A stretch of DNA of 64,000 nucleotides from an uncultured Bacteroidales bacterium (lineage in GTDB: Bacteria > Bacteroidota > Bacteroidia > Bacteroidales > FEN-979), in assembly GCA_903837605.1 (NCBI GenBank), contig CAILVF010000004.1:62001-126000 (forward strand), in the 5' to 3' direction. Below, in pieces: positions 1 to 64,000 of this stretch; the stretch's first letter is position 1, and each line of letters opens with the position of its first letter. Under the pieces are notes generated by a model, which was not told the origin of the DNA, made no database searches, and saw only the letters and a program-made list of their open reading frames with translations. The translations under genes were made by a program, and so were the position numbers.

Positions 1-708
1 AACCTGAGCCGGGAAAAACTTGAGGAAATCCTGAAACTCCAGCCAAGGGCTGAAAAGGTTGCAGTGAAAGACCTTAAACTCAGGACTTTTATCACGCAGG
101 ATTCCCAGCGCGACGACCTTGCCGCACACGTTTACGATGTGACCTGGGGAAGCATTCGTCCGGGCAAGGATAACCTTGTGGTGCTTGACGATTCAATTGT
201 ACGCGGAACCACGCTCAAACAAAGCATCATCAGGATATTAAGCAGGCTGGGACCCAAAAAGATTGTCATTGCTTCTTCAGCGCCACAGATAAGGTATCCC
301 GACTGCTATGGCATCGACATGGCTAAGATCTCAGATTTCATTGCATTCAAAGCTGCGATTGCCCTCCTGAAAGAAACGCACCAGGAAGGGGTAATCAACT
401 CGGTTTACAAAAAGGCCAAAGCCCAGGAGAACCTTCCGAAGGAAAAGATTGTGAATTATGTGAAGGAGATTTACGCTCCTTTTGCCCCTGAAGTAATAGC
501 CGGTAAAGTTGCTGAACTGGTAACGCCGGCTGGCTGCCCGTCGAGCGTACACATTGTTTACCAAACCATAGACGATCTTCACAAGGCCTGCCCCGGCCAT
601 ACAGGCGACTGGTATTTTACAGGTGATTATCCCACACCCGGAGGAAACAGGGTCTCGAACAAGGCGTTCCTTAATTATATTGAGGGGAAAAACGTTAGGG
701 CGTATTAG
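1..708 (+). CDS. Amidophosphoribosyltransferase (PurF family, long Bacteroidota form), 3' part
   Basis: The reading frame is open from base 1, so the 5' end lies outside the window; about 235 C-terminal codons are visible. The family transfers the glutamine amide to PRPP, the first step of de novo purine synthesis. The PRPP-binding loop of type I phosphoribosyltransferases is clear (VVLDDSIVRGTT). After it comes a long C-terminal extension ending in NYIEGKNVRAY, which I associate with the roughly 600-residue Bacteroidota form rather than with the shorter classical PurF, so I withhold the symbol. Whether it is the main PurF or a paralogue cannot be told without the N-terminal Ntn-hydrolase domain. 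It ends with TAG and converges on the HIT gene across a 7-mer repeat array. Confidence 0.85.
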   Translation, partial: NLSREKLEEILKLQPRAEKVAVKDLKLRTFITQDSQRDDLAAHVYDVTWGSIRPGKDNLVVLDDSIVRGTTLKQSIIRILSRLGPKKIVIASSAPQIRYPDCYGIDMAKISDFIAFKAAIALLKETHQEGVINSVYKKAKAQENLPKEKIVNYVKEIYAPFAPEVIAGKVAELVTPAGCPSSVHIVYQTIDDLHKACPGHTGDWYFTGDYPTPGGNRVSNKAFLNYIEGKNVRAY

Positions 709-714
709 AAAGGA

Positions 715-749
715 GTGAGCGGTGACTGGTGAGCAGTGACCGGTGAGCT
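715..749. repeat. Degenerate 7-mer tandem array (GTGANNN x5)
   Basis: Five units in perfect 7-base phase: GTGAGCG, GTGACTG, GTGAGCA, GTGACCG, GTGAGCT. It fills most of the gap between the convergent purF-like and HIT genes. The same unit recurs at 23269, 27175 and 36526. No coding potential is apparent. Confidence 0.85.
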
Positions 750-763
750 GTCAGGTATGTTTA

Positions 764-1162
764 TTACGACTCAAGTGCTTCCGAAATCTTTTTGGCAATT
801 GCAGTAAACTCTTCGCGGGTAAATTCCAGCTTGGGTTTGCGAAAATCCATATCGTACATGGTTTTGAGGGGTATCAGGTGGATATGGGTATGTGGTACTT
901 CCAACCCGATAACGGTGACGCCTATCCTCTGGCATTGTACAACTTTTTCTATGGCTTTGGCGACCTTCTTCGAAAAATTCCAGAGACCGGCATGGAGTTC
1001 ATCGTCCACATCAAAGATGTAGTTTATTTCTTTTTTGGGGATCACCAGTGTATGGCCTTCCTGCAAAGGATTGATGTCGAGGAAAGCAAGGTAATTTTCG
1101 TCTTCGGCTATTTTATAGCAGGGGATTTCCCCATTTACGATACGTGTAAAAATGCTGGCCAT
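764..1162 (-). CDS. HIT (histidine triad) family nucleotide hydrolase/transferase
   Basis: A 132-residue cytosolic protein of the Hint/HIT branch, which hydrolyses purine nucleoside phosphoramidates or related dinucleotides. The triad is visible as HTHIHLIPL with H91, H93 and H95, and the upstream GHTLVIPK strand is typical of the family. I start at the ATG giving MASIFTRIVNGEIPCYK; a longer in-frame extension runs back into greA and has no homologous look. Length is close to Hint proteins (about 110-140 residues). It begins 1 base after the greA stop, so the two genes almost certainly share a transcript and may be translationally coupled. The exact substrate cannot be read from the sequence. 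Confidence 0.92.
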   Translation of the reverse strand: MASIFTRIVNGEIPCYKIAEDENYLAFLDINPLQEGHTLVIPKKEINYIFDVDDELHAGLWNFSKKVAKAIEKVVQCQRIGVTVIGLEVPHTHIHLIPLKTMYDMDFRKPKLEFTREEFTAIAKKISEALES

Positions 1163-1163
1163 A

Positions 1164-1649
1164 TTACATGTTTTGTCTTGAGATCTCAATGATTTCAAAG
1201 GCAACGACTCCCGCAGGAACTGTGATCTCCACTTTATCTCCAAGAATTTTACCCAGCAGGCCTTTAGCTATCGGTGAACTCACCGATAATTTTCCAATCT
1301 TGATATTGGCTTCGTTTTCGGGAACCAGCGTATATGTGACGAGCGAGCCGTTGCTGGTATTTTTCAGCTTCACGGTCGAAAAAATAAGAACCTTGCTGTT
1401 GTCAAGTTTCTTTTCATCAATCAGTCGGGCGTTGCTCAATGTATCCTGGAGCTTGGATATTTTTAGTTCAAGCATGGATTGTGCTTCCTTGGCAGCAGCG
1501 TATTCGGCATTTTCAGAGAGGTCACCTTTATCCCTTGCTTCAGCTATCTGTCTTGAAATGGAAGGTCTTTCCACCATGACTAACTGCTGCAGTTCGTCTC
1601 TGAGTTTCTGCAGGCCCTCAGGCGTATAGTATTTAATATCCGTCGACAT
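1164..1649 (-). CDS. greA: Transcription elongation factor GreA
   Basis: 161 residues, the normal GreA length. It rescues backtracked RNA polymerase by stimulating transcript cleavage through the secondary channel. The N-terminal coiled-coil carries the diagnostic acidic tip GDLSENAEY, and the C-terminal FKBP-like domain includes SPIAKGLLGKILGDKVEI. The start chosen is the ATG of MSTDIKYYTPEGLQKL; ten further in-frame codons upstream (MPYYDLNLNL) do not look like GreA. The downstream HIT gene follows after one base. A hairpin at 1676-1705 separates it from the PorV/PorQ gene upstream, so greA probably has its own promoter, although I found no clear -7 box. Confidence 0.96.
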   Translation of the reverse strand: MSTDIKYYTPEGLQKLRDELQQLVMVERPSISRQIAEARDKGDLSENAEYAAAKEAQSMLELKISKLQDTLSNARLIDEKKLDNSKVLIFSTVKLKNTSNGSLVTYTLVPENEANIKIGKLSVSSPIAKGLLGKILGDKVEITVPAGVVAFEIIEISRQNM

Positions 1650-1675
1650 AAGATTCAGATTGAGATCATAATAAG

Positions 1676-1705
1676 GCAAAAGACCCTTACAAAAGGGTCC
1701 TTTGC
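1676..1705 (-). terminator. Hairpin terminator after the TonB receptor/T9SS/PorV cluster
   Basis: Arms at 1676-1688 and 1693-1705 pair at 12 of 13 positions around a 4-base loop (ACAA). Read on the minus strand, the stem ends in GGGTCTTTTGCC, a short U-rich tail. It lies between the stop of the PorV/PorQ-like gene (1740) and the greA start, where a terminator is expected. Confidence 0.6.
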
Positions 1706-1739
1706 GCGCTAAAGAATTTAAACGGGTTATTCGAAAAGA

Positions 1740-2816
1740 CTAAAAATTAAGTTTTAAGCCCACACTATGAGTTCCTGCATATGGATTACTGCTACGGTAT
1801 GAATAATCGATGGCAATACCACTTCCTTTTTCCTTATTGAAAGGAACAGATACGGTAAAACCGGCATTCAGGCCTGTGAACACGGTTCCGCGGTCCGACA
1901 GATTTGAATTGAACATCCCGCCCTGGTATGTATATCCTGCGCGAATTGAGAAGTAATATTTAAGGGCATATTCCAGACCAAGAACAAACTGGTCTTTTGT
2001 AAAAGAGTTGGAAGTGAAGTTGCCTGCCAGGGTGATCCTGTTAAGATCGTTGATGTTAAAATCATATGAAGCACCGATTCTCAGTGTAGCAGGCAGTTCA
2101 TAGGAAGCCGAACGCTGTTCAACAGTGAAAAGGTCATTGTCGTTTCCATGACTGGGAATAATACCGCGGAAAGCAAGACCATCACCGCGGAATTTCAGGT
2201 TGGATCCGATGTTTTTCAATGCAACACCAAACTTGACCTGTTGTTTCTCTCCGGTTGTATAAAGAACGCCTGCATCAATTGCGATGGCCATTGCGCTTGC
2301 ATCGGCGATAGCTTCATTGACAAGTTTAATGTTCAACCCGCCATAGATGCTGTTTGAGAATGCTTTTGCATAAGAGAGGTTTATATTAAGATAGCTGGGT
2401 TTGAATGTGCCCAAACCGCCCTGGGGAGAGTTTGTCGTAGTGATTGTGATTTCACCAAAATTCATCGACATGAAAGCGGCGCTAAGGACTCCGCCACTTT
2501 TCCCGAGGGACTGGCTGAACCCAAAGGCCATCACATTGACCCCTGAACCAGATAGCCAGTTGGTGTAGGAAAATATAATTTCCGTTCCTTTAGTAAAGGC
2601 TGTACCGGCGACGTTGGTATACATTGCTTCAAGGCCCTGGGTAGATGAGGTCCCGACGGAGCCCCATCCTGAACTCCTGGCCCAGGGGTTGATCAGTAAT
2701 TCCGATGCACCGGCCTGCCCTGAACGGTCTTTATTACCGGCAGAGGCATGAAAGGTTGGCAGGACAACCAAACCGACGAAGAATATTGCAATCAGAAGTC
2801 TGTATATATTTTTCAT
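1740..2816 (-). CDS. PorV/PorQ-family outer-membrane beta-barrel protein
   Basis: 358 residues with an N-terminal signal peptide (MKNIYRLLIAIFFVGLVVLP, cleavage probably near HASAG). After it comes the PorV/PorQ hallmark region: a small-residue segment (GQAGASELLINPWARSSGWG) and then the N-x-A-G motif in YTNVAGTAF. Alternating amphipathic strands follow to a C-terminal aromatic (SVGLKLNF), as in outer-membrane barrels. PorV and PorQ act in T9SS: PorV carries cargo from the translocon to the attachment complex. This copy is probably a dedicated accessory, since it is last in a minus-strand set with a T9SS-type secreted protein and a TonB receptor. An in-frame ATG ten codons upstream is possible, but the signal peptide fits the chosen start better. 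Confidence 0.78.
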   Translation of the reverse strand: MKNIYRLLIAIFFVGLVVLPTFHASAGNKDRSGQAGASELLINPWARSSGWGSVGTSSTQGLEAMYTNVAGTAFTKGTEIIFSYTNWLSGSGVNVMAFGFSQSLGKSGGVLSAAFMSMNFGEITITTTNSPQGGLGTFKPSYLNINLSYAKAFSNSIYGGLNIKLVNEAIADASAMAIAIDAGVLYTTGEKQQVKFGVALKNIGSNLKFRGDGLAFRGIIPSHGNDNDLFTVEQRSASYELPATLRIGASYDFNINDLNRITLAGNFTSNSFTKDQFVLGLEYALKYYFSIRAGYTYQGGMFNSNLSDRGTVFTGLNAGFTVSVPFNKEKGSGIAIDYSYRSSNPYAGTHSVGLKLNF

Positions 2817-2863
2817 AGTTCTGAATTTTTTTGTTGTTATCATCATCTCAAAAATTTTAACCG

Positions 2864-5800
2864 TTACAGTGAGTTCAAGTCAACAGGTCGCAACATCCCG
2901 AACCAGCGTATGGTTCGCTCGCCTAAGTCAGGAGATTTAACATGAATCAGGTAAACTCCGCCTGAAATAGGGATACCGGCAAAATTTTTGAGATCCCAAT
3001 CAACAGAGGTTTTTGAATCTGTATTGATACCGAGAGTGGATGAACGAGGTTCCGCAATACCGGATTTATCGACGTTAAACTGGCGTATCAAAGTGCCGCT
3101 GAGGTCGAAAATCGTAACGGTGCATTTTGTTGGAAGATTGACGATTTTGATCCTGTTATCCAACTGATTACGTTCATAATCATCATATGCGTAATAAGGA
3201 TTGGGAACAACGTTGATCAGATCCAGATCGCTGCTTGCTTTATCAGCGTTATCCTTACCGGTTGCAATTGAAGCTGTATTAAACATGTAGACAGGGTAAT
3301 TTCTGTTGAGAGTGTCTGTGGATCCCGACGGAAGCGGCAGTGAGTAATACCTCTGATAGGCCCTGTTCACGCGAATCTTTATTGTTACCTGGTTATCCAG
3401 CCAGGGAACTCCATCCACCGAAAGGGGTAATGACGTATAGACAGCAGTTGCGAAGACCAGCTTTTTGTAGATTTCCAGGGTCTGGGAGAACTGGGTCGCA
3501 ATGAATGCACCTGCGTCATAAGCCGGGAATGTTACTTCAAGAGGAGAAACACTGATCTGCTTATGATTCATGATATAGATATAGTGCTGACCGCCGAAGA
3601 CCGGAGTTCCTGAAGGGTTGAAGATTCGGGAAGTGGGATTGAATATCATATCACTTCCATTGTCAGCACCAAGCCAGGAATTTTCACCGAACATTATATT
3701 CAGACGTTCTCCCGTTTCAATGTTTATGGCATATCCGGGGAACCAGCTCATACCGGTCGGGTTAATGTAGTTTGAGTTTTCCTGTGGATTTGTGCTGCTC
3801 ATGCCTGCGACTCCATTAACATTTACAGATGGGGCATTTCTCATATTAAAGGCCGGGGCATGACCCTGTGAAAGTGCCGGGTCAGAGCAGAGTTCAACAA
3901 CACAGCAACGTGTCCATTTTGATTTATCGGGAGTGAAGACAATGTCGACACTCGGGATATCAGTAAGCGAGCAATAATTTCGTTTCTGGTCAAGTGAATA
4001 AGCCGGGCCTACCCTGTTCTGTGTTTGTTCAGCCCCTGCAGTTAACACATAGGGTGCCCAGGTAGCTCCCGGAGCGGTATTAAAAGTTTCTCCGTTTATG
4101 GTGTAAGGAACACTGAGTGACTGAATCTTTCCAAGGCTCTTGTTCGGGTCCCAGGGACGCTTGTTCATGTCATAATCGTTATACTTGGAGAGGGCTGTGT
4201 TTGTCGTGTAATATGTTCCTGCCCTGATCCAGTTCCTAGGGTCAGCAGGAATATCGTCATCAGGAACACCGCTGAGCCATCTCTTGCTGCTGTCGGCATA
4301 AATGGCCGTTGGAGCCCAAAGAAAACCGTTAGTGGCAGATACTCCGGATGAATTGACTGAGTCACCGGGGTAAGGAACCTGGTTGATTGTCAGTGCGAAG
4401 CCCAGGTCAATGAAAAGGGATTCATACGGGTAGATGGTCGTTGTATCGGAGCGGTATGATTTATAATTCGTCAGGTCTATCGCTGTCCAATGACCGAACT
4501 TGATATTTCTGTTAAAAAATGGATTCCCGGTTGGTCCGGTCACCATGGAATCAAGTTTGACCATGTATTTCCCACTGGCAACATTCAGGGGGTCGATGAC
4601 TTTAACAGCAACCGGTCCGTAGCCCACCTTGTAGGTGGCTTTATATGCGATGGGATAGTCGGGGCTGCCGTAAGTATTGTTAACCGAGTCAGCAGGGGGT
4701 TTCATCATAATGGTATCGATTGTACCCTGTGAAAGATCCAGGATCATACCACCATTGCCCTGTCCCTGGATACGTGTGATCACAGGTCCTACGCCATATG
4801 TGGAATTAATAACGGTACCGACCGGAATATGGGGGATTGCTGTATAGGATTTAAGGTTATTACGTCCCCTTAGGTAAGGCTTTTTCTGCCCGTCGAGCCC
4901 GGTAGGATCATTGGGATTGTACTGCTTATAATTATTATATGCATAAGCAATGACCATGAAATAATACTGCTTGTGGTTAATAAAGGTCGGATCTCCCTGG
5001 GAGAACATATCAGTATTGAGAACGAATGAATGCCTGATACCTTCGTCGGTGCCACTGACCATCACCTGGCCGGAGTTTCCACCAAGTAACGGGTCGTACT
5101 GCCAGTCAACCAGGGTTGTAACACCATTCTTTATATCGCATTCTGCAACCTGCCTTGCCTTGGTGGCATCGTCGAGGTCTGCAGCGGATACGGTGGCATC
5201 TTTAAGCTGGAAGATCTGGTAACCTTCGAAATGATATAATGAGTCATAACGTTTTGTGGCAGTTGTCGGGGTCTGAATAGTGGGGTCGTATTCCTGGTAT
5301 TTTTCCTGGTAGTTACTGCCAGGATCATTGGTCTTACGGTTGGTAAGATAAAGAATAAGTTCCTGGTTGAGTTCTTCAATTGTAAGGTCGGGTGCATTGG
5401 GCCCGTTAAGAACTGCAAAACAGTTGTCGAACAGGGTCTGGCATTTATCATCCACCTGGCGGAGAAGTTCGACCGACTCGAGATTTGTCCCAGAAATACT
5501 GCGTGCCCAGGGAATACCTACAGTGATATAGTTACAAGCTCCGGGGAGAAGGGTAAATTCACCGGCCGATTGCATGAAACGACGGTCTGATGGGTTATTG
5601 CCTGCTGTAGCTTCAGTCCAGGTGCCAGGTTTGTTGGGCTCGAGACCGTTGGTTCCCCAGAGGCAGGGGTCGGAATCGCCCGGGAACATGAAATCGCAAA
5701 CGGGGCCGTAGCCACCGCCGTTCAACAGGTTTCCGTTTCCGCCATAAACCATCTTTGTATTGTCAAGCCAGATACCTTTAAGATAATTATAGTACTGGGG

Positions 5801-7228
5801 TGCATAGGCTGGATCCTGCATATAAGCAGGTACACCGGAATTATTATGGTATACAAAACGGCGCATCCCGAAACGCTCATTGTCGGTAATACCATCTCCG
5901 AAATTAATACCGTTGATGGCTTCTGATTTAACGAGTACCGATCCTGAAAATTCTCCGTGGGCTCCCCAGGTCATGTCGATAAGCTGGTTATTATACGTAA
6001 CCATATCGCATTTATTGGGCATGTTTTTAAATGAAGGGCCTTTAATGCCGGGGCCATTGAATGAGGGGTTATCGTACCCGTCGGCATCGAGATACGGACC
6101 CTGGAAAAAGTCAACTCCAACTGCAGGAGGATGGGCTCCGTAAGCTTCTACCTGTCCGGTTCCGTCGATGGGCTTGCCGTTGTAACAATAACCAAGACCG
6201 CGCATAACGTCGCAACCTACGTAGTCATCGCCGGCATAGCCAAGGTCGGGGTCAACCCATTGTGAAAAGTAAGTACCTGAGAGGGTATAGGTGGAGCGGT
6301 TGATAAGTTCGTAAGAGTAAAATGTCATGTTATTGATTTCGTCATTGGTTGCAAAGGCGAAATACTGGGCACGAATTTCCATACCAATTGGTGCGCCATT
6401 GGTTTCAGAGTGATAGTTCCCTTTATCATTATATACGCTCCAGAGGGTCTGGTCGCCTTTGATTACCTGGTCAACCAGGATCCCTGCTGTATCGGAAGCT
6501 TCACCATTGCGGATATGCGCTCTTTTCTGGCGTTCGCCTGCCTTCAGCTTGTTGGGGCAAAGATCGTTGGATATGTCATAATAGGGATAATCACCCTGGG
6601 AAGGTGTGTATATGCCGTCACCATTCTGATCAAAGAAGGGGGCGAGGTATAGCGATTGTCCTTTTGAAGGATCCCCGTTGCCGGGCCAGTTCTGAATGTT
6701 CTTGGGGATGGAATATTCAGGATAGGAGGTGGGGTCTTCGAACCATGCCAGGAATGCCGTGACATCTGCCCTGGTCATAGGATACAGCTGGTCATATTTG
6801 GCACAGACGGCATCGGTTATTGATGCTGTTCCGTCGATGGTAAGCGGGCCGGGCCAGAAGTCATTATTGGTATGGGCAGAAGTAATCGTTGGCCCCTGAC
6901 CATATTTATATGCAGCCAGTTTAAGGTTGTTGTTCATATCGATACCCCCGATCCACAGGGAAAAAGAGAACATCGACATTTTCTTGGAGCCTTTAGGGAC
7001 TTCATACTGGGCGTTCTCGAGGAACCAGCCGTTACCGTAAGAATAAATGAGAGTTCTTACGTTATTTATATCGAGATATTTGTAGGCAGAACCCGGTGTA
7101 CAGCCGGCGGCTGCTTCTTTCAGTGGGGCGCTCTTGGGATGCAACACGGGTTGTTCACGTGCGATGAGTGCATTAGTAGCCAGTAAAAAGCCAAGTGCAA
7201 TCACTGAAACTCGAAATATATTTTTCAT
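2864..7228 (-). CDS. Giant secreted protein with T9SS-like C-terminal domain (1454 aa)
   Basis: The N-terminus is a signal peptide (MKNIFRVSVIALGFLLATNA, then LIARE). The body is rich in aromatic, Asn and Gly residues, with calcium-loop-like DQNGDGIYTPSQGD and DADGYDNPS, consistent with a large extracellular beta-structured protein. Near the C-terminus is the PNP start of a T9SS sorting domain (VVPNPYYAYDDYE), followed by IKIVNLPTKCTVTIFDLSG and GVYLIHVKS. An extra tail GERTIRWFGMLRPVDLNSL follows it and is not typical of the cleaved type-A signal. I recognise no catalytic domain. It lies 51 bases after the TonB receptor gene and 47 before the PorV/PorQ gene, so the three products probably work together at the cell surface. 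The real start may be 7 codons further up (MKTNNIT). Confidence 0.75.
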   Translation of the reverse strand: MKNIFRVSVIALGFLLATNALIAREQPVLHPKSAPLKEAAAGCTPGSAYKYLDINNVRTLIYSYGNGWFLENAQYEVPKGSKKMSMFSFSLWIGGIDMNNNLKLAAYKYGQGPTITSAHTNNDFWPGPLTIDGTASITDAVCAKYDQLYPMTRADVTAFLAWFEDPTSYPEYSIPKNIQNWPGNGDPSKGQSLYLAPFFDQNGDGIYTPSQGDYPYYDISNDLCPNKLKAGERQKRAHIRNGEASDTAGILVDQVIKGDQTLWSVYNDKGNYHSETNGAPIGMEIRAQYFAFATNDEINNMTFYSYELINRSTYTLSGTYFSQWVDPDLGYAGDDYVGCDVMRGLGYCYNGKPIDGTGQVEAYGAHPPAVGVDFFQGPYLDADGYDNPSFNGPGIKGPSFKNMPNKCDMVTYNNQLIDMTWGAHGEFSGSVLVKSEAINGINFGDGITDNERFGMRRFVYHNNSGVPAYMQDPAYAPQYYNYLKGIWLDNTKMVYGGNGNLLNGGGYGPVCDFMFPGDSDPCLWGTNGLEPNKPGTWTEATAGNNPSDRRFMQSAGEFTLLPGACNYITVGIPWARSISGTNLESVELLRQVDDKCQTLFDNCFAVLNGPNAPDLTIEELNQELILYLTNRKTNDPGSNYQEKYQEYDPTIQTPTTATKRYDSLYHFEGYQIFQLKDATVSAADLDDATKARQVAECDIKNGVTTLVDWQYDPLLGGNSGQVMVSGTDEGIRHSFVLNTDMFSQGDPTFINHKQYYFMVIAYAYNNYKQYNPNDPTGLDGQKKPYLRGRNNLKSYTAIPHIPVGTVINSTYGVGPVITRIQGQGNGGMILDLSQGTIDTIMMKPPADSVNNTYGSPDYPIAYKATYKVGYGPVAVKVIDPLNVASGKYMVKLDSMVTGPTGNPFFNRNIKFGHWTAIDLTNYKSYRSDTTTIYPYESLFIDLGFALTINQVPYPGDSVNSSGVSATNGFLWAPTAIYADSSKRWLSGVPDDDIPADPRNWIRAGTYYTTNTALSKYNDYDMNKRPWDPNKSLGKIQSLSVPYTINGETFNTAPGATWAPYVLTAGAEQTQNRVGPAYSLDQKRNYCSLTDIPSVDIVFTPDKSKWTRCCVVELCSDPALSQGHAPAFNMRNAPSVNVNGVAGMSSTNPQENSNYINPTGMSWFPGYAINIETGERLNIMFGENSWLGADNGSDMIFNPTSRIFNPSGTPVFGGQHYIYIMNHKQISVSPLEVTFPAYDAGAFIATQFSQTLEIYKKLVFATAVYTSLPLSVDGVPWLDNQVTIKIRVNRAYQRYYSLPLPSGSTDTLNRNYPVYMFNTASIATGKDNADKASSDLDLINVVPNPYYAYDDYERNQLDNRIKIVNLPTKCTVTIFDLSGTLIRQFNVDKSGIAEPRSSTLGINTDSKTSVDWDLKNFAGIPISGGVYLIHVKSPDLGERTIRWFGMLRPVDLNSL

Positions 7229-7279
7229 GGTAATATTATTTGTTTTCATACGTCAATCTTTATCCTTTAATTTCTCGTC

Positions 7280-10200
7280 TTAGAAATTGAACATTAGACC
7301 AAGTCTGATAGTACGCGGGTTGCTGTAATTATAAGGGCTTGTCATCTGAATAGTATACATATCCCTGTATGCCTGCGGGTCTACCTGCTGATTGATCACA
7401 GTCTGCCATTCAGGGGCTGTGAGGAATCCGTCATCTTTGGGTGAGCCGGTAGCCGGGTAAACAACTGTAACATTCTTTGTATTCAGGAGGTTGTTGATTT
7501 CAAGGTAAACATCCAGGCTTCCTGATTTTTTCTTGTTCAAAGCAAAATCAAACTCTTTGTCGAGACGGAGGTTCAGCAGGAACTGCCAAGGCAGACGTGC
7601 ACCGTTAACAGAACCCTGGATCGGGCCCATTGCGCCAAAAGGAAGGATCTTGCTTGATTTGGTATAGGGTGTACCCGAACCACCGGTAAGAGTTAGGTTA
7701 CCTCCGAAATTTGAAAGGAACTGCACGGGAGGTTTCCCTTTCTTTTTACGGTTTATAACCGGACCGTTATAATCTTTTCCCGATCCCCAGCGGTAGTCAA
7801 TACTGATATTGAACTGGTGGCGGCGGTCAAAACCAAGCGGGTTCAAAGTACGCAGGTTGGGCTGGTCGGAACGGATGATACCGGAAGCTGCATCGGCATC
7901 CGAACCGGTACCTGTTGCAAACTGGAGGGTATAATTGAAACGGATACGTGCGTTACCTGTGCGGCGGAGGTCATAAGTCAGGGTCAGACCTTTAACAGTT
8001 CCGAAGTCAATATTGTTGTAAGAGTAATATGTCTTGGGATATGCTCCTGATAAGCGGTACTGCTGGATCTGGTCGCGCATTTCACGGTAGAAGGCGCTTA
8101 GCTTAAGGGAAGAAGCATTATTGATCTTCTGCTGGAAACCGATTTCATAATCGATGGTCTTCTCAGGTTTCAGGTTCGGGTTACGGATGGTACCGGTAGA
8201 ACCGGTTGTTGTAATGAACAGGTAGCGGATCGGGTCAACCTGGACTTGTCCCTGTGACGGACGCTGTGTTAAAATGTCGTAATGGGCATAGAACAATGCA
8301 TCGTCGGAAATCGGGAATGAGAAAGAAATACGCGGCATTACGTTTGTTTGCGGAGAATACTGTTTGAATACTTCACCTGTTATCACCTGGTTGCCCGGAT
8401 CGATCAGATACGGTTTAACACCGGTAGGGTCAACAATACGCGGGTCGCTGACCGGTGTGCCGTCCTTTGTGAACCAGTTGTTTCCACTACGGTATCCTGT
8501 GATATTGCCGGGATTGTACATATCGTCAACATACACGACGTAGTCGCTTCCAATGCTGGTTGGCACTGTAATATCCTTTAACGGAGTGCTTCCAAGTGAA
8601 GAAACCGTATATGCAGGATAGAACAGGTAAGGATCTTTTAAAACGCTCTGGTTGGCATCAAAACGGTCAACACGGATACCGATATTGAAGATAAGATCCT
8701 TGAATGCGAACTTATCCTGGATATATCCGGCCATGTATATAGGACGGTATGCGCCGATCGGACGGGTGAAATTCCCGTTGGCATCTGTAGCGGTGAAGAA
8801 ATCTTCAAAGGCCGGCTGGCCCGAAAGTTTATTACCCATGTAATCATAACCGTAGTATCCGACAAGGTTGCCGCCATTATTCAAAAGCTCATCGGCACTG
8901 AACATATCGACCGAAAAGATCGAAGAACCGGCAGTGGTCGTATGAAGCTGCATGTTTTGATCGTAGTAGCTGATCGAATTGTTTGCGAAGTTGTAAGAGT
9001 CAATGTCGATCAGGTCTGTTCCGTTGGTAGGCAGGCCGAGTTTTTTACGCAGGTTGATATCAAAATTGCGCTGAGATGGCTGGTCATATTTACGGTAATA
9101 ATTAATGGTATCCATAAACACTCCATCCCTGTATACCAGCTGGGGATTTGATTTGTCCAGCTGTGAAAGCTGGAAGTTGGTCAAACCTCTCATCAAAGGC
9201 CAGAGAGCTGTCCCTGTAAGACCATACGCTCTCGCTGTCCTTTGCTGGTACTGGAGGCCGATCTGGATTTCATGGTTGCCAAGGTCGGCTGCAAACGATG
9301 CATTAACAGCAATCTGGTCAGCGGTATTCTTGTTGTATCCTCCTGTACGGTCTCCTGTTGAAGCGAACATCCCGTAAGCTCCTGTCGGCTGCATCCCGTT
9401 GATAAGCCCTCTTCCTGAAATAATATTCTCGATGTTATCATAATGGCCAGCAGGGTCGGTATAGAAACCATAATACTGTGAAGTCCAGTCTGAAGATTCA
9501 GGGTTAATGTCTGAAGGTTTGTATAGCACAATGGTATCCCTGGTGTTGTTCATCAGGTGAGCCCATTTATGAGCAATACTGTCATAGGCAAGTTCAGCTG
9601 TATACTGGCGGATCTTATGGGTCTCAAAACTCCCCACGTACCCGTATTTAAAAATGTCTTTCTGCAGGGTGGGGTCTTCGGTTTCACCATAATTCCTGGT
9701 AAAGTCGGCCCCGATGGAATAATACATGTTTTTAACAAACGACTTGCTGTCCTGGGCCTGGAGGAACCTCTGGGTGAAGCGGCCGTTAACGCGCCAGGTA
9801 TAGCCCTGGGAAAGAGAATTGCCTTCCCAGTTTAATAGCGAGTTATAAAAACTGGGATTGTGGCTGTTATAATACGCGAAAGTCCCACCGAACGACAGGT
9901 TGATACTTCGTGATACCCTGAAATCAAGTTTACCGGAAATGTTCACATCATATCTCTTTGTATTTAATGTGGATTTTGTTTGCTCATAATCATTAAACGT
10001 AAGGAATTCGTTATTATAGAAAACACCCTGGGATTGACCATATTGACGCAATGGGTTGGTTTTCAGATAAGACAGCATGTCGTTGTTCACTTTGTAGTTC
10101 GAATATGCTGCGGGGTAACCGTCTTTATTGTAGATGAAGTCGCCGGCAACGAAAAAGCCCATGATAGGGGTTTTTGTGCCTTTGACGGTATCTTTTTTGG

Positions 10201-10987
10201 AAAATACCGGGCCGGTAAAGTTCACGCCGAGACGATTATAGCCGAATGGATCCAGGTACTGGGAGGTCTGGAGATCGATACCTCCGTTGAAATCTTTTGA
10301 AGGGCCTTTGGTTGTAACACTGATGATACCGCCGGTTGCATCCCCGTAAGCTGCGGGGGTACCTCCCAGAATAACTTCTACCTGTTCGATGGCCGACTGG
10401 GGAAGCGAGTTGCTTCCGGTTACGCGCATACCGTCGATATAATATACGGTTCCGGCTGAACGGGCACCACGCATACTCGTGATATTACCATTGGCATCGG
10501 TTGTAACACCTCCCACGGTTGTTGCGACTGCTTCAGCCGAACGGTTGGCCATTTTGGCAATTTCATCGGATGTGACCGTTCCCCCGGAAGTTGTCTGGTC
10601 TTTGGAGATCAGGGGCACTTTATAGTCCACAACCTGGACTTCCTGAAGGTTTGTAGCTGTTTGTTCAAGGTCCAGATCCTGGAATGTGATCTTGTCAACA
10701 ATGATCTGGATGCCTTTCATCTGCATTGGCCTGTAACCAACATAGGATGCCTTAAGGTCAACTTTCCCGCCGGGGATAGGCTTGATCAGATAGTTGCCAT
10801 CAAAGTCAGTTGTGGCACCGCCCACCTGGACACCTCCGAGTTCAATGATAATGTTGGCAAAAGGAATCGGTTCCTTTGTGGCCTTGTCAACAACTTTCCC
10901 CTTCAGGGTACCTGATCCGGTTTGTGAGAATACCAACAAGCTTGTTGTCAGTATGAACGCAAGAGTTAATAGTAAATTTCTTAACAT
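7280..10987 (-). CDS. TonB-dependent outer-membrane receptor with carboxypeptidase-like domain
   Basis: 1235 residues: signal peptide (MLRNLLLTLAFILTTSLLVFS), a carboxypeptidase-regulatory-like domain (GTLKGKVVDKATKEPIPFAN to about residue 110), a plug domain with MRGARSAGTVYYIDGMRV and GGTPAAYGDATGGIISVTTK, then a very long barrel ending in the aromatic strand RTIRLGLMFNF. Such receptors take up large ligands using TonB-ExbBD energy. No SusD homologue follows; its partner is instead the T9SS-type secreted protein. I start at ATG 10987; an upstream TTG (10996) would give MYGML and seems less likely. A well-formed Bacteroidota promoter lies about 95 bases upstream, so this gene heads the operon. 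The ligand is unknown. Confidence 0.9.
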   Translation of the reverse strand: MLRNLLLTLAFILTTSLLVFSQTGSGTLKGKVVDKATKEPIPFANIIIELGGVQVGGATTDFDGNYLIKPIPGGKVDLKASYVGYRPMQMKGIQIIVDKITFQDLDLEQTATNLQEVQVVDYKVPLISKDQTTSGGTVTSDEIAKMANRSAEAVATTVGGVTTDANGNITSMRGARSAGTVYYIDGMRVTGSNSLPQSAIEQVEVILGGTPAAYGDATGGIISVTTKGPSKDFNGGIDLQTSQYLDPFGYNRLGVNFTGPVFSKKDTVKGTKTPIMGFFVAGDFIYNKDGYPAAYSNYKVNNDMLSYLKTNPLRQYGQSQGVFYNNEFLTFNDYEQTKSTLNTKRYDVNISGKLDFRVSRSINLSFGGTFAYYNSHNPSFYNSLLNWEGNSLSQGYTWRVNGRFTQRFLQAQDSKSFVKNMYYSIGADFTRNYGETEDPTLQKDIFKYGYVGSFETHKIRQYTAELAYDSIAHKWAHLMNNTRDTIVLYKPSDINPESSDWTSQYYGFYTDPAGHYDNIENIISGRGLINGMQPTGAYGMFASTGDRTGGYNKNTADQIAVNASFAADLGNHEIQIGLQYQQRTARAYGLTGTALWPLMRGLTNFQLSQLDKSNPQLVYRDGVFMDTINYYRKYDQPSQRNFDINLRKKLGLPTNGTDLIDIDSYNFANNSISYYDQNMQLHTTTAGSSIFSVDMFSADELLNNGGNLVGYYGYDYMGNKLSGQPAFEDFFTATDANGNFTRPIGAYRPIYMAGYIQDKFAFKDLIFNIGIRVDRFDANQSVLKDPYLFYPAYTVSSLGSTPLKDITVPTSIGSDYVVYVDDMYNPGNITGYRSGNNWFTKDGTPVSDPRIVDPTGVKPYLIDPGNQVITGEVFKQYSPQTNVMPRISFSFPISDDALFYAHYDILTQRPSQGQVQVDPIRYLFITTTGSTGTIRNPNLKPEKTIDYEIGFQQKINNASSLKLSAFYREMRDQIQQYRLSGAYPKTYYSYNNIDFGTVKGLTLTYDLRRTGNARIRFNYTLQFATGTGSDADAASGIIRSDQPNLRTLNPLGFDRRHQFNISIDYRWGSGKDYNGPVINRKKKGKPPVQFLSNFGGNLTLTGGSGTPYTKSSKILPFGAMGPIQGSVNGARLPWQFLLNLRLDKEFDFALNKKKSGSLDVYLEINNLLNTKNVTVVYPATGSPKDDGFLTAPEWQTVINQQVDPQAYRDMYTIQMTSPYNYSNPRTIRLGLMFNF

Positions 10988-11081
10988 ACCATACAATTTT
11001 ATGTTAGATTATGATGCGCTCGAAAAGGTGGTAAAAGTAATAATTATTTAAAATGAAATTCAAAATATTTCACAAGTCCCA

Positions 11082-11111
11082 CAAATATATAACCATTCTA
11101 AATTAAACAAA
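11082..11111 (-). promoter_or_regulatory. Bacteroidota-type promoter for the TonB receptor operon
   Basis: On the minus strand, TTTG (11108-11111) is followed after 18 bases by TATATTTG (11082-11089), matching the Bacteroidota -33 TTTG and -7 TAnnTTTG elements. Transcription should start near 11075, leaving an 85-90 base leader before ATG 10987. Confidence 0.65.
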
Positions 11112-11175
11112 AATTAACCAGATAAAATATTGAATATCACGGCCAAAATAAAAATTTCCTCACGTAAAAATCCTA

Positions 11176-11430
11176 TCATCGTCTTACCGGGGTAAGGGAG
11201 CCTGATTCTTTCCTGCTGTCATGCATCATTGCCTTGGTATTCTTCGATTGTATCTTTTTATGACGCTTAACTGCATCATGATATTCCTTCTCTGCTTTTT
11301 TCTGATTTCTTTCCCTCTCTTTATTGATTTTCTTCTGATTGACTTTATGCTCCTGTCCCTGAACCCCGGAAGTATAGAAAAATAATGCTAATAAAATGAA
11401 AAACAAATACTTAGCCCTACCTAAATGCAT
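11176..11430 (-). CDS. Small exported lysine/arginine-rich protein of unknown function
   Basis: 84 residues. A signal peptide (MHLGRAKYLFFILLALFFY, cleavage probably near VQGQ) is followed by a strongly basic, charged helix (NQKKINKERERNQKKAEKEY) and a short tail SLTPVRR. No cysteine suitable for a lipobox and no recognisable domain. The mature part looks like a cationic coiled or disordered periplasmic protein. It is divergent from the Rieske-like lipoprotein gene and separated from the TonB receptor operon by the receptor promoter. I know similar short, basic exported proteins in Bacteroidota but no function. The clear signal peptide supports expression; the small size keeps confidence moderate. 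Confidence 0.6.
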   Translation of the reverse strand: MHLGRAKYLFFILLALFFYTSGVQGQEHKVNQKKINKERERNQKKAEKEYHDAVKRHKKIQSKNTKAMMHDSRKESGSLTPVRR

Positions 11431-11563
11431 GCTAAAAATATTTTAAAACCGTAATTCAGGAAAACCTTAGTACGAAAATACAAAATTCATTAAAACAATG
11501 GATTGAAAACCTAACATTTTTTTACAGGCGGGTAGAAAAATCAGTCGCATGCAAGATTTGTCG

Positions 11564-11571
11564 TATTTTTG
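11564..11571 (+). promoter_or_regulatory. -7 box (TATTTTTG) of the Rieske-like lipoprotein gene
   Basis: Exact match to TAnnTTTG 23 bases before ATG 11595. No properly spaced -33 TTTG was found. Confidence 0.45.
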
Positions 11572-11594
11572 CGTTTGCTTTTAAAAGCAAGGAT

Positions 11595-12041
11595 ATGTTT
11601 TCAGAAAGACCCGTCAGAACGGGCTTGGTTTTACTGTTGTTTTTACCGGCATTGATATTCTCCTGCGCCAAGAAGAGCGATGAACAGCAGCCCCAGATCC
11701 CTTATGTGGCAGTGAATTTCGTTATCAACCCGAATTCAACCCAGTTTATTGAGCTGAATCATATTGGCGGATACGTACCTGTAACGGGTGGTTACCGGGG
11801 AATCATAATTTATCGCAAGTCGGAAACTGAGTTCATGGCTTATGAGAGAGCCTGTGCATATGATCCTACAGCTGACAGCGCCCAGGTAAGGATGGAGGTT
11901 TCAGGAGTTACCTGCTATTGTCCCAAATGCAAATCGAAATATATCATTCTTGACGGTTCCCCGTATCAAGGGCCATCGCACTGGGCATTAAAACAATACC
12001 GCACGAATTACGACGGCACCTATCTGTACGTGTCGAACTAG
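11595..12041 (+). CDS. Lipoprotein with Rieske-like fold lacking the histidine ligands
   Basis: 148 residues. The lipobox LIFSC places the acylated cysteine near residue 24. The rest resembles a Rieske/ferredoxin-like module: FMAYERACAYDP, then VTCYCPKCKSKYIILDGSPY and GPSHWALKQY, the last matching the usual GPA-x-x-PL end of Rieske domains. Canonical Rieske proteins coordinate 2Fe-2S through C-x-H and C-x-x-H. Here the first motif is C-A-Y and the second C-P-K-C, so neither histidine is present but three or four cysteines are. It may therefore bind another metal, hold an all-Cys centre, or be structural. It converges on sahH, and its TAG stop sits in an inverted repeat shared with the sahH stop. 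Confidence 0.7.
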   Translation: MFSERPVRTGLVLLLFLPALIFSCAKKSDEQQPQIPYVAVNFVINPNSTQFIELNHIGGYVPVTGGYRGIIIYRKSETEFMAYERACAYDPTADSAQVRMEVSGVTCYCPKCKSKYIILDGSPYQGPSHWALKQYRTNYDGTYLYVSN

Positions 12042-12096
12042 GCACTGGGCTCTAGGCCCTGGGTAAAAGACGTAAAACCCGGCACCCAGCTCCTAG
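12038..12096. repeat. Inverted repeat joining the stop codons of two convergent genes
   Basis: CTAGG..CTGGG (from 12038) pairs with CCCAG..CCTAG (to 12096), with further GGGC/CCTGGG and CCCGG copies inside. The TAG of the upstream gene (12039-12041) and the TAG of sahH (12093-12095, minus strand) are both part of the CTAG ends. It may act as a bidirectional terminator, though without a clear T-run. Confidence 0.6.
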
Positions 12097-13505
12097 TACC
12101 TGTAGTGTTCGGGCTTATACGGACCGTCTTTGGGAACGCCTATATATTCCGCCTGTTCGGTCGATAGCCTTGTAAGTTTTACGCCAAGCTGTTCAAGATG
12201 CAGGCGGGCTACTTCTTCGTCAAGAATCTTAGGTAAACGGTAAACGTCGACCTCATAGTTGTTTTTCCAAAGGTCGAGCTGGGCCAGTGTTTGGTTTGTG
12301 AAAGAGTTGGACATCACAAAAGAAGGATGCCCCGTAGCGCAACCGAGGTTTACAAGCCTGCCTTCTGCAAGAAGATAAATGCATTTGCCGTCAGGATAGA
12401 TGTACTTATCGACCTGGGGTTTAATATTCACAATCTTGATTCCCGGCCAGGTATTCAGTTGCTCAACCTGGATCTCATTATCGAAATGGCCTATGTTGCA
12501 AACAATTGTTTCATCTTTCATCCTGGAAAGATGGTCGGCGGTAATTACGTCTTTATTTCCAGTTGTTGTAACGTATATGTTGCCTTCCTTCAGTGCTTCT
12601 TCCACGGTTGACACCTCGAAACCTTCCATCGCAGCCTGGAGTGCGCAGATGGGGTCGATCTCGGTAACGATGACACGCGCGCCGTATGATTTCATTGAGC
12701 GTGCGCAGCCTTTGCCCACATCGCCATAACCCAGCACCACCACCACTTTACCAGCGATCATTACATCGGTGGCCCGCTTTATACCGTCGGCCAGGGATTC
12801 GCGGCAACCGTAAAGGTTATCGAATTTTGATTTGGTGACAGAATCATTTACGTTAATGGCCGGGACGAGAAGGGCGCCTTTTTCTTTCATCTGGTAGAGC
12901 CTGTGGACACCTGTCGTGGTTTCTTCGGAAACGCCTTTCCATTCTTTCACTACATTGTGCCAATGTTGCTTATTCTCAACAAATACTTCCTTCAGCTGTT
13001 TCATAAATGCCTTTTCTTCCTGGCTGCCTGCGGGAGCATTCAGTACTTCAGGCTTCTTCTCTGCTTCAAAACCCTTATGGATCATCAGGGTTGCATCGCC
13101 CCCGTCATCCACGATTAGGTTTGGGCCCTTGTTGCCTTCGAATGTGAGGGCCTGGTAGGTGCACCACCAGTATTCTTCCAGGGATTCCCCTTTCCAGGCA
13201 AAGACGGGGATGCCTTTTGCTGCGATAGCCGCCGCGGCATGATCCTGGGTGGAAAAGATATTGCAGGAGGCCCAGCGTACATCAGCTCCCAGTTCAATAA
13301 GAGTTTCAATCAATACGGCAGTCTGAATGGTCATATGAAGCGAGCCGCTGATCCTTGCGCCTTTCAATGGCTTTTCAGCTGAAAACTTTTTCCTGATCGA
13401 CATCAGTCCCGGCATCTCTTTTTCGGCGATCTCTATTTCCTTACGCCCCCATTCAGCCAGGGTAATATCTGCGACTTTGAATTTTGCGTTCTTTTCCAAC
13501 ACCAT
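12093..13505 (-). CDS. sahH: Adenosylhomocysteinase (S-adenosylhomocysteine hydrolase)
   Basis: 470 residues, the size of the bacterial form with the roughly 40-residue insert. It cleaves S-adenosylhomocysteine to adenosine and homocysteine, removing the methyltransferase inhibitor and feeding homocysteine to MetH. Visible landmarks are [28 protein letters not shown], the NAD-binding [26 protein letters not shown] and the C-terminal [10 protein letters not shown] with its conserved Lys/Tyr. The start is the ATG of [11 protein letters not shown]; upstream in-frame codons run into the divergent promoter region. It is transcribed away from the PPTase-metH-metF genes, forming a compact methyl-cycle locus. 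Confidence 0.97.
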
Positions 13506-13538
13506 GCTATATATAATTTTAAGTTTAAAATCGGGTTG

Positions 13539-13546
13539 CAAAGGTA
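13539..13546 (-). promoter_or_regulatory. -7 box (TACCTTTG) of sahH
   Basis: Exact TAnnTTTG match on the minus strand, 33 bases upstream of ATG 13505. It faces away from an identical box for the PPTase gene at 13612, making a divergent promoter pair. Confidence 0.55.
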
Positions 13547-13611
13547 TGAAAATTTTGTCTCAAAAAAACAATGTAAAATCTGCGAATCCGGTTCAGCCGG
13601 GCCGAAATGTT

Positions 13612-13619
13612 TACCTTTG
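13612..13619 (+). promoter_or_regulatory. -7 box (TACCTTTG), predicted leaderless start
   Basis: Exact TAnnTTTG followed by only four bases (CACC) and then ATG 13624. If the box is at -7, transcription begins at or within a base of the ATG. This also fixes the start of the PPTase gene. Confidence 0.5.
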
Positions 13620-13623
13620 CACC

Positions 13624-14340
13624 ATGCCCCTGATTTTTGAAAAAATATTACCATCTGCAAGGCTGGGAATCTGGAAAATCCTCGAACCTGAAGTTTCCCT
13701 TCGCGAGGCATCAAGGACTGTTGCTGAAGATCTTTACGTTCTGGATTCCTATAAAAATGAATCCCGCCGGAAGCAATGGCTGGCCTGCAGGGCACTTATC
13801 GCAAAAATGTCGCATTGTGAGACTGTAAAGATTACTTACGATGAATACGGGAAACCTTCCCTGAATGGATTTCCCGGGCAGATCTCCTTTTCACATACAA
13901 ATGATTATGCAGCTGTGATTATGAACGAATTTGGCCCTGCCGGCCTCGACATTGAAAAATTGAGCCCTAGAATCCACAGGGTCGCCGAGCGTTTCCTCCA
14001 GCCGGACGAACTGGAACATATAGAACGGCTTACAGGAAAGAAGGTGACGGGCGACAACAGTAATTTGACACCTGCTGCCGGCGCGAAAACCGAATCTCAT
14101 CCGCATACAGAGATCCTTTATTTATACTGGTGTACAAAAGAGGCGTTATATAAATTTTATGGTAAACCAAGCGTTGATATAAAAAATGATATCCACATCG
14201 CTGCATTTGATTACTTTTGTACCTCACAAGCCGCCTTTGCAGCAAGGGTTAATTTTTCAGAAGGTGCTAAAGATCATGAACTTCAATTCGAAAGAATAGG
14301 AGATCATATGCTTGTATATACTATTTCGAAACAAGAATGA
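13624..14340 (+). CDS. 4'-phosphopantetheinyl transferase superfamily protein (Sfp-like)
   Basis: 238 residues, the size of Sfp/EntD enzymes that attach phosphopantetheine from CoA to carrier proteins. The two superfamily signatures are present: [10 protein letters not shown] (Mg-binding Asp) and [12 protein letters not shown] (W-x-x-KEA-x-x-K). Upstream of these, GYGKPSLNG-like [20 protein letters not shown] matches the substrate-side motif GKP..SHT. I start at ATG 13624 because the promoter box lies directly before it; the longer in-frame reading would begin inside the sahH leader. The last codon overlaps metH by ATGA, implying translational coupling. The acceptor is not evident: no carrier protein or synthase is nearby. 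Confidence 0.88.
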
Positions 14341-17300
14341 AGACACTAAAAGCCGCGATCAAAGAAAGAGTGCTTGTACTGGATGGTGCGATGGGGACCA
14401 TGGTCCAGAGGTATAAGCTTGACGAAGCGGCTTACCGTGGCGAGAGGTTCAGGGATTTTCCGCATCTGCTGAAAGGGAACAACGACCTCCTGGTGCTTAC
14501 GCAACCCCAGGTTATCAGGGAGATCCATGAACAGTACCTTGCGGCCGGGGCTGATATCATTGAAACGGATACATTTAACGGTACCAGTATTTCACAGGCC
14601 GATTATCACCTGGAGGAATACGTTTACGAAATCAATTTTGCTGCTGCAAGACTGGCAAAGGAAGCTGTTGTGAACTTCTCGGCTTCAGGTTCCGGCAAAC
14701 CGCGCTGGGTTGCAGGTTCCATGGGGCCGACAAATAAAACAGCATCCCTTTCACCGGATGTCCAGAACCCGGCTTTCAGGGCCGTATCATTCGACCAGCT
14801 TTACGAAGCGTACCGGGAACAGGCCAGGGGCCTGCTCGACGGAGGTGTCGACATTCTCATGGTTGAAACCATCTTTGATACCCTTAATGCGAAAGCCGCG
14901 CTGATTGCCGTTTTCGATGAAATAGAAGCAAGAGGGCCGGAAGGAAAAGTGCCTGTCATTGCTTCCGGAACAATTACCGACCTTTCGGGAAGGACCCTTT
15001 CGGGTCAAACCCTTGAGGCCTTCATTTACTCCCTTTCCCATTTTGACCTGTTCGCCATAGGCCTGAATTGTGCACTGGGGGCAAAGGAACTCAGGCCTTA
15101 TATAGAGGAACTGGCACTGAAATCGCCTTTTCCCGTGATCGCATACCCCAATGCCGGGCTTCCAAACCAATTCGGTGAATACGACCAGCCTCCCCGTGAG
15201 ATGGCCGAATATATAAAAGACTTCCTCGACAACGGCTTTATTAACCTGGTGGGCGGATGTTGCGGTACCACACCCGAATATATTTCCCGCTTTGCAGAAC
15301 TGGCGGCCAGGGCCACACCGAGGGAGGTTCCCCAGAGAGGTCACGAACTTCATCTCAGCGGTCTCGAACCCCTGGTGGTCTTTGAAGGAAGCAACTTCAT
15401 CAACATAGGGGAACGCACTAATGTAAGCGGTTCCAGGAAATTTGCCCGCCTGATCAGGGACGGGAATTACGAAGAGGCCATGAGTGTTGCGAGGCAGCAG
15501 GTGGAGAACGGAGCCCAGGTCATCGATATAAGTATGGATGAAGCCATGCTGGATGCCGAAAAAGCTATGGTGGGTTTCCTGAACATGATCGCCTCCGATC
15601 CCGACATTGCCAGGGTCCCGGTGATGATCGATTCATCGAAATGGTCGGTTTTACAGAGCGGATTGAAGTGTGTCCAGGGAAAATGCATTGTGAATTCCAT
15701 CAGCCTTAAAGAAGGCGAGGCTGCTTTTCTCGAACATGCAAAATATATCAGGAAATTCGGGGCTGCTGCAGTGGTAATGGCTTTTGATGAAGAAGGCCAG
15801 GCTACTTCCCTCGACAGGCGTATCGCTATTGCCGGCAGAGCCTATGAACTATTAACAGTGAAAGCGGGATTCAGGCCGGAGGATATTATCTTCGACCCCA
15901 ATATCCTTACAGTAGCAACAGGAATCGATGAACATAACAACTATGGTGTCGATTTCCTTAACGCCACAAGATGGATCAAAGCCAATCTCCCTTATGCCAG
16001 TGTAAGCGGGGGGATCAGCAATCTTTCATTTTCCTTCAGGGGAAATGATTTCCTGAGGGAGGCCATGCATTCGGCTTTCCTCTATCACGCCATACAGGCC
16101 GGGCTGGATATGGGCATTGTAAATGCCGGGGCTTTGCCGGTATACGATGAAATCGACAAAGACCTTTTAAAACTTGTTGAGGATGTTATCCTGAACCGCA
16201 GGAAAGACGGTACTGAAAGGCTGCTTGCCTATGCCTCCACCATGGAGGATGGCCCCGGCAAGGAAAAGAAAATTGATGAATGGCGTGCTCTTCCTGTTAT
16301 TGAAAGGCTGCAGCACTGCCTCGTCAAGGGGATTACCGAGTTTATCGAAACTGACCTTGAAGAAGCATTGCCTTTATTTGACCAGACCCTGAAAATCATT
16401 GAGGGCCCGCTCATGAACGGTATGAATATAGTGGGAGACCTGTTCGGGAGCGGTAAAATGTTCCTTCCCCAGGTTGTCAAGAGCGCCAGGGTGATGAAAA
16501 AAGCAGTGGCCTACCTCACTCCAAGGATAGAAGCAGAGAAAAAAGCAGGTTCGCAGCCCGCCAGACCCAATGGGAAAGTGCTGATGGCAACAGTAAAAGG
16601 CGACGTTCACGATATAGGAAAAAACATTGTCGGGGTGATACTTGCCTGCAATAATTACGAGGTAATCGACCTTGGTGTAATGGTGCCCTCCGACCGTATC
16701 ATTGCAGCAGCACTCGAACACAAGGTGGATGTCATAGGCCTTAGCGGACTCATCACTCCTTCACTTGAGGAAATGGTGCATGTTGCCAGGGAATTGAAAC
16801 GTGAAAAACTTAAAATCCCCATAATCCTGGGGGGAGCCACCACTTCGGAAATTCACACCGCAGTTAAAATCGAACCTGAATACCAGCACGGAGTGATCCA
16901 TGTAAAGGATGCTTCAAAGGCCGTTGGGGTGGTGGCGAACCTTCTTTCGGACGAGAACCGGGGCGCATTTCTTGAAGGAGTGAAGGCGAAATACATTGGG
17001 ATGCGCTCCACCTATGATAAGAAAGCCGACCACGCATACATATCCCTGACCGAGGCAAGAAGGAACAAACTGAGGATCGACTGGAAAAATTTCACTCCGG
17101 CAAAACCTCAGATGACCGGGAGCAAAGTATTTTATGATTACCCGCTGGATGAGCTTGTCCCCTATATTGACTGGACTTTCTTCTTCCATGCCTGGAAACT
17201 GGGAGGAAAATATCCCCTTATTTTCAAGGATCCCGTGAAGGGGGTGGAAGCCAGGAAATTGTTTGATGACGCACAGAAATTGCTTGCCGATATCCTGGAA

Positions 17301-18011
17301 AAAAAGATGCTTATAGCACGTGGGATCATTGGATTGTATCCATGTAACTCGGTGGGTGACGACATTGAGGTGTATGCCGATGAACAGAGATCCAGGGTGC
17401 TTGCCATGTTCAGGTTCCTGCGCAACCAGCAGAAAAAAGAAGACAATGCTCCCAACCTCTGCCTTTCCGATTTTGTCGCACCCAGGGATTCGGGGGTTGT
17501 CGATTATATCGGAGGGTTTGCAGTGACTGCCGGGCTGGGAGTTGAAGAATGGGCTTCGGTATTTGAACAGGACCTGGATGATTACAATGCGATCATGGTC
17601 AAGATCCTTGCCGACAGGCTTGCCGAGGCGTTTGCTGAAAATATGCACCACCGCATCCGCCGGGAATTCTGGGGATATGTCAAAGATGAGAACCTGGATG
17701 TTCATTCCATGATACGTGAGGAATACCAGGGTATCAGGCCTGCCCCGGGCTATCCCGCCTGCCCCGAACATTCCGAAAAAAAGGTGCTGTTTGACCTGTT
17801 GTCGGCCGAAACCAAAGTAGATATCAAGCTGACCGAAAATTTTGCCATGTATCCTGCCGCTTCTGTTTCGGGCTTTTATTTTTCACACCCGCAATCCCAG
17901 TATTTTAACCTTGGAAAGATCAGCAGGGACCAGGTTGCCGACTATGCAAGGCGTAAAGGACTGACCATCGAAAAAGCGGAAAAATTGCTTAATACCAACT
18001 TAAACTATTAA
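14337..18011 (+). CDS. metH: Cobalamin-dependent methionine synthase
   Basis: 1224 residues, full length. It transfers a methyl group from 5-methyltetrahydrofolate through cobalamin to homocysteine. Domains in order: homocysteine-binding with zinc ligands C245, C308 and C309 ([15 protein letters not shown]); pterin-binding (about 345-630, [14 protein letters not shown]); cobalamin cap and B12-binding domain with [11 protein letters not shown], whose His758 is the lower axial cobalt ligand; and a C-terminal AdoMet-activation domain (about 900-1224, with [17 protein letters not shown]). All domains are intact, so it needs B12. It overlaps the PPTase gene by four bases and is followed 3 bases later by metF. 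No B12 or SAM riboswitch fits in the short upstream region. Confidence 0.98.
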
Positions 18012-18014
18012 AGA

Positions 18015-18971
18015 ATGCGAGTAATCGATATCATAAAACAGGCCGATAAAACCTTATTTTCATTCGAGCTGCTGCCTCCCCTCAGGGGCAACAGCATTGC
18101 AAGCATATACAAGGTGATTGACCCCCTGATGGATTTCAATCCTTCATTTATCAACGTGACCTACCACCAGGAGGAAGTCGTTTATAAAAAACACCCCAGC
18201 GGCCTGCTCGAAAAAAAGACAATCCGGAAAAGGCCCGGAACTGTTGCAATTTCCGCAGCAATAAAAAATAAATACACCTCGGTGGAAGTTGTTCCCCACC
18301 TGATTTGCGGAGGGTTTTCCAAAGAGGAGACAGAATATGCCCTTATCGACTTTCATTACCTTGGGATAGATAATATTCTTGCGCTCAGAGGTGATGCCCC
18401 GAAAAATTTAAGGACCTTCCAGCCTGAGCAAAACGGGCATACCAACGCGAACGAACTTGTTAAACAGATAACCGAGATGAACCAGGGCAAGTTCCTGGAC
18501 GATGAGATGCAGCATAAATTTTCAACCAACTTCTGCGTGGGAGTGGCCGGATATCCCGAAAAACATATCGAGGCGCCCAATATGGCCACCGACCTTACCT
18601 ACCTGAAGAAAAAAATTGATGCCGGCGCCGAGTTCATCATTACACAGATGTTCTTCGACAATAAAAAATATTTCAGTTTTGTTGATGCCTGCCGTAAGGA
18701 AGGGATCAGCGTACCTATCGTACCGGGGATGAAACCCATATGCACCATGCGTGAGCTGACCGCATTGCCCCAGATTTTTTATATCGATATACCTGAAAAG
18801 CTGTCAAAGGAAGTTCAGAAATGCAGTTCAAACGATGATGTGTTTAAAGTGGGGATTGAATGGGGCATTGAACAGTCGAAGGAGTTGCTCGACAATGGAG
18901 TTCCTGTATTGCATTATTTCACCGTGGGTATCTCGGAAAATATACGACAGATAGCAAAAGCAATATTCTAA
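18015..18971 (+). CDS. metF: 5,10-methylenetetrahydrofolate reductase
   Basis: 318 residues, the length of bacterial MetF. A flavoprotein that makes the 5-methyl-THF used by the adjacent MetH. Recognisable motifs: FSFELLPPLRG at the N-terminus, NVTYHQEE, LALRGDAPKN, and VGVAGYPEKHIEAPN, followed by AGAEFIITQMFFD, all on the TIM-barrel FAD/NADH fold. It starts 3 bases after the metH stop, so the two are one transcript and produce and consume the same folate. The pairing is common in bacteria. Confidence 0.96.
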   Translation: MRVIDIIKQADKTLFSFELLPPLRGNSIASIYKVIDPLMDFNPSFINVTYHQEEVVYKKHPSGLLEKKTIRKRPGTVAISAAIKNKYTSVEVVPHLICGGFSKEETEYALIDFHYLGIDNILALRGDAPKNLRTFQPEQNGHTNANELVKQITEMNQGKFLDDEMQHKFSTNFCVGVAGYPEKHIEAPNMATDLTYLKKKIDAGAEFIITQMFFDNKKYFSFVDACRKEGISVPIVPGMKPICTMRELTALPQIFYIDIPEKLSKEVQKCSSNDDVFKVGIEWGIEQSKELLDNGVPVLHYFTVGISENIRQIAKAIF

Positions 18972-18981
18972 GCTTTCTTCC

Positions 18982-19713
18982 ATGGACCTGTTGAACAAAT
19001 TAACTAAAGACGCTTCCAAAGGCAAAAAGAAATTTGCAGTTCTTGTTGATCCTGATAAATCTACAACCGCCTCTCTTAAAAAACTGGCAGGGATCGCTTC
19101 AAAGGCAGGAGTCGACTATTTCTTCTTCGGAGGAAGCCTGCTGATGCACGGGAAGGGAGGTGCGCAGATCAGTTACCTGCGTGATCATTCTGATATTCCC
19201 GTGATCCTGTTCCCGGGAAGCAGCCTGCAGGTATACCCTAATGCACATGGTATACTGCTGCTATCGCTTATTTCGGGAAGGAACCCCGACATGCTTATTG
19301 GCAAGCACGTGGAATCAGCTGCCTTGCTCAGGGCCGGCAAACTTGAGATACTCCCTACGGGTTATATGCTGATCGAAAGCGGCAAACCCACCTCGGTATC
19401 CTATATCAGCAATACACAGCCTATCCCTTCCGATAAATCCGATATTGCCGTATGCACTGCTATTGCAGGAGAAATGCTCGGTCTCAAACTGGTCTATATG
19501 GATGCCGGTTCAGGTGCCATTAATCCTGTTCCCGGAGAGATGATCAGACGCGTTAAAGAGAATATTTCCATCCCTCTTATCGTGGGAGGCGGTATCTCCG
19601 ATACAGTAAAAGCGAAAACTGCATTGAAAGCAGGAGCCGATGTGATCGTTATCGGCAATGCGATTGAGAAAAATCCGAAACTGATTACTGCTATAAGTGA
19701 ATTGTTAAAATAG
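18982..19713 (+). CDS. Geranylgeranylglyceryl phosphate synthase family protein
   Basis: 243 residues forming a TIM barrel of the GGGPS/PcrB family. In archaea the enzyme joins sn-glycerol-1-phosphate to a prenyl diphosphate, the first ether-lipid step. Signature elements are LVDPDK (Mg/phosphate site), FFFGGSLL, ILFPGSSLQV, LPTGYMLIES, VYMDAGSGA and the phosphate-binding VGGGIS. The length and motif set match the group II branch present in many Bacteroidota, whose physiological product I do not know. It starts 10 bases after metF, so it is probably cotranscribed with the methyl-cycle genes. No glycerol-1-phosphate dehydrogenase or second prenyltransferase is visible here. Confidence 0.9.
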   Translation: MDLLNKLTKDASKGKKKFAVLVDPDKSTTASLKKLAGIASKAGVDYFFFGGSLLMHGKGGAQISYLRDHSDIPVILFPGSSLQVYPNAHGILLLSLISGRNPDMLIGKHVESAALLRAGKLEILPTGYMLIESGKPTSVSYISNTQPIPSDKSDIAVCTAIAGEMLGLKLVYMDAGSGAINPVPGEMIRRVKENISIPLIVGGGISDTVKAKTALKAGADVIVIGNAIEKNPKLITAISELLK

Positions 19714-19807
19714 AGTAGTGCTCGCAACCTTACATCGCGGCTATGAATGTCGCTTGTATAAATGCAACGCTCCTTGAAGCCAAGGCCGCTTGTGTGAGAT
19801 ACTTCGC

Positions 19808-20455
19808 TTACAGCGCTTTTATCATAGCATTCACAATATTCTGCGTTCCTTCAGCAATCTGGCTTATCGTGGCATCGAGCATGTAACATGGCGTAGTGAA
19901 CAGTTTGTGAACCGGGTCAATGACTACCTGCCCGTGATCGGTCTGAATATACTTGTTCCCTTTCTTTTCAATAAAACTGCCTGAAGCCGCATCCTGCCCG
20001 GTGGTTAGCTTGGCCCCCCTGAACAGTATGCCCAGTATCACCGGGGCTATGCACATGGCGCCGATTGGTTTCCCAGCCTCATGCATGGCTCTGACCGCTT
20101 TCTCCACATCCGGGTTCACCTTTGCGTCATCTCCCTCGTAAGCCCAGCTGCAAAGGTTTTTGGCAGCGCCAAATCCGCCGGGAAAAATTAAAAAATCAAA
20201 TCCGGAAGCTGAAAATTCGCTTAATGGCTTGATATCACCCCTTGTGATCCTCGACGCTTCTGTAAGTACATTGCGTTTTTCGCCGGCCGGTTTCTGGTGA
20301 AGGTGGTCAATTACATGGTATTGTTCAATATCGGGGGCAAAACATTGGGATGAGGCTCCGGCTTTGTCAATGGCAAGAAGGGTCAGGACAGCCTCGGTGA
20401 TCTCCGCCCCGTCAAAAACTCCGCAACCTGCGAGTACAACAGCAAATTTTTTCAT
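19808..20455 (-). CDS. elbB: Isoprenoid biosynthesis glyoxalase ElbB-like (DJ-1/PfpI superfamily)
   Basis: 215 residues, close to E. coli ElbB (217). The fold is class I glutamine amidotransferase-like with the nucleophile elbow GAMCIAPVILG. Characteristic regions are KFAVVLAGCGVFDGAEITEA, FLIFPGGFGAAKNLCSWA and VIDPVHKLFTTPCYML. ElbB has been reported as a glyoxalase and as modifying early isoprenoid synthesis, but its role is poorly settled. Start is the ATG of MKKFAVVLAG; eight upstream codons look spurious. It converges on the GGGPS gene and diverges from the sugar cluster, with a perfect 20-bp palindrome just upstream of its start. Confidence 0.92.
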   Translation of the reverse strand: MKKFAVVLAGCGVFDGAEITEAVLTLLAIDKAGASSQCFAPDIEQYHVIDHLHQKPAGEKRNVLTEASRITRGDIKPLSEFSASGFDFLIFPGGFGAAKNLCSWAYEGDDAKVNPDVEKAVRAMHEAGKPIGAMCIAPVILGILFRGAKLTTGQDAASGSFIEKKGNKYIQTDHGQVVIDPVHKLFTTPCYMLDATISQIAEGTQNIVNAMIKAL

Positions 20456-20479
20456 AATTCTTCCGTTATATTTATACAA

Positions 20480-20499
20480 AATTTTACAATTGTAAAATT
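20480..20499. promoter_or_regulatory. Perfect 20-bp palindrome in a divergent intergenic region
   Basis: AATTTTACAATTGTAAAATT is fully self-complementary with no spacer. It lies 25 bases before elbB and about 70 before the aminotransferase gene, so it could be an operator for both. The core TACAATTGTA fits the TACAnnTGTA pattern of BlaI/MecI/CopY-type repressors, but no such regulator is in the window. Confidence 0.55.
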
Positions 20500-20539
20500 A
20501 TTAAAATCAATGCCTGAAAACAAATTCACTTTACATTCT

Positions 20540-20547
20540 TATTTTTG
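20540..20547 (+). promoter_or_regulatory. -7 box (TATTTTTG) of the nucleotide-sugar operon
   Basis: Exact TAnnTTTG match 22 bases before ATG 20570. No good -33 element at the expected spacing. Confidence 0.45.
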
Positions 20548-20569
20548 TGCTTCCTAATAAAACTTTTTG

Positions 20570-21703
20570 ATGATGAAGAAAATACAAATGGTCGACTTAC
20601 GCAGTCAGTACCTGAACATGAAAGATGAGGTTGACAAGGCGATCCATGAGGTCATTGACTCATGCGCTTTTATTAACGGGCCTGCGGTAACAGCCTTTCA
20701 GAAAGATCTTGAGAAGTATCTCGGGATCAGGAATGTCATTCCCTGCGCCAACGGCACCGACGCGCTCCAGGTTGCTATGATGGCCCTGGACCTGAAACCG
20801 GGAGATGAGGTCATTACGACTTCTTTTACTTTTATTGCCACTGCGGAAGTCATCGCCCTTCTTCGCCTGACGCCGGTTCTTGTGGATGTTGACCCGGATA
20901 CCTTCAACATAGATCCAAAAGCAATAGAACGCGCGATCACCCCGAAAACCAAAGCCATTGTCCCGGTCCATCTTTTCGGGCAGGCCGCACCCATGGAAGA
21001 GATCATGGAGATTGCTTCCAGGCATAATCTTTTCGTGATAGAGGACAACTGCCAGGCAATTGGAGCCGATTATATATTCAGGGATGGCAGCCGCAGGAAG
21101 GCTGGCACCATAGGCCATATCGGCTGCACTTCGTTTTTCCCTTCAAAGAACCTGGGATGTTACGGAGACGGGGGGGCTATATTCACGAATGACGATGAGC
21201 TTGCAAAACAGCTCAGGGTAGTTGTTAACCACGGGATGGCCGTGCGTTACTACCATGACTACGTGGGTGTGAATTCACGCCTCGACAGCATACAGGCGGC
21301 TATCCTGAAGGTCAAGCTTCAGTATCTTGACCAGTACGCAGCAAAACGCCGGGCTGCGGCTGATTTTTATGACAGGGCTTTTCAAGGCAATCCAAAACTG
21401 AAAACACCCGCCAGGTATTCCGGCTCAAATCATGTTTTTCACCAGTACACCCTTGTTACTAACGATGTTGACCGTGCCGCTTTGATCGCTCATTTGAATG
21501 CGAAAGATATACCGGCCATGATCTATTATCCTGTCCCTTTGCATCTTCAGAAAGCCTACCTTGATCCAAGGTATAAACCCGGAGATTTCCCGGTAACGGA
21601 GCATCTTTCCAATACCGTGGTTTCCCTCCCAATGCATACCGAACTGGAGGAGGAGCAACTGGAGCATATCACCTCGTCGGTACTTGAATTTTTAAACTCC
21701 TGA
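20570..21703 (+). CDS. DegT/DnrJ/EryC1/StrS aminotransferase (WbpE/WlbC-like)
   Basis: 377 residues, a PLP-dependent sugar aminotransferase. Typical features are IPCANGTDALQVAMMAL, DEVITTSFTFIATAEVI, VIEDNCQAIGA and the PLP lysine in TSFFPSKNLGCYGDGGAIF. The neighbours (a WbpD-like N-acetyltransferase and a WbpB-like oxidoreductase) suggest it aminates C3 of UDP-2-acetamido-3-keto-glucuronate in UDP-2,3-diacetamido-2,3-dideoxy-uronate synthesis. That assignment is inferred from context. The first in-frame codon is TTG (20567), but ATG 20570 or 20573 follows at once. It is first in an operon with a 1-base gap to the next gene. Confidence 0.9.
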   Translation: MMKKIQMVDLRSQYLNMKDEVDKAIHEVIDSCAFINGPAVTAFQKDLEKYLGIRNVIPCANGTDALQVAMMALDLKPGDEVITTSFTFIATAEVIALLRLTPVLVDVDPDTFNIDPKAIERAITPKTKAIVPVHLFGQAAPMEEIMEIASRHNLFVIEDNCQAIGADYIFRDGSRRKAGTIGHIGCTSFFPSKNLGCYGDGGAIFTNDDELAKQLRVVVNHGMAVRYYHDYVGVNSRLDSIQAAILKVKLQYLDQYAAKRRAAADFYDRAFQGNPKLKTPARYSGSNHVFHQYTLVTNDVDRAALIAHLNAKDIPAMIYYPVPLHLQKAYLDPRYKPGDFPVTEHLSNTVVSLPMHTELEEEQLEHITSSVLEFLNS

Positions 21704-21704
21704 A

Positions 21705-22286
21705 ATGGAAAAAGAATTTTTTGCACATGAAACAGCCGTCATCGACGAAGGCTGCAAGATAGGAAAAGGATGCAAAATATGGCATTTCACGCATGTTATG
21801 AAAGATTGTGAGATCGGTGAAAATTGCAATCTGGGCCAGAACGTGGTGGTCTCCCCACAGGTCTCCCTGGGAAGAAATGTAAAGGTCCAGAATAATGTTT
21901 CAATTTATACCGGTGTGATCTGCGAGGATGACGTATTCCTTGGACCATCCATGGTTTTCACAAATGTAATCAATCCGCGCTCTCATATCCTCAGAAGGGA
22001 CCAGTACCAGCAAACCCTTGTGAAACGCGGCGCATCAATCGGGGCCAATGCCACCATTGTCTGCGGCAATACCATAGGCGAGTTTGCATTTATCGGGGCC
22101 GGCACCGTTGTGACCAGGGATGTTCCTCCTTTTGCCCTGATTGTCGGTAACCCCGGCCGCCAGGTCGGATGGATGAGCGAATACGGGCACAGGCTTACAT
22201 TTGACGGGAATGGATATGCTGTCTGCCCTGAAAGCAAAGAAAAATACCGGTTTATCGACGGGAAAGTAATTAACTTAGGAAAATGA
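21705..22286 (+). CDS. Left-handed beta-helix N-acetyltransferase (WbpD/WlbB-like)
   Basis: 193 residues made of hexapeptide repeats (CKIGKGCKIWHFTHV, GENCNLGQNVVVSP, VKVQNNVSIYTGV, GASIGANATIVCGNTIGEFA), the left-handed beta-helix acetyltransferase fold. The motif VTRDVPPFALIVGNPGRQVG and FTNVINPRSHILR match WbpD/WlbB enzymes that acetylate UDP-3-amino-glucuronate. It sits between the matching aminotransferase and oxidoreductase, one base after the former and overlapping the latter by four bases (ATGA). Substrate is inferred from this arrangement. Product is likely an activated di-N-acetylated uronic acid for surface polysaccharide. Confidence 0.9.
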   Translation: MEKEFFAHETAVIDEGCKIGKGCKIWHFTHVMKDCEIGENCNLGQNVVVSPQVSLGRNVKVQNNVSIYTGVICEDDVFLGPSMVFTNVINPRSHILRRDQYQQTLVKRGASIGANATIVCGNTIGEFAFIGAGTVVTRDVPPFALIVGNPGRQVGWMSEYGHRLTFDGNGYAVCPESKEKYRFIDGKVINLGK

Positions 22287-23272
22287 AAATGACAGAACTA
22301 AACAGGCCTGTGAATTTTGCGCTGATCGGAGCCGCGGGATATATTGCTCCCAGGCATATGAAGGCAATCAGGGAAACCGGGAACAAGATCATATGTGCAT
22401 TGGATCCGTATGATGGAGTGGGGATCATCGACAGTTATTTCCCGAATGCAGACTTTTTCATCGAGCCGGAGCGGTTTGACCGTCACCTGGATAAGCTGAG
22501 AAGAATGGCCCTGGCAAAAAAACGCCAGGAAGTCAACAAGGTGGATTATGTGAGCATCTGCTCGCCGAATTATATGCACGATTCACATATAAGGCTTGCC
22601 TTGCGTAATGAAGCAAACGCCATTTGTGAAAAACCGATCGTGCTTAATCCATGGAACCTTGACGCATTGAAGGAAATTGAAAAGGAAACAGGGAAAAAAG
22701 TATTTACCGTGCTTCAGCTAAGGCTGCACCAGGCCATAATTGCCCTCCGCGAAAAAATCAGGAAAGGCCCGAAAAACAAAACCTATAACCTTGACCTTAC
22801 ATATATCACTTCCAGGGGAAACTGGTATTACCGTTCATGGAAAGGTGATATATCAAAGTCGGGAGGAATCGCAAGCAATATCGGGATTCACTTTTTTGAT
22901 ATGCTGACATGGATTTTCGGGGAAGTGAAATCCAATAAGGTCCATGTAATGACTGAAAACAAAGCCGGTGGTTTTCTCGAGCTTGAAAAGGCCAGGATCA
23001 GATGGTTCCTCAGCCTCGATTACAATGACATTCCCGACCAGGTAAAAAAAACAGGTAAGCGGACATACAGGATGCTGACCCTCGATGGGGAAGCAGTTGA
23101 GTTCAGTGAAGGATTTACCGACCTTCACACCGATACATACAGGGATATTCTGTCAGGCAGGGGCTTTGGGCTGACCGACGCCAGGTCCAGTATAAATATA
23201 GCGTTCCAGATCAGGAATGACAGCCCGATAGGACTGAAGGGTGATTATCATCCGTTCCTGAAAAGAACGTGA
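22283..23272 (+). CDS. Gfo/Idh/MocA-family oxidoreductase (WbpB/WlbA-like)
   Basis: 329 residues. N-terminal Rossmann fold with NFALIGAAGYIAPRHMKAI, then YVSICSPNYMHDSHI and the family CEKP motif (ANAICEKPIVLNPWNLD); C-terminal alpha/beta domain with GNWYYRSWKGDISKSGG and GIHFFDMLTWIFGE. WbpB/WlbA oxidises C3 of UDP-N-acetylglucuronate, producing the keto sugar for the aminotransferase encoded first in this operon. The WWKGD-like site supports this subfamily. The ATG overlaps the acetyltransferase stop. Its own TGA stop is part of a GTGANNN repeat array. A UDP-GlcNAc 6-dehydrogenase (WbpA) to make the substrate is not adjacent. Confidence 0.9.
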   Translation: MKMTELNRPVNFALIGAAGYIAPRHMKAIRETGNKIICALDPYDGVGIIDSYFPNADFFIEPERFDRHLDKLRRMALAKKRQEVNKVDYVSICSPNYMHDSHIRLALRNEANAICEKPIVLNPWNLDALKEIEKETGKKVFTVLQLRLHQAIIALREKIRKGPKNKTYNLDLTYITSRGNWYYRSWKGDISKSGGIASNIGIHFFDMLTWIFGEVKSNKVHVMTENKAGGFLELEKARIRWFLSLDYNDIPDQVKKTGKRTYRMLTLDGEAVEFSEGFTDLHTDTYRDILSGRGFGLTDARSSINIAFQIRNDSPIGLKGDYHPFLKRT

Positions 23273-23295
23273 CAGTGAATCGTGAGCCGTGAGCC
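23269..23295. repeat. Degenerate GTGANNN array after the WbpB-like gene
   Basis: GTGACA, GTGAATC, GTGAGCC, GTGAGCC. The TGA stop of the preceding gene (23270-23272) lies inside the first unit. Same family as 715-749. Confidence 0.75.
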
Positions 23296-23322
23296 CGGTT
23301 GCGGATAGATTGTTAAGTAAAC

Positions 23323-24357
23323 ATGATCAATATGAAAATTCTTGTCACTGGCGGAACCGGATACATAGGCAGCCATACCGTTGTTGAATTACAGGACAAA
23401 GGCTATGAAGTGATCATAGTGGATGACCTTTCGAATTCTTCCCTGGAGGTCCTTGATAACATTGCAAAGATTACCGGGAAAAAGCCTTTGTTTGAGCAGT
23501 TCAACCTGACCGATCCGGGAAAGACCGGGACGTTTTTCAGAAAACACAATGATCTGAAAGGGATTATTCATTTTGCTGCTTTCAAGGCGGTTGGAGAGTC
23601 GGTGGATTTTCCGCTGAAGTATTATCACAACAATCTTGTTTCCCTCATAAATATTCTTCAGGGGATGATGGATAACAATATCCCTAATATCGTATTCTCT
23701 TCTTCCTGTACGGTTTACGGCCAGCCCGACAAGCTGCCGGTTAAGGAGGATGCTCCGATTCAGAAAGCATGGTCTCCATACGGAAATACGAAACAGATAT
23801 CGGAGGAGATTATACAGGATACAATTAATGTGTCGGGGATACAGGGAATCCTGCTAAGGTATTTCAACCCTATCGGGGCCCATGAAACCGCGATCATAGG
23901 GGAACTTCCGCTCGGGGTTCCGAACAGCCTGATGCCCTATATAACGCAAACTGCCATTGGGAAAAGACCTTTTCTGAGGGTTTGGGGAAGCGATTACGAT
24001 ACACCTGATGGCACGGCCATAAGGGATTACCTGCATGTTACCGATCTGGCCAGGGCCCATGTCATTGCTGTTGAAAGGATGCTTGACGGGAAGATGAAGC
24101 AAAAGGCCGAGGTGTTCAATCTTGGGACGGGGAATGGCTTTTCGGTATTACAGGTAATTGAATCATTTGAACGCTCAACGGGAGTCAGGCTGAATTACCA
24201 GGTAATGGACCGCCGCCCGGGGGATATCGAAAAGGTATGGGCCGACACGGAATATGCAAACAGGGAACTGGGCTGGAAAACCGAGAAAAGCCTGGATGAA
24301 ATGACGGCTTCGGCCTGGAAGTGGGAAAAGGCGCTTGCAGAAAAGGAAAAAAAGTAA
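23323..24357 (+). CDS. galE: UDP-glucose 4-epimerase
   Basis: 344 residues, a short-chain dehydrogenase-fold enzyme interconverting UDP-glucose and UDP-galactose (often also the N-acetyl forms). Motifs: NAD-binding GGTGYIGSHTVVEL, FAAFKAVGESV, the Ser of VFSSSCTVYG and the Y-x-x-x-K of SPYGNTKQISEE, LRYFNPIGAHE, RRPGDIEKVWAD. Two starts are possible: ATG 23323 (MINMKIL) or ATG 23332 (MKILVTGGTG), the latter more usual. It follows the diacetamido-uronate genes after the repeat array and precedes rfbB, extending a surface-sugar precursor cluster. Confidence 0.95.
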   Translation: MINMKILVTGGTGYIGSHTVVELQDKGYEVIIVDDLSNSSLEVLDNIAKITGKKPLFEQFNLTDPGKTGTFFRKHNDLKGIIHFAAFKAVGESVDFPLKYYHNNLVSLINILQGMMDNNIPNIVFSSSCTVYGQPDKLPVKEDAPIQKAWSPYGNTKQISEEIIQDTINVSGIQGILLRYFNPIGAHETAIIGELPLGVPNSLMPYITQTAIGKRPFLRVWGSDYDTPDGTAIRDYLHVTDLARAHVIAVERMLDGKMKQKAEVFNLGTGNGFSVLQVIESFERSTGVRLNYQVMDRRPGDIEKVWADTEYANRELGWKTEKSLDEMTASAWKWEKALAEKEKK

Positions 24358-24368
24358 GTATATTTATC

Positions 24369-24376
24369 TATCTTTG
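24369..24376 (+). promoter_or_regulatory. -7 box (TATCTTTG) of rfbB
   Basis: Exact TAnnTTTG match 23 bases before ATG 24400 and just after the galE stop, suggesting rfbB can be transcribed independently. Confidence 0.45.
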
Positions 24377-24399
24377 AGATTCGAACTCTAAACATCCCG

Positions 24400-25452
24400 A
24401 TGATGAAAACGATTTTGATAACAGGTGGAGCTGGCTTTATCGGCTCGCACGTCGTACGGCGTTTTGTCAGGAACTATCCGCAGTATAAAATTGTGAACCT
24501 TGACAAGCTTACGTATGCGGGCAATCTTGCAAACCTGAAGGACATAGAGAAAGAACCGAACTATGAATTTATCAGGGCCGATATTGTTGCCGCGGAGCTG
24601 ATCAAGAAGATTTTCCAGAAATACCGCTTCGACGGTGTAATCCATCTTGCCGCTGAATCCCATGTTGACAGGTCCATTGCTAACCCCACCGAATTTATAT
24701 ATACCAATATCGTTGGAACGGTTAACCTGTTAAATGCTGCAAGGGAGATCTGGGATAATATGGATGGAAAGCGGTTTTATCATATCTCAACAGATGAGGT
24801 TTACGGTTCACTGGGCGAGACCGGACTTTTCGTGGAGACCACTCCTTACGATCCCCGCAGCCCTTATTCAGCCTCGAAAGCAAGTTCTGACCATCTTGTA
24901 AGGGCTTATTTTCATACCTACAAACTGCCGATGGTCATATCGAATTGTTCCAACAATTACGGGCCCTTTCAGTTTCCCGAGAAGCTGATACCCCTCGTTA
25001 TAAACAATATCAGGAATAACAAGCTGATCCCGGTTTACGGCAAAGGCGAGAACATTCGCGACTGGTTGTATGTGGAGGATCATGCAGAGGCCATTGACAG
25101 GATCTTCCATGCAGGAATTAACGGGGAAACATACAATATCGGCGGAATCAATGAATGGAAAAACATTGACCTCCTGAAGCTTTTATGCAGTATCATGGAT
25201 ACCAAGCTTCGCCGTACTGCCGGTACGGCTGAACACCTTATAACCTATGTCAAGGACCGTGCGGGTCATGACCTGAGATATGCGATCGATTCCTCAAAGC
25301 TTCAGAATGAGTTGAAATGGAAACCAAGCACCAGGTTTGAAGAGGGTCTTGAGAAGACTGTAGACTGGTATCTTGCAAATGAAGAATGGATGAAGAATAT
25401 AACTTCCGGCGACTACCAGAAGTACTATGACAACCAATATAATAAACGGTAA
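24400..25452 (+). CDS. rfbB: dTDP-glucose 4,6-dehydratase
   Basis: 350 residues. Converts dTDP-glucose to the 4-keto-6-deoxy intermediate of dTDP-rhamnose and other deoxysugars. NAD site GGAGFIGSHVVRRF; LDKLTYAGN; HLAAESHVDRSI; active-site triad region HISTDEVYGSLGE (Thr, Asp, Glu) and YSASKASSDHLVRAY (Tyr-Lys); substrate loop NYGPFQFPEKLIP. All are diagnostic of RmlB/RfbB rather than other SDR epimerases. rfbA, rfbC and rfbD are not in the window. A strong hairpin follows and ends both this gene and the convergent fabD. Confidence 0.96.
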   Translation: MMKTILITGGAGFIGSHVVRRFVRNYPQYKIVNLDKLTYAGNLANLKDIEKEPNYEFIRADIVAAELIKKIFQKYRFDGVIHLAAESHVDRSIANPTEFIYTNIVGTVNLLNAAREIWDNMDGKRFYHISTDEVYGSLGETGLFVETTPYDPRSPYSASKASSDHLVRAYFHTYKLPMVISNCSNNYGPFQFPEKLIPLVINNIRNNKLIPVYGKGENIRDWLYVEDHAEAIDRIFHAGINGETYNIGGINEWKNIDLLKLLCSIMDTKLRRTAGTAEHLITYVKDRAGHDLRYAIDSSKLQNELKWKPSTRFEEGLEKTVDWYLANEEWMKNITSGDYQKYYDNQYNKR

Positions 25453-25467
25453 ATAAAAGAGATAATG

Positions 25468-25503
25468 AAAAAAGTGTCCCGCGTTTTCAGGGGACACTTT
25501 TTT
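25468..25503. terminator. Bidirectional intrinsic terminator between rfbB and fabD
   Basis: AAAAAAGTGTCCC (25468-25480) pairs perfectly with GGGACACTTTTTT (25491-25503) around a 10-base loop, with A- and T-runs on either side. It serves convergent genes; the fabD stop codon touches its right arm. Confidence 0.9.
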
Positions 25504-26378
25504 TATGCGCCGGCGACAGTAACCTCTTTCCCTATCTTCGAGATAAGTCCCTGCAATACGTTTCCCGGGCCAACCTCAATGAAATGCGTGGCACCATCTT
25601 CGATCATCCTTTGTACCATCTGGGTCCAGAGTACTGGAGCGGTGAGCTGGGCAATCAGGTTTTCCTTAATCTTAAATGGGTCAGTGACCCTCTGGGCGGT
25701 TGCGTTCTGGTAAATCGGGCAAACCGGTTCATGAAAAACAGTACTGTTTATGGCTTCGGCAAGTTCCACCCTGGCCGGTTCCATAAGGGGTGAATGAAAG
25801 GCGCCTCCCACTTTTAAAGGAAGTGCACGTCTTGCACCCCCTGCTTTTAGTTTTTCACAGGCAATCTCAATTCCCTTCAAACTTCCTGAGATAACCAGCT
25901 GGCCAGGGCTGTTATAATTTGCGGGAACGACTATTTCGTCAATGGATTTGCAGATCTCTTCAACCTTAAGATCGTCGAGCCCAAGGATAGCAGCCATCGT
26001 CGAAGGTTCTTTTTCACAGGCTTTCTGCATGGCCAGCGCCCTGGCGAATACAAGTCTTAACCCATCCTCAAAGGACAGTACCTTGTTTGCAACAAGGGCA
26101 GAGAATTCCCCAAGGGAATGCCCGGCAACCATATCGGGTTTAAACGTATCACCAAGAGTGGAAGCAAGGATTACCGAATGAAGAAAAATTGCAGGCTGGG
26201 TGACCCTGGTCTGCTTCAGATCCTCATCGGTGCCTGCAAACATCAGGTCGGTGATGCGAAAACCAAGAATCTCATTTGCTTTTTCAAAAAGTGCTCTGGC
26301 GGAATCAGATTTCTCGTAAAGATCTTTTCCCATTCCGACGAACTGGGCCCCCTGGCCCGGGAATACGTATGCGGTCAT
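25503..26378 (-). CDS. fabD: Malonyl-CoA:ACP transacylase
   Basis: 291 residues. Loads malonyl groups onto acyl carrier protein for fatty-acid elongation. The oxyanion loop and start FPGQGAQFVGMG, the nucleophile serine in MVAGHSLGEFSALVA, the substrate-binding arginine region LRLVFARALAMQ and the catalytic histidine in GGAFHSPLM are all present. It is last in a minus-strand series, 13 bases after the BI-1 gene; other fab genes are elsewhere. Its stop codon overlaps the bidirectional terminator. Confidence 0.97.
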   Translation of the reverse strand: MTAYVFPGQGAQFVGMGKDLYEKSDSARALFEKANEILGFRITDLMFAGTDEDLKQTRVTQPAIFLHSVILASTLGDTFKPDMVAGHSLGEFSALVANKVLSFEDGLRLVFARALAMQKACEKEPSTMAAILGLDDLKVEEICKSIDEIVVPANYNSPGQLVISGSLKGIEIACEKLKAGGARRALPLKVGGAFHSPLMEPARVELAEAINSTVFHEPVCPIYQNATAQRVTDPFKIKENLIAQLTAPVLWTQMVQRMIEDGATHFIEVGPGNVLQGLISKIGKEVTVAGA

Positions 26379-26391
26379 ACTATCCGGAGAT

Positions 26392-27126
26392 TTATTTCCT
26401 GTTCCCTAAAAATCTCAGAAGGAAGAGGAAGAGGTTAATAAAATCGAGATATAAGGTAAGTGCTCCAAGAATACCCATTTTCCGTGCATTCTCCTCGCCA
26501 AACTCACCGGCTCCTGCGCCTATCCTTTTCAGTCTCTGAACATCATACGCGGTCAGCCCTGTAAAGATCAAAACGCCAAGGATACTAATGATATATTCGA
26601 GAGAGCTGCTGTGCATAAAGAAATTTACAAGCATTGCCAGCATGATCCCGATAAGACCCATCATCAGAATGGACCCGAATTTTGTAAGATCGGTTTTTGT
26701 TGTGTACCCGGCGACAGACATGATGCCAAACATTCCTGCAGTGACTATAAAGGTTTTGAAAATGGATGCCGCAGTGTAAACTAAAAGTATAAAACTCAGG
26801 CTCATGCCCATAATCACTGAAAATGCAATGAATAATAAGGTCATGGCGAGGGCAGATAATTTCTGGAATCCGAATGACATCAGCAATACAAACCCGATGG
26901 GAGCCAGGGTCACTACCCATCCTAGAGGCGATAACCCGCCGGTTTCAGTGTTTATAAGGCTCCTGATGGCAGATTCTGAAGAGGCAAACCAATAGGCCGT
27001 TCCTGCAGTTACGATCATGGCCAGTGTCATCCAGGTAAATACCTGCGACATAAACGTTTTTGCTATAATCCCGGCATCGGCCCCGGAAGCAGATCCGAAA
27101 TAATTCCTGTTATTTTCTTCAAACAT
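26392..27126 (-). CDS. Bax inhibitor-1/YccA family membrane protein
   Basis: 244 residues with about seven hydrophobic helices, beginning with FMSQVFTWMTLAMIVTAGTA. The family signature is seen in SFILLVYTAASIFKTFIVTAGMFG and in the C-terminal LGVLIFTGLTAYDVQRLKRI, with its conserved D-x-Q region. BI-1/YccA proteins are inner-membrane, some are pH-sensitive calcium leak channels, and YccA modulates FtsH; the role here is unknown. It lies between folE and fabD on the same strand, separated from folE by a 7-mer repeat array. Confidence 0.92.
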   Translation of the reverse strand: MFEENNRNYFGSASGADAGIIAKTFMSQVFTWMTLAMIVTAGTAYWFASSESAIRSLINTETGGLSPLGWVVTLAPIGFVLLMSFGFQKLSALAMTLLFIAFSVIMGMSLSFILLVYTAASIFKTFIVTAGMFGIMSVAGYTTKTDLTKFGSILMMGLIGIMLAMLVNFFMHSSSLEYIISILGVLIFTGLTAYDVQRLKRIGAGAGEFGEENARKMGILGALTLYLDFINLFLFLLRFLGNRK

Positions 27127-27174
27127 TGTTTTATTCTCCTTTGATTTAGTTATTACCTGTTAAAATTTTGATTA

Positions 27175-27253
27175 GTGACTTGTGACTGTGTTCACTGTTC
27201 ACTTTTCACCATTCACTATGTACCATTCACCATTCACTGCTCACTCTTCATCA
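27175..27253. repeat. Degenerate 7-mer array (GTGANNN then TTCACNN) after folE
   Basis: Two GTGACT- units (27175-27188) are followed by nine 7-mers from 27191 to 27253 (TTCACTG, TTCACTT, TTCACCA, TTCACTA, TGTACCA, TTCACCA, TTCACTG, CTCACTC, TTCATCA). The last contains the folE TGA stop on the minus strand. The opposed halves are complementary, so a hairpin is possible. Confidence 0.85.
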
Positions 27254-27862
27254 GTGCAGCCTGGTTGAAATCAGATGTAAGAACTCCGCCCTGGTTTTAT
27301 CCCTCTCAAATGCACCAATGAAATCTGATGTGGTTGTCACGGAATTCTGTTTCTGAATACCACGCATTGACATACACAAATGTTGTGCCTCAATTACAAC
27401 TGCCACACCAAGTGGCTTAAGCGTTTTGTTTATAGCGTCCTTGATTTGCATGGTCAGGCGTTCCTGAACCTGCAGTCTTCTTGCATAAATTTCAACAACT
27501 CTTGCAATTTTACTGAGACCTGTAATGTATTTATCGGGGATGTAGGCCACATGCGCTTTCCCGATAAACGGGATCATATGATGTTCGCACATCGAATAAA
27601 TCTCAATATCCTTCACAATCACCATTTCACGATAATCTTCGCGGAACCTGGCCGAGAGAAGTATCTCTTCAGGATCCAGATTATATCCCTGGTTCAGGAA
27701 AAGGATGGATTTCGCAACACGCAAAGGGGTTTTAAGAAGCCCTTCGCGTTCGGGGTTTTCACCAATGAGCCTTAAAATCTCCTTATAATGGTAACTTAAT
27801 TTCTCAATTTTCGAAGGATCATAATCATCGGTTCTTTCGTAGCTGAGCTTTTCTTCTGTCAT
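27251..27862 (-). CDS. folE: GTP cyclohydrolase I
   Basis: 203 residues. Converts GTP to 7,8-dihydroneopterin triphosphate, the first step of folate and pterin synthesis. Zinc and active-site features are visible: [20 protein letters not shown] (Cys and His ligands), [19 protein letters not shown], and the second zinc cysteine in [14 protein letters not shown]. It lies 12 bases downstream of a pyruvoyl-tetrahydropterin synthase-like gene that acts on its product, so they form a pterin pair. The stop codon is within a repeat unit. Confidence 0.97.
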
Positions 27863-27874
27863 GACATTCTGTCT

Positions 27875-28291
27875 TTATTTATTGCCGAAATATTCAACAA
27901 TATTATTCTCTGTTTCTTCCAGCCTTATGGAATGAAGGCATGATCCCTGCAGCTTCACCTTGGGCTCAAGTGCATCCCAGATCCCGATAGCCAGATTCTC
28001 GGTGGATGCGAGCTTACCCATCATAAAGTCTACCTCCAGGTTAATGTTTTTATGGTCAAGCTTCTGCAACACGTTATCATCGATCAGGCGGCTAAGGACT
28101 TTAAGGTCCATTACAAATCCTGTCTCAGGATCCGGCTCACCCTTGACTGTGACCATGAGAACATAATTATGGCCGTGCCACAGGGGGTTGGAACATTTCC
28201 CAAACACACGCAGGTTTTCTTCGTCGGAATATTCAGGGCGAAATAACCTGTGAGCCGAGTTAAAATGCTCTTTACGTGTAATATATACCAT
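27875..28291 (-). CDS. 6-pyruvoyl tetrahydropterin synthase/QueD family, PTPS-II-like motif
   Basis: 138 residues, starting at the ATG of MVYITRKEHFNSAHRL (an eight-codon extension seems spurious). Zinc ligands are H14, H39 and H41; the proposed catalytic cysteine is C33. The spacing C-SNPLW-HGH is C-x5-HGH, as in animal PTPS (GKC-x5-HGHNY), rather than the C-x3-HGH I associate with QueD of queuosine synthesis. Together with the adjacent folE this favours synthesis of a tetrahydropterin over preQ0, but activity in COG0720 proteins is promiscuous. A glutamate pair near the end (RLEETENN) completes the usual site. Confidence 0.88.
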   Translation of the reverse strand: MVYITRKEHFNSAHRLFRPEYSDEENLRVFGKCSNPLWHGHNYVLMVTVKGEPDPETGFVMDLKVLSRLIDDNVLQKLDHKNINLEVDFMMGKLASTENLAIGIWDALEPKVKLQGSCLHSIRLEETENNIVEYFGNK

Positions 28292-28317
28292 TCCGGCCCG
28301 ATTAATTTTTTGCAAAG

Positions 28318-29352
28318 TTACAAATTATTTTTCTTCTTCTTCCTGAAGACGTCGAAGCGCATTCCGCCCCAGATCCGGAACTGGGAAACATCGTAAAAGA
28401 ACGACGAATTGCTCCAGGAGGCGTCCAGGTCATTAAAGCCTGTTATAATAGCCCCTCCGATATACCACTTCCTGGAGTTAAAGCCTGCTGCAAACCTCAG
28501 CCCCAGCTGGAATACAAAATCTTCCCTTGAATAACGCTTCGCTTTTGCATCATAGGAATAAGTGAGCCAGGCAACGCCGGGGAATACAGCTGCGCTTACA
28601 TATGCATTTTTAAGGAAGACAAATGTATATGCGTACCCCGGTGCAAGGCTGATAGAATAAAACCGGCCGCTGGCGACAATCTCGTCGCTGGCAAGATGGT
28701 ATTTGGATCTCAGTTCGCCGGGAATTATGCCCGTATCGGAAGAGACCTCGTAAAAGGAGAACCCCGGTCTCACCATGAATGAGCCTGCACTCCGCACCTG
28801 TCTTTCATTTTGAAGAAACGCAGCCCTGAGCGAGAACTTTTTACTGTTGTAAATCCAATAACCGTAAGCACCGAGTGAAAACAGGTTCATATTAGGCAGG
28901 GTGAAATAAAGGCCGTCAACAGGACGGACATTCCGGATGTAAAATCCTCTGAAATTCTGAATGAATACTTCTGCTGCAACAGCCCTTCCGAAAGCGTTTA
29001 TCCTGAGGTCGATCGATTTTGTTTTACCATAGATTGATTCGTCAAACTGGTAAAAAGGGTTATTGATCGAAAGGCCTAAACCGAACCATTTGTAAAAGGC
29101 CGCAATTCCGATTTTGATGTTTGTATTTGGCCGAAAAACGATGTTGTCAACTTCATTTGTGCTTACAATAAAGGTGGCATTCTGGTAAAGCAGGTAAAGC
29201 CTGGTGGTGAGCCATTCGGAATAATCCTCGATGTAATTGGTGTCAATGCTAGATTCCTGAAGACTGTCCTTCTGCTGCCCGGAAGCCTGTAAAGTAAGAG
29301 AAAGCAGCAAAAACAGTACGACACATGTCTTTGTCAGGATCTTTGCTTTCAT
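28318..29352 (-). CDS. DUF4421-like outer-membrane barrel protein
   Basis: 344 residues. A signal peptide (KTCVVLFLLLSLTLQASGQ) precedes SSIDTNYIEDYSEWLTTRLY and a series of amphipathic strands with Tyr/Phe/Gly-rich turns, ending FRIWGGMRFDVF and a lysine tail. This looks like the DUF4421 family of Bacteroidota, predicted outer-membrane barrels of unknown function; the assignment is from memory of the family. It overlaps the preceding membrane-protein gene by four bases (ATGA) and is 26 bases from the PTPS gene, so it belongs to the porW-bactofilin-atpZ operon. No catalytic residues are evident. Confidence 0.7.
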   Translation of the reverse strand: MKAKILTKTCVVLFLLLSLTLQASGQQKDSLQESSIDTNYIEDYSEWLTTRLYLLYQNATFIVSTNEVDNIVFRPNTNIKIGIAAFYKWFGLGLSINNPFYQFDESIYGKTKSIDLRINAFGRAVAAEVFIQNFRGFYIRNVRPVDGLYFTLPNMNLFSLGAYGYWIYNSKKFSLRAAFLQNERQVRSAGSFMVRPGFSFYEVSSDTGIIPGELRSKYHLASDEIVASGRFYSISLAPGYAYTFVFLKNAYVSAAVFPGVAWLTYSYDAKAKRYSREDFVFQLGLRFAAGFNSRKWYIGGAIITGFNDLDASWSNSSFFYDVSQFRIWGGMRFDVFRKKKKNNL

Positions 29353-29756
29353 GAATTTTTATTTCCTGCTGAAACCGGAGATTTCGTTAATCCTATGACT
29401 TGTATAACTTCAAAAACAGTGTAGACAATATACAGCACGAAAAAGTTCAGCAGGAAAGGAATAGCGTCTTTCCTGTTAAGAAAGGCATAGGTGATCATGA
29501 TGGTTATAAACAAAAAGAGTTTCAGGGCCGTGGTCAGCATAAAAACAGATACAAACATGTTGAATTTTTTCTCCAGGGACCTGCTGAGGATCATAAATGA
29601 TAGCAGGCTGGTGGCATAATAAAAGGCAAATAAAAAGGGGAGGGAAGGAGTAAAACATGAGGATGGAAGAATAAAAAACAGTCCAAGAGCCAGGATCCCG
29701 GCTGCAAGGGTTACAAACAGCAACCGTTTTGCATAGCTTATTACGACAGATCTCAT
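29349..29756 (-). CDS. Small four-helix membrane protein, AtpI-like position
   Basis: 135 residues with four hydrophobic segments (around LLFVTLAAGILALGLFFILP, LPFLFAFYYATSLLSFMIL, FVSVFMLTTALKLFLFITIM, PFLLNFFVLYIVYTVFEVI). The layout resembles ATP synthase protein I, and it follows atpZ by 2 bases, as AtpI-like proteins do in Bacteroidota. In most relatives the F0 subunit a gene comes next, whereas here the next gene is a DUF4421 barrel protein. No sequence motif proves the function. It probably assists F0 assembly or cation transport if the synthase is encoded elsewhere. Confidence 0.65.
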   Translation of the reverse strand: MRSVVISYAKRLLFVTLAAGILALGLFFILPSSCFTPSLPFLFAFYYATSLLSFMILSRSLEKKFNMFVSVFMLTTALKLFLFITIMITYAFLNRKDAIPFLLNFFVLYIVYTVFEVIQVIGLTKSPVSAGNKNS

Positions 29757-29758
29757 AA

Positions 29759-29977
29759 TTACTTTTTTTTAAGCAGGTCCCTGGTAACATAATAGATAGC
29801 CAGAAAAACTGCTGCAATTGATAATAATACAGTGAAAACAGGTTTTGTTTTAAGCCAGATATCAAGTTTGAGCCCTCCGAATGCGCCGGCAACTATGATC
29901 ACCATCATCTGGATAGCCATGCCCGAATAACGCGCATACTGGTTCAGTCCCTTTTTCGGGTCAGCCTGCAGATTCAT
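29759..29977 (-). CDS. atpZ: AtpZ/AtpI family protein
   Basis: 72 residues with two transmembrane helices: YSGMAIQMMVIIVAGAFGG and TVLLSIAAVFLAIYYVTRDL, joined by the family turn (GGLKLDIWLKTKPVFTV). AtpZ-type proteins sit next to F0 genes and are thought to help Mg/Ca uptake or c-ring assembly. Its start overlaps the bactofilin gene by 17 bases, suggesting translational coupling. The order bactofilin-atpZ-small membrane protein is usual for Bacteroidota, but the ATP synthase genes themselves are absent from the window. Confidence 0.85.
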   Translation of the reverse strand: MNLQADPKKGLNQYARYSGMAIQMMVIIVAGAFGGLKLDIWLKTKPVFTVLLSIAAVFLAIYYVTRDLLKKK

Positions 29978-30347
29978 TAGGAATTGGTTTCACCTCACGG
30001 GCAGGCAGTACTTCCATTTTACATGTCCCTGAGAATTTGGCTCCCGGTTCAATAGCAAGTTTGCCGGTGGTTATATCTCCTGTGTAAACTGCAGTTTCCT
30101 TCAGGGTAATCAATTCTGTGACCTTCACAGTAGCTTTTACTACACCAGAGAAATCAGCACTCTGGCAGATAATCTCACCTTCGATCCTACCTGTCTGGCC
30201 AACTACAATCTTACCTTTGCAGTGGATATTGCCTATCAGAGTTCCATCAACCCTGAAATCACCATTTACACTGATTTCACCTTTCACAACAGTGCCTGGG
30301 CCCATGATGTTGATTGAAGGCAATTCGGGTTCTCTGTTTTTAGCCAT
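29961..30347 (-). CDS. Bactofilin (polymer-forming cytoskeletal protein)
   Basis: 128 residues. Bactofilins form filaments at the inner membrane from a right-handed beta-helix core. The core repeats are obvious: GTVVKGEISVNGDFRVDGTL, IGNIHCKGKIVVGQTGRIEG, EIICQSADFSGVVKATVKV, AVYTGDITTGKLAIEPGAKF, flanked by short proline-containing tails (PELPSINIMGPG; EVKPIPNES). Length is typical. It follows porW by 7 bases and overlaps atpZ. In other bacteria bactofilins organise cell-wall enzymes, often an M23 peptidase; an M23 peptidase gene is divergently encoded 2.8 kb away (33120). Confidence 0.92.
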   Translation of the reverse strand: MAKNREPELPSINIMGPGTVVKGEISVNGDFRVDGTLIGNIHCKGKIVVGQTGRIEGEIICQSADFSGVVKATVKVTELITLKETAVYTGDITTGKLAIEPGAKFSGTCKMEVLPAREVKPIPNESAG

Positions 30348-30354
30348 TGCTTTT

Positions 30355-31107
30355 TTATTTTACGGTGTAATTTTTATCAAAAAATCTCTGATACTTTCTT
30401 ATATCCTTATTTTTATAAAGCACCGGGTAATTCGCAGCGGAGATTACAAAATCACTATAATCCCCGCTTGTTTCAAGCTTGGTAAAAATGTATTTACTGT
30501 CCCTTATGCTAAGAAGGTACTGCATAGCTTTCTGGGCATCATCAAAATTGCTTACGGTAATCATCTCTTCGTTATTTTCGAAAAGCAGGCTGTTTACTTC
30601 GAGGCCGTCGAGATCATGCATCTTGGTATTAAAATCTGCAATTTTAATTTTCAGGGCATTGACATCAACTTTGGAATTATTAACAATAATTATGTAGAAG
30701 TGCACTGCCGCTGAATCAATCGTATAAATGCTTTCGGCTTCTTTAAGCATGGCAGCACTGGAATCAGTCCGGTTTGCAGCAGGTTTATTTGCTTGTCCGC
30801 CCGACAGTGAAGCGAGAACTTCCCTTGCCAGGTTTCCAACAGGACTTTTTGGATAATCCTGCGGGATCTTTGTGAGGGCAACTGTCATGGAGTCTGCAAC
30901 CTCGATTTTTCCCAGCGATAATGCGCGGAGATAGTCGAACCTGGGAAGGAGCGCGGTGTCGTTCTTATACATTGAATGGGCTTCGGCTGCATTACTGATT
31001 ACCATGTAGTATTGCTGGTTCTGGAAGGCCTTGTATGTTATCTCGTACAACTTGGATGATTCGGATTTTTTCGAAGCCAGCTCCTTGAAATAGTTTGGAT
31101 TGACCAT
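30355..31107 (-). CDS. PorW/SprE C-terminal fragment (downstream of in-frame TAG)
   Basis: 250 residues from ATG 31107, but the same frame is open back to 31284 and continues, across one TAG, into the upstream porW fragment; I see no frame change. The 59 extra codons (SIESFETLLHRYPDF and onward) read as TPR-like sequence, so the ATG is probably not a natural start. Content: helical repeats with QYYMVISNAAEAHSMYKNDT and QDYPKSPVGNLAREVLASL, then a compact end domain AVHFYIIIVNNSKVDVNALK to FDKNYTVK typical of SprE/PorW C-termini. Joined, the two pieces give 888 codons, close to Flavobacterium SprE (about 870). Could be a pseudogene, a readthrough product, or a base error. Confidence 0.75.
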   Translation of the reverse strand: MVNPNYFKELASKKSESSKLYEITYKAFQNQQYYMVISNAAEAHSMYKNDTALLPRFDYLRALSLGKIEVADSMTVALTKIPQDYPKSPVGNLAREVLASLSGGQANKPAANRTDSSAAMLKEAESIYTIDSAAVHFYIIIVNNSKVDVNALKIKIADFNTKMHDLDGLEVNSLLFENNEEMITVSNFDDAQKAMQYLLSIRDSKYIFTKLETSGDYSDFVISAANYPVLYKNKDIRKYQRFFDKNYTVK

Positions 31108-31284
31108 CAGTTTAGCGTAATCTGTTTCAGGATATGCGGTCAGAAGCAGGTTGCGGTAATATTCAGATTTTGTATCGTTTTTCAGGCCTTTATAAAGTGT
31201 ATACAGTTCATAATATGTTTGGGCTTTTCTTGTAAAATCAGGATACCTGTGCAGAAGGGTTTCGAAACTTTCAATGGAATGACC

Positions 31285-31287
31285 CTA
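31285..31287 (-). other. In-frame amber codon splitting porW
   Basis: The minus strand reads GGGCTTAATGATTAGGGTCA: codons G-L-N-D-stop-G-H-S. It is codon 579 of a frame that runs from 33021 to 30355 without any other stop. A single base change (for example from TAT or TAC, CAG or AAG) would remove it. Confidence 0.9.
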
Positions 31288-33021
31288 ATCATTAAGCCCG
31301 TCGAAATATATAAAACCCGATTTATAATAGGCATCCATGACTCTTTGATTCGATGCGCTGAGCTTGGCCGGAGTAAGAGGAATATCCTGGTTGTAATATT
31401 TCCTGTCTTTGGGATTAGTTGACTTTGGTTCAGGCTTTTTAGAGACAGTTGTATCGCTGCCTCCGTTAGGCATCAGCTGGGCAGTATCAACAGGGGTTTC
31501 ACCGGTATTCATCACAACCGCTTTATCGGTAAGGAACCAATTATCCTCAAGCCTTCTTCTGCCCCATTTCTTTCCGAAAGCAGAAAACCCACTGGCCATT
31601 GTGGCGGCATTATAAAAATACCAGCGACCCTGGGAAGATGTTGTATTTGTTTTTTCTTCCTGGTTTGCAAACATCTGGTTTTGAAGTTTTGTCTGCTCTT
31701 CCTGTGTTTTTTTTACCTCATTGGCAAGATAGACAGCAATAAGCCTGTCAATGACCTTGGTACGTTGTTCCTCAGTCATAGCTGCCAGTGCCTGCAAACT
31801 GTCTTCACGGCTGATGAGCTGCAACTGCTGAACCAGATCGGTAAGAGTTGCGGTTTTTTTCTTGATGGCTTTATAATTCGCGAAATCGACCGGCAGGAAT
31901 TGCATGGTACTGTCATAATAAGCCTGTGCCCTGGGATAGTTGGGGTATGAAAAGTAGATATCAGCAAGCTGCAGCGCCGATATCGCTCTCTGGTAGTTAT
32001 TGCTCTTGCTTGTACTTACCGACTTCCCAAGGTAATCGATAGCGTGAACAGTGTCTTTGTCGGTGAGGGAGATTTGTGCAAGAGCATAATATACCTGGTC
32101 CAGATAGTCCTTGTTCTTCTCGTCTTTAAGCATTTTGGTCAGCTTTTTGACGATGAAATCCCGGTCGGTGGATTTACTGGTATAGCACTGGGCAAGGTTG
32201 ATCTTTGCATTGAATTCCATTTCATAAGCCGTACTGTGCTTAAGTACCCGGGTATACATTTCTGCCGCCCTGTCGGGGTCATCCTGTTTCTGATAAATCT
32301 GTCCAAGTATGAAATATATCCTTGTCTTGATCTTCACACTTGGGTTTAGTTCAAGTGCCCTGTTGAGGTACGGGACTGCTGCATCATAATTTCTTTGAAG
32401 GATAAAGGAATTCGCATAGGCCAGATTTGCCCCTTCTTCATATTTTGAAGGAGCCTCTCCTTTGTTGATTTTATTCAGCAGCATGTCGAGCATTGGCTCG
32501 CCCCGGTTATAGTCGCCAATCTGAATATTTGACATGGCGAGCCAGTACATCGCATCATATTTGATGTCATTGTCATTATAGGTTTTGATAACGAACTCAA
32601 AGGTCCGCCTGGCCATAGGATAGTCTTTTTTGTAGAAGTAGGATATACCGATAAGCATGTAGGAGTCGTCGATCCATTTGCAGTATTCCTTATGATTGAA
32701 AAACATCGAATGCTTCTGAATGGTTTTAGAGGCCTTCTTGATCGCATTGTCGGCAAACTGCGCAGCCTTGTTCCCCGATTTATCACCGAAATTATATACA
32801 GGCAGGACCAGGGAGAAATTATCTTTCATCTGTGCATCATAATCCTTTATGCCCTGACGCATCAGGTCCATTCCATTCCAGTAAACGTTATAATGTGCGG
32901 TAAGGTTATGATACGTGCGACGTGTCCATGTGTTTTTCTTTGTGGAACATGCACTGAAAAAAAATGTGCCGGTGAGCAATAGAAAAATTCCGGCGAGGGC
33001 GTATTTCTTCGTCGAGATCAA
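31285..33021 (-). CDS. porW: T9SS/gliding lipoprotein PorW/SprE, N-terminal part ended by TAG
   Basis: 578 residues before the TAG. A lipoprotein signal (LLLTGTFFFSAC) precedes STKKNTWTRRTYHNLTAHYN, a hallmark of SprE/PorW, then NVYWNGMDLMRQGIKDYD and many TPR units (for example NPSVKIKTRIYFILGQIYQK, DPDRAAEMYTRVLKHSTAYE). PorW is required for T9SS secretion and gliding and is thought to join the GldKN rings with other machine parts. The start is TTG (MISTKKYALAG); no ATG is available upstream of the signal peptide. A -7 box lies 38 bases before it. The frame continues after the TAG for another 309 codons. It leads the bactofilin-atpZ operon. Confidence 0.88.
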   Translation of the reverse strand: MISTKKYALAGIFLLLTGTFFFSACSTKKNTWTRRTYHNLTAHYNVYWNGMDLMRQGIKDYDAQMKDNFSLVLPVYNFGDKSGNKAAQFADNAIKKASKTIQKHSMFFNHKEYCKWIDDSYMLIGISYFYKKDYPMARRTFEFVIKTYNDNDIKYDAMYWLAMSNIQIGDYNRGEPMLDMLLNKINKGEAPSKYEEGANLAYANSFILQRNYDAAVPYLNRALELNPSVKIKTRIYFILGQIYQKQDDPDRAAEMYTRVLKHSTAYEMEFNAKINLAQCYTSKSTDRDFIVKKLTKMLKDEKNKDYLDQVYYALAQISLTDKDTVHAIDYLGKSVSTSKSNNYQRAISALQLADIYFSYPNYPRAQAYYDSTMQFLPVDFANYKAIKKKTATLTDLVQQLQLISREDSLQALAAMTEEQRTKVIDRLIAVYLANEVKKTQEEQTKLQNQMFANQEEKTNTTSSQGRWYFYNAATMASGFSAFGKKWGRRRLEDNWFLTDKAVVMNTGETPVDTAQLMPNGGSDTTVSKKPEPKSTNPKDRKYYNQDIPLTPAKLSASNQRVMDAYYKSGFIYFDGLND

Positions 33022-33058
33022 ATTCTTGGTAATTAATATAGGTATAACTACTAAACGG

Positions 33059-33066
33059 CAAATTTA
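33059..33066 (-). promoter_or_regulatory. -7 box (TAAATTTG) of porW
   Basis: Exact TAnnTTTG on the minus strand, 38 bases before the TTG start. The divergent M23 gene has a near match (GATATTTG, 33079-33086) 33 bases before its ATG. Confidence 0.45.
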
Positions 33067-33119
33067 GTATAATTTTACGATATTTGCAGCCGTTATAGGA
33101 TGAGGATAATTGTATCGGG

Positions 33120-34010
33120 ATGGCCACAGAAAAGGGAGAAAAGAAGAAACAGAACTGGAAGGACAGGCTAAGGAATAAATACAGGCTGGTCTTTATGAAC
33201 GATGAAACTCTGGAAGAACGTCTTACTTTCCGTCTTTCCCGTCTTAATGTATTTATTGCCCTCGGCACGCTTACGATCCTCCTTATCTTCCTCACTTCTA
33301 TCCTGATAGCCTTTACGCCCTTGCGTGAATATATCCCTGGTTATTCCAGTGTCGGTCTCCAGAAAAAACTTTATGAATTAACCCTGAAGACCGATTCCAT
33401 TGAAAGAGCCCTGGTACGTAAAAATCTGTATCTGCAGAACCTCAGGGATGTAATCAACGGCAAAGATCTTTCGGAGAACAAGCCAGTCGAAAAGGATACC
33501 GTTAGAAAATATGGAGATATTCGGCTTAAAAGGTCTGAAGATGATTCCCTTTTGCGTGCTGATGTTGAAAGCAGGGCCAAATACAATTTGTACAAAGCCG
33601 AACCAGGTGAGCTTTCTGCATCCGGGAAGGGTTCAATAGGCGGTGTTCTCTTTTTCACACCCCTGAAAGGAGTGATCACCAGCGGATTTGATATGGCAAA
33701 TAACCATTTCGGCGTCGACATTGTGGCCAAACAGAATGAGGCCATTAAATCAGTTCTTGACGGAACTGTAATATTTGCCAACTGGACTCTAGAAACCGGT
33801 TATGTCGTGGTGATACAGCATTCTCAGAACATAGTAAGCGTTTATAAGCATAACTCGGCCATTCTGACAAAAACCGGAGATTATGTGAATGCAGGGGAAC
33901 CCATTGCAATTATAGGCGAGACCGGGGAATATTCGACCGGCCCGCATCTGCATTTTGAGCTCTGGTATGAAGGAAAGCCTGTTAACCCCAAAGATTATAT
34001 ATCCTTTTAA
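33120..34010 (+). CDS. M23-family murein endopeptidase, membrane-anchored
   Basis: 296 residues. Short basic cytosolic N-terminus, one transmembrane helix (VFIALGTLTILLIFLTSILI), a periplasmic linker with helical character (KKLYELTLKTDSIERALV), and a C-terminal LytM domain. Zinc ligands are seen in NNHFGVDIV (H-x3-D) and GPHLHFELWYEG; VVIQHSQNIVSVYKHNS supplies the other conserved His. Such peptidases cut peptidoglycan crosslinks or serve as scaffolds; the residues suggest an active enzyme. It is divergent from porW and ends directly against the dxr start codon. Confidence 0.93.
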   Translation: MATEKGEKKKQNWKDRLRNKYRLVFMNDETLEERLTFRLSRLNVFIALGTLTILLIFLTSILIAFTPLREYIPGYSSVGLQKKLYELTLKTDSIERALVRKNLYLQNLRDVINGKDLSENKPVEKDTVRKYGDIRLKRSEDDSLLRADVESRAKYNLYKAEPGELSASGKGSIGGVLFFTPLKGVITSGFDMANNHFGVDIVAKQNEAIKSVLDGTVIFANWTLETGYVVVIQHSQNIVSVYKHNSAILTKTGDYVNAGEPIAIIGETGEYSTGPHLHFELWYEGKPVNPKDYISF

Positions 34011-35207
34011 ATGGGAACTGCCGCATTGCCTAAAAAACGTATCGCCATTCTGGGTTCTACCGGTTCAATCGGCCGCCAAACGCTTGACGTCATAAAATCG
34101 AACCCTGAGCTGTTCGAGGTAGAAATTCTCACTGCTCAGAATAACTGTGACGTGCTTATATCGCAGGCCCTGGAATTTACTCCGAATGTGGTTGTGATCG
34201 GGAATCCCCAATGCTACTCTAAAGTTTCAGGTGCCCTGGGATCCCTGCCTATCAAAGTGTTTTCAGGAGAGGATTCCATAACACAGGTCATGGAAATGGA
34301 TTCGATAGACCTGGTTCTCAGCGCGCTCGTCGGATATGCCGGGCTCAGGCCTACACTGAAGGCAATAGAGTATGGGAAAGATATTGCCCTTGCAAATAAG
34401 GAAACTCTTGTAATAGCAGGCGACCTGGTTACCAGGAAAGCGCTTGAGATGAATGTCAGGATACTTCCTGTGGATTCCGAGCATTCTGCTATTTTTCAAT
34501 GCCTGGTCGGCGAAAAGCCCGAAAGTGTTGAAAAGATCTATCTTACAGCTTCAGGCGGCCCTTTCCGGGGTAAATCAAGGGAGCATCTCCTTTCGGTTAC
34601 CAGGGAAGCTGCTTTAAATCACCCAAACTGGAAAATGGGCAATAAAATAACCGTTGACTCAGCTTCACTTATGAATAAAGGGCTTGAAGTCATTGAAGCC
34701 CGGTGGTTGTTCGACCTGAAACCCGAACAAATCGACGTGATCATCCATCCGCAGTCGATCATACATTCCATTGTCCAGTTTATAGACGGATCGATGAAAG
34801 CCCAGATGGGGCTGCCCGATATGCGGATGCCGATACTGTATGCACTTGGTTTTCCGGGAAGGCTTGTTTCGGATCTTCCGAGGTTCAGTTTTCTTGATTA
34901 TCCGCAGCTTACCTTTGAGAAACCCGATAAGGAACTGTTCAGGAACCTTGCACTGGCATACAAAGCTCTTGAAACAGGAGGGAATATGCCTTGTGTTTTG
35001 AATGCTGCCAATGAAGTGGCGGTACAGGCGTTTCTGAATGAGAAACTGAAATTTCTCGAAATGACGGATGTGATTGAACATTGTTTGCAAACTGTATCTT
35101 TCATCAGCAGGCCTTCCTATGATGATTATGTTGCAACACACAAATATTCAATTGAGAAGGCAGATGAATTTATTGTAAACAAACAAAAACACAGAGGGAA
35201 AAATTAA
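34011..35207 (+). CDS. dxr: 1-deoxy-D-xylulose 5-phosphate reductoisomerase
   Basis: 398 residues. Second enzyme of the MEP isoprenoid pathway, making 2-C-methyl-erythritol 4-phosphate with NADPH. Visible: NADPH site ILGSTGSIGRQTLDVI, LANKETLVIAG, metal/substrate motif PVDSEHSAIFQCL, flexible loop TASGGPFRG, the GNKITVDSASLMNKGLE block and HPQSIIHSIV. It starts at the base after the M23 stop and overlaps rseP by one base (TAATG). The dxr-rseP order is widespread in bacteria. Confidence 0.97.
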   Translation: MGTAALPKKRIAILGSTGSIGRQTLDVIKSNPELFEVEILTAQNNCDVLISQALEFTPNVVVIGNPQCYSKVSGALGSLPIKVFSGEDSITQVMEMDSIDLVLSALVGYAGLRPTLKAIEYGKDIALANKETLVIAGDLVTRKALEMNVRILPVDSEHSAIFQCLVGEKPESVEKIYLTASGGPFRGKSREHLLSVTREAALNHPNWKMGNKITVDSASLMNKGLEVIEARWLFDLKPEQIDVIIHPQSIIHSIVQFIDGSMKAQMGLPDMRMPILYALGFPGRLVSDLPRFSFLDYPQLTFEKPDKELFRNLALAYKALETGGNMPCVLNAANEVAVQAFLNEKLKFLEMTDVIEHCLQTVSFISRPSYDDYVATHKYSIEKADEFIVNKQKHRGKN

Positions 35208-36529
35208 TGGAAATAGTTATAAAAGTTGTGCAGCTTCTTCTCAGCCTTTCTATCCTGGTAATTGTGCATGAGTTAGGGCATTTTATTGCCGCCAAAGTGT
35301 TTAAAACCAGGGTTGAGAAGTTTTACCTTTTTTTCGATCCATGGTTTTCATTGTTCAAATTCAAAAAGGGGGAAACTGAATATGGGATCGGATGGCTCCC
35401 CCTTGGAGGCTATGTGAAAATCTCAGGAATGATAGATGAGTCGATGGACACAGAGCAGATGAAACAGCCACCTCAGCCATGGGAATTCCGTTCAAAACCG
35501 CCATGGCAGAGGCTCATTATAATGCTGGGAGGGGTCACGGTGAACCTGATCCTTGCCATTGTCATCTATATTTTGATGCTGATGGCATGGGGAGAACAGT
35601 ATTTGCCTACATCAGCCCTCAGGTACGGGATCTCGGTTGATTCTACAGGATACCAGATGGGCCTGAGGAATGGTGACAATATAATTTCGATTGACAACAA
35701 AGTCGTTGATGATTTTGCATCCATTCCCAAGACATTGGTCCTGGAGGAAGCCAAAACAATACAGGTGATGCGGGATGGACAGCAGCTGAATATAGACATC
35801 CCTTCAAATTTCATCAGCAAGCTGATCAAGTACAAATCGACTGATTTTATTTCGTTCCGGATTCCCTTCATCGTTTCAAGCTTTACAGCAGGTGCTCCGG
35901 CAAGCAGGGCAGGCATGCTGAAAAACGACCAGATCCTTGGAATAAACGACACCCTTCATCCATATTTCAGCGAGTTCAGGAAGTCCCTCCAGGCTTATAA
36001 AAACAAGGAAGTGAGCGTGATGGTCCTAAGGGGAAAAGACACCCTGAGACTTAAAGTGAATGTTCCTGCAACAGGCCTCATAGGGGTTTATCCAAAACCC
36101 CCATCAGATTTCCTGGCATTTAAAGAAAAATCCTTCAACCTTTTTACTGCCATCCCGGCAGGCGTGGTTAAGGCGTTTGAAGGTGTGGGAAATTACATTA
36201 AATCGATCAAGTTGTTATTCTCACAGGAGAAAGCCTATGAATCAGTAGGCGGTTTTATTGCAATAGGATCGATCTTCCCGTCAAGCTGGGACTGGCAGGC
36301 TTTCTGGCACCTGACGGCATTTTTATCCATCATGCTGGCCGTATTGAATGTGCTGCCTATTCCCGCCCTGGACGGAGGGCATGTCATGTTCCTCCTTTAC
36401 GAGATCATTTTCAGGCGCAAGCCCAGTGATAAATTCATTGAATATGCCCAGATTGTAGGCATGGTACTACTTTTTGCGCTCCTTATTTTTGCGAACGGGA
36501 ATGATATCCTGAAGCTGTTCAGGAAGTGA
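35207..36529 (+). CDS. rseP: Site-2 intramembrane metalloprotease RseP
   Basis: 440 residues. Zinc-protease motif in the first helix, HELGH (H21, E22, H25), and the third ligand in the C-terminal LPIPALDGGHV. One PDZ-like domain is recognisable around residues 200-290 (SRAGMLKNDQILGINDTLHP), preceded by another partial repeat (GLRNGDNIISIDNKVV). RseP cleaves anti-sigma factors and remnant signal peptides within the membrane; the local substrate is unknown. It overlaps dxr. Its TGA stop is part of the first unit of the 7-mer array at 36526. Confidence 0.95.
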   Translation: MEIVIKVVQLLLSLSILVIVHELGHFIAAKVFKTRVEKFYLFFDPWFSLFKFKKGETEYGIGWLPLGGYVKISGMIDESMDTEQMKQPPQPWEFRSKPPWQRLIIMLGGVTVNLILAIVIYILMLMAWGEQYLPTSALRYGISVDSTGYQMGLRNGDNIISIDNKVVDDFASIPKTLVLEEAKTIQVMRDGQQLNIDIPSNFISKLIKYKSTDFISFRIPFIVSSFTAGAPASRAGMLKNDQILGINDTLHPYFSEFRKSLQAYKNKEVSVMVLRGKDTLRLKVNVPATGLIGVYPKPPSDFLAFKEKSFNLFTAIPAGVVKAFEGVGNYIKSIKLLFSQEKAYESVGGFIAIGSIFPSSWDWQAFWHLTAFLSIMLAVLNVLPIPALDGGHVMFLLYEIIFRRKPSDKFIEYAQIVGMVLLFALLIFANGNDILKLFRK

Positions 36530-36574
36530 CGGGTGAATAGTGACTAGTGACTAGTTACTGTTCACTGTTCACTG
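36526..36574. repeat. 7-mer array forming a hairpin between convergent rseP and yitT
   Basis: Seven units in unbroken phase: GTGACGG, GTGAATA, GTGACTA, GTGACTA, GTTACTG, TTCACTG, TTCACTG. The left half (36533-36551) pairs with the right half (36554-36572) at 18 of 19 positions including three G-T wobbles. The first unit holds the rseP TGA. Probably acts as a transcript 3' end for both genes. Confidence 0.85.
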
Positions 36575-36576
36575 AT

Positions 36577-37473
36577 TTAGTCCGCGACTTTCTCCTTCAG
36601 CGACTTAAATCCTTCTCCGAGGATCTCTGAAGCATCAAGGACAGTGAGGAATGCCTTTGGGTCTATCTGCTGGATATATTCTTCGAGGATGATCAGTTCT
36701 CGCCTGCTTACAACGGTGAAGATGATTTTGCGTTCGGCCATATTGAACATTCCATGACCCTCAATGATAGTGCCGCCCCTGTTGAGGTTGTTTATGATCT
36801 TGTCGCGGATCTCCTCATGCTTCTCGGAAATGATGAACAAGCTTTTTTCATAATTTATACCTTCCAGAACGCCGTCAATCACTTTACCGGTAATAAAGAT
36901 CACAATCCAGGAATAAAGGGGGATCTTCCAGTCTCCAAAAACGAACAACCCTACAAGCACAATCACCGAATCGACCATGATCATCAGCTGTCCTATCGGC
37001 AGCCTGGTATATTTGGCGATAATCATCGCCACAATGTCGCTGCCCCCCGAGGTTGCCTTGGATCTGAACATAAGGCCCAGGCCAAGTCCGCAAAGTAATC
37101 CGCCAAAAATTGAGGATAGCAGGGCGTCGCCTTTTACCAGGGGTTCAAACCCCCAGATCCAGGTGAGGCTATCGGTGAACAAGGCAGTCAGTGAAAATCC
37201 AAGCACTGTTTTAAACCCAAACCTGGGTCCAAGTATCTTAATCCCTATGATAGTTAACGGGATATCAAAGCATAGTGCCATCAAACCCACCGGGGTACCG
37301 AGGATCCAATGCAGAACAATAGATATCCCGTAAACTCCGCCAGGGACTATTTTATAGGGAGTAATGAATAAAACAAAGGCGGAAGCAAGGATAAATGAGC
37401 CGATGATGATAAGGCTGTAAGATAAAAACCATTTTTTCGTAAACGGCTTTTCCCTGATCAGAAATGAGGCCAT
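36577..37473 (-). CDS. YitT family membrane protein
   Basis: 298 residues. Five or so hydrophobic helices (SYSLIIIGSFILASAFVLFI; GGVYGISIVLHWILG; SIFGGLLCGLGLGLMFRSKA with the family GGSDIVAMI motif right after; QLMIMVDSVIVLVGLFVFG) precede a soluble C-terminal DUF2179 domain (LFIISEKHEEIRDKIINNL, then GHGMFNMAERKIIFTVVSRRE). Function in the family is unknown; transport or small-molecule sensing has been suggested. It is monocistronic here: convergent with rseP and divergent from porP. Confidence 0.93.
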   Translation of the reverse strand: MASFLIREKPFTKKWFLSYSLIIIGSFILASAFVLFITPYKIVPGGVYGISIVLHWILGTPVGLMALCFDIPLTIIGIKILGPRFGFKTVLGFSLTALFTDSLTWIWGFEPLVKGDALLSSIFGGLLCGLGLGLMFRSKATSGGSDIVAMIIAKYTRLPIGQLMIMVDSVIVLVGLFVFGDWKIPLYSWIVIFITGKVIDGVLEGINYEKSLFIISEKHEEIRDKIINNLNRGGTIIEGHGMFNMAERKIIFTVVSRRELIILEEYIQQIDPKAFLTVLDASEILGEGFKSLKEKVAD

Positions 37474-37684
37474 GGAATTTTGGATTTATTGATTAAAACT
37501 GAAGAAAATTAGTGATTATAAAAACAAAGTTGACAAAAAGATCGTTGGTAACAAAATAAAAACTGCCCCGTATAACAAACCTCAGGAGCAATAATAGTCA
37601 AACATTGAAAGTTTTTAATCATTATTGTAAGGGATCAATAGTTACAGGTTTGAAAAAAAACCGTACTTTTAACCCCTGAATTTA

Positions 37685-38683
37685 ATGACCATAACATACT
37701 TTAAGTTAATGCAAGTTCCCAAATTGACTGGAAAACCTCTCAATAAGTGTATTGCTGTCACATTACTGTGTCTGTATATGTTATGGGCTGTTGATGGAAT
37801 CGGGCAGCAATCCAGTTTGATTACCAACTACATGTTCAACAATATGGTCTTCAATCCTGCTTATGCCGGTTTAAGCGGTGGGGTTTCAATGACCGGGCTT
37901 ATTCGCGAGCAATGGTTCGGATTTAAGGACAATGACGGGAACAAGGTTGCGCCGGAGACCATGTTCCTTACTGTAGACGCTCCTATTCGTGTGCTTCACG
38001 GGGGGATTGGCGGGATGGTCTCTCAGGATAAAATAGGATTTTTTAAAAATACCGCGGTGAAACTTGGGTATGCCTATAAGACCGAACTTGGTCCGGGGAT
38101 CTTTTCAGCCGGGTTGCAGGTCGGGTTCCAGAATGGAAAGTTCGATTATTCCCAGTTCAAGGCCGTGAGTGCCGACGACCCCCTGCTTCAGGCCACCCAG
38201 TCAAAAAGCGATATGATATTCGATCTTGGCCTTGGCTTTTTTTACCGGGTACCCGACAAATTTTATGTTGGTTTGTCAGGGGACCAGCTCCTTCAGTCCA
38301 AGGGAAAAAACACCCAGTACAGGCTGCAGCGGACTTACTATTTAACAGGGGGATATCAATGGGATATCCCGAATCATCCGGCTTTTCAGCTTCAGCCCAG
38401 TGCGATTGTTATGTTTGACGGTGCAGCTTTTCAATTCAGCATCAGCGGACTTGTATGGTATAATAACAAATTTTACGGCGGGCTTGCATATCGTTACCAG
38501 GATGCAGTTTCGGTTCTGGCAGGTCTGATGATAAAAGGCTTCAGGGTTGGATTAGCATATGATATCGGCCTGTCAAAAATGATGAACTACAGTAATGGCA
38601 GTTTTGAGGTTATGCTGAATTATGTGCTGAAGATAGAAACTGAAAAATTAAAAAGGAGTTACCGTAACACCAGATTTTTATAA
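37685..38683 (+). CDS. porP: PorP/SprF family type IX secretion outer-membrane protein
   Basis: 332 residues. Signal peptide (CIAVTLLCLYMLWAVDGIG) followed by the PorP/SprF signature: QQSSLITNYMFNNMVFNPAYAG, then a 12-16-strand barrel pattern (GIGGMVSQDKIGFFKNTAVK, GIFSAGLQVGFQNGKFD, KFYVGLSGDQLL, YYLTGGYQWDI) and an amphipathic end. PorP anchors the T9SS/GldJ-type complex at the outer membrane. It sits directly before gldK-gldL-gldM-gldN, the standard order. ATG 37685 gives a longer N-terminus; ATG 37709 (MQVPKLTG) is also plausible. Confidence 0.9.
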   Translation: MTITYFKLMQVPKLTGKPLNKCIAVTLLCLYMLWAVDGIGQQSSLITNYMFNNMVFNPAYAGLSGGVSMTGLIREQWFGFKDNDGNKVAPETMFLTVDAPIRVLHGGIGGMVSQDKIGFFKNTAVKLGYAYKTELGPGIFSAGLQVGFQNGKFDYSQFKAVSADDPLLQATQSKSDMIFDLGLGFFYRVPDKFYVGLSGDQLLQSKGKNTQYRLQRTYYLTGGYQWDIPNHPAFQLQPSAIVMFDGAAFQFSISGLVWYNNKFYGGLAYRYQDAVSVLAGLMIKGFRVGLAYDIGLSKMMNYSNGSFEVMLNYVLKIETEKLKRSYRNTRFL

Positions 38684-38693
38684 ATTAAATTAC

Positions 38694-38701
38694 TAACTTT
38701 G
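38694..38701 (+). promoter_or_regulatory. -7 box (TAACTTTG) of gldK
   Basis: Exact TAnnTTTG match between the porP stop and gldK (82 bases before its ATG), suggesting gldKLMN can be transcribed apart from porP. Confidence 0.4.
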
Positions 38702-38782
38702 CCGGCTTAATTGAAAATCCGGACAATAACATAATAAAGCTCAATAAGTAGCGTTTATTTTTATCAACCAACTGCCCGAAAA

Positions 38783-40150
38783 ATGAAAAAACTGCTCGTG
38801 TTTTTAGTCCTGCTGGTCTTCCTTGGAAGCTGCAGCAACTCAGGAAACGGAGAATTGACCGGGGTTAAGGGAAGGAAACGGTATTATCAACCTGATCCAT
38901 TCGGCATGGTATACATCCCAATGGGTAGCTATACCATGGGAGTAGCCGACGAAGATGTTCCTTATGCCCAGCTCAACAATCCCCGTACAGTGTCGGTTGC
39001 GGCATTTTACATGGACCAGACGGAAATCACTAATAATGAGTATCGCCAATTTGTATATTGGGTGAGGGATTCCATTGCCCGCCGTATCCTGGGTGAGATT
39101 AAGCCTGATCTTTATTTTATAGCAGAGAACAAGAAAACAGGTGAAACTTTTGATCCGCCATTCCTGAACTGGGAAACCAAGATAGAGTGGAATTCTGAAC
39201 AGCAGGATGTCAGGGATGCCCTGAACCAGATGTATCTTCCTGAAAATGAGCGTTATTTCCGGGTTAAGGAAATTGATTCCCGTAAGCTTTATTATGAATA
39301 TTACTTTGTTGACCTTAAAGCTGCCGCACACAAGGAATGGGGAGGCCAGGCTGATCCCAAGGATGCCGGTCTTGCCAATCGGCCCCAGGGTATGAAAGAC
39401 CGTTCGGTTTATGTGCGTAAAGAAGTTATTAACGTATATCCCGATACACTTTGCTGGATACATGATTACGTTTATTCGTTCAACGATCCGTCAACTGAAA
39501 AATACTTCTGGCATCCGGCATACGACAATTACCCCGTAGTCGGAGTTAACTGGAAACAGGCCAATGCTTTCTGCATCTGGAGGACCCAGTTGAAGAACAG
39601 TTTTCTTTATGGAAAGAAAGGGGAATCTTCTATCAGTGAATTCCGCCTGCCTACCGAAGCAGAATGGGAATGGGCTGCCAGGGGAGGATATGACGGCAAT
39701 TCCTATCCATGGGGAGGCCCTTACACCCGCAATGACAAGGGCTGTTTTCTTGCCAACTTTAAACCTCTGAGAGGCAATTACATTGACGACGGTGGATTGC
39801 ATACCGTTATTGTTGCCCACTATCCGGCCAATGAATTTGGCTTGTATGACATGGCGGGCAACGTGGCAGAATGGACCAGGAGTGCTTTCCATCCTTCTTC
39901 CTATAATTTTACCTGGGATCTTAACCCTGATTATACTTACAATGCCAAGGACAGCGATCCTTCGACCTTAAAACGCAAGGTGATCCGCGGAGGTTCATGG
40001 AAGGATATCGCATATTACCTGCGCGTTTCAACAAGAGCATATGAGTTCCAGGATACTTCGAAGTGCTATATCGGGTTCCGCTGTGTCCAGGACTTCCTCG
40101 GGCGTCAGAAGGATGATAATCCCGCAAGAGCCTCCAAGGTTTATAACTAA
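38783..40150 (+). CDS. gldK: Gliding/T9SS lipoprotein GldK (PorK)
   Basis: 455 residues. Lipobox LVFLGSC places the acyl cysteine at about residue 17. The body is a formylglycine-generating-enzyme (SUMF1) fold: FGMVYIPMGSYTMGVADED, FYMDQTEITNNEYRQF, YPVVGVNWKQANAFCIWRT, FRLPTEAEWEWAARGG, GLYDMAGNVAEWTRSAF and VIRGGSWKDIAYYLR. In T9SS it is structural: GldK and GldN form a large ring at the outer membrane. First of the gldKLMN set. Confidence 0.97.
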   Translation: MKKLLVFLVLLVFLGSCSNSGNGELTGVKGRKRYYQPDPFGMVYIPMGSYTMGVADEDVPYAQLNNPRTVSVAAFYMDQTEITNNEYRQFVYWVRDSIARRILGEIKPDLYFIAENKKTGETFDPPFLNWETKIEWNSEQQDVRDALNQMYLPENERYFRVKEIDSRKLYYEYYFVDLKAAAHKEWGGQADPKDAGLANRPQGMKDRSVYVRKEVINVYPDTLCWIHDYVYSFNDPSTEKYFWHPAYDNYPVVGVNWKQANAFCIWRTQLKNSFLYGKKGESSISEFRLPTEAEWEWAARGGYDGNSYPWGGPYTRNDKGCFLANFKPLRGNYIDDGGLHTVIVAHYPANEFGLYDMAGNVAEWTRSAFHPSSYNFTWDLNPDYTYNAKDSDPSTLKRKVIRGGSWKDIAYYLRVSTRAYEFQDTSKCYIGFRCVQDFLGRQKDDNPARASKVYN

Positions 40151-40201
40151 TATTAACTGTCAATCAACGTTCAAGCAATCTCAATTAAAACCTTCTGAAT
40201 T

Positions 40202-41383
40202 ATGGGTCTTCTGAATTTTGTAAAATCTAAGCAGTACAAGCATTTCATGGCCAAACTGTACGGATGGGGTGCATCAGTTGTTATCATCGGTGCTTTGTTT
40301 AAGATCAACCATTATTGGGGCGCAGACTATATGCTGATCGTCGGGTTGGGAACAGAGTCCGTCATATTCTTTTTCTCGGCGTTTGAACCACCCCACGTTG
40401 AACCTGACTGGAGCCTTGTTTATCCCCAGCTTGCCGGGATGTATCATGATACTGATTTCGATGCATCACAGGCCCTTGCTTCCGGAGAAACTGTATCGCA
40501 GGAACTTGACAAAATGCTTTCAAAAGCTAAAATCGGCCCGGAGCTCATTAACAGCCTTGGAGAAGGGTTACGCACTCTCAGCGATACCACTTCAAAACTT
40601 GGCAAAATGTCGGATGCGGCCGTTACAAACGACCAGTTTGTCAACTCGGTAAAACAGGCCACCGACGGAGCCTCAAAACTGAGCGATTCATACAAGAAGA
40701 CTGCAAATGTTCTTGAACAGAGTGTCAGCACTTCCCAGGAACAACTGCAGCATATGCAATCAGCTGCAAAAAGTGCTGCCGGACTGTCAAGCGCATATGC
40801 AGAGGTTGCAAACACCCTGAAGGATGAAATCAGGGTTAACAAGGATATGACTACCAGCATATCCGCCGCCACTGCTTCAGCTAATAAATTCATGGAGAAA
40901 TACAATGAATCGGCCGAGATGCTTGCAAAGACCGCTTCGACCCTGTCTTCTTCCACCTCTGAAAATGAAAATTACAATAAACAGATGAACAGGGTTTCAA
41001 GTAACCTTTCGGCCTTGAATGCCTTATACGAACTTCATCTCCAGGGATCCAACGAACAAATGGAAAATACCAATAAATTTAATGCCATCCTTGGAAAATT
41101 CTCCGACAATCTTACCGATTCAGTTACCAATACGGCCAAGTACAAGGAAAATATTGCCCAGTTAAATAAAGTTGTTGAAAAACAAATGCAAACATCTGCC
41201 AGCCAGGTTGAAGCTTCTTCCCAGATGGAAGACAGCATGAAAAAGTTCCTGGAGAATCTGAATGCATCGGTTACCCAGACAGCCAGGTTCAAGGACCAGG
41301 TAGATGCTCTGGCCAGCAATATTGCAGCATTGAATAAAGTCTATGGCAGTATGCTCACGGCTATGAATGTTTCAATAAAGTAA
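40202..41383 (+). CDS. gldL: T9SS/gliding motor protein GldL (PorL), long form
   Basis: 393 residues. Two transmembrane helices near the N-terminus (SVVIIGALFKINHYWG and YMLIVGLGTESVIFFFSAF). The glutamate inside the second helix, E52, matches the conserved intramembrane Glu of GldL implicated in proton-driven rotation; E62 follows. The rest is a long coiled-coil region with Ser/Thr/Ala-rich heptads and two similar blocks (SALNALYELHLQGSNEQ; AALNKVYGSMLTAMN). It is longer than Flavobacterium GldL (about 215) and closer to, but still above, PorL (about 309). It pairs with GldM to form the inner-membrane motor. Confidence 0.95.
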   Translation: MGLLNFVKSKQYKHFMAKLYGWGASVVIIGALFKINHYWGADYMLIVGLGTESVIFFFSAFEPPHVEPDWSLVYPQLAGMYHDTDFDASQALASGETVSQELDKMLSKAKIGPELINSLGEGLRTLSDTTSKLGKMSDAAVTNDQFVNSVKQATDGASKLSDSYKKTANVLEQSVSTSQEQLQHMQSAAKSAAGLSSAYAEVANTLKDEIRVNKDMTTSISAATASANKFMEKYNESAEMLAKTASTLSSSTSENENYNKQMNRVSSNLSALNALYELHLQGSNEQMENTNKFNAILGKFSDNLTDSVTNTAKYKENIAQLNKVVEKQMQTSASQVEASSQMEDSMKKFLENLNASVTQTARFKDQVDALASNIAALNKVYGSMLTAMNVSIK

Positions 41384-41437
41384 CAACGGTAACAGGATAT
41401 TGCAATCCGGATTATTCATCTGAAAACCAAATATTAA

Positions 41438-43036
41438 ATGGCTGGATATAAAGAGACACCGAGGCAAAAGATGATTGGGATGATGTATCTCGTGCTTACT
41501 GCATTGCTCGCGCTCAACGTCTCGAAACAAATGCTTGATGCATTCATTGTGGTTAATGAAACCATGGAGAATACGAACTCAAATTTTAATAAAAAGTTAG
41601 ATAATACTATCTCCAAATTCAAGATCCAGTACCAGATGAACCCGAATAAAGTGGGGCCGTACTGGGATAGAGCCCAAAAGGCAAGGCAGCTGTCAGAAAA
41701 TCTGGCAAATTATATTGACAGTCTGAAGTATGCTGTTATCGCCAGGACTGATGGGATTTCATTTGCAGAGGCAAAAAAGGTACCATTGTCAGATGTCGAA
41801 AATAAAGACAAGTATACAGAGCCTACGAACTTCTTCATCGGCAGCTCACATGACGGTTCAACCGGTGAAGCAAGGAAGCTGAAGGATAAAATCGAAGCCT
41901 ATAAGAAAGGAATGGTCGCCCTGCTGGATGCTAAATACCAGGGAACAATAAAACTTGGTCTCAAAACCGAAGGCCAGTTCAAAGATTCCTATCACAACTC
42001 CCAGAACTGGGAAATGCATAATTTCTTCCAGACGATCCTGGCTGCTGCAGTCACCATTCTTAACCAGATCAAAGCCGATGTTTATAATGCCGAGTTCGAT
42101 GTCGTAAATAACCTTTATGCGGCAGTATCGGCCGAAGACTGGAAATTTGACGCCATCAGGGCAAAGGTCATCCCTAAAAGCAATTACGTATTTCTCGGTG
42201 AGGAATACCAGGCCGAAATCCTCGTAGCTGCTTATGATACCAAAGCCAACCCGAATGTACGCTATGTTCTCGGTTCGGATTCACTTACTCCTGCGAATTT
42301 TAAAAATGCCACGCCTATAACAGGAGAGAATGGGGTAGTGACCCTTAAACTCGGAGGTTCTTCAGAAGGCCTGAAAAAATTTGCCGGGATCATTAAAATT
42401 GTAAGCCCCTTAGGCGATACCATGACTTTCCATTTCAAAGACGAGTTCATTGTTGCAAAACCGGCCCTTACTGTTTCCCCGTCCAAGATGAACGTATTTT
42501 ATATCGGGGTTGACAACCCGGTCTCTATCACTGTCCCGGGAGGCCCTGAAAGGGTTACACCTACAATTTCCGTTGGTAATATCCGCCAGGAAGGGAAAGA
42601 TTATATCGTTAGCGGACTCCCCCTGAATACCAGGGAAGCCGTGATCACGGTAACCGCTGTGTTCTCAGGGAAATCAAAGAATATGGGTTCTTATACAGCC
42701 CGTTTAAAGCGCGTACCCGATCCAATTGCGAGGATCGCCGGAAAAAACGAAGGTGTCATCTCGAAAAGTATTGTGCTTGCCAGCCCTTACCTTGTCCCCG
42801 AAATGCAGGTTGGATTTGATTTTGACCTGAAATACGTAGTTACATCCTACAACTTCGTTACCGATATAACCGGCGATATCCTTGAATACAAAGTCCAGGG
42901 GAACAGGCTCACACCTGAAATAGTGAGGCTGATCACCAATGCCAAAAAGAACAAACGCATCTGGTTCGAAAATATCACGGTAAAAGGACCTGACGGCGAG
43001 CGTACCATTCCTTCTATTAACTTGAAAATCAATTAA
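41438..43036 (+). CDS. gldM: T9SS/gliding motor protein GldM (PorM)
   Basis: 532 residues. A short cytosolic start (MAGYKETPRQKMIGMMYLVL) leads into one transmembrane helix (LTALLALNVSKQMLDAFIVV), then a long periplasmic part with an N-terminal helical bundle (about 40-220) and three beta-rich domains, as in PorM/GldM structures. It spans the periplasm as a dimer, linking the GldL motor to the GldKN ring. Standard position between gldL and gldN; gap of 21 bases to gldN. Confidence 0.97.
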   Translation: MAGYKETPRQKMIGMMYLVLTALLALNVSKQMLDAFIVVNETMENTNSNFNKKLDNTISKFKIQYQMNPNKVGPYWDRAQKARQLSENLANYIDSLKYAVIARTDGISFAEAKKVPLSDVENKDKYTEPTNFFIGSSHDGSTGEARKLKDKIEAYKKGMVALLDAKYQGTIKLGLKTEGQFKDSYHNSQNWEMHNFFQTILAAAVTILNQIKADVYNAEFDVVNNLYAAVSAEDWKFDAIRAKVIPKSNYVFLGEEYQAEILVAAYDTKANPNVRYVLGSDSLTPANFKNATPITGENGVVTLKLGGSSEGLKKFAGIIKIVSPLGDTMTFHFKDEFIVAKPALTVSPSKMNVFYIGVDNPVSITVPGGPERVTPTISVGNIRQEGKDYIVSGLPLNTREAVITVTAVFSGKSKNMGSYTARLKRVPDPIARIAGKNEGVISKSIVLASPYLVPEMQVGFDFDLKYVVTSYNFVTDITGDILEYKVQGNRLTPEIVRLITNAKKNKRIWFENITVKGPDGERTIPSINLKIN

Positions 43037-43057
43037 TAAACTATATTCCGGCACATC

Positions 43058-43912
43058 ATGAAAAGGATAGTTTTCATTGCATTTGTGGCAGTGCTTGTGA
43101 CAGGGGTCAGGCTGACTTCCTATGCACAGGTTCTGGAAGCTCCCCCAAGGGATGGTGTTTATGACAGGACCGTTATTACCCAGGTTCAGCCGATACCTTA
43201 TCCATACCTTAGGGAAGCTGATATCACCTGGACCAAGAGGGTCTGGAGAGTCATCGACATGCGTGAGAAGATGAACCAGCCCTTCTACTTCCCCGAAACT
43301 CCCCAGAACCAGTGGAAAAGCTTTATGCAGATCATTCTTGACGGTATGAAGGAAGGGACTATCCAGGCCTACTCCGCCGAAACCGACCTCTTCCTGGTGC
43401 CTTTAGCCCATAAAGACCTTATGGACCAGCTTGAGACCAAGCAAAAACTGCACCTGAAACGCCCCGACAATCCTGATATCGAATTTGACACGGTGATTTC
43501 CAAAATTTTCAATGCCTCCGACGTAAAGCAACTCAGGGTCAAGGAAGACTGGTATTTCGACAAGCAAAGATCGGTTCTTGAAGTGCGTATCCTTGGAATC
43601 TGCCCCATGACGGAGAGCTTTGCCGAGGACGGATCAACCCGTGGTTACAAACCCCTGTTCTGGATCTATTTCCCCGATTGCCGCAACCTGTTTGCACGCA
43701 GCGAACAGTTCAACCTGAGAAATGGAGTTGCCGGCCGGCTCACTTACGATGATGTGTTTATGAAAAGGATTTTCTCCAGCTATGTGTATAAGGAAGAGAA
43801 TGTTTATGACCGTCAGATCAGCGATTATGCTACCGGTGTTGACGCATTGCTGGAATCAGAAAGGGCTAAAAACAAGATCCTCGAGTTTGAATCAAGCCTC
43901 TGGGAATACTAA
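43058..43912 (+). CDS. gldN: T9SS/gliding protein GldN (PorN)
   Basis: 284 residues with a signal peptide (MKRIVFIAFVAVLVTGVRLT, cleavage near SYAQ). Family landmarks: READITWTKRVWRVIDMREK, then NQPFYFPETPQNQWKSFMQI, VKQLRVKEDWYFDKQRSVLE and LFWIYFPDCRNLFA. GldN is a periplasmic partner of GldK in the outer-membrane ring. Last gene of the set, followed 28 bases later by a strong terminator. Confidence 0.96.
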   Translation: MKRIVFIAFVAVLVTGVRLTSYAQVLEAPPRDGVYDRTVITQVQPIPYPYLREADITWTKRVWRVIDMREKMNQPFYFPETPQNQWKSFMQIILDGMKEGTIQAYSAETDLFLVPLAHKDLMDQLETKQKLHLKRPDNPDIEFDTVISKIFNASDVKQLRVKEDWYFDKQRSVLEVRILGICPMTESFAEDGSTRGYKPLFWIYFPDCRNLFARSEQFNLRNGVAGRLTYDDVFMKRIFSSYVYKEENVYDRQISDYATGVDALLESERAKNKILEFESSLWEY

Positions 43913-43940
43913 CACCTGAACGAATTTTTTTTTTGATTTT

Positions 43941-43970
43941 CTGCCCCGGAAACCCGGGGCAGTTTTTTTT
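43941..43970 (+). terminator. Intrinsic terminator after gldN
   Basis: CTGCCCCGG (43941-43949), loop AAAC, CCGGGGCAG (43954-43962), then eight T (43963-43970): a 9-bp GC-rich perfect stem with U-tract. Confidence 0.95.
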
Positions 43971-44032
43971 ACCCGGGACTGCCGATTTCGTTCTGCCAGG
44001 TATCGGATATTTGATTATTTTTAGCAAGTTAA

Positions 44033-46156
44033 TTGTCTGTCGTTTTGGTTGCACTCAAGCCATTTCTCGAGACTTCGATAGAATACCTGAAAGGTGTTGG
44101 CCCGGCGAGGGCCGAAGCCCTGCGTTCTGAATTGCAGATAGAGGTTTTTGGAGACCTGCTGACCCATTTCCCCTTCCGTTATGTTGACCGTTCGAAGATG
44201 TACCTCATCAAGGATATTAAGGATGAGAATACATTTATACAACTCAGGGCCCGTGTAATCAAAACAAAGACTATTGGGCCTCCCAGGTCTCAGAGGCTTA
44301 TAGTCACAGTTGAAGATGAAAGCGGGCAGATAGACCTGGTGTGGTTCCAGGGGGTAAAATGGCTGGTTGATAAAATAGCCAACGGGCAGGAATGGATCAT
44401 TTTCGGGAAGCCCCAGTTGTTCAATGGCCAATGGAATATGCCGCATCCCGACATCGAACCTCCTGAAACAGAACCCTTGCCCATCAGCAGGATCATCCAG
44501 CCGATATACAGTTCAACCGAGAAACTGAAGTCAAAAGGGCTGGATTATAAAGGAATTGGCAAACTCGTTAAGACCTTACTCCTGCATGAGAAGTTTTACG
44601 TTCCCGAAAATTTAACCAGGGATATTCTTGAAAGACTCAGGCTGATCCACCGCCAGGATGCCTTCCTGAACATTCATTTCCCCCAAAGTCCTGAATTGCT
44701 CTCGAAAGCCCAGGCCAGGCTGAAGTTCGAAGAACTTTTCTTCATCCAGCTCAGGCTGCTCAAACAAAGGATTTCACGCTTGCAGAAAAACGAAGGGCAT
44801 GTATTTGCCACGGTGGGCAATTACCTCAATGATTTTTATCATAATTACCTGACATTCGAACTGACCAATGCACAAAAAAAAGTGATCAGGGAGATCAGGG
44901 CCGACCTGGGATCGGGAAAACAAATGAACCGGCTTTTACAGGGGGATGTTGGCAGCGGCAAAACGATGGTGGCCCTTATGTGCATGCTCATTGCCCTGGA
45001 TAACAAATACCAGTCCTGCCTGATGGCTCCGACTGAAATCCTGGCAAATCAGCATTTCAGCAATATCTCCAGAATGCTTTCAGGGCTTAATGTCAACATA
45101 CGTCTGCTTACAGGTTCCACAAAACAGGCTGAACGCAATGTAACCCTTGGACTTCTTGAAAGCGGGGAAGTGTCATTTCTTATCGGAACCCACGCCTTGC
45201 TTGAAGACAAGGTACAGTTCAATAACCTAGGCCTTGTTGTGATTGACGAGCAGCACAGGTTCGGGGTTGCACAGAGAGCTGCTTTATGGGAAAAAAACCA
45301 GAGAACGCCTCATATCCTGGTCATGACGGCTACTCCCATTCCAAGAACCCTGGCCATGACATTATACGGTGACCTGGATTCATCAGTTATCGATGAACTT
45401 CCGCCAGGCAGGAAACCCATCATCACAAAGCATGTTTACGATCGGGATCACTTTAAGGTCTATAATCTGCTTAAACAGAAAATCCGTGAAGGCAACCAGG
45501 TATATATTGTTTATCCCCTTATCGAAGAATCAGAGAGCCTGGATCTGAAGAACCTGACTGAAGGTTTCCAAACTGTGGTAAAGGAATTCCCTCAGCCTGA
45601 GTTCAGGGTAGGCATGGTCCACGGCAGGATGAAACAACAGCAGAAGGATGCCGAAATGAAACGTTTCCTGGAAAAGGAGACGCAGATCCTGGTTTCTACG
45701 ACAGTGATAGAGGTGGGCGTTGACATCCCGGAGGCCTCCATCATGGTGATTGAGAATGCCGACCGCTTTGGCCTTTCCCAGCTTCACCAGCTAAGGGGAA
45801 GGGTAGGCAGGGGCAGTGCACAGTCTTATTGTATTCTCATGACCCCTGAGGAACTGGGAAATGATGCACGAATAAGGATAAAGACCATGCTTAAGACAAC
45901 CGACGGTTTTGAAATTGCCGAAACAGACCTTCGTTTGAGAGGCCCTGGTGATTTGCAGGGGACCCAGCAAAGCGGTATTCTGAACCTGCGTGTTGCAGAT
46001 ATAATACAGGACGAGAAGATTCTGAAATTTGCCAGGAATGTGGCATCCGATATACTGAATGACGACCCCGAGCTCAGGTTTGAAAAAAATGCCATTTTGG
46101 CAAAACACATAAGCCATATGGATGAGCATCAGCAAAATTGGGGGCTGATTTCATAG
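44033..46156 (+). CDS. recG: ATP-dependent DNA helicase RecG
   Basis: 707 residues, normal RecG length. It remodels stalled forks and Holliday junctions. Wedge/OB domain: YLKGVGPARAEALRSEL and HFPFRYVDRSK to about residue 230; then helicase motifs: Walker A GDVGSGKT, LMAPTEILANQHF, Walker B/DEQH VIDEQHRFGV, MTATPIPRTLAMT, STTVIEVGVDIPEA, and QLRGRVGRG with the TRG-like end. The start appears to be TTG 44033 (MSVVLVALKPF); the first in-frame ATG would delete part of the wedge domain. A near-consensus -7 box (GATATTTG) is at 44006-44013. Confidence 0.96.
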   Translation: MSVVLVALKPFLETSIEYLKGVGPARAEALRSELQIEVFGDLLTHFPFRYVDRSKMYLIKDIKDENTFIQLRARVIKTKTIGPPRSQRLIVTVEDESGQIDLVWFQGVKWLVDKIANGQEWIIFGKPQLFNGQWNMPHPDIEPPETEPLPISRIIQPIYSSTEKLKSKGLDYKGIGKLVKTLLLHEKFYVPENLTRDILERLRLIHRQDAFLNIHFPQSPELLSKAQARLKFEELFFIQLRLLKQRISRLQKNEGHVFATVGNYLNDFYHNYLTFELTNAQKKVIREIRADLGSGKQMNRLLQGDVGSGKTMVALMCMLIALDNKYQSCLMAPTEILANQHFSNISRMLSGLNVNIRLLTGSTKQAERNVTLGLLESGEVSFLIGTHALLEDKVQFNNLGLVVIDEQHRFGVAQRAALWEKNQRTPHILVMTATPIPRTLAMTLYGDLDSSVIDELPPGRKPIITKHVYDRDHFKVYNLLKQKIREGNQVYIVYPLIEESESLDLKNLTEGFQTVVKEFPQPEFRVGMVHGRMKQQQKDAEMKRFLEKETQILVSTTVIEVGVDIPEASIMVIENADRFGLSQLHQLRGRVGRGSAQSYCILMTPEELGNDARIRIKTMLKTTDGFEIAETDLRLRGPGDLQGTQQSGILNLRVADIIQDEKILKFARNVASDILNDDPELRFEKNAILAKHISHMDEHQQNWGLIS

Positions 46157-46175
46157 TTTTCTGATCAATAATTCC

Positions 46176-46183
46176 TACCTTTG
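46176..46183 (+). promoter_or_regulatory. -7 box (TACCTTTG) of pheT
   Basis: Exact TAnnTTTG, 23 bases before ATG 46207 and just after the recG stop. Confidence 0.5.
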
Positions 46184-46206
46184 TTCCCTAAAACAAGGCT
46201 GATAGT

Positions 46207-48702
46207 ATGAAAATCTCCTATAACTGGCTGAGGCAATATATTAAGACAGACCTGCCGCCTGAAAAATTGGCAGAACTGCTTACCGGTTGTGGTCTTGAAG
46301 TTGAAGGCACTGAAGAGTTTTTTAGTGTGAAAGGAGGCCTCAAAGGAGTTGTTATTGGCGAAGTTCTCAGCTGCGTGAAACACCCTAACTCTGATCATCT
46401 TTCACTCACGACAGTTAACACGGGCCGGGGTGAACCTTTAAATATTGTTTGCGGCGCCCCTAATGTTGCTGCCGGGCAGAAAGTTGCAGTAGCCGTTACA
46501 GGCACCACCCTTTACTTTAATAATAAGGAACTTACCCTTCAGAAGACAAAAATTCGCGGAGAGGTCTCCGAAGGAATGATCTGCGCTGAGGATGAACTTG
46601 GCCTGGGAAATGACCATGCGGGGATCATGGTTTTGGCTCCCGGGGCTGAAGTCGGAACACCTGCCTCTGAATATTTCGGAATAGAACATGACTGGGTTTT
46701 CACTATAGGCCTTACTCCTAACCGTGCAGATGCCGCATCCCATATAGGGGTGGCCAGGGACATAGCTGCAGTTATTAATAATTTCGGCCGTTCTGAACCA
46801 CTTGGTTCCGGCAGGGCGCGGATATGCCTGCCGGATGTATCGGCATTCAGGCAGGACAATGACAAGCTTGTCATAGGGATCACAGTTGAAGACCCTTCAG
46901 CCTGTCCGCGATACACAGGTCTTACCATTACCGGGATAACAGTGAAAGAATCCCCTGCATGGCTGAAAAACAGGTTGTCGGCCGTTGGTCTGCGGCCGAT
47001 CAACAATATCGTCGATATCACGAATTATATCCTCATGGAACTCGGCCAGCCTCTGCATGCTTTTGATGCGCGGCAAATCACCGGGAACCAGGTCATTGTA
47101 AAAAAATATCCAAGGGGAACAAAGTTTACAACACTCGATGAGGTTGAACGTGAGCTTGGAAGCGATGACCTGATGATATGCAGCAAGACTGAGCCCATGT
47201 GCATCGCCGGGGTGTTCGGTGGAGCAAAATCAGGTGTAAGTTCTGAAACCACCTCCGTTTTCCTCGAAAGCGCCTGTTTCGACCCTGTTCACATTCGGAA
47301 AACTGCGCGTTATCACGGACTCTCAACAGATGCATCCTTCCGTTTCGAAAGGGGAACCGATTATAATATAACAGTTTATGCCATTCAAAGGGCTGCCCTT
47401 TTAATAACGGAGATTGCCGGAGGTGAGATTTCTTCTCCCGTCATTGATGTTTATCCCAGGCCGATCCGGCCTGCAACAGTGCTTCTTCCCTGGTTTAACC
47501 TGGACCGCCTTATCGGGAAATCCCTGAACAGGCAGGTTGTCAGCGATATTCTTACCGATATCGGAATGCAGGTAACACCATATCCGCAGTCAGGAAATGA
47601 AGGCCTTGAAATAGTTGTGCCCTCATACAAAGTTGATGTTACCCGCGATGTAGATGTGATTGAAGAAGTGCTGAGGATCTATGGATATAATAATGTGGAA
47701 ATACTTCCGGAAGTCAGGTCTTCCATGTCGTTCACAAAAAAGCCCGATCCCGACAAGGTCAGGAATATTGTGAGCGATTACCTTTCGGCAAATGGTTTCA
47801 ATGAGATCATGAACAACTCCCTGAGCCGGTCGTTATTTTATGAACGGACGCCGGATTTCCCTGCCGAACGATGTGTGAGGATATTGAATCCAATCAGCCG
47901 TGATCTCGATGTGATGAGGCAGAATCTTCTGTTCGGCTGCCTCGAAAGCCTGCTTTACAACATGAACCGCAAGTCGGCCGACCTGAAATTCTACGAATTC
48001 GGCACAGTATACCAGGTTGCCGCAGGAACCGATGACCCGGTCAAAGGTTATCATGAGGAAAGTCATTTAGCCATTGCAATGACAGGAAAATCTGCTGCCG
48101 AAAACTGGAATTCCGGATCTGAAATTGTAAACTGGTTTGAATTGTCGGGTTACCTCCAGTCCATATTCCGCAAACTGGGAATCGATCCTGCGGAAGGAAT
48201 CACACCAAAAAGCATCAGTGATAAGACCTTCATGGGCAATACGTTTTCGGGCGGGATGAATTTTTTCCTTATCGGGAAACATATCGGTTCAGCCGGGTTG
48301 TTGTCGAAAAACATTCTTAAGACGTTTGATATAAAGCAGGATGTATATTATGCCGAATTAAACTGGAATGCAATTCTCTCCCTGATTCCCGTGAGGGAAA
48401 CCCGGTACCGCGAACTTCCGAAATTCCCGGAAGTAAGGCGTGACCTGGCCCTTCTGCTTGATGAGGCAGTGAAATTCGAGGAGATAGAGAAACTTGCGTT
48501 TCAGACCGAGAAGAAACTCCTCAAACAGGTCGGTTTATTTGATGTTTATGAAGGGGAGAAGATCGGTAAAGGTAAAAAATCCTATGCCCTGAGTTTCATT
48601 CTCCGGGATGAGGAAAAGACCCTGACAGATAAAGAGATAGATAAATGCATGGATCGTCTCGTCAGTGTTTTCAGTCAGAACCTGAATGCACAGGTGAGAT
48701 AA
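46207..48702 (+). CDS. pheT: Phenylalanyl-tRNA synthetase beta subunit
   Basis: 831 residues, full length. Domains in order: N-terminal MKISYNWLRQYIKTDLPPEK; EMAP-like tRNA-binding OB fold (about 40-150, VLSCVKHPNSDHLSLTTVN); B3/B4 editing domain (GLRPINNIVDITNYILMELG, GQPLHAFDA); B5 domain (NLDRLIGKSLNRQVVSDIL; YKVDVTRDVDVIEEVLRIYG); catalytic-like core; and C-terminal ferredoxin-fold anticodon-binding domain (REL-PKFPEVRRDLALLLDE). The alpha subunit gene is not adjacent, which is common in Bacteroidota. Confidence 0.98.
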   Translation: MKISYNWLRQYIKTDLPPEKLAELLTGCGLEVEGTEEFFSVKGGLKGVVIGEVLSCVKHPNSDHLSLTTVNTGRGEPLNIVCGAPNVAAGQKVAVAVTGTTLYFNNKELTLQKTKIRGEVSEGMICAEDELGLGNDHAGIMVLAPGAEVGTPASEYFGIEHDWVFTIGLTPNRADAASHIGVARDIAAVINNFGRSEPLGSGRARICLPDVSAFRQDNDKLVIGITVEDPSACPRYTGLTITGITVKESPAWLKNRLSAVGLRPINNIVDITNYILMELGQPLHAFDARQITGNQVIVKKYPRGTKFTTLDEVERELGSDDLMICSKTEPMCIAGVFGGAKSGVSSETTSVFLESACFDPVHIRKTARYHGLSTDASFRFERGTDYNITVYAIQRAALLITEIAGGEISSPVIDVYPRPIRPATVLLPWFNLDRLIGKSLNRQVVSDILTDIGMQVTPYPQSGNEGLEIVVPSYKVDVTRDVDVIEEVLRIYGYNNVEILPEVRSSMSFTKKPDPDKVRNIVSDYLSANGFNEIMNNSLSRSLFYERTPDFPAERCVRILNPISRDLDVMRQNLLFGCLESLLYNMNRKSADLKFYEFGTVYQVAAGTDDPVKGYHEESHLAIAMTGKSAAENWNSGSEIVNWFELSGYLQSIFRKLGIDPAEGITPKSISDKTFMGNTFSGGMNFFLIGKHIGSAGLLSKNILKTFDIKQDVYYAELNWNAILSLIPVRETRYRELPKFPEVRRDLALLLDEAVKFEEIEKLAFQTEKKLLKQVGLFDVYEGEKIGKGKKSYALSFILRDEEKTLTDKEIDKCMDRLVSVFSQNLNAQVR

Positions 48703-48734
48703 GCCTGTCAAATTAAAACTAATAACACAGCACT

Positions 48735-50384
48735 ATGGCAACACAGGAAAAAGTTGTTTACTCAGTCAGCCCTGACGGGGAGAAGTATCCCCTTCCTTTG
48801 GAGAAAGATTACGGAAAGGAACTTCAGCGAATTGAAAAACTGGTTTTAAAAGCCAGGAAAGAAAAAAAGGAAATAGTTGTTGTGATGGGCCTGGGATTTG
48901 TTGGCGCCGTCATGGCTGCAATAGTGGCCGATACGACCGACAAGAAAGGCAGCAACAGCAAATTTGTTATCGGATGCCAGCGTCCCAGTCCCAGGAGTTA
49001 CTGGAAAATTGACATGATGAACAGGGGGTTGTCGCCTGTAAAGGCAGAAGACCCCGAGGTAGATGAGCTCATCGACCGCTGTGTTCTGAAGAAGAAGACC
49101 CTTGTTGCTACATACAACAGTGATTGCCTGAAATTTGCCGATTGTGTTGTGGTTGACGTCCAATGTGATTTTTCCAAGAAAGAGCTTGGTAACATGAAGT
49201 CCGGCGAAGCCGATATGGCTGCCCTTGAAGATACTATGAGGACAATAGGGGAGAAGATAGAGCCGAAATGCCTGGTTCTTATTGAAACCACTGTTGCGCC
49301 GGGAACAACTGAATTTGTGGCCTGGCCCATACTCAAAAAGGAGTTTCAGAAACGCGGGATGAAAGACACCCCATTGCTGGCGCATAGTTTTGAAAGGGTA
49401 ATGCCGGGTAAGGATTACGTTGCTTCCATCAGGGATTTCTGGAGGGTTTGTTCAGGTTGTGAAGAAATAGCCCGTAAGCGGGTTGAGAAATTCCTTCATG
49501 AGGTTTTGAATACCAAGGATTTCCCGTTAACCGTAATGGACCGTCCCATTGAATCAGAAACAACCAAGATCGTTGAGAACTCATACCGTGCCGCAATACT
49601 AGCGTACCTGCATGAATGGAGTTTGTTTGCCGAGCGTAACGGTGTTGACCTGATCAAGGTTATCAAAGCAATAAAAATGAGGCCAACCCACAGCAATATC
49701 ATATTTCCCGGTCCCGGGATCGGTGGGTATTGTTTGCCAAAGGACGGAGGACTTGGATACTGGGCCTACAAACACATACTGGGATTTGAAGACGGCGAGA
49801 AATTATTCAAGATCACTCCGACAGCCATAGATATCAATGATACCCGGGCCCTCCACGTGGCGGAACTGACCCGTGATGCCCTTAGAAATATGGGACGTTA
49901 CATTGCTGGATCCCAGGTGCTTCTTTGCGGAGCTTCCTATCGCCAGGATGTTGGCGATACACGATACAGCGGCAGCGAGATGGTTGTGCGCAAGCTTGCC
50001 GAAATGGGCGCCGAGATAAAAGTGCACGATCCTTATGTTGACCATTGGTATGAACTGGAAGACCAGGATTCATACCCTTCACCGGGAAGTTCCTGGAAAA
50101 GGTTCTTCCGTAACCAGGAAGGTCTTAAAAATGCGGTTGTTTCAAAGGATATCAAAAAATCGCTGAAAGGGGTGGATGCATTAATTCTTGCTGTTCCGCA
50201 TACTCATTACCTGAGCCTGAGCCCTGATGATATTGTAAAATGGGCAGGCGGGCCAATTGCTGTCGTGGATGCTTTCGGGATCCTTGACGATGTAAAGATC
50301 CGCCGCTATTTCGAACTTGGTTGTGAAGTCAAGGCCCTGGGCCGCGGTCACCTGGCAAGACTTAAGAGAGAGGTCCGGAAGTGA
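48735..50384 (+). CDS. UDP-glucose/GDP-mannose dehydrogenase family nucleotide-sugar dehydrogenase
   Basis: 549 residues. Oxidises C6 of a nucleotide sugar to the uronate. NAD-binding motif IVVVMGLGFVGAVMAAIVAD; LIETTVAPGTTEFVA; AHSFERVMPGKDYV; KIVENSYRAAILAYLHEWSL; catalytic cysteine in FPGPGIGGYCLPKDGG; C-terminal LLCGASYRQDVGDTRYSGS. Longer than typical UDP-glucose or UDP-GlcNAc 6-dehydrogenases (about 430-450), with an N-terminal segment and a C-terminal insert around EDQDSYPSPGSSWKRFF. It could supply the uronate for the 20.5-23.3 kb pathway, but the sequence does not define the substrate. Its TGA begins a TTACGAAT-type repeat region. Confidence 0.88.
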   Translation: MATQEKVVYSVSPDGEKYPLPLEKDYGKELQRIEKLVLKARKEKKEIVVVMGLGFVGAVMAAIVADTTDKKGSNSKFVIGCQRPSPRSYWKIDMMNRGLSPVKAEDPEVDELIDRCVLKKKTLVATYNSDCLKFADCVVVDVQCDFSKKELGNMKSGEADMAALEDTMRTIGEKIEPKCLVLIETTVAPGTTEFVAWPILKKEFQKRGMKDTPLLAHSFERVMPGKDYVASIRDFWRVCSGCEEIARKRVEKFLHEVLNTKDFPLTVMDRPIESETTKIVENSYRAAILAYLHEWSLFAERNGVDLIKVIKAIKMRPTHSNIIFPGPGIGGYCLPKDGGLGYWAYKHILGFEDGEKLFKITPTAIDINDTRALHVAELTRDALRNMGRYIAGSQVLLCGASYRQDVGDTRYSGSEMVVRKLAEMGAEIKVHDPYVDHWYELEDQDSYPSPGSSWKRFFRNQEGLKNAVVSKDIKKSLKGVDALILAVPHTHYLSLSPDDIVKWAGGPIAVVDAFGILDDVKIRRYFELGCEVKALGRGHLARLKREVRK

Positions 50385-50478
50385 TTTACGAATAATGAAG
50401 AATGAGTTACGAATAAAACAACATCATAAGATCGTAATCGTAAACCCAATCTTAATTCGTAATTCTTAAATCGTAAAT
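50384..50478. repeat. Inverted, degenerate TTACGAAT/ATTCGTAA repeat region
   Basis: TTACGAAT occurs at 50386 and 50407; its complement ATTCGTAA is at 50455, with further TCGTAA copies at about 50432, 50438 and 50471. Ends ATTTACGA and TCGTAAAT are complementary. It fills the gap between the dehydrogenase stop and the sigma-54 activator. Similar in style to the 7-mer arrays but with another unit. Confidence 0.7.
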
Positions 50479-50488
50479 AGAATAAAGT

Positions 50489-51718
50489 ATGGATGTTCAT
50501 ATGATCAAGCAGCGTTTTGGTATCATCGGAAATTCTCCGCTGCTTGACAGGGCAATTGACATTGCACGGCAGGTTGCTGCGACTGATATTACAGTGCTGA
50601 TCTCAGGCGAAAGCGGGACAGGAAAGGAATTTTTCCCAAAGATCATTCATCAGCTAAGTGCCCGTAAACACGGCTCTTACATCGCAGTAAATTGCGGGGC
50701 TATTCCTGAAGGCACTATAGATTCAGAGCTTTTCGGGCATGAGAAAGGATCTTTTACAGGGGCACATGAGGCCCGTAAAGGTTACTTCGAAGTGGTAAAC
50801 GGTGGCACGATATTCCTGGACGAGGTTGCCGAACTGCCCCTTGGTACCCAGGTAAGGTTGTTGCGTGTTCTTGAGAGCGGTGAGTTTATCCGCGTTGGAT
50901 CATCAAAAGTGCTGAAGACAAATGCCCGTGTTGTTGCCGCGACAAATGTAAATATCCCCGACGCGGTTGCCGGGGGAAAATTCAGGCAGGATCTGTATTA
51001 CCGCCTGAACACAGTACCTATTTTTGTACCTGCGCTCAGGGACAGGCAAGAGGATATTTATCTGCTGTTCAGGAAATTTGCAGCTGACGCTGCTGAGAAA
51101 TACAGGATGCCTGCAATACAGCTGGATGAAGATTCACAGAAAATTTTAACTGCTTACCGCTGGCCCGGCAATATCAGGCAATTGAAAAACCTGGCCGAAC
51201 AGATCTCCATTATTGAGAAGACAAGGATAATTGATGCGCCGACACTGACAAAATACATGCCGCTGGCTCATTCAAGTGATCTTCCGGTGCTTTACAAGGG
51301 GCAGGATGCTGCAAATTTCTCGGAAAGGGATCTGCTTTACAAGGTGCTTTTCGATATGAAGAAAGATATGAACGACCTGAAACAACTGGTAATGAATCTT
51401 CTTCATCACGAACAGGAAATCGGGAATTCCCAGTCGGAGAATTATCAGCTTATTAAGAAGTTGTATCAGGACTTCGGCGAGGTCAAGGACCAGACCCATC
51501 CGATTATTGTGCAGTCCGATGACCGGTCTATGCCTGAAACAGAGGCCGTGCAGGAACCTGAAGAAGTTGAGGAATCTCTTTCCCTTGAGAAAAAGGAAAA
51601 AGATTATATCAGGAAGGCGCTTGAAAAATACAAAGGCAGGAGAAAAGAGGCTGCGAGGGAACTTGGTATTTCCGAAAGGACATTATACAGGAAGATCAAG
51701 GATTACAACCTTGAGTAA
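50489..51718 (+). CDS. Sigma-54-dependent transcriptional activator (no receiver domain)
   Basis: 409 residues. AAA+ domain directly at the N-terminus: Walker A GESGTGKE, sigma-54 contact loop as GSFTGA (GAFTGA variant with Ser), Walker B GGTIFLDEVAELPLG, and sensor region RVVAATNVNIP with FRQDLYYRLNTVPI. A linker (about 260-360, acidic, helix-rich) leads to a Fis-type HTH at the end (RRKEAARELGISERTLYRKI). No REC, PAS or GAF input domain is present, so it may be constitutive or controlled by a partner protein. It is followed by lptE, a TPR-like gene, secG and groESL, a usual Bacteroidota order. A sigma-54-like promoter is seen in front of groES. Confidence 0.94.
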   Translation: MDVHMIKQRFGIIGNSPLLDRAIDIARQVAATDITVLISGESGTGKEFFPKIIHQLSARKHGSYIAVNCGAIPEGTIDSELFGHEKGSFTGAHEARKGYFEVVNGGTIFLDEVAELPLGTQVRLLRVLESGEFIRVGSSKVLKTNARVVAATNVNIPDAVAGGKFRQDLYYRLNTVPIFVPALRDRQEDIYLLFRKFAADAAEKYRMPAIQLDEDSQKILTAYRWPGNIRQLKNLAEQISIIEKTRIIDAPTLTKYMPLAHSSDLPVLYKGQDAANFSERDLLYKVLFDMKKDMNDLKQLVMNLLHHEQEIGNSQSENYQLIKKLYQDFGEVKDQTHPIIVQSDDRSMPETEAVQEPEEVEESLSLEKKEKDYIRKALEKYKGRRKEAARELGISERTLYRKIKDYNLE

Positions 51719-51759
51719 CGCTCAAAAACTTTATGGGCATGGATAAACAGGGAAGCGTA

Positions 51760-52287
51760 ATGCGCAATCTGAACAAGGTCAGGAGAACTTGTTTTTTTTT
51801 GCTGATGGCTCTTTTGGCATTACTGCCGCAAACCTCATGCAAGGTCAGCTATTCATTCACGGGAGCTTCAATTTCTCCCGACGTCAAAACAGTCGATGTT
51901 CCTTTCATGGTCAATTCAGCCTCCCTTGTTGTCCCTACCTTAAGCAGGTCACTGACCAATGCGTTGCGTGACTATCTGACTTCCCAGACCAGCCTCCAGA
52001 TGGTTGACAGGAACGGGGACCTGGAATTAACCGGGAATATTACGGGATACGCTGTAACCCCGGTCGCTATCCAGGGTAATGAAACTGCAGCTATGAACCG
52101 CCTGACAATAACAGTAAATATTAAGTTTGTCAACAAGAAAAACCCAAAGCAGAACTTTGATCAGGCTTTTTCAAGGTACCAGGATTACCCTGTCGCTGAT
52201 TTATCCACTGTTCAGGACCGCCTTAATGCGGTGATCATTGATCAGCTGGTCCAGGACATCTTCAATAAATCGGTTGTCAACTGGTAA
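51760..52287 (+). CDS. lptE: LptE-family LPS-assembly lipoprotein
   Basis: 175 residues from the ATG giving MRNLNKVRRTCFFLLMALLA; ATG 51733 would add nine codons. The lipobox LPQTSC gives the acylated cysteine. The following YSFTGASISPDVKTVDVPFM, then SRSLTNALRDYLTSQTSLQM and DLELTGNITGYAVTPVAIQG are the Bacteroidota LptE pattern, in which the protein plugs the LptD barrel that inserts LPS in the outer membrane. It lies about 40 bases after the sigma-54 activator and 27 before the next gene, apparently in the same operon. Confidence 0.9.
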   Translation: MRNLNKVRRTCFFLLMALLALLPQTSCKVSYSFTGASISPDVKTVDVPFMVNSASLVVPTLSRSLTNALRDYLTSQTSLQMVDRNGDLELTGNITGYAVTPVAIQGNETAAMNRLTITVNIKFVNKKNPKQNFDQAFSRYQDYPVADLSTVQDRLNAVIIDQLVQDIFNKSVVNW

Positions 52288-52302
52288 TCCGGAATTCAGG
52301 CA

Positions 52303-52310
52303 TATATTTG
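52303..52310 (+). promoter_or_regulatory. -7 box (TATATTTG), predicted leaderless start
   Basis: Exact TAnnTTTG followed by four bases (TAAT) and ATG 52315, the same spacing as at 13612. Predicts transcription starting at the ATG. Confidence 0.45.
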
Positions 52311-52314
52311 TAAT

Positions 52315-53445
52315 ATGAACCGTCAGCAATTTTCGGAATTTGTCAAAGATCCTCTGGCTCTTGGTGAAGGGAGCATCACCGAGCTTGAAAATCTTCTCAA
52401 ACAGTATCCCTATTGCCAGACTGCCCAGGTTCTTTTTACTATTAACCTGCAAAGACAAAATCATGCTTCTTACCAGGCGCAGCTGAAGAGGGCTGTTGCC
52501 TATGCCGGTGACCGGAAGAAATTAAAGGAACTTCTTGAAGGAAAGAATCCTCCTGCTGCCGCTGTTTCTATTGCTGTTGAGCCGGTACAGATTACCGGGC
52601 AGGTTTCACAGGCTTCAATGCCTGAACCTGTTTATTCTTCTGCGCCCGAACCTGTCTATCCTTCAATGCCTGAACCTGTTTATCCTTCAACCCCCGATGA
52701 ATTAAGGCCTCAGGCCGATACAGGCATGCCGGCTCCATCATCTGCCGTTTCAGCGGTAGCTGCAACCGGGATGGTCCCCTCCTTAAATCCAATACAGAAA
52801 GAACAAGCCAAAGAACCTGAGGTTGAAACTTCTGCTAATGATAAATCCGTTCGTTCGGAACCCCTTCAGGAAATCTATATCGAAGACTCGGTGATCAGTT
52901 CCGAGGAACTGGCGCTTGCATCTCCCATGGCCCCGCTTGGACCAGTTCCATCAGCAGGACCTGGCCCTGCTCTTCATCCTTTTACCAAGCCATCAGAAGT
53001 CCATAAAGAAAAATTGAACCAGGACGATCTCCTGGCTATTGTTCGTAAAAGGCTGGCGGAGATCAATGAAGAAAAACAGACCAAAGGCCGTGAACCTGTC
53101 ACGTCTGCTCCGGTGACCGGTCCTGACAGAGGTGAGCCGGTATTAAGGCCTGCAAGTGACTTCAGCAGATCAAAAGATGAACTGATTGAGAAATTTATCA
53201 AAGAGGAACCGAAGATATCAAGGCCTAAAAAAGAGTTCTTTAATCCAAGCTTAATTTCACAACGATCCAACATGGATGAGGAAGACATTGTGAGCGAAAC
53301 GCTCGCTTTGTTATACGCCAAGCAAGGCAATATGCAGAAAGCCATCCATATTTATGAGAAATTATCCTTGCGATTCTCCGAAAAAAGTCGTTACTTTGCG
53401 GCCCAAATTGAAAATATCAAAGGAAATTCGCAGCAGGGGCTATAG
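52315..53445 (+). CDS. TPR-like protein of unknown function with Pro-rich linker
   Basis: 376 residues, no signal peptide. The N-terminal 85 residues are helical (ITELENLLKQYPYCQTAQVL, QAQLKRAVAYAGDRKKLKEL), suggesting a TPR-like start. A long low-complexity linker follows, containing three copies of an 8-residue unit (S-M/A-P-E-P-V-Y-S/P). The C-terminus has DDLLAIVRKRLAEINEEKQT and one clear TPR (SETLALLYAKQGNMQKAIHI, YEKLSLRFSEKSRYFAAQIE). Such proteins commonly lie between lptE and secG in Bacteroidota. I know no function; it could be a scaffold. Confidence 0.8.
   Translation: MNRQQFSEFVKDPLALGEGSITELENLLKQYPYCQTAQVLFTINLQRQNHASYQAQLKRAVAYAGDRKKLKELLEGKNPPAAAVSIAVEPVQITGQVSQASMPEPVYSSAPEPVYPSMPEPVYPSTPDELRPQADTGMPAPSSAVSAVAATGMVPSLNPIQKEQAKEPEVETSANDKSVRSEPLQEIYIEDSVISSEELALASPMAPLGPVPSAGPGPALHPFTKPSEVHKEKLNQDDLLAIVRKRLAEINEEKQTKGREPVTSAPVTGPDRGEPVLRPASDFSRSKDELIEKFIKEEPKISRPKKEFFNPSLISQRSNMDEEDIVSETLALLYAKQGNMQKAIHIYEKLSLRFSEKSRYFAAQIENIKGNSQQGL
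52615..52686 (+). repeat. Three 24-bp tandem repeats coding S-x-P-E-P-V-Y-x
   Basis: Units at 52615-52638, 52639-52662 and 52663-52686 encode residues 101-124 of the TPR-like protein. The unit is in frame, so copy number could vary without a frameshift. Confidence 0.85.
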
Positions 53446-53493
53446 CCGTGTTGTTAATCCTGAAAGAATTAATAATTATTCAAAAATCGAATT

Positions 53494-53853
53494 ATGGGTG
53501 TTTACGTTGTTATCTCAGTCCTTATTCTTATCACTTCGGCACTGATGGTCCTGGTAGTGCTGGTCCAGAATTCAAAAGGAGGCGGACTTGCATCAAATTT
53601 TGCATCTTCAAATCAATACATGGGAGTAAGAAAAACAGCCGACTTCCTTGAAAAAACCACCTGGACTCTTGCAGTAGTATTACTTGTCCTCAGTTTATTC
53701 TCGATCTTTTCCATCCCTAAGAACCAGGGAACCACCCCGGTCCAGGAAAGTGAGATCAAAAAGCAGATAGACCAGTCGAAGACAGCTCCCGTAAAAGACT
53801 TCCAGCCAAATCCTGCTGGCGGCCAGGCAGCTCCGGCTGAAAAGAAAAAATAA
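53494..53853 (+). CDS. secG: Preprotein translocase subunit SecG
   Basis: 119 residues. Two transmembrane helices (YVVISVLILITSALMVLVVL and WTLAVVLLVLSLFSIFSI) joined by the SecG loop QNSKGGGLASNFASSNQYMG and RKTADFLEKTT. An Ala/Pro/Lys-rich tail follows, usual in Bacteroidota SecG. It supports SecYE-mediated export. A terminator follows at 53885, separating it from groES. Confidence 0.94.
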   Translation: MGVYVVISVLILITSALMVLVVLVQNSKGGGLASNFASSNQYMGVRKTADFLEKTTWTLAVVLLVLSLFSIFSIPKNQGTTPVQESEIKKQIDQSKTAPVKDFQPNPAGGQAAPAEKKK

Positions 53854-53884
53854 GCAAATTCCTGTTTCGGAAATTTGAAACATG

Positions 53885-53918
53885 AAAGCTGTTTCCTTTA
53901 AGGGGAACAGCTTTTTTT
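53885..53918 (+). terminator. Intrinsic terminator after secG
   Basis: AAAGCTGTTTCC (53885-53896) pairs with GGGAACAGCTTT (53903-53914), one wobble, and T-run to 53918. Confidence 0.9.
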
Positions 53919-53927
53919 ATCCCTTAA

Positions 53928-54031
53928 TGTCAGAATGTCAGAAAAAGTGTCATGCCGGTCTTTTATTGATTGATTTTGCTGAAAAATTGTCTCTATTTTT
54001 TTAATTAAACCTTTTGGCATGGTTTCTGACA
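53928..54031 (+). promoter_or_regulatory. Putative sigma-54 promoter and TGTCAG upstream sites of groESL
   Basis: TGTCAG at 53928 and 53936 and TGTCAT at 53948 form upstream direct repeats. About 60-90 bases downstream, TTGGCATGGTTTCTGA (54014-54029) resembles the -24/-12 element: TTGGCA matches exactly, with G in place at -12 but A instead of C after it. CTGACA, the complement of TGTCAG, overlaps the -12 end (54026-54031). No CIRCE element is present. Confidence 0.45.
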
Positions 54032-54085
54032 ATTAAGAATAACAATCAAGTGAATTCATAATGTTTAACTTTTAATAGTTTAAAA

Positions 54086-54364
54086 ATGGCAAAAGTAAAG
54101 ATTAAACCTCTGGCAGACCGGGTTCTGGTTGAACCAGCACAGGCAGAAGAAAAGACTGCAGGTGGAATTATTATTCCTGACACTGCAAAAGAGAAACCCC
54201 AGAAAGGTACCGTAGTGGCTGTAGGCCCCGGAAAAAAAGACGAACCCATGACAGTTAAAGTTGGTGATCTTGTTCTTTACGGAAAATATTCCGGGACAGA
54301 GATCACAATTGATGGCGGTAACTATCTTATCATGCGCGAATCCGATATCGTCGCTGTTATCTGA
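54086..54364 (+). CDS. groES: Co-chaperonin GroES
   Basis: 92 residues. [20 protein letters not shown] at the start, mobile loop [20 protein letters not shown] with its GGI-I hydrophobic anchor, and the roof/base strands [15 protein letters not shown] and [11 protein letters not shown]. Caps the GroEL folding chamber. 55 bases before groEL, with no terminator between them. Confidence 0.98.
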
Positions 54365-54383
54365 TCATCAGTGACATTAATGA

Positions 54384-56060
<1,677 letters not shown>

Positions 56061-56080
56061 TAATCACAATTGTTTGTTCA

Positions 56081-56109
56081 AAAAAACCCTGCAACCGCAG
56101 GGTTTTTTT
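56081..56109 (+). terminator. Intrinsic terminator after groEL
   Basis: AAAAAACCCTGC (56081-56092), loop AACC, GCAGGGTTTTTTT (56097-56109). Perfect stem with T-run. Confidence 0.95.
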
Positions 56110-56122
56110 ATTGGCGTTTTCG

Positions 56123-56130
56123 TAGTTTTG
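56123..56130 (+). promoter_or_regulatory. -7 box (TAGTTTTG) of the DUF4468-rlmN operon
   Basis: Exact TAnnTTTG match, 35 bases before ATG 56166 and directly after the groEL terminator. Confidence 0.45.
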
Positions 56131-56165
56131 AGAAAACAAACAGATTGATTTAAAAATTCCCGACC

Positions 56166-56714
56166 ATGAAAATACCTGTTTCCGTCTTTATAATCCTGGG
56201 CTGTCTGTGTTTTAATATTGTTTTCGCACAGACTTCATCGGCCGTTTTGCCCATTGACCCCGATACCAAAAAGATCACTTACCGGGATATTGTTACACAG
56301 GAAGGTAACCCCGGATATCTTTACGATAAGGCAATACAGTGGTTCAATTATTATTACCTGAGCCCTGCCTCCGTTTTTTCGGTTCAGGACAGGGTCAACG
56401 GGAAAATTGAAGGCCTTGGCCGCTTAAGGCTGTGTAATGTTGACACTAAAACCGGATCGAAAACCGACGGGTCTATGGTAACTTACCTGATCAAACTGGA
56501 GTTCAAGGATAACCGGTTCCGTTACACTCTTACCGATTTCAGTCTTAAGCTGGCTTCGCGTTTCCCCATTGAAAAGTGGATGAATAAAGAGGATCCCGCA
56601 TACAATCCTAACTGGGATTCATACCTCTACCAGGTTGACACTACCATGCAGAGACTCGTTTCAACCCTGAAGGAGAAAATGAAACCAACCGTAGTCAAGA
56701 AAGATGAGTGGTAA
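56166..56714 (+). CDS. Exported DUF4468-like protein
   Basis: 182 residues. A signal peptide (MKIPVSVFIILGCLCFNIVF, cleavage near AQ) precedes a mixed alpha/beta domain: LPIDPDTKKITYRDIVTQEG, LYDKAIQWFNYYYLSP, VNGKIEGLGRLRL, LIKLEFKDNRFRYTLTDFSL. This is the pattern I associate with DUF4468 (TBP-like fold) of Bacteroidota; function unknown. It overlaps rlmN by 11 bases. Confidence 0.75.
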   Translation: MKIPVSVFIILGCLCFNIVFAQTSSAVLPIDPDTKKITYRDIVTQEGNPGYLYDKAIQWFNYYYLSPASVFSVQDRVNGKIEGLGRLRLCNVDTKTGSKTDGSMVTYLIKLEFKDNRFRYTLTDFSLKLASRFPIEKWMNKEDPAYNPNWDSYLYQVDTTMQRLVSTLKEKMKPTVVKKDEW

Positions 56715-57810
56715 GCCGGTTCCTGATATCCGCGATCTTACTGCGGGGGATATCAGTTCTTTCCTTTCAGCAAATAATGAAAAGCCTTTCAGGGGGAGGC
56801 AGGTGTTTGAGTGGCTCTGGAAAAAGCAGGCTGCTTCATTCGATGAAATGACCGACATCCCGAAATCCTGTCGGGAGCTTTTAAAAAACAATTTCACTTT
56901 CCATAAAGCAATCCTGGCAAAAACCCAGGAAAGCAAAGATGGTACTGTTAAGACCGGGTTCTCCCTGCATGACGGATCATTGGTCGAAGGTGTATTGATC
57001 CCTTCCGGAGGAAGATATACGGCCTGCGTTTCTTCACAGGTTGGCTGCCCTCTCGGCTGTGTGTTCTGTGCCACGGGAATACTTGGATTTAAGAGGAACC
57101 TGAGTGCAGGTGAGATCTTTGACCAGGCGGCATATCTCAATAAACTTGCATTTGAAAAGACCAAAAGTCCGGCCGGCTTGTCAAATATCGTTTATATGGG
57201 AATGGGGGAACCCATGCTCAATTATGAAAATGTGAAAAGATCAGTTGAAATGATCACTTCTGCGGATGGCATGGGGATGTCGTCACAACGGATTACCATT
57301 TCAAGCCTGGGAATCCCTAAAATGATTCGTCAAATGGCTGATGATGAACTGAAATGCCATTTTGCACTTTCCCTTCATGCCGCGGGCGATGAAAAACGCA
57401 ACCGCTTAGTCCCGTTTAACCGGAAGCACCCTCTTGAAGAAGTTTTAACAGCATTGAAGTATTACTATAAAAAAACCGGGAAACGGTTTACGATTGAATA
57501 CATCCTTTTTAAGGATATCAATGATTCCATCTCCGACGCAAGGGAACTTGCGGCATTCTGCAAAAATTTTCCGGTTAAAGTAAACCTGCTTGAGTACAAT
57601 GAGGTAGAAGGGACCCGGGTATTCAGGTCAGCACCTGAAAGACTGCAGGCATTTGCAGGTTTCCTTGAAAGTAAGAATATGGTTGTCAATATCCGCAAAA
57701 GCAGGGGAAAAGACATTGACGCAGCCTGCGGGCAACTTGCGGGAAAAATAAACAGTGGAATGGTAAACGGCGAAGTCGTAATGAACACTAAAGAAATAAG
57801 CAATTCGTGA
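56704..57810 (+). CDS. rlmN: Dual-specificity 23S rRNA/tRNA adenine-C2 methyltransferase RlmN
   Basis: 368 residues. Radical-SAM enzyme methylating A2503 of 23S rRNA and A37 of some tRNAs. The CX3CX2C cluster is CPLGCVFCATG; also present are KPFRGRQVFEWLWKK, NIVYMGMGEPMLNYENV, FALSLHAAGDEKRNRLVP and the catalytic C-terminal cysteine in DIDAACGQL. Start ATG 56704 overlaps the previous gene; adenine deaminase follows after 14 bases. Confidence 0.97.
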   Translation: MSGKPVPDIRDLTAGDISSFLSANNEKPFRGRQVFEWLWKKQAASFDEMTDIPKSCRELLKNNFTFHKAILAKTQESKDGTVKTGFSLHDGSLVEGVLIPSGGRYTACVSSQVGCPLGCVFCATGILGFKRNLSAGEIFDQAAYLNKLAFEKTKSPAGLSNIVYMGMGEPMLNYENVKRSVEMITSADGMGMSSQRITISSLGIPKMIRQMADDELKCHFALSLHAAGDEKRNRLVPFNRKHPLEEVLTALKYYYKKTGKRFTIEYILFKDINDSISDARELAAFCKNFPVKVNLLEYNEVEGTRVFRSAPERLQAFAGFLESKNMVVNIRKSRGKDIDAACGQLAGKINSGMVNGEVVMNTKEISNS

Positions 57811-57824
57811 ATAAATAGTGAATC

Positions 57825-59462
57825 ATGGAAAACAAAACATTCACAGTCTCAGGGAATATTGTAGATGTATGCGGGAAGAAAATTTTCAAAGGCAGCATCC
57901 TGGTTGAGAACGGAAGGATCAGCAGGATAACCGAAAACCCTGTTGCTGAAGATCAGTACATTCTCCCGGGCCTGATCGATTCCCATATCCATATTGAGAG
58001 TTCCATGCTTATCCCATCTGAGTTTGCCAGGCTTGCCGTAGTGCATGGAACTGTTTCCACAGTCTCGGATCCTCATGAAATAGCTAATGTTCTTGGTGTA
58101 CCTGGTGTTCGGTTCATGATCGGGAATGGTGCGAAAGTCCCCTTTAAATTTAATTTCGGTGCCTCCTCCTGTGTACCTGCCACCTCGTTTGAAACTGCCG
58201 GTGCAAGGCTGGGGCTGGGTGAAATTGAGGAACTATTATCGATGAAAGAAGTTAAGTATCTTTCTGAAATGATGAACTACCCGGGGGTATTATACGGCGA
58301 TCCTGAAGTGGCGGCAAAACTCAAACTGGCCGGTAAATACAATAAGCCTGTTGATGGCCATGCCCCTGGTTTAAAAGGGGATGAAGCGGCAAGGTACGCC
58401 GGGGCCGGAATAACCACCGACCATGAATGCTTCAGCAGGGAGGAAGCTCTCGACAAGATAAAATACGGCATGAAGATCCTGATCCGTGAAGGCAGTGCCG
58501 CCAAGAATTTCGAGGCACTCTTCAGCCTGGTTGATGAATTCCCCGATATGGTGATGTTTTGCAGTGACGACAAACATCCCGACGACCTCGCTGACGGGCA
58601 CATCAACGATCTTGTAAAACGATCTTTAGCAAAGGGCCTGGATGTTTTTAACGTGCTGAGGGCCTGCACCTTTAACCCCGTAATGCATTACAAGCTCGAG
58701 ACCGGCCTGCTAAGGGAAGGCGATGCTGCTGATTTCATCATCACCGATAACCTCACAGAGTTCAACGTCCTTTCTACCTGGGTTGACGGTATAAAGGTTG
58801 CTGAATCGGGAAAAACCCTGATTCAAAGGGTTGTCGAAAGCCCTTTCAATAATTTCAATATAGGGCCGATTTCTGCAGAAAGTATAAGTGTCAGCCAACA
58901 ACCAGGCCTGATAAGAGTTCAGGAAGCATATGACGGGCAGTTAATAACAGGGGTCCTCAGTGTTGAACCTAAACTTGAAAACGGTTGCCTGGTAAGCGAT
59001 CCGGAAAGGGACATCCTCAAGCTTATTGTTAAAAACAGGTATTCGGAAACCCCTGCCGGCGTAGGATTTATCAAAGGGCTTGGACTGAAAAGAGGCGCTG
59101 TCGCCTCATGTGTTGCGCATGACAGTCATAATATTGTCGCTTCGGGAACCGATGACGAATCTATAATCAGGGCAGTAAACCTTATAATTAAGAACAAGGG
59201 AGGGATCTCTGTAGTAGATGGTGATTTTGAGGAAGTCCTGCCTTTGCCGTTCGCAGGTATAATGACAGTTGAGGACGGGTATAATGTGGCTGAAAAATAC
59301 CGCCGTATGGACAGGCTGGTCAAGACCCTGGGGAGCCGGTTACAGGCACCATTTATGACTCTTTCCTTCATGGCCTTGCTTGTTATCCCGAATCTTAAAC
59401 TCAGCGACCAGGGCCTTTTTGACGGGGAAAAATTTGCATTTACCCAGCTGTTTATAATTTAA
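57825..59462 (+). CDS. ade: Adenine deaminase
   Basis: 545 residues, an amidohydrolase converting adenine to hypoxanthine for purine salvage. Metal site: LPGLIDSHIHIESSML (H-x-H), GVLYGDPEVAAK, VDGHAPGLKG, GITTDHECFSREEA, and the Asp in MVMFCSDDKHPDDL. C-terminal adenine-deaminase domain with GAVASCVAHDSHNIVASGTD. Motifs distinguish it from dihydroorotases. Gap of 14 bases to rlmN indicates cotranscription. Confidence 0.96.
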   Translation: MENKTFTVSGNIVDVCGKKIFKGSILVENGRISRITENPVAEDQYILPGLIDSHIHIESSMLIPSEFARLAVVHGTVSTVSDPHEIANVLGVPGVRFMIGNGAKVPFKFNFGASSCVPATSFETAGARLGLGEIEELLSMKEVKYLSEMMNYPGVLYGDPEVAAKLKLAGKYNKPVDGHAPGLKGDEAARYAGAGITTDHECFSREEALDKIKYGMKILIREGSAAKNFEALFSLVDEFPDMVMFCSDDKHPDDLADGHINDLVKRSLAKGLDVFNVLRACTFNPVMHYKLETGLLREGDAADFIITDNLTEFNVLSTWVDGIKVAESGKTLIQRVVESPFNNFNIGPISAESISVSQQPGLIRVQEAYDGQLITGVLSVEPKLENGCLVSDPERDILKLIVKNRYSETPAGVGFIKGLGLKRGAVASCVAHDSHNIVASGTDDESIIRAVNLIIKNKGGISVVDGDFEEVLPLPFAGIMTVEDGYNVAEKYRRMDRLVKTLGSRLQAPFMTLSFMALLVIPNLKLSDQGLFDGEKFAFTQLFII

Positions 59463-59506
59463 CAGAAAAAAACATGTACATATTTACGAGCGTGCAATAT
59501 TCTTTA

Positions 59507-59514
59507 TATATTTG
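59507..59514 (+). promoter_or_regulatory. -7 box (TATATTTG) of the ArsR-type regulator
   Basis: Exact TAnnTTTG. It would start transcription near 59519-59521, which rules out the ATG-like start at 59517 and supports ATG 59541. Confidence 0.5.
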
Positions 59515-59540
59515 CTTTGAAATTTAAAACCTTGATTACC

Positions 59541-59843
59541 ATGAAGAAGAAACCTGCCCTCGACCTCCAGAAGCTAGAAACAGCTGCCAGTAAACTAAGA
59601 GCCATGGCTCATCCTATGCGTATTGCTATAATCGACCTTCTCACTGATAACAAGAAACTTACGGTGACAGAAATCTATGAGAACCTCAACATTGAACAGG
59701 CTTCTGCATCCCATCACCTGAACATCCTCAAGAACAAAGGAATTCTTGACTCGAAAAGGGATGGTAAAATGATTTTTTACTCACTGAAAATTACTACTCT
59801 GACACAGGTGATTGACTGTATCAATCAATGTGTTCAGGCCTAG
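59541..59843 (+). CDS. ArsR-family winged-helix transcriptional regulator
   Basis: 100 residues from ATG 59541; an upstream in-frame start (59517) would lie at the predicted transcription start. Typical small ArsR: LRAMAHPMRIAIIDLLTDN, the recognition helix QASASHHLNILKNKGIL and the wing DSKRDGKMIFYSLK. Two cysteines near the end (VIDCINQCVQA) could bind a metal or redox signal, but the usual ELCVCDL metal site is absent. The stop codons of this gene and the convergent lipoprotein are separated by only 3 bases. Target unknown. Confidence 0.88.
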   Translation: MKKKPALDLQKLETAASKLRAMAHPMRIAIIDLLTDNKKLTVTEIYENLNIEQASASHHLNILKNKGILDSKRDGKMIFYSLKITTLTQVIDCINQCVQA

Positions 59844-59846
59844 GTT

Positions 59847-61661
59847 TCAGAAAACGGAGACAGGGCTCCATTTCTCTTCCACATCCCAGTTTGCCCTGAT
59901 CTCTAAAATCTTTTGAAGGTAGAATACTTCCTCAGGCTGAATTTTCTTCCTGAAATTACCAGTGTCCCACCGTCCATTATGATTCCGGTCGTAAACGGCC
60001 TTGACCTTAAACTTTCCGGGGGCAAGGTATTCGAATCTTACTTTCCCGCTTGCGTTGATTCTCTTTTCGCTTACCAGGGCGTCCCGATCACCAAGCAACT
60101 GGATAATATAATCCCCCGGATGTTTGGAAATATCGAGGTCCAGGATCAGGTTCCCGAACTCCCTTGCCTGATGAGTTTTAAATTTGCTGCTGATCGTATC
60201 ATTGGCAAGTCCGTTGATCCCGATAAAAACCGAATCAGGAATAAAGACAACATAGCTTTTATCTTCTTTCCATTTTGTTTCAATTATGATGAGCCGTTTG
60301 AGGCTGTCAGCAAAATGTGCTTTTGGTTTTAATGTGTCCTTATCCTGTATAAGCCTTATGCGTTTAAAATCAGAGGATGCAAGCGGGCATGAAAAAGTCA
60401 GGTTATAGTTGCCTGCGAACTGGTTCAGGACAGCGGCAGTGGCGTTGTTGCTGACTCCGAGATAGACCTTTGCCTGTTCTTTTTTCTTGGAGGGCTTATC
60501 GTCTTTTGCGACCAGTTCCAGTTTTAGTGTGTCAAGTACCTTATTATCCTGGGAAACCTGGAGGATCAGTGAATCCGGATGGGGATTTAAGATCCACAGA
60601 TAGAGAGAATCCTTATGTTTTGAAAATTCCTTAAGTGCCCAGGGTTTGGCAGTATCACAATTCAGGGGTTTGAGGCCTAGCGACTTAGTCGGGAAACTGA
60701 AGGTGATAAGAACAATGTCTTTTTTTAAGACCTGGTATTTCTGGATCCTTTGAATGGAATCGATGTCATCGAAGAGAAACAGAAGATGGCTTGGAAAGCC
60801 CGGCTTTAACAAGGTGTCTTTCCTGGTTGTGTCTGTTACTGTTTTGGGTTTTTGTGCCTTGGCAGCGGTCCCCGGAAGTTTGATTTTTGTGGTATCACCG
60901 CCTGTTTTTAAACTGTCTTTAAGGGCTGTCGCAGAATCTTTTTTAGGGATGGGTATATAATATGGTCTGACAAGGCTGTCGTTGAATGCAACTTTCTCAG
61001 ACGCCTGGTCGAAAATCAAATTTCCATTCTGATCTGCGAGGGCTGTAAGCTTCATGTCGGAAGCTTTCAGGTTGTGAAAAAGGAATTCCCCTTTTTCATT
61101 GGTCTTCGTAACATAATATGGCTTGACTTTAAAAGGGAGTGAGTCAAATGCAATGGTATCATAGATGTTTATGTAAAGCAGTGCAAAAAGGTCTTTCTGC
61201 GGGCTGAGGTCGAAAGAATTGAATACCCTGCCCTGGAGGCTGAGCGAATCAACATAAGGGCCGGTACTGAAAACATAAGAAAAACCCGGGAGAATGTTGC
61301 TTTCCGTAATATCGGAGATCGCTTTCCCAAAGTCAATTGAATATGTAGTGTTCGCACTCAATGTGTCATCCAGTTTAATAATAAGACTTTTACCTCTGAT
61401 CCTTAAATCGGGAAGGGTTTTCAAAGGAGGGGAAACTGTGACTTCGGCAGCCTGGTTTTTCAGGGCAATGAATTCATTGAAATCAATTTTGATACTGTTA
61501 TCAATAAAATTGACGGTATGATCCGGCGGATAGAATTTGACTGCTTTTGGTGGTTTTGTATCTTTTGGACCACCCTCAGGAGCAACAGGATTTGCACATT
61601 CCCATAAGAGGGAGCATGCTGTAAAAATCAGGGAAAATAAATAAATGCGTGAATATTTCAT
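59847..61661 (-). CDS. Large lipoprotein with Ig-like (Big_5) N-terminal domain
   Basis: 604 residues from the ATG of MKYSRIYLFSLIFTACSLLW; a start three codons earlier is also possible. The cysteine in WECANPVAPEGGPKDTKPPK is the family lipidation site, although Glu before the Cys is unusual for a lipobox. A Big_5 Ig-like domain follows (NFIDNSIKIDFNEFIALKNQ, VTVSPPL, GKSLIIKLDDTLSANTTYSI), then an SdrD-B/CNA-like segment (ADQNGNLIFDQ). The middle is Lys/Thr/Asp-rich; the end (FKVKAVYDRNHNGRWDTGNF) has a calcium-loop look. Common in Bacteroidota, function unknown. Confidence 0.8.
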   Translation of the reverse strand: MKYSRIYLFSLIFTACSLLWECANPVAPEGGPKDTKPPKAVKFYPPDHTVNFIDNSIKIDFNEFIALKNQAAEVTVSPPLKTLPDLRIRGKSLIIKLDDTLSANTTYSIDFGKAISDITESNILPGFSYVFSTGPYVDSLSLQGRVFNSFDLSPQKDLFALLYINIYDTIAFDSLPFKVKPYYVTKTNEKGEFLFHNLKASDMKLTALADQNGNLIFDQASEKVAFNDSLVRPYYIPIPKKDSATALKDSLKTGGDTTKIKLPGTAAKAQKPKTVTDTTRKDTLLKPGFPSHLLFLFDDIDSIQRIQKYQVLKKDIVLITFSFPTKSLGLKPLNCDTAKPWALKEFSKHKDSLYLWILNPHPDSLILQVSQDNKVLDTLKLELVAKDDKPSKKKEQAKVYLGVSNNATAAVLNQFAGNYNLTFSCPLASSDFKRIRLIQDKDTLKPKAHFADSLKRLIIIETKWKEDKSYVVFIPDSVFIGINGLANDTISSKFKTHQAREFGNLILDLDISKHPGDYIIQLLGDRDALVSEKRINASGKVRFEYLAPGKFKVKAVYDRNHNGRWDTGNFRKKIQPEEVFYLQKILEIRANWDVEEKWSPVSVF

Positions 61662-61691
61662 AAAAGACATCAAGGACGGCTTTACAGCTCC

Positions 61692-61699
61692 CAAAATTA
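61692..61699 (-). promoter_or_regulatory. -7 box (TAATTTTG) of the Big_5 lipoprotein gene
   Basis: Exact TAnnTTTG on the minus strand, about 30 bases before the chosen ATG, in the region divergent from yebC. Confidence 0.4.
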
Positions 61700-61797
61700 C
61701 CAATCGTTTTTGTATCATTTACGTTTTTTTTATTAATTTTGAAGTGGAATTTCCGATAGATCAGATTATTCATTGTTAATTTACAAACAATTACGGT

Positions 61798-62541
61798 ATG
61801 TCAGGTCACAATAAATGGTCTACGATAAAGCGTAAAAAGGGAGCATTGGACGCGAAACGTTCAAAGATATTCTCGAAAATAATCAAGGATATTACTATTG
61901 CTGTCAAGGAAGGGGGACCTGATTCCGATGGAAATCCCAGGCTGCGACTGGCTATTGCCAACGCCAAAGGGGCTTCGATGCCTAAAGAGACAATTCAAAG
62001 GGCAATCAACAAAGGCACCGAAAAAGACAGCGCTATCCTTCATGAAACAACATATGAAGGAAAGGGTCCTCACGGGATAGCAATATTCGTGGAAGCGACC
62101 ACCGACAACCTTCAGAGAACTGTATCTAACATCAGGGCCCATTTTAACAAGCATGGAGGGGAGCTTGGCACCAACGGATCCCTGGCATACCTCTTTGACC
62201 GCAAAGGTGTTTTTGAGATCCCGAAGGGAGAACTTGTCCAGGAAGAATTTGAGATGGAACTGATCGATGCAGGCGCCGAGGACATCTCTGTTGAGGAAGA
62301 AACCTTCTCAGTCACTACCGCGATGGAGGATTTCGGTTCTATGATGAAGAAACTTGAGGCCATGAAAATTGAGCCTGAGAGTGCTTCGCTTCAAAGGATC
62401 CCTAAAACGTATATCGCACTTGAAGAAGATTCAACGCGCAAAGCCCTTAAACTGATAGATATCCTTGAGGAAGATGAAGACGTTCAAAATGTTTTTCACA
62501 ATCTTCAGATCAGTGATGAGATGGCCGACAAACTCGAATAA
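61798..62541 (+). CDS. yebC: YebC/PmpR/TACO1 family protein
   Basis: 247 residues. Start MSGHNKWSTIKRKKGALDAK with SKIFSKIIKDITIAVKEGG is diagnostic. Family members were described as transcription regulators and, more recently, as factors easing ribosome stalling at proline stretches. LATING-like segments FVEATTDNLQRTVSNIRAHF and GGELGTNGSLAYLFDRKGVF are present. Monocistronic, ended by a bidirectional terminator. Confidence 0.97.
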   Translation: MSGHNKWSTIKRKKGALDAKRSKIFSKIIKDITIAVKEGGPDSDGNPRLRLAIANAKGASMPKETIQRAINKGTEKDSAILHETTYEGKGPHGIAIFVEATTDNLQRTVSNIRAHFNKHGGELGTNGSLAYLFDRKGVFEIPKGELVQEEFEMELIDAGAEDISVEEETFSVTTAMEDFGSMMKKLEAMKIEPESASLQRIPKTYIALEEDSTRKALKLIDILEEDEDVQNVFHNLQISDEMADKLE

Positions 62542-62543
62542 TA

Positions 62544-62574
62544 AAAAAAACCCGGTGCCGCACCGGGTTTTTTT
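62544..62574. terminator. Bidirectional intrinsic terminator after yebC
   Basis: AAAAAAACCCGGTG, loop CCG, CACCGGGTTTTTTT. Perfect stem flanked by A- and T-runs, between yebC and the convergent response-regulator gene. Confidence 0.95.
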
Positions 62575-62590
62575 ATGCTTTTTACAGCCT

Positions 62591-63562
62591 TCATACTTCA
62601 CAAATATACTGGGTCAGGTTTATCCCTTTGTTCAGGTTTAATTTCTTCCTTAACCTGATACGGGATATCTCAGTACTTGGAGCAGTGATTTTCAGAATAT
62701 GTGCAATTTCCTTGGTGTTGAGGTTCATCCTCAGCAAGGCGCATAGCTTGTGGTCATTAGGAGTCAGCTGGGGATACAATTTACGGAGACGATCGAAGAA
62801 ACCGGGATGTATTTTCTCAAAATGTGCTTTGATCCTGTACCAGTCATTATCGAATTTGATGTTGTCGTCAATAGTTTTAAGAACCTTTGCGATTTCATTT
62901 CTTGTGATGATCTTCTCATTCTTCAGAAGCCGGTTGATGTCTTTTTTTATCAGGCCGATGATCTTGTTCTTTTGACTGATGAAGATTGAGGAAGTTGCAA
63001 GTTCGCGATTGATGAGATCCAGTTCCATCTGGTGCTTTTGTTTCAGGAGCTGATTAACTTTCTGCTCAGCCCTGATCCTTTCCTGCAGCCTCTGGTTGCG
63101 TTCCTTCTCAACTTTCTTGCGCTGTTCGATTTCGTTCTTTAATTCTGAGATAATCCGTTCATTGGTGATTTCAAGATTTCTCTGGTAATTAGCTACTTCG
63201 ATGGCTGCCCTGATCTGGTCAATCTCAACAGGTTTGAAAAGGTAGGCATAAGGTTTAAGCGAGAATGATTTTGAAAACACCTCGTTTTTATTCATCGAAG
63301 TTAAAAAGATGATCCCGCAGTTATAGTTCTCGGTAATTACCCTGGCAGCTTCAATTCCATCCATTTTCCCGGCCAGTTTAACGTCCATGATCACAATATC
63401 GGGTTCTTTATGTTGTTCCTTAAGGCCCGCAATATTCTCGACTGCATTTTCACCCTTGGTGTCGATGCCTAGTATTTCATAACCGAGTTCAGATAATTTA
63501 GCCTTTAGATCGTGGGCAATAATCAACTCATCTTCAACAATATAAATGCTGATGGGTGCCAT
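62591..63562 (-). CDS. Response regulator: REC, coiled coil, LuxR-like HTH
   Basis: 323 residues. REC domain (1-125): acidic pair D11/E12, phospho-acceptor D60 in DIVIMDVKLAG, then IIFLTSMNKNE and the lysine in YLFKP. A long charged coiled coil (about 130-215, ELKNEIEQRKKVEKERNQRL) separates it from the C-terminal HTH (PQLTPNDHKLCALLRMNLNT, AHILKITAPSTEISRIRLRK), the LuxR-like type found in Bacteroidota two-component and Reg_prop proteins. No kinase is adjacent. It begins 18 bases after the acetate kinase stop on the same strand, so may be cotranscribed. Confidence 0.9.
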   Translation of the reverse strand: MAPISIYIVEDELIIAHDLKAKLSELGYEILGIDTKGENAVENIAGLKEQHKEPDIVIMDVKLAGKMDGIEAARVITENYNCGIIFLTSMNKNEVFSKSFSLKPYAYLFKPVEIDQIRAAIEVANYQRNLEITNERIISELKNEIEQRKKVEKERNQRLQERIRAEQKVNQLLKQKHQMELDLINRELATSSIFISQKNKIIGLIKKDINRLLKNEKIITRNEIAKVLKTIDDNIKFDNDWYRIKAHFEKIHPGFFDRLRKLYPQLTPNDHKLCALLRMNLNTKEIAHILKITAPSTEISRIRLRKKLNLNKGINLTQYICEV

Positions 63563-63580
63563 AATTTTTTTATTTTGAGG

Positions 63581-64000
63581 TTAAAATTTGAAGTCAGCGT
63601 TAGTACAAATATTATATGTATCGATGGCAATAACCAATTCTTCATTGGTTGGCATTACCATGGCCAGGACTTTAGATCCGGGTTTGGTCAGTATTGCTTC
63701 CTTGCCTCTTATACCTTCATTGCGGTCGGGGTCGAATTCGACTCCGAGGAATTCCAGGTCGGAAAGTATTCTTTTGCGCGATTCATAGTCATTTTCACCT
63801 ATTCCGCCGGTAAAAATAATAAGGTCGACACCTCCCATTGCGGCGGCATAAGCCCCGATGTATTTTTTAACCCGGTAAGCATACATGTCGAGGGCCAGCT
63901 GAGCCCTCTGTATGCCTTGGGCGGCAGCCATCTCAACATCACGCATATCATAGGATATTCCTGAAATGCCGCAAACGCCGCTTTGCTTATTAAAGAGGTT
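63581..64000 (-). CDS. ackA: Acetate kinase, 3' part
   Basis: The window end cuts the gene; about 139 C-terminal codons are visible. Acetate kinase makes ATP and acetate from acetyl phosphate. The fragment begins NLFNKQSGVCGISGISYDMR, the conserved N-K-x-SG-x-x-GISG segment, and contains the ASKHA phosphate motif IIFTGGIGENDYESR and KVLAMVMPTNEELVIA. Both are specific for AckA. pta would be expected upstream, outside the window. Confidence 0.95.
   Translation of the reverse strand, partial: NLFNKQSGVCGISGISYDMRDVEMAAAQGIQRAQLALDMYAYRVKKYIGAYAAAMGGVDLIIFTGGIGENDYESRKRILSDLEFLGVEFDPDRNEGIRGKEAILTKPGSKVLAMVMPTNEELVIAIDTYNICTNADFKF

Follow-up and report, generated by a model that had tools for sequence, protein, structure and literature searches.

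PorW is an outer-membrane lipoprotein that acts in the periplasm, according to one report (PMC8754138). The F. johnsoniae protein, SprE, has 13 ordered TPR units, and its removal abolishes the function of the type IX secretion system (T9SS) and secretion, as described in a second report (PMC10994853). SprE (PDB 8gl8, chain I) is the best solved relative of the PorW studied here and belongs to the same family (sequence match, E 9.5e-61). We examined the porW/sprE gene in a 64,000-nucleotide stretch of DNA, called the window, from a draft genome of an uncultured Bacteroidales bacterium. This gene differs from the PorW/SprE family by one in-frame TAG, which sequence alignment with 8gl8 chain I placed at Tyr597 of F. 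johnsoniae SprE, whereas the relatives seen carry no stop. Very probably, the TAG is a nonsense change of one base, isolated and very recent, which occurs in one draft assembly and in none of the relatives seen; it is neither programmed nor a conserved feature of porW/sprE.

The interrupted gene was read codon by codon. On the minus strand, positions 33021..30355 form a single frame of 889 codons in which the only stops are codons 579 and 889, so that the ORF listing gave two ORFs in one frame, one of 578 aa with a TTG start (31285..33021) and one of 250 aa with an ATG start (30355..31107). TTG is the earliest start codon in the porW frame. Codons 1-578 (31288..33021, minus strand) encode the lipoprotein signal, the first TPR array, the finger region, and the first helix of the second array, as assigned from the ORF list, the NCBIfam PorW/SprE profile (NF052312), the alignment of relatives, and a model of an intact congener protein. 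Codon 579 is the in-frame TAG (31285..31287, minus strand), and the remainder of the gene, codons 580-888 with the terminal TAA (30355..31284, minus strand), encodes what is left of the second helical (TPR) array, followed by an alpha/beta domain at the C terminus. The probability of 309 open codons after the TAG was about 4e-8 by base composition, so the frame beyond the TAG is not due to chance. When read through, the frame matched NF052312 with 653 bits (cut-off 250) over positions 2-715 of the 716-position profile. Taken by itself, the 578-aa piece scored 520.8 bits, also over the cut-off of 250, with a match reaching profile position 560, while the 250-aa piece alone scored 54.1 bits, which was below that cut-off, over positions 624-715. 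These results bore out the initial annotation, which had claimed that both ORFs share a frame that is open except for the TAG at 31285-31287, and that the gene is porW/sprE with PorW-like sequence after the TAG. The lipobox ends in SAC (FFFSAC in this protein) and is followed by STKKNT, with Cys and Ser at +2 as in a lipoprotein signal; this Cys-Ser was retained in the six relatives compared and was invariant across an alignment of 23 relatives. With the TAG at codon 579, this PorW is not encoded by a single uninterrupted frame containing both TPR arrays. The genome is a 4.15-Mb draft in 93 contigs, 97.4% complete, and its one porW copy carries the TAG.

The occurrence of the stop was compared with that in related genomes, as the initial annotation had suggested. 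Among 61 genomes searched (this genome and 60 relatives), 58 had a PorW match, and a stop inside the match was found in this genome only; none of the 57 other matching genomes, including all seven congeners, had one. No match was obtained in G029, G044, or G047, and some matches were partial (G014, residues 791-886 only). At the level of the class, 237 of 247 genomes matched PorW, and among the best 150 of these 237 matches this genome alone had a stop, the other 149 having none; the shortest open frame among the same 150 was 736 aa. Codon 579 was Tyr in all 29 aligned family relatives (16 TAT and 13 TAC), and in the closest relative, with 93% amino-acid identity, it was TAT. The 29 relatives came from 36 family genomes searched, with seven genomes outside the alignment; 11 loci (L031-L041) were left out of it, ten being copies of included contigs and L038 representing one further genome. 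In 27 more distant sequences, codon 579 was Tyr in eight and another residue in the rest, and a stop in none. It had also been considered that the two halves might always be separate genes in orthologues; in none of the 57 other matching genomes was PorW divided into separate genes here. Where a match fell into two or three pieces, these lay on one open frame (for example, G017 and G058); in G011, G024, and G053 the match spanned two contigs, and the break fell at another place in PorW. All of the first eleven named relatives were labelled as metagenome-assembled genomes, five of them with LacPavin isolate names. As far as these searches reach, the TAG is private to this assembly.

Selection on either side of the TAG was then estimated. 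Between this genome and the closest relative, dN/dS was 0.052 upstream of the TAG, 0.033 in codons 580-737, and 0.126 in codons 738-888, and the corresponding values between two intact congeners were 0.060, 0.084, and 0.072. When changes were polarised with a third congener, codons 580-737 showed 24 synonymous and 3 nonsynonymous changes on the lineage of this genome, which limits the unconstrained share of its branch to at most about 9%. Codons 738-888 showed 15 synonymous and 13 nonsynonymous changes on this lineage and 18 and 8 on the sister lineage, and unconstrained time was bounded at 35% in the tail by itself and at 17% when codons 580-888 were pooled. The substitution pattern indicates that codons 580-888 were under purifying selection until very recently, with no clear decay. 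The excess in the tail may be a weak hint of relaxation, but it could also be ordinary, because 738-888 is the region that F. johnsoniae can lose. Relaxation after the lesion was thus absent in codons 580-737 and weakly hinted at in codons 738-888; a lesion of very recent date would not show up in this way. Since the remainder is still constrained, the stop is young, or is absent from the cell, or is bypassed.

Bypass by natural readthrough or suppression of UAG, by which full PorW would still be made from the interrupted frame, would explain the constrained remainder, but recency or an error would explain it too. An amber suppressor tRNA had been proposed as something to look for, and none of the 39 tRNAs found had a CUA anticodon (anticodons read by ARAGORN; best 150 of 175 candidates scored). 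Ile-GAT, Ala-TGC, and Gln-TTG were missing among these 39, so the tRNA set is incomplete, and with 150 of 175 candidates scored, a UAG-reading tRNA could lie in unassembled DNA. The prfA gene (RF1) was intact, and PylS had no match in the genome. A second prfA-family match with one TAG, taken as a candidate interrupted gene, was rejected, as the TAG was the normal terminal stop of that gene (prfB by eye) and the match overran it by three residues. TAG served as an ordinary stop, ending 93 of the 513 frames that reached 300 codons or more in 1.128 Mb, and the genes ending in TAG include prfB and thrS (both named by eye). Together with the absence of a CUA tRNA among those found and the presence of RF1, this agrees with the earlier view that code reassignment is unlikely. 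The RNA of 111 bases beginning just ahead of the TAG folded no better than shuffled sequences (z 0.11), and no Rfam family matched around the TAG. No relative seen shared the TAG, which also argues against readthrough.

A genome that reads through TAG should contain more interrupted genes. A strict, reference-free scan for same-frame interruptions, covering 1.128 Mb (27% of the genome), gave 41 raw candidates, of which 38 were dropped in bulk by the rule that another frame scored as coding there. The three left were porW, the boundary between thrS and infC, and the place where a peptidase gene ends normally; the last two were rejected as lesions, judged by eye. No stop-interrupted gene other than porW was therefore found in the scanned 1.128 Mb, and bypass of the TAG was unsupported. 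On this evidence, natural readthrough or suppression is very unlikely. A more elaborate version, in which regulated readthrough yields two forms of PorW, a short lipoprotein capping the SprA translocon and a full one permitting secretion, is barely credible; if it were true, the level of secretion would be governed by the efficiency of termination.

Two genes met in this survey had features of their own. At L132:17612 (C1:99612, outside the window), thrS ends in TAG and infC follows in the same frame (both named by eye), and the 49 codons after the thrS TAG contain no ATG, GTG, or TTG. Use of a rare start codon is known for infC elsewhere, and from its sequence this infC may use one as well. 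At L100 (prfB by eye), an early stop is present and the main frame goes on in another frame, a pattern that resembles the programmed frameshift known in prfB.

The internal ATG at 31105..31107 (minus strand; Met639) was considered as the start of a second half that joins the first, so that PorW would work as two pieces, an option raised in the initial annotation. The ATG at 31107 opens the 250-aa ORF, and Met is likewise present at this position in the closest relative. However, Leu occupies the position in 27 of the 29 family relatives aligned, with Met in L002 and L007, and the codon is not a conserved start. The 250-aa piece also has no hydrophobic signal at its N terminus, its maximum 15-residue mean being 0.15 in comparison with 2.15 at the true N terminus; it should therefore not reach the periplasm, where PorW works. 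In addition, the 59 codons that separate the TAG from the ATG would be lost, and they lie within the constrained part. A two-piece protein thus has next to no chance of being correct.

The position of the TAG in the protein was examined using an AlphaFold2 model of an intact congener PorW (mean pLDDT 82.6, pTM 0.55). The model shows a helical array from residue 551 to about 740, mostly at high confidence, followed by an alpha/beta domain, and residue 579 opens the second helix of this second helical array. The best structural match to the model was 8gl8_I (E 1.6e-24), with a TM-score of only 0.41-0.56. If the TAG is real, translation would end after residue 578, and the truncated PorW, still a lipoprotein of the outer membrane, would keep its N-terminal part and the finger region and lack most of the second TPR array. 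The N-terminal part that it would retain corresponds to the part that contacts SprA in F. johnsoniae.

A naturally shortened PorW, in which the 578-residue product functions alone, draws on three statements in PMC10994853: F. johnsoniae tolerates the loss of SprE residues 759-870, the C-terminal hub-binding region of P. gingivalis PorW is reported as not required, and the parts of SprE that contact SprA are N-terminal. However, the TAG maps about 160 residues ahead of the tolerated cut, inside the ordered part of the protein. Open frames as short as 578 codons did not occur among the best 150 of the 237 class-wide matches, and the lost stretch 580-737 is the most constrained in comparison with the closest relative (dN/dS 0.033). 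We consider it highly unlikely that the short product suffices. Because a cut at the position of SprE residue 597 also removes some 160 ordered residues beyond the tolerated loss, we infer that it would give a null or badly impaired protein, and type IX secretion would probably be lost if the TAG is real.

The other T9SS genes checked were porP, gldK-N, and sprA. Five of them lie in the window on the plus strand: a porP/sprF family gene (37685..38683; TIGR03519), porK/gldK (38783..40150; TIGR03525), porL/gldL (40202..41383; TIGR03513), porM/gldM (41438..43036; TIGR03517), and porN/gldN (43058..43912; TIGR03523). Profile matches over all five showed them to be intact, as the initial annotation had stated, and sprA was intact elsewhere in the genome. 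At least 139 T9SS C-terminal sorting signals (TIGR04183) were found in the genome (best 150 of 166 candidates scored), and none of the 139 had a stop inside the matched stretch. At first sight, this looked like a large set for a 4.1-Mb genome. In the window, a 1461-aa protein (2864-7249, minus strand) weakly matched the end of PorZ with its residues 1334-1442 (25 bits, cut-off 260), in line with a T9SS-type end domain.

On contig C4, 133 kb was also compared with orthologous genes of congeners, with 273 of 586 reference congener genes found in the sampled DNA. The comparison left two lesions, the porW TAG and a one-base frameshift. The frameshift comes just after seven consecutive T residues in a gene named by eye as a trmB-like tRNA methyltransferase (L109:5260-5924; C4:131260-131924), outside the window and 38 kb from the porW TAG, and two congeners are open there. 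Other stops flagged against congener ORFs were rejected as alignment ends or antisense shadow ORFs; those at C4:52340, 92060, and 130320/130480 lie where a different, longer coding frame is present, and shadow matches from the first congener-ORF comparison alone were dismissed by inspection. A second apparent frameshift on C4 was, by inspection, an artefact of the G006 frame, which extends some 90 codons upstream of porW. Outside the window, an adjacent pair of genes in different frames (L110:2939-4939 and 4992-6992; C4:148939-150939 and 150992-152992) each matched the same 667-aa congener proteins over their full length with 81-92% identity, and the pair is also present in two congeners.

That the dominant strain carries a genuine and recent nonsense mutation, by which type IX secretion is lost or weakened, is possible at somewhat less than an even chance. 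A single change from TAT can give the stop, and T>G is not rare on the lineage of this genome, where it made up 7 of 134 polarised porW changes, a share that does not separate error from mutation. The predicted product would be without most of the second helical array, F. johnsoniae without SprE has no T9SS function (PMC10994853), and the tail 738-888 gives the weak hint of relaxation described above. Nevertheless, no decay was seen in the 139 cargo signals or in the further T9SS genes checked, and codons 580-737 stayed under selection until very recently. That the assembly carries a wrong or minority-strain base has about an even chance, and this was slightly favoured over a real mutation because the checked apparatus is otherwise kept and a second lone lesion lies on the same contig. 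On the plus strand, the comparison of this genome with the closest relative showed ACCA changed to ACCC, a run-extending change, to which little weight was given. Short-read miscalls can produce such changes. Among the four options offered in the initial annotation, sequencing or strain error and recent pseudogenisation therefore survive, while the two-piece protein was contradicted and readthrough was left without support.

These data call for caution: when a draft genome shows a single in-frame stop in a core secretion gene, neither recoding nor loss of the system should be concluded before relatives and reads are checked. If the TAG is real, the strain would be a natural test of whether PorW cut inside the second TPR array supports type IX secretion with some 139 cargo signals.

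The locus resembles known recoding systems (amber suppression, pyrrolysine, and code 15) in having an in-frame TAG with a constrained continuation. However, it differs from them in that no cognate tRNA was found, PylS had no match, RF1 is present, TAG is an ordinary stop, and the sampled DNA held no second gene of this kind. In comparison with an ordinary single-base nonsense lesion in one draft genome, whether a sequencing error or a recent pseudogene, no difference was found: the porW TAG is likewise private, confined to a single codon, and accompanied by no clear decay. It looks like a lesion of this already known, ordinary kind, and not a new way of making PorW.
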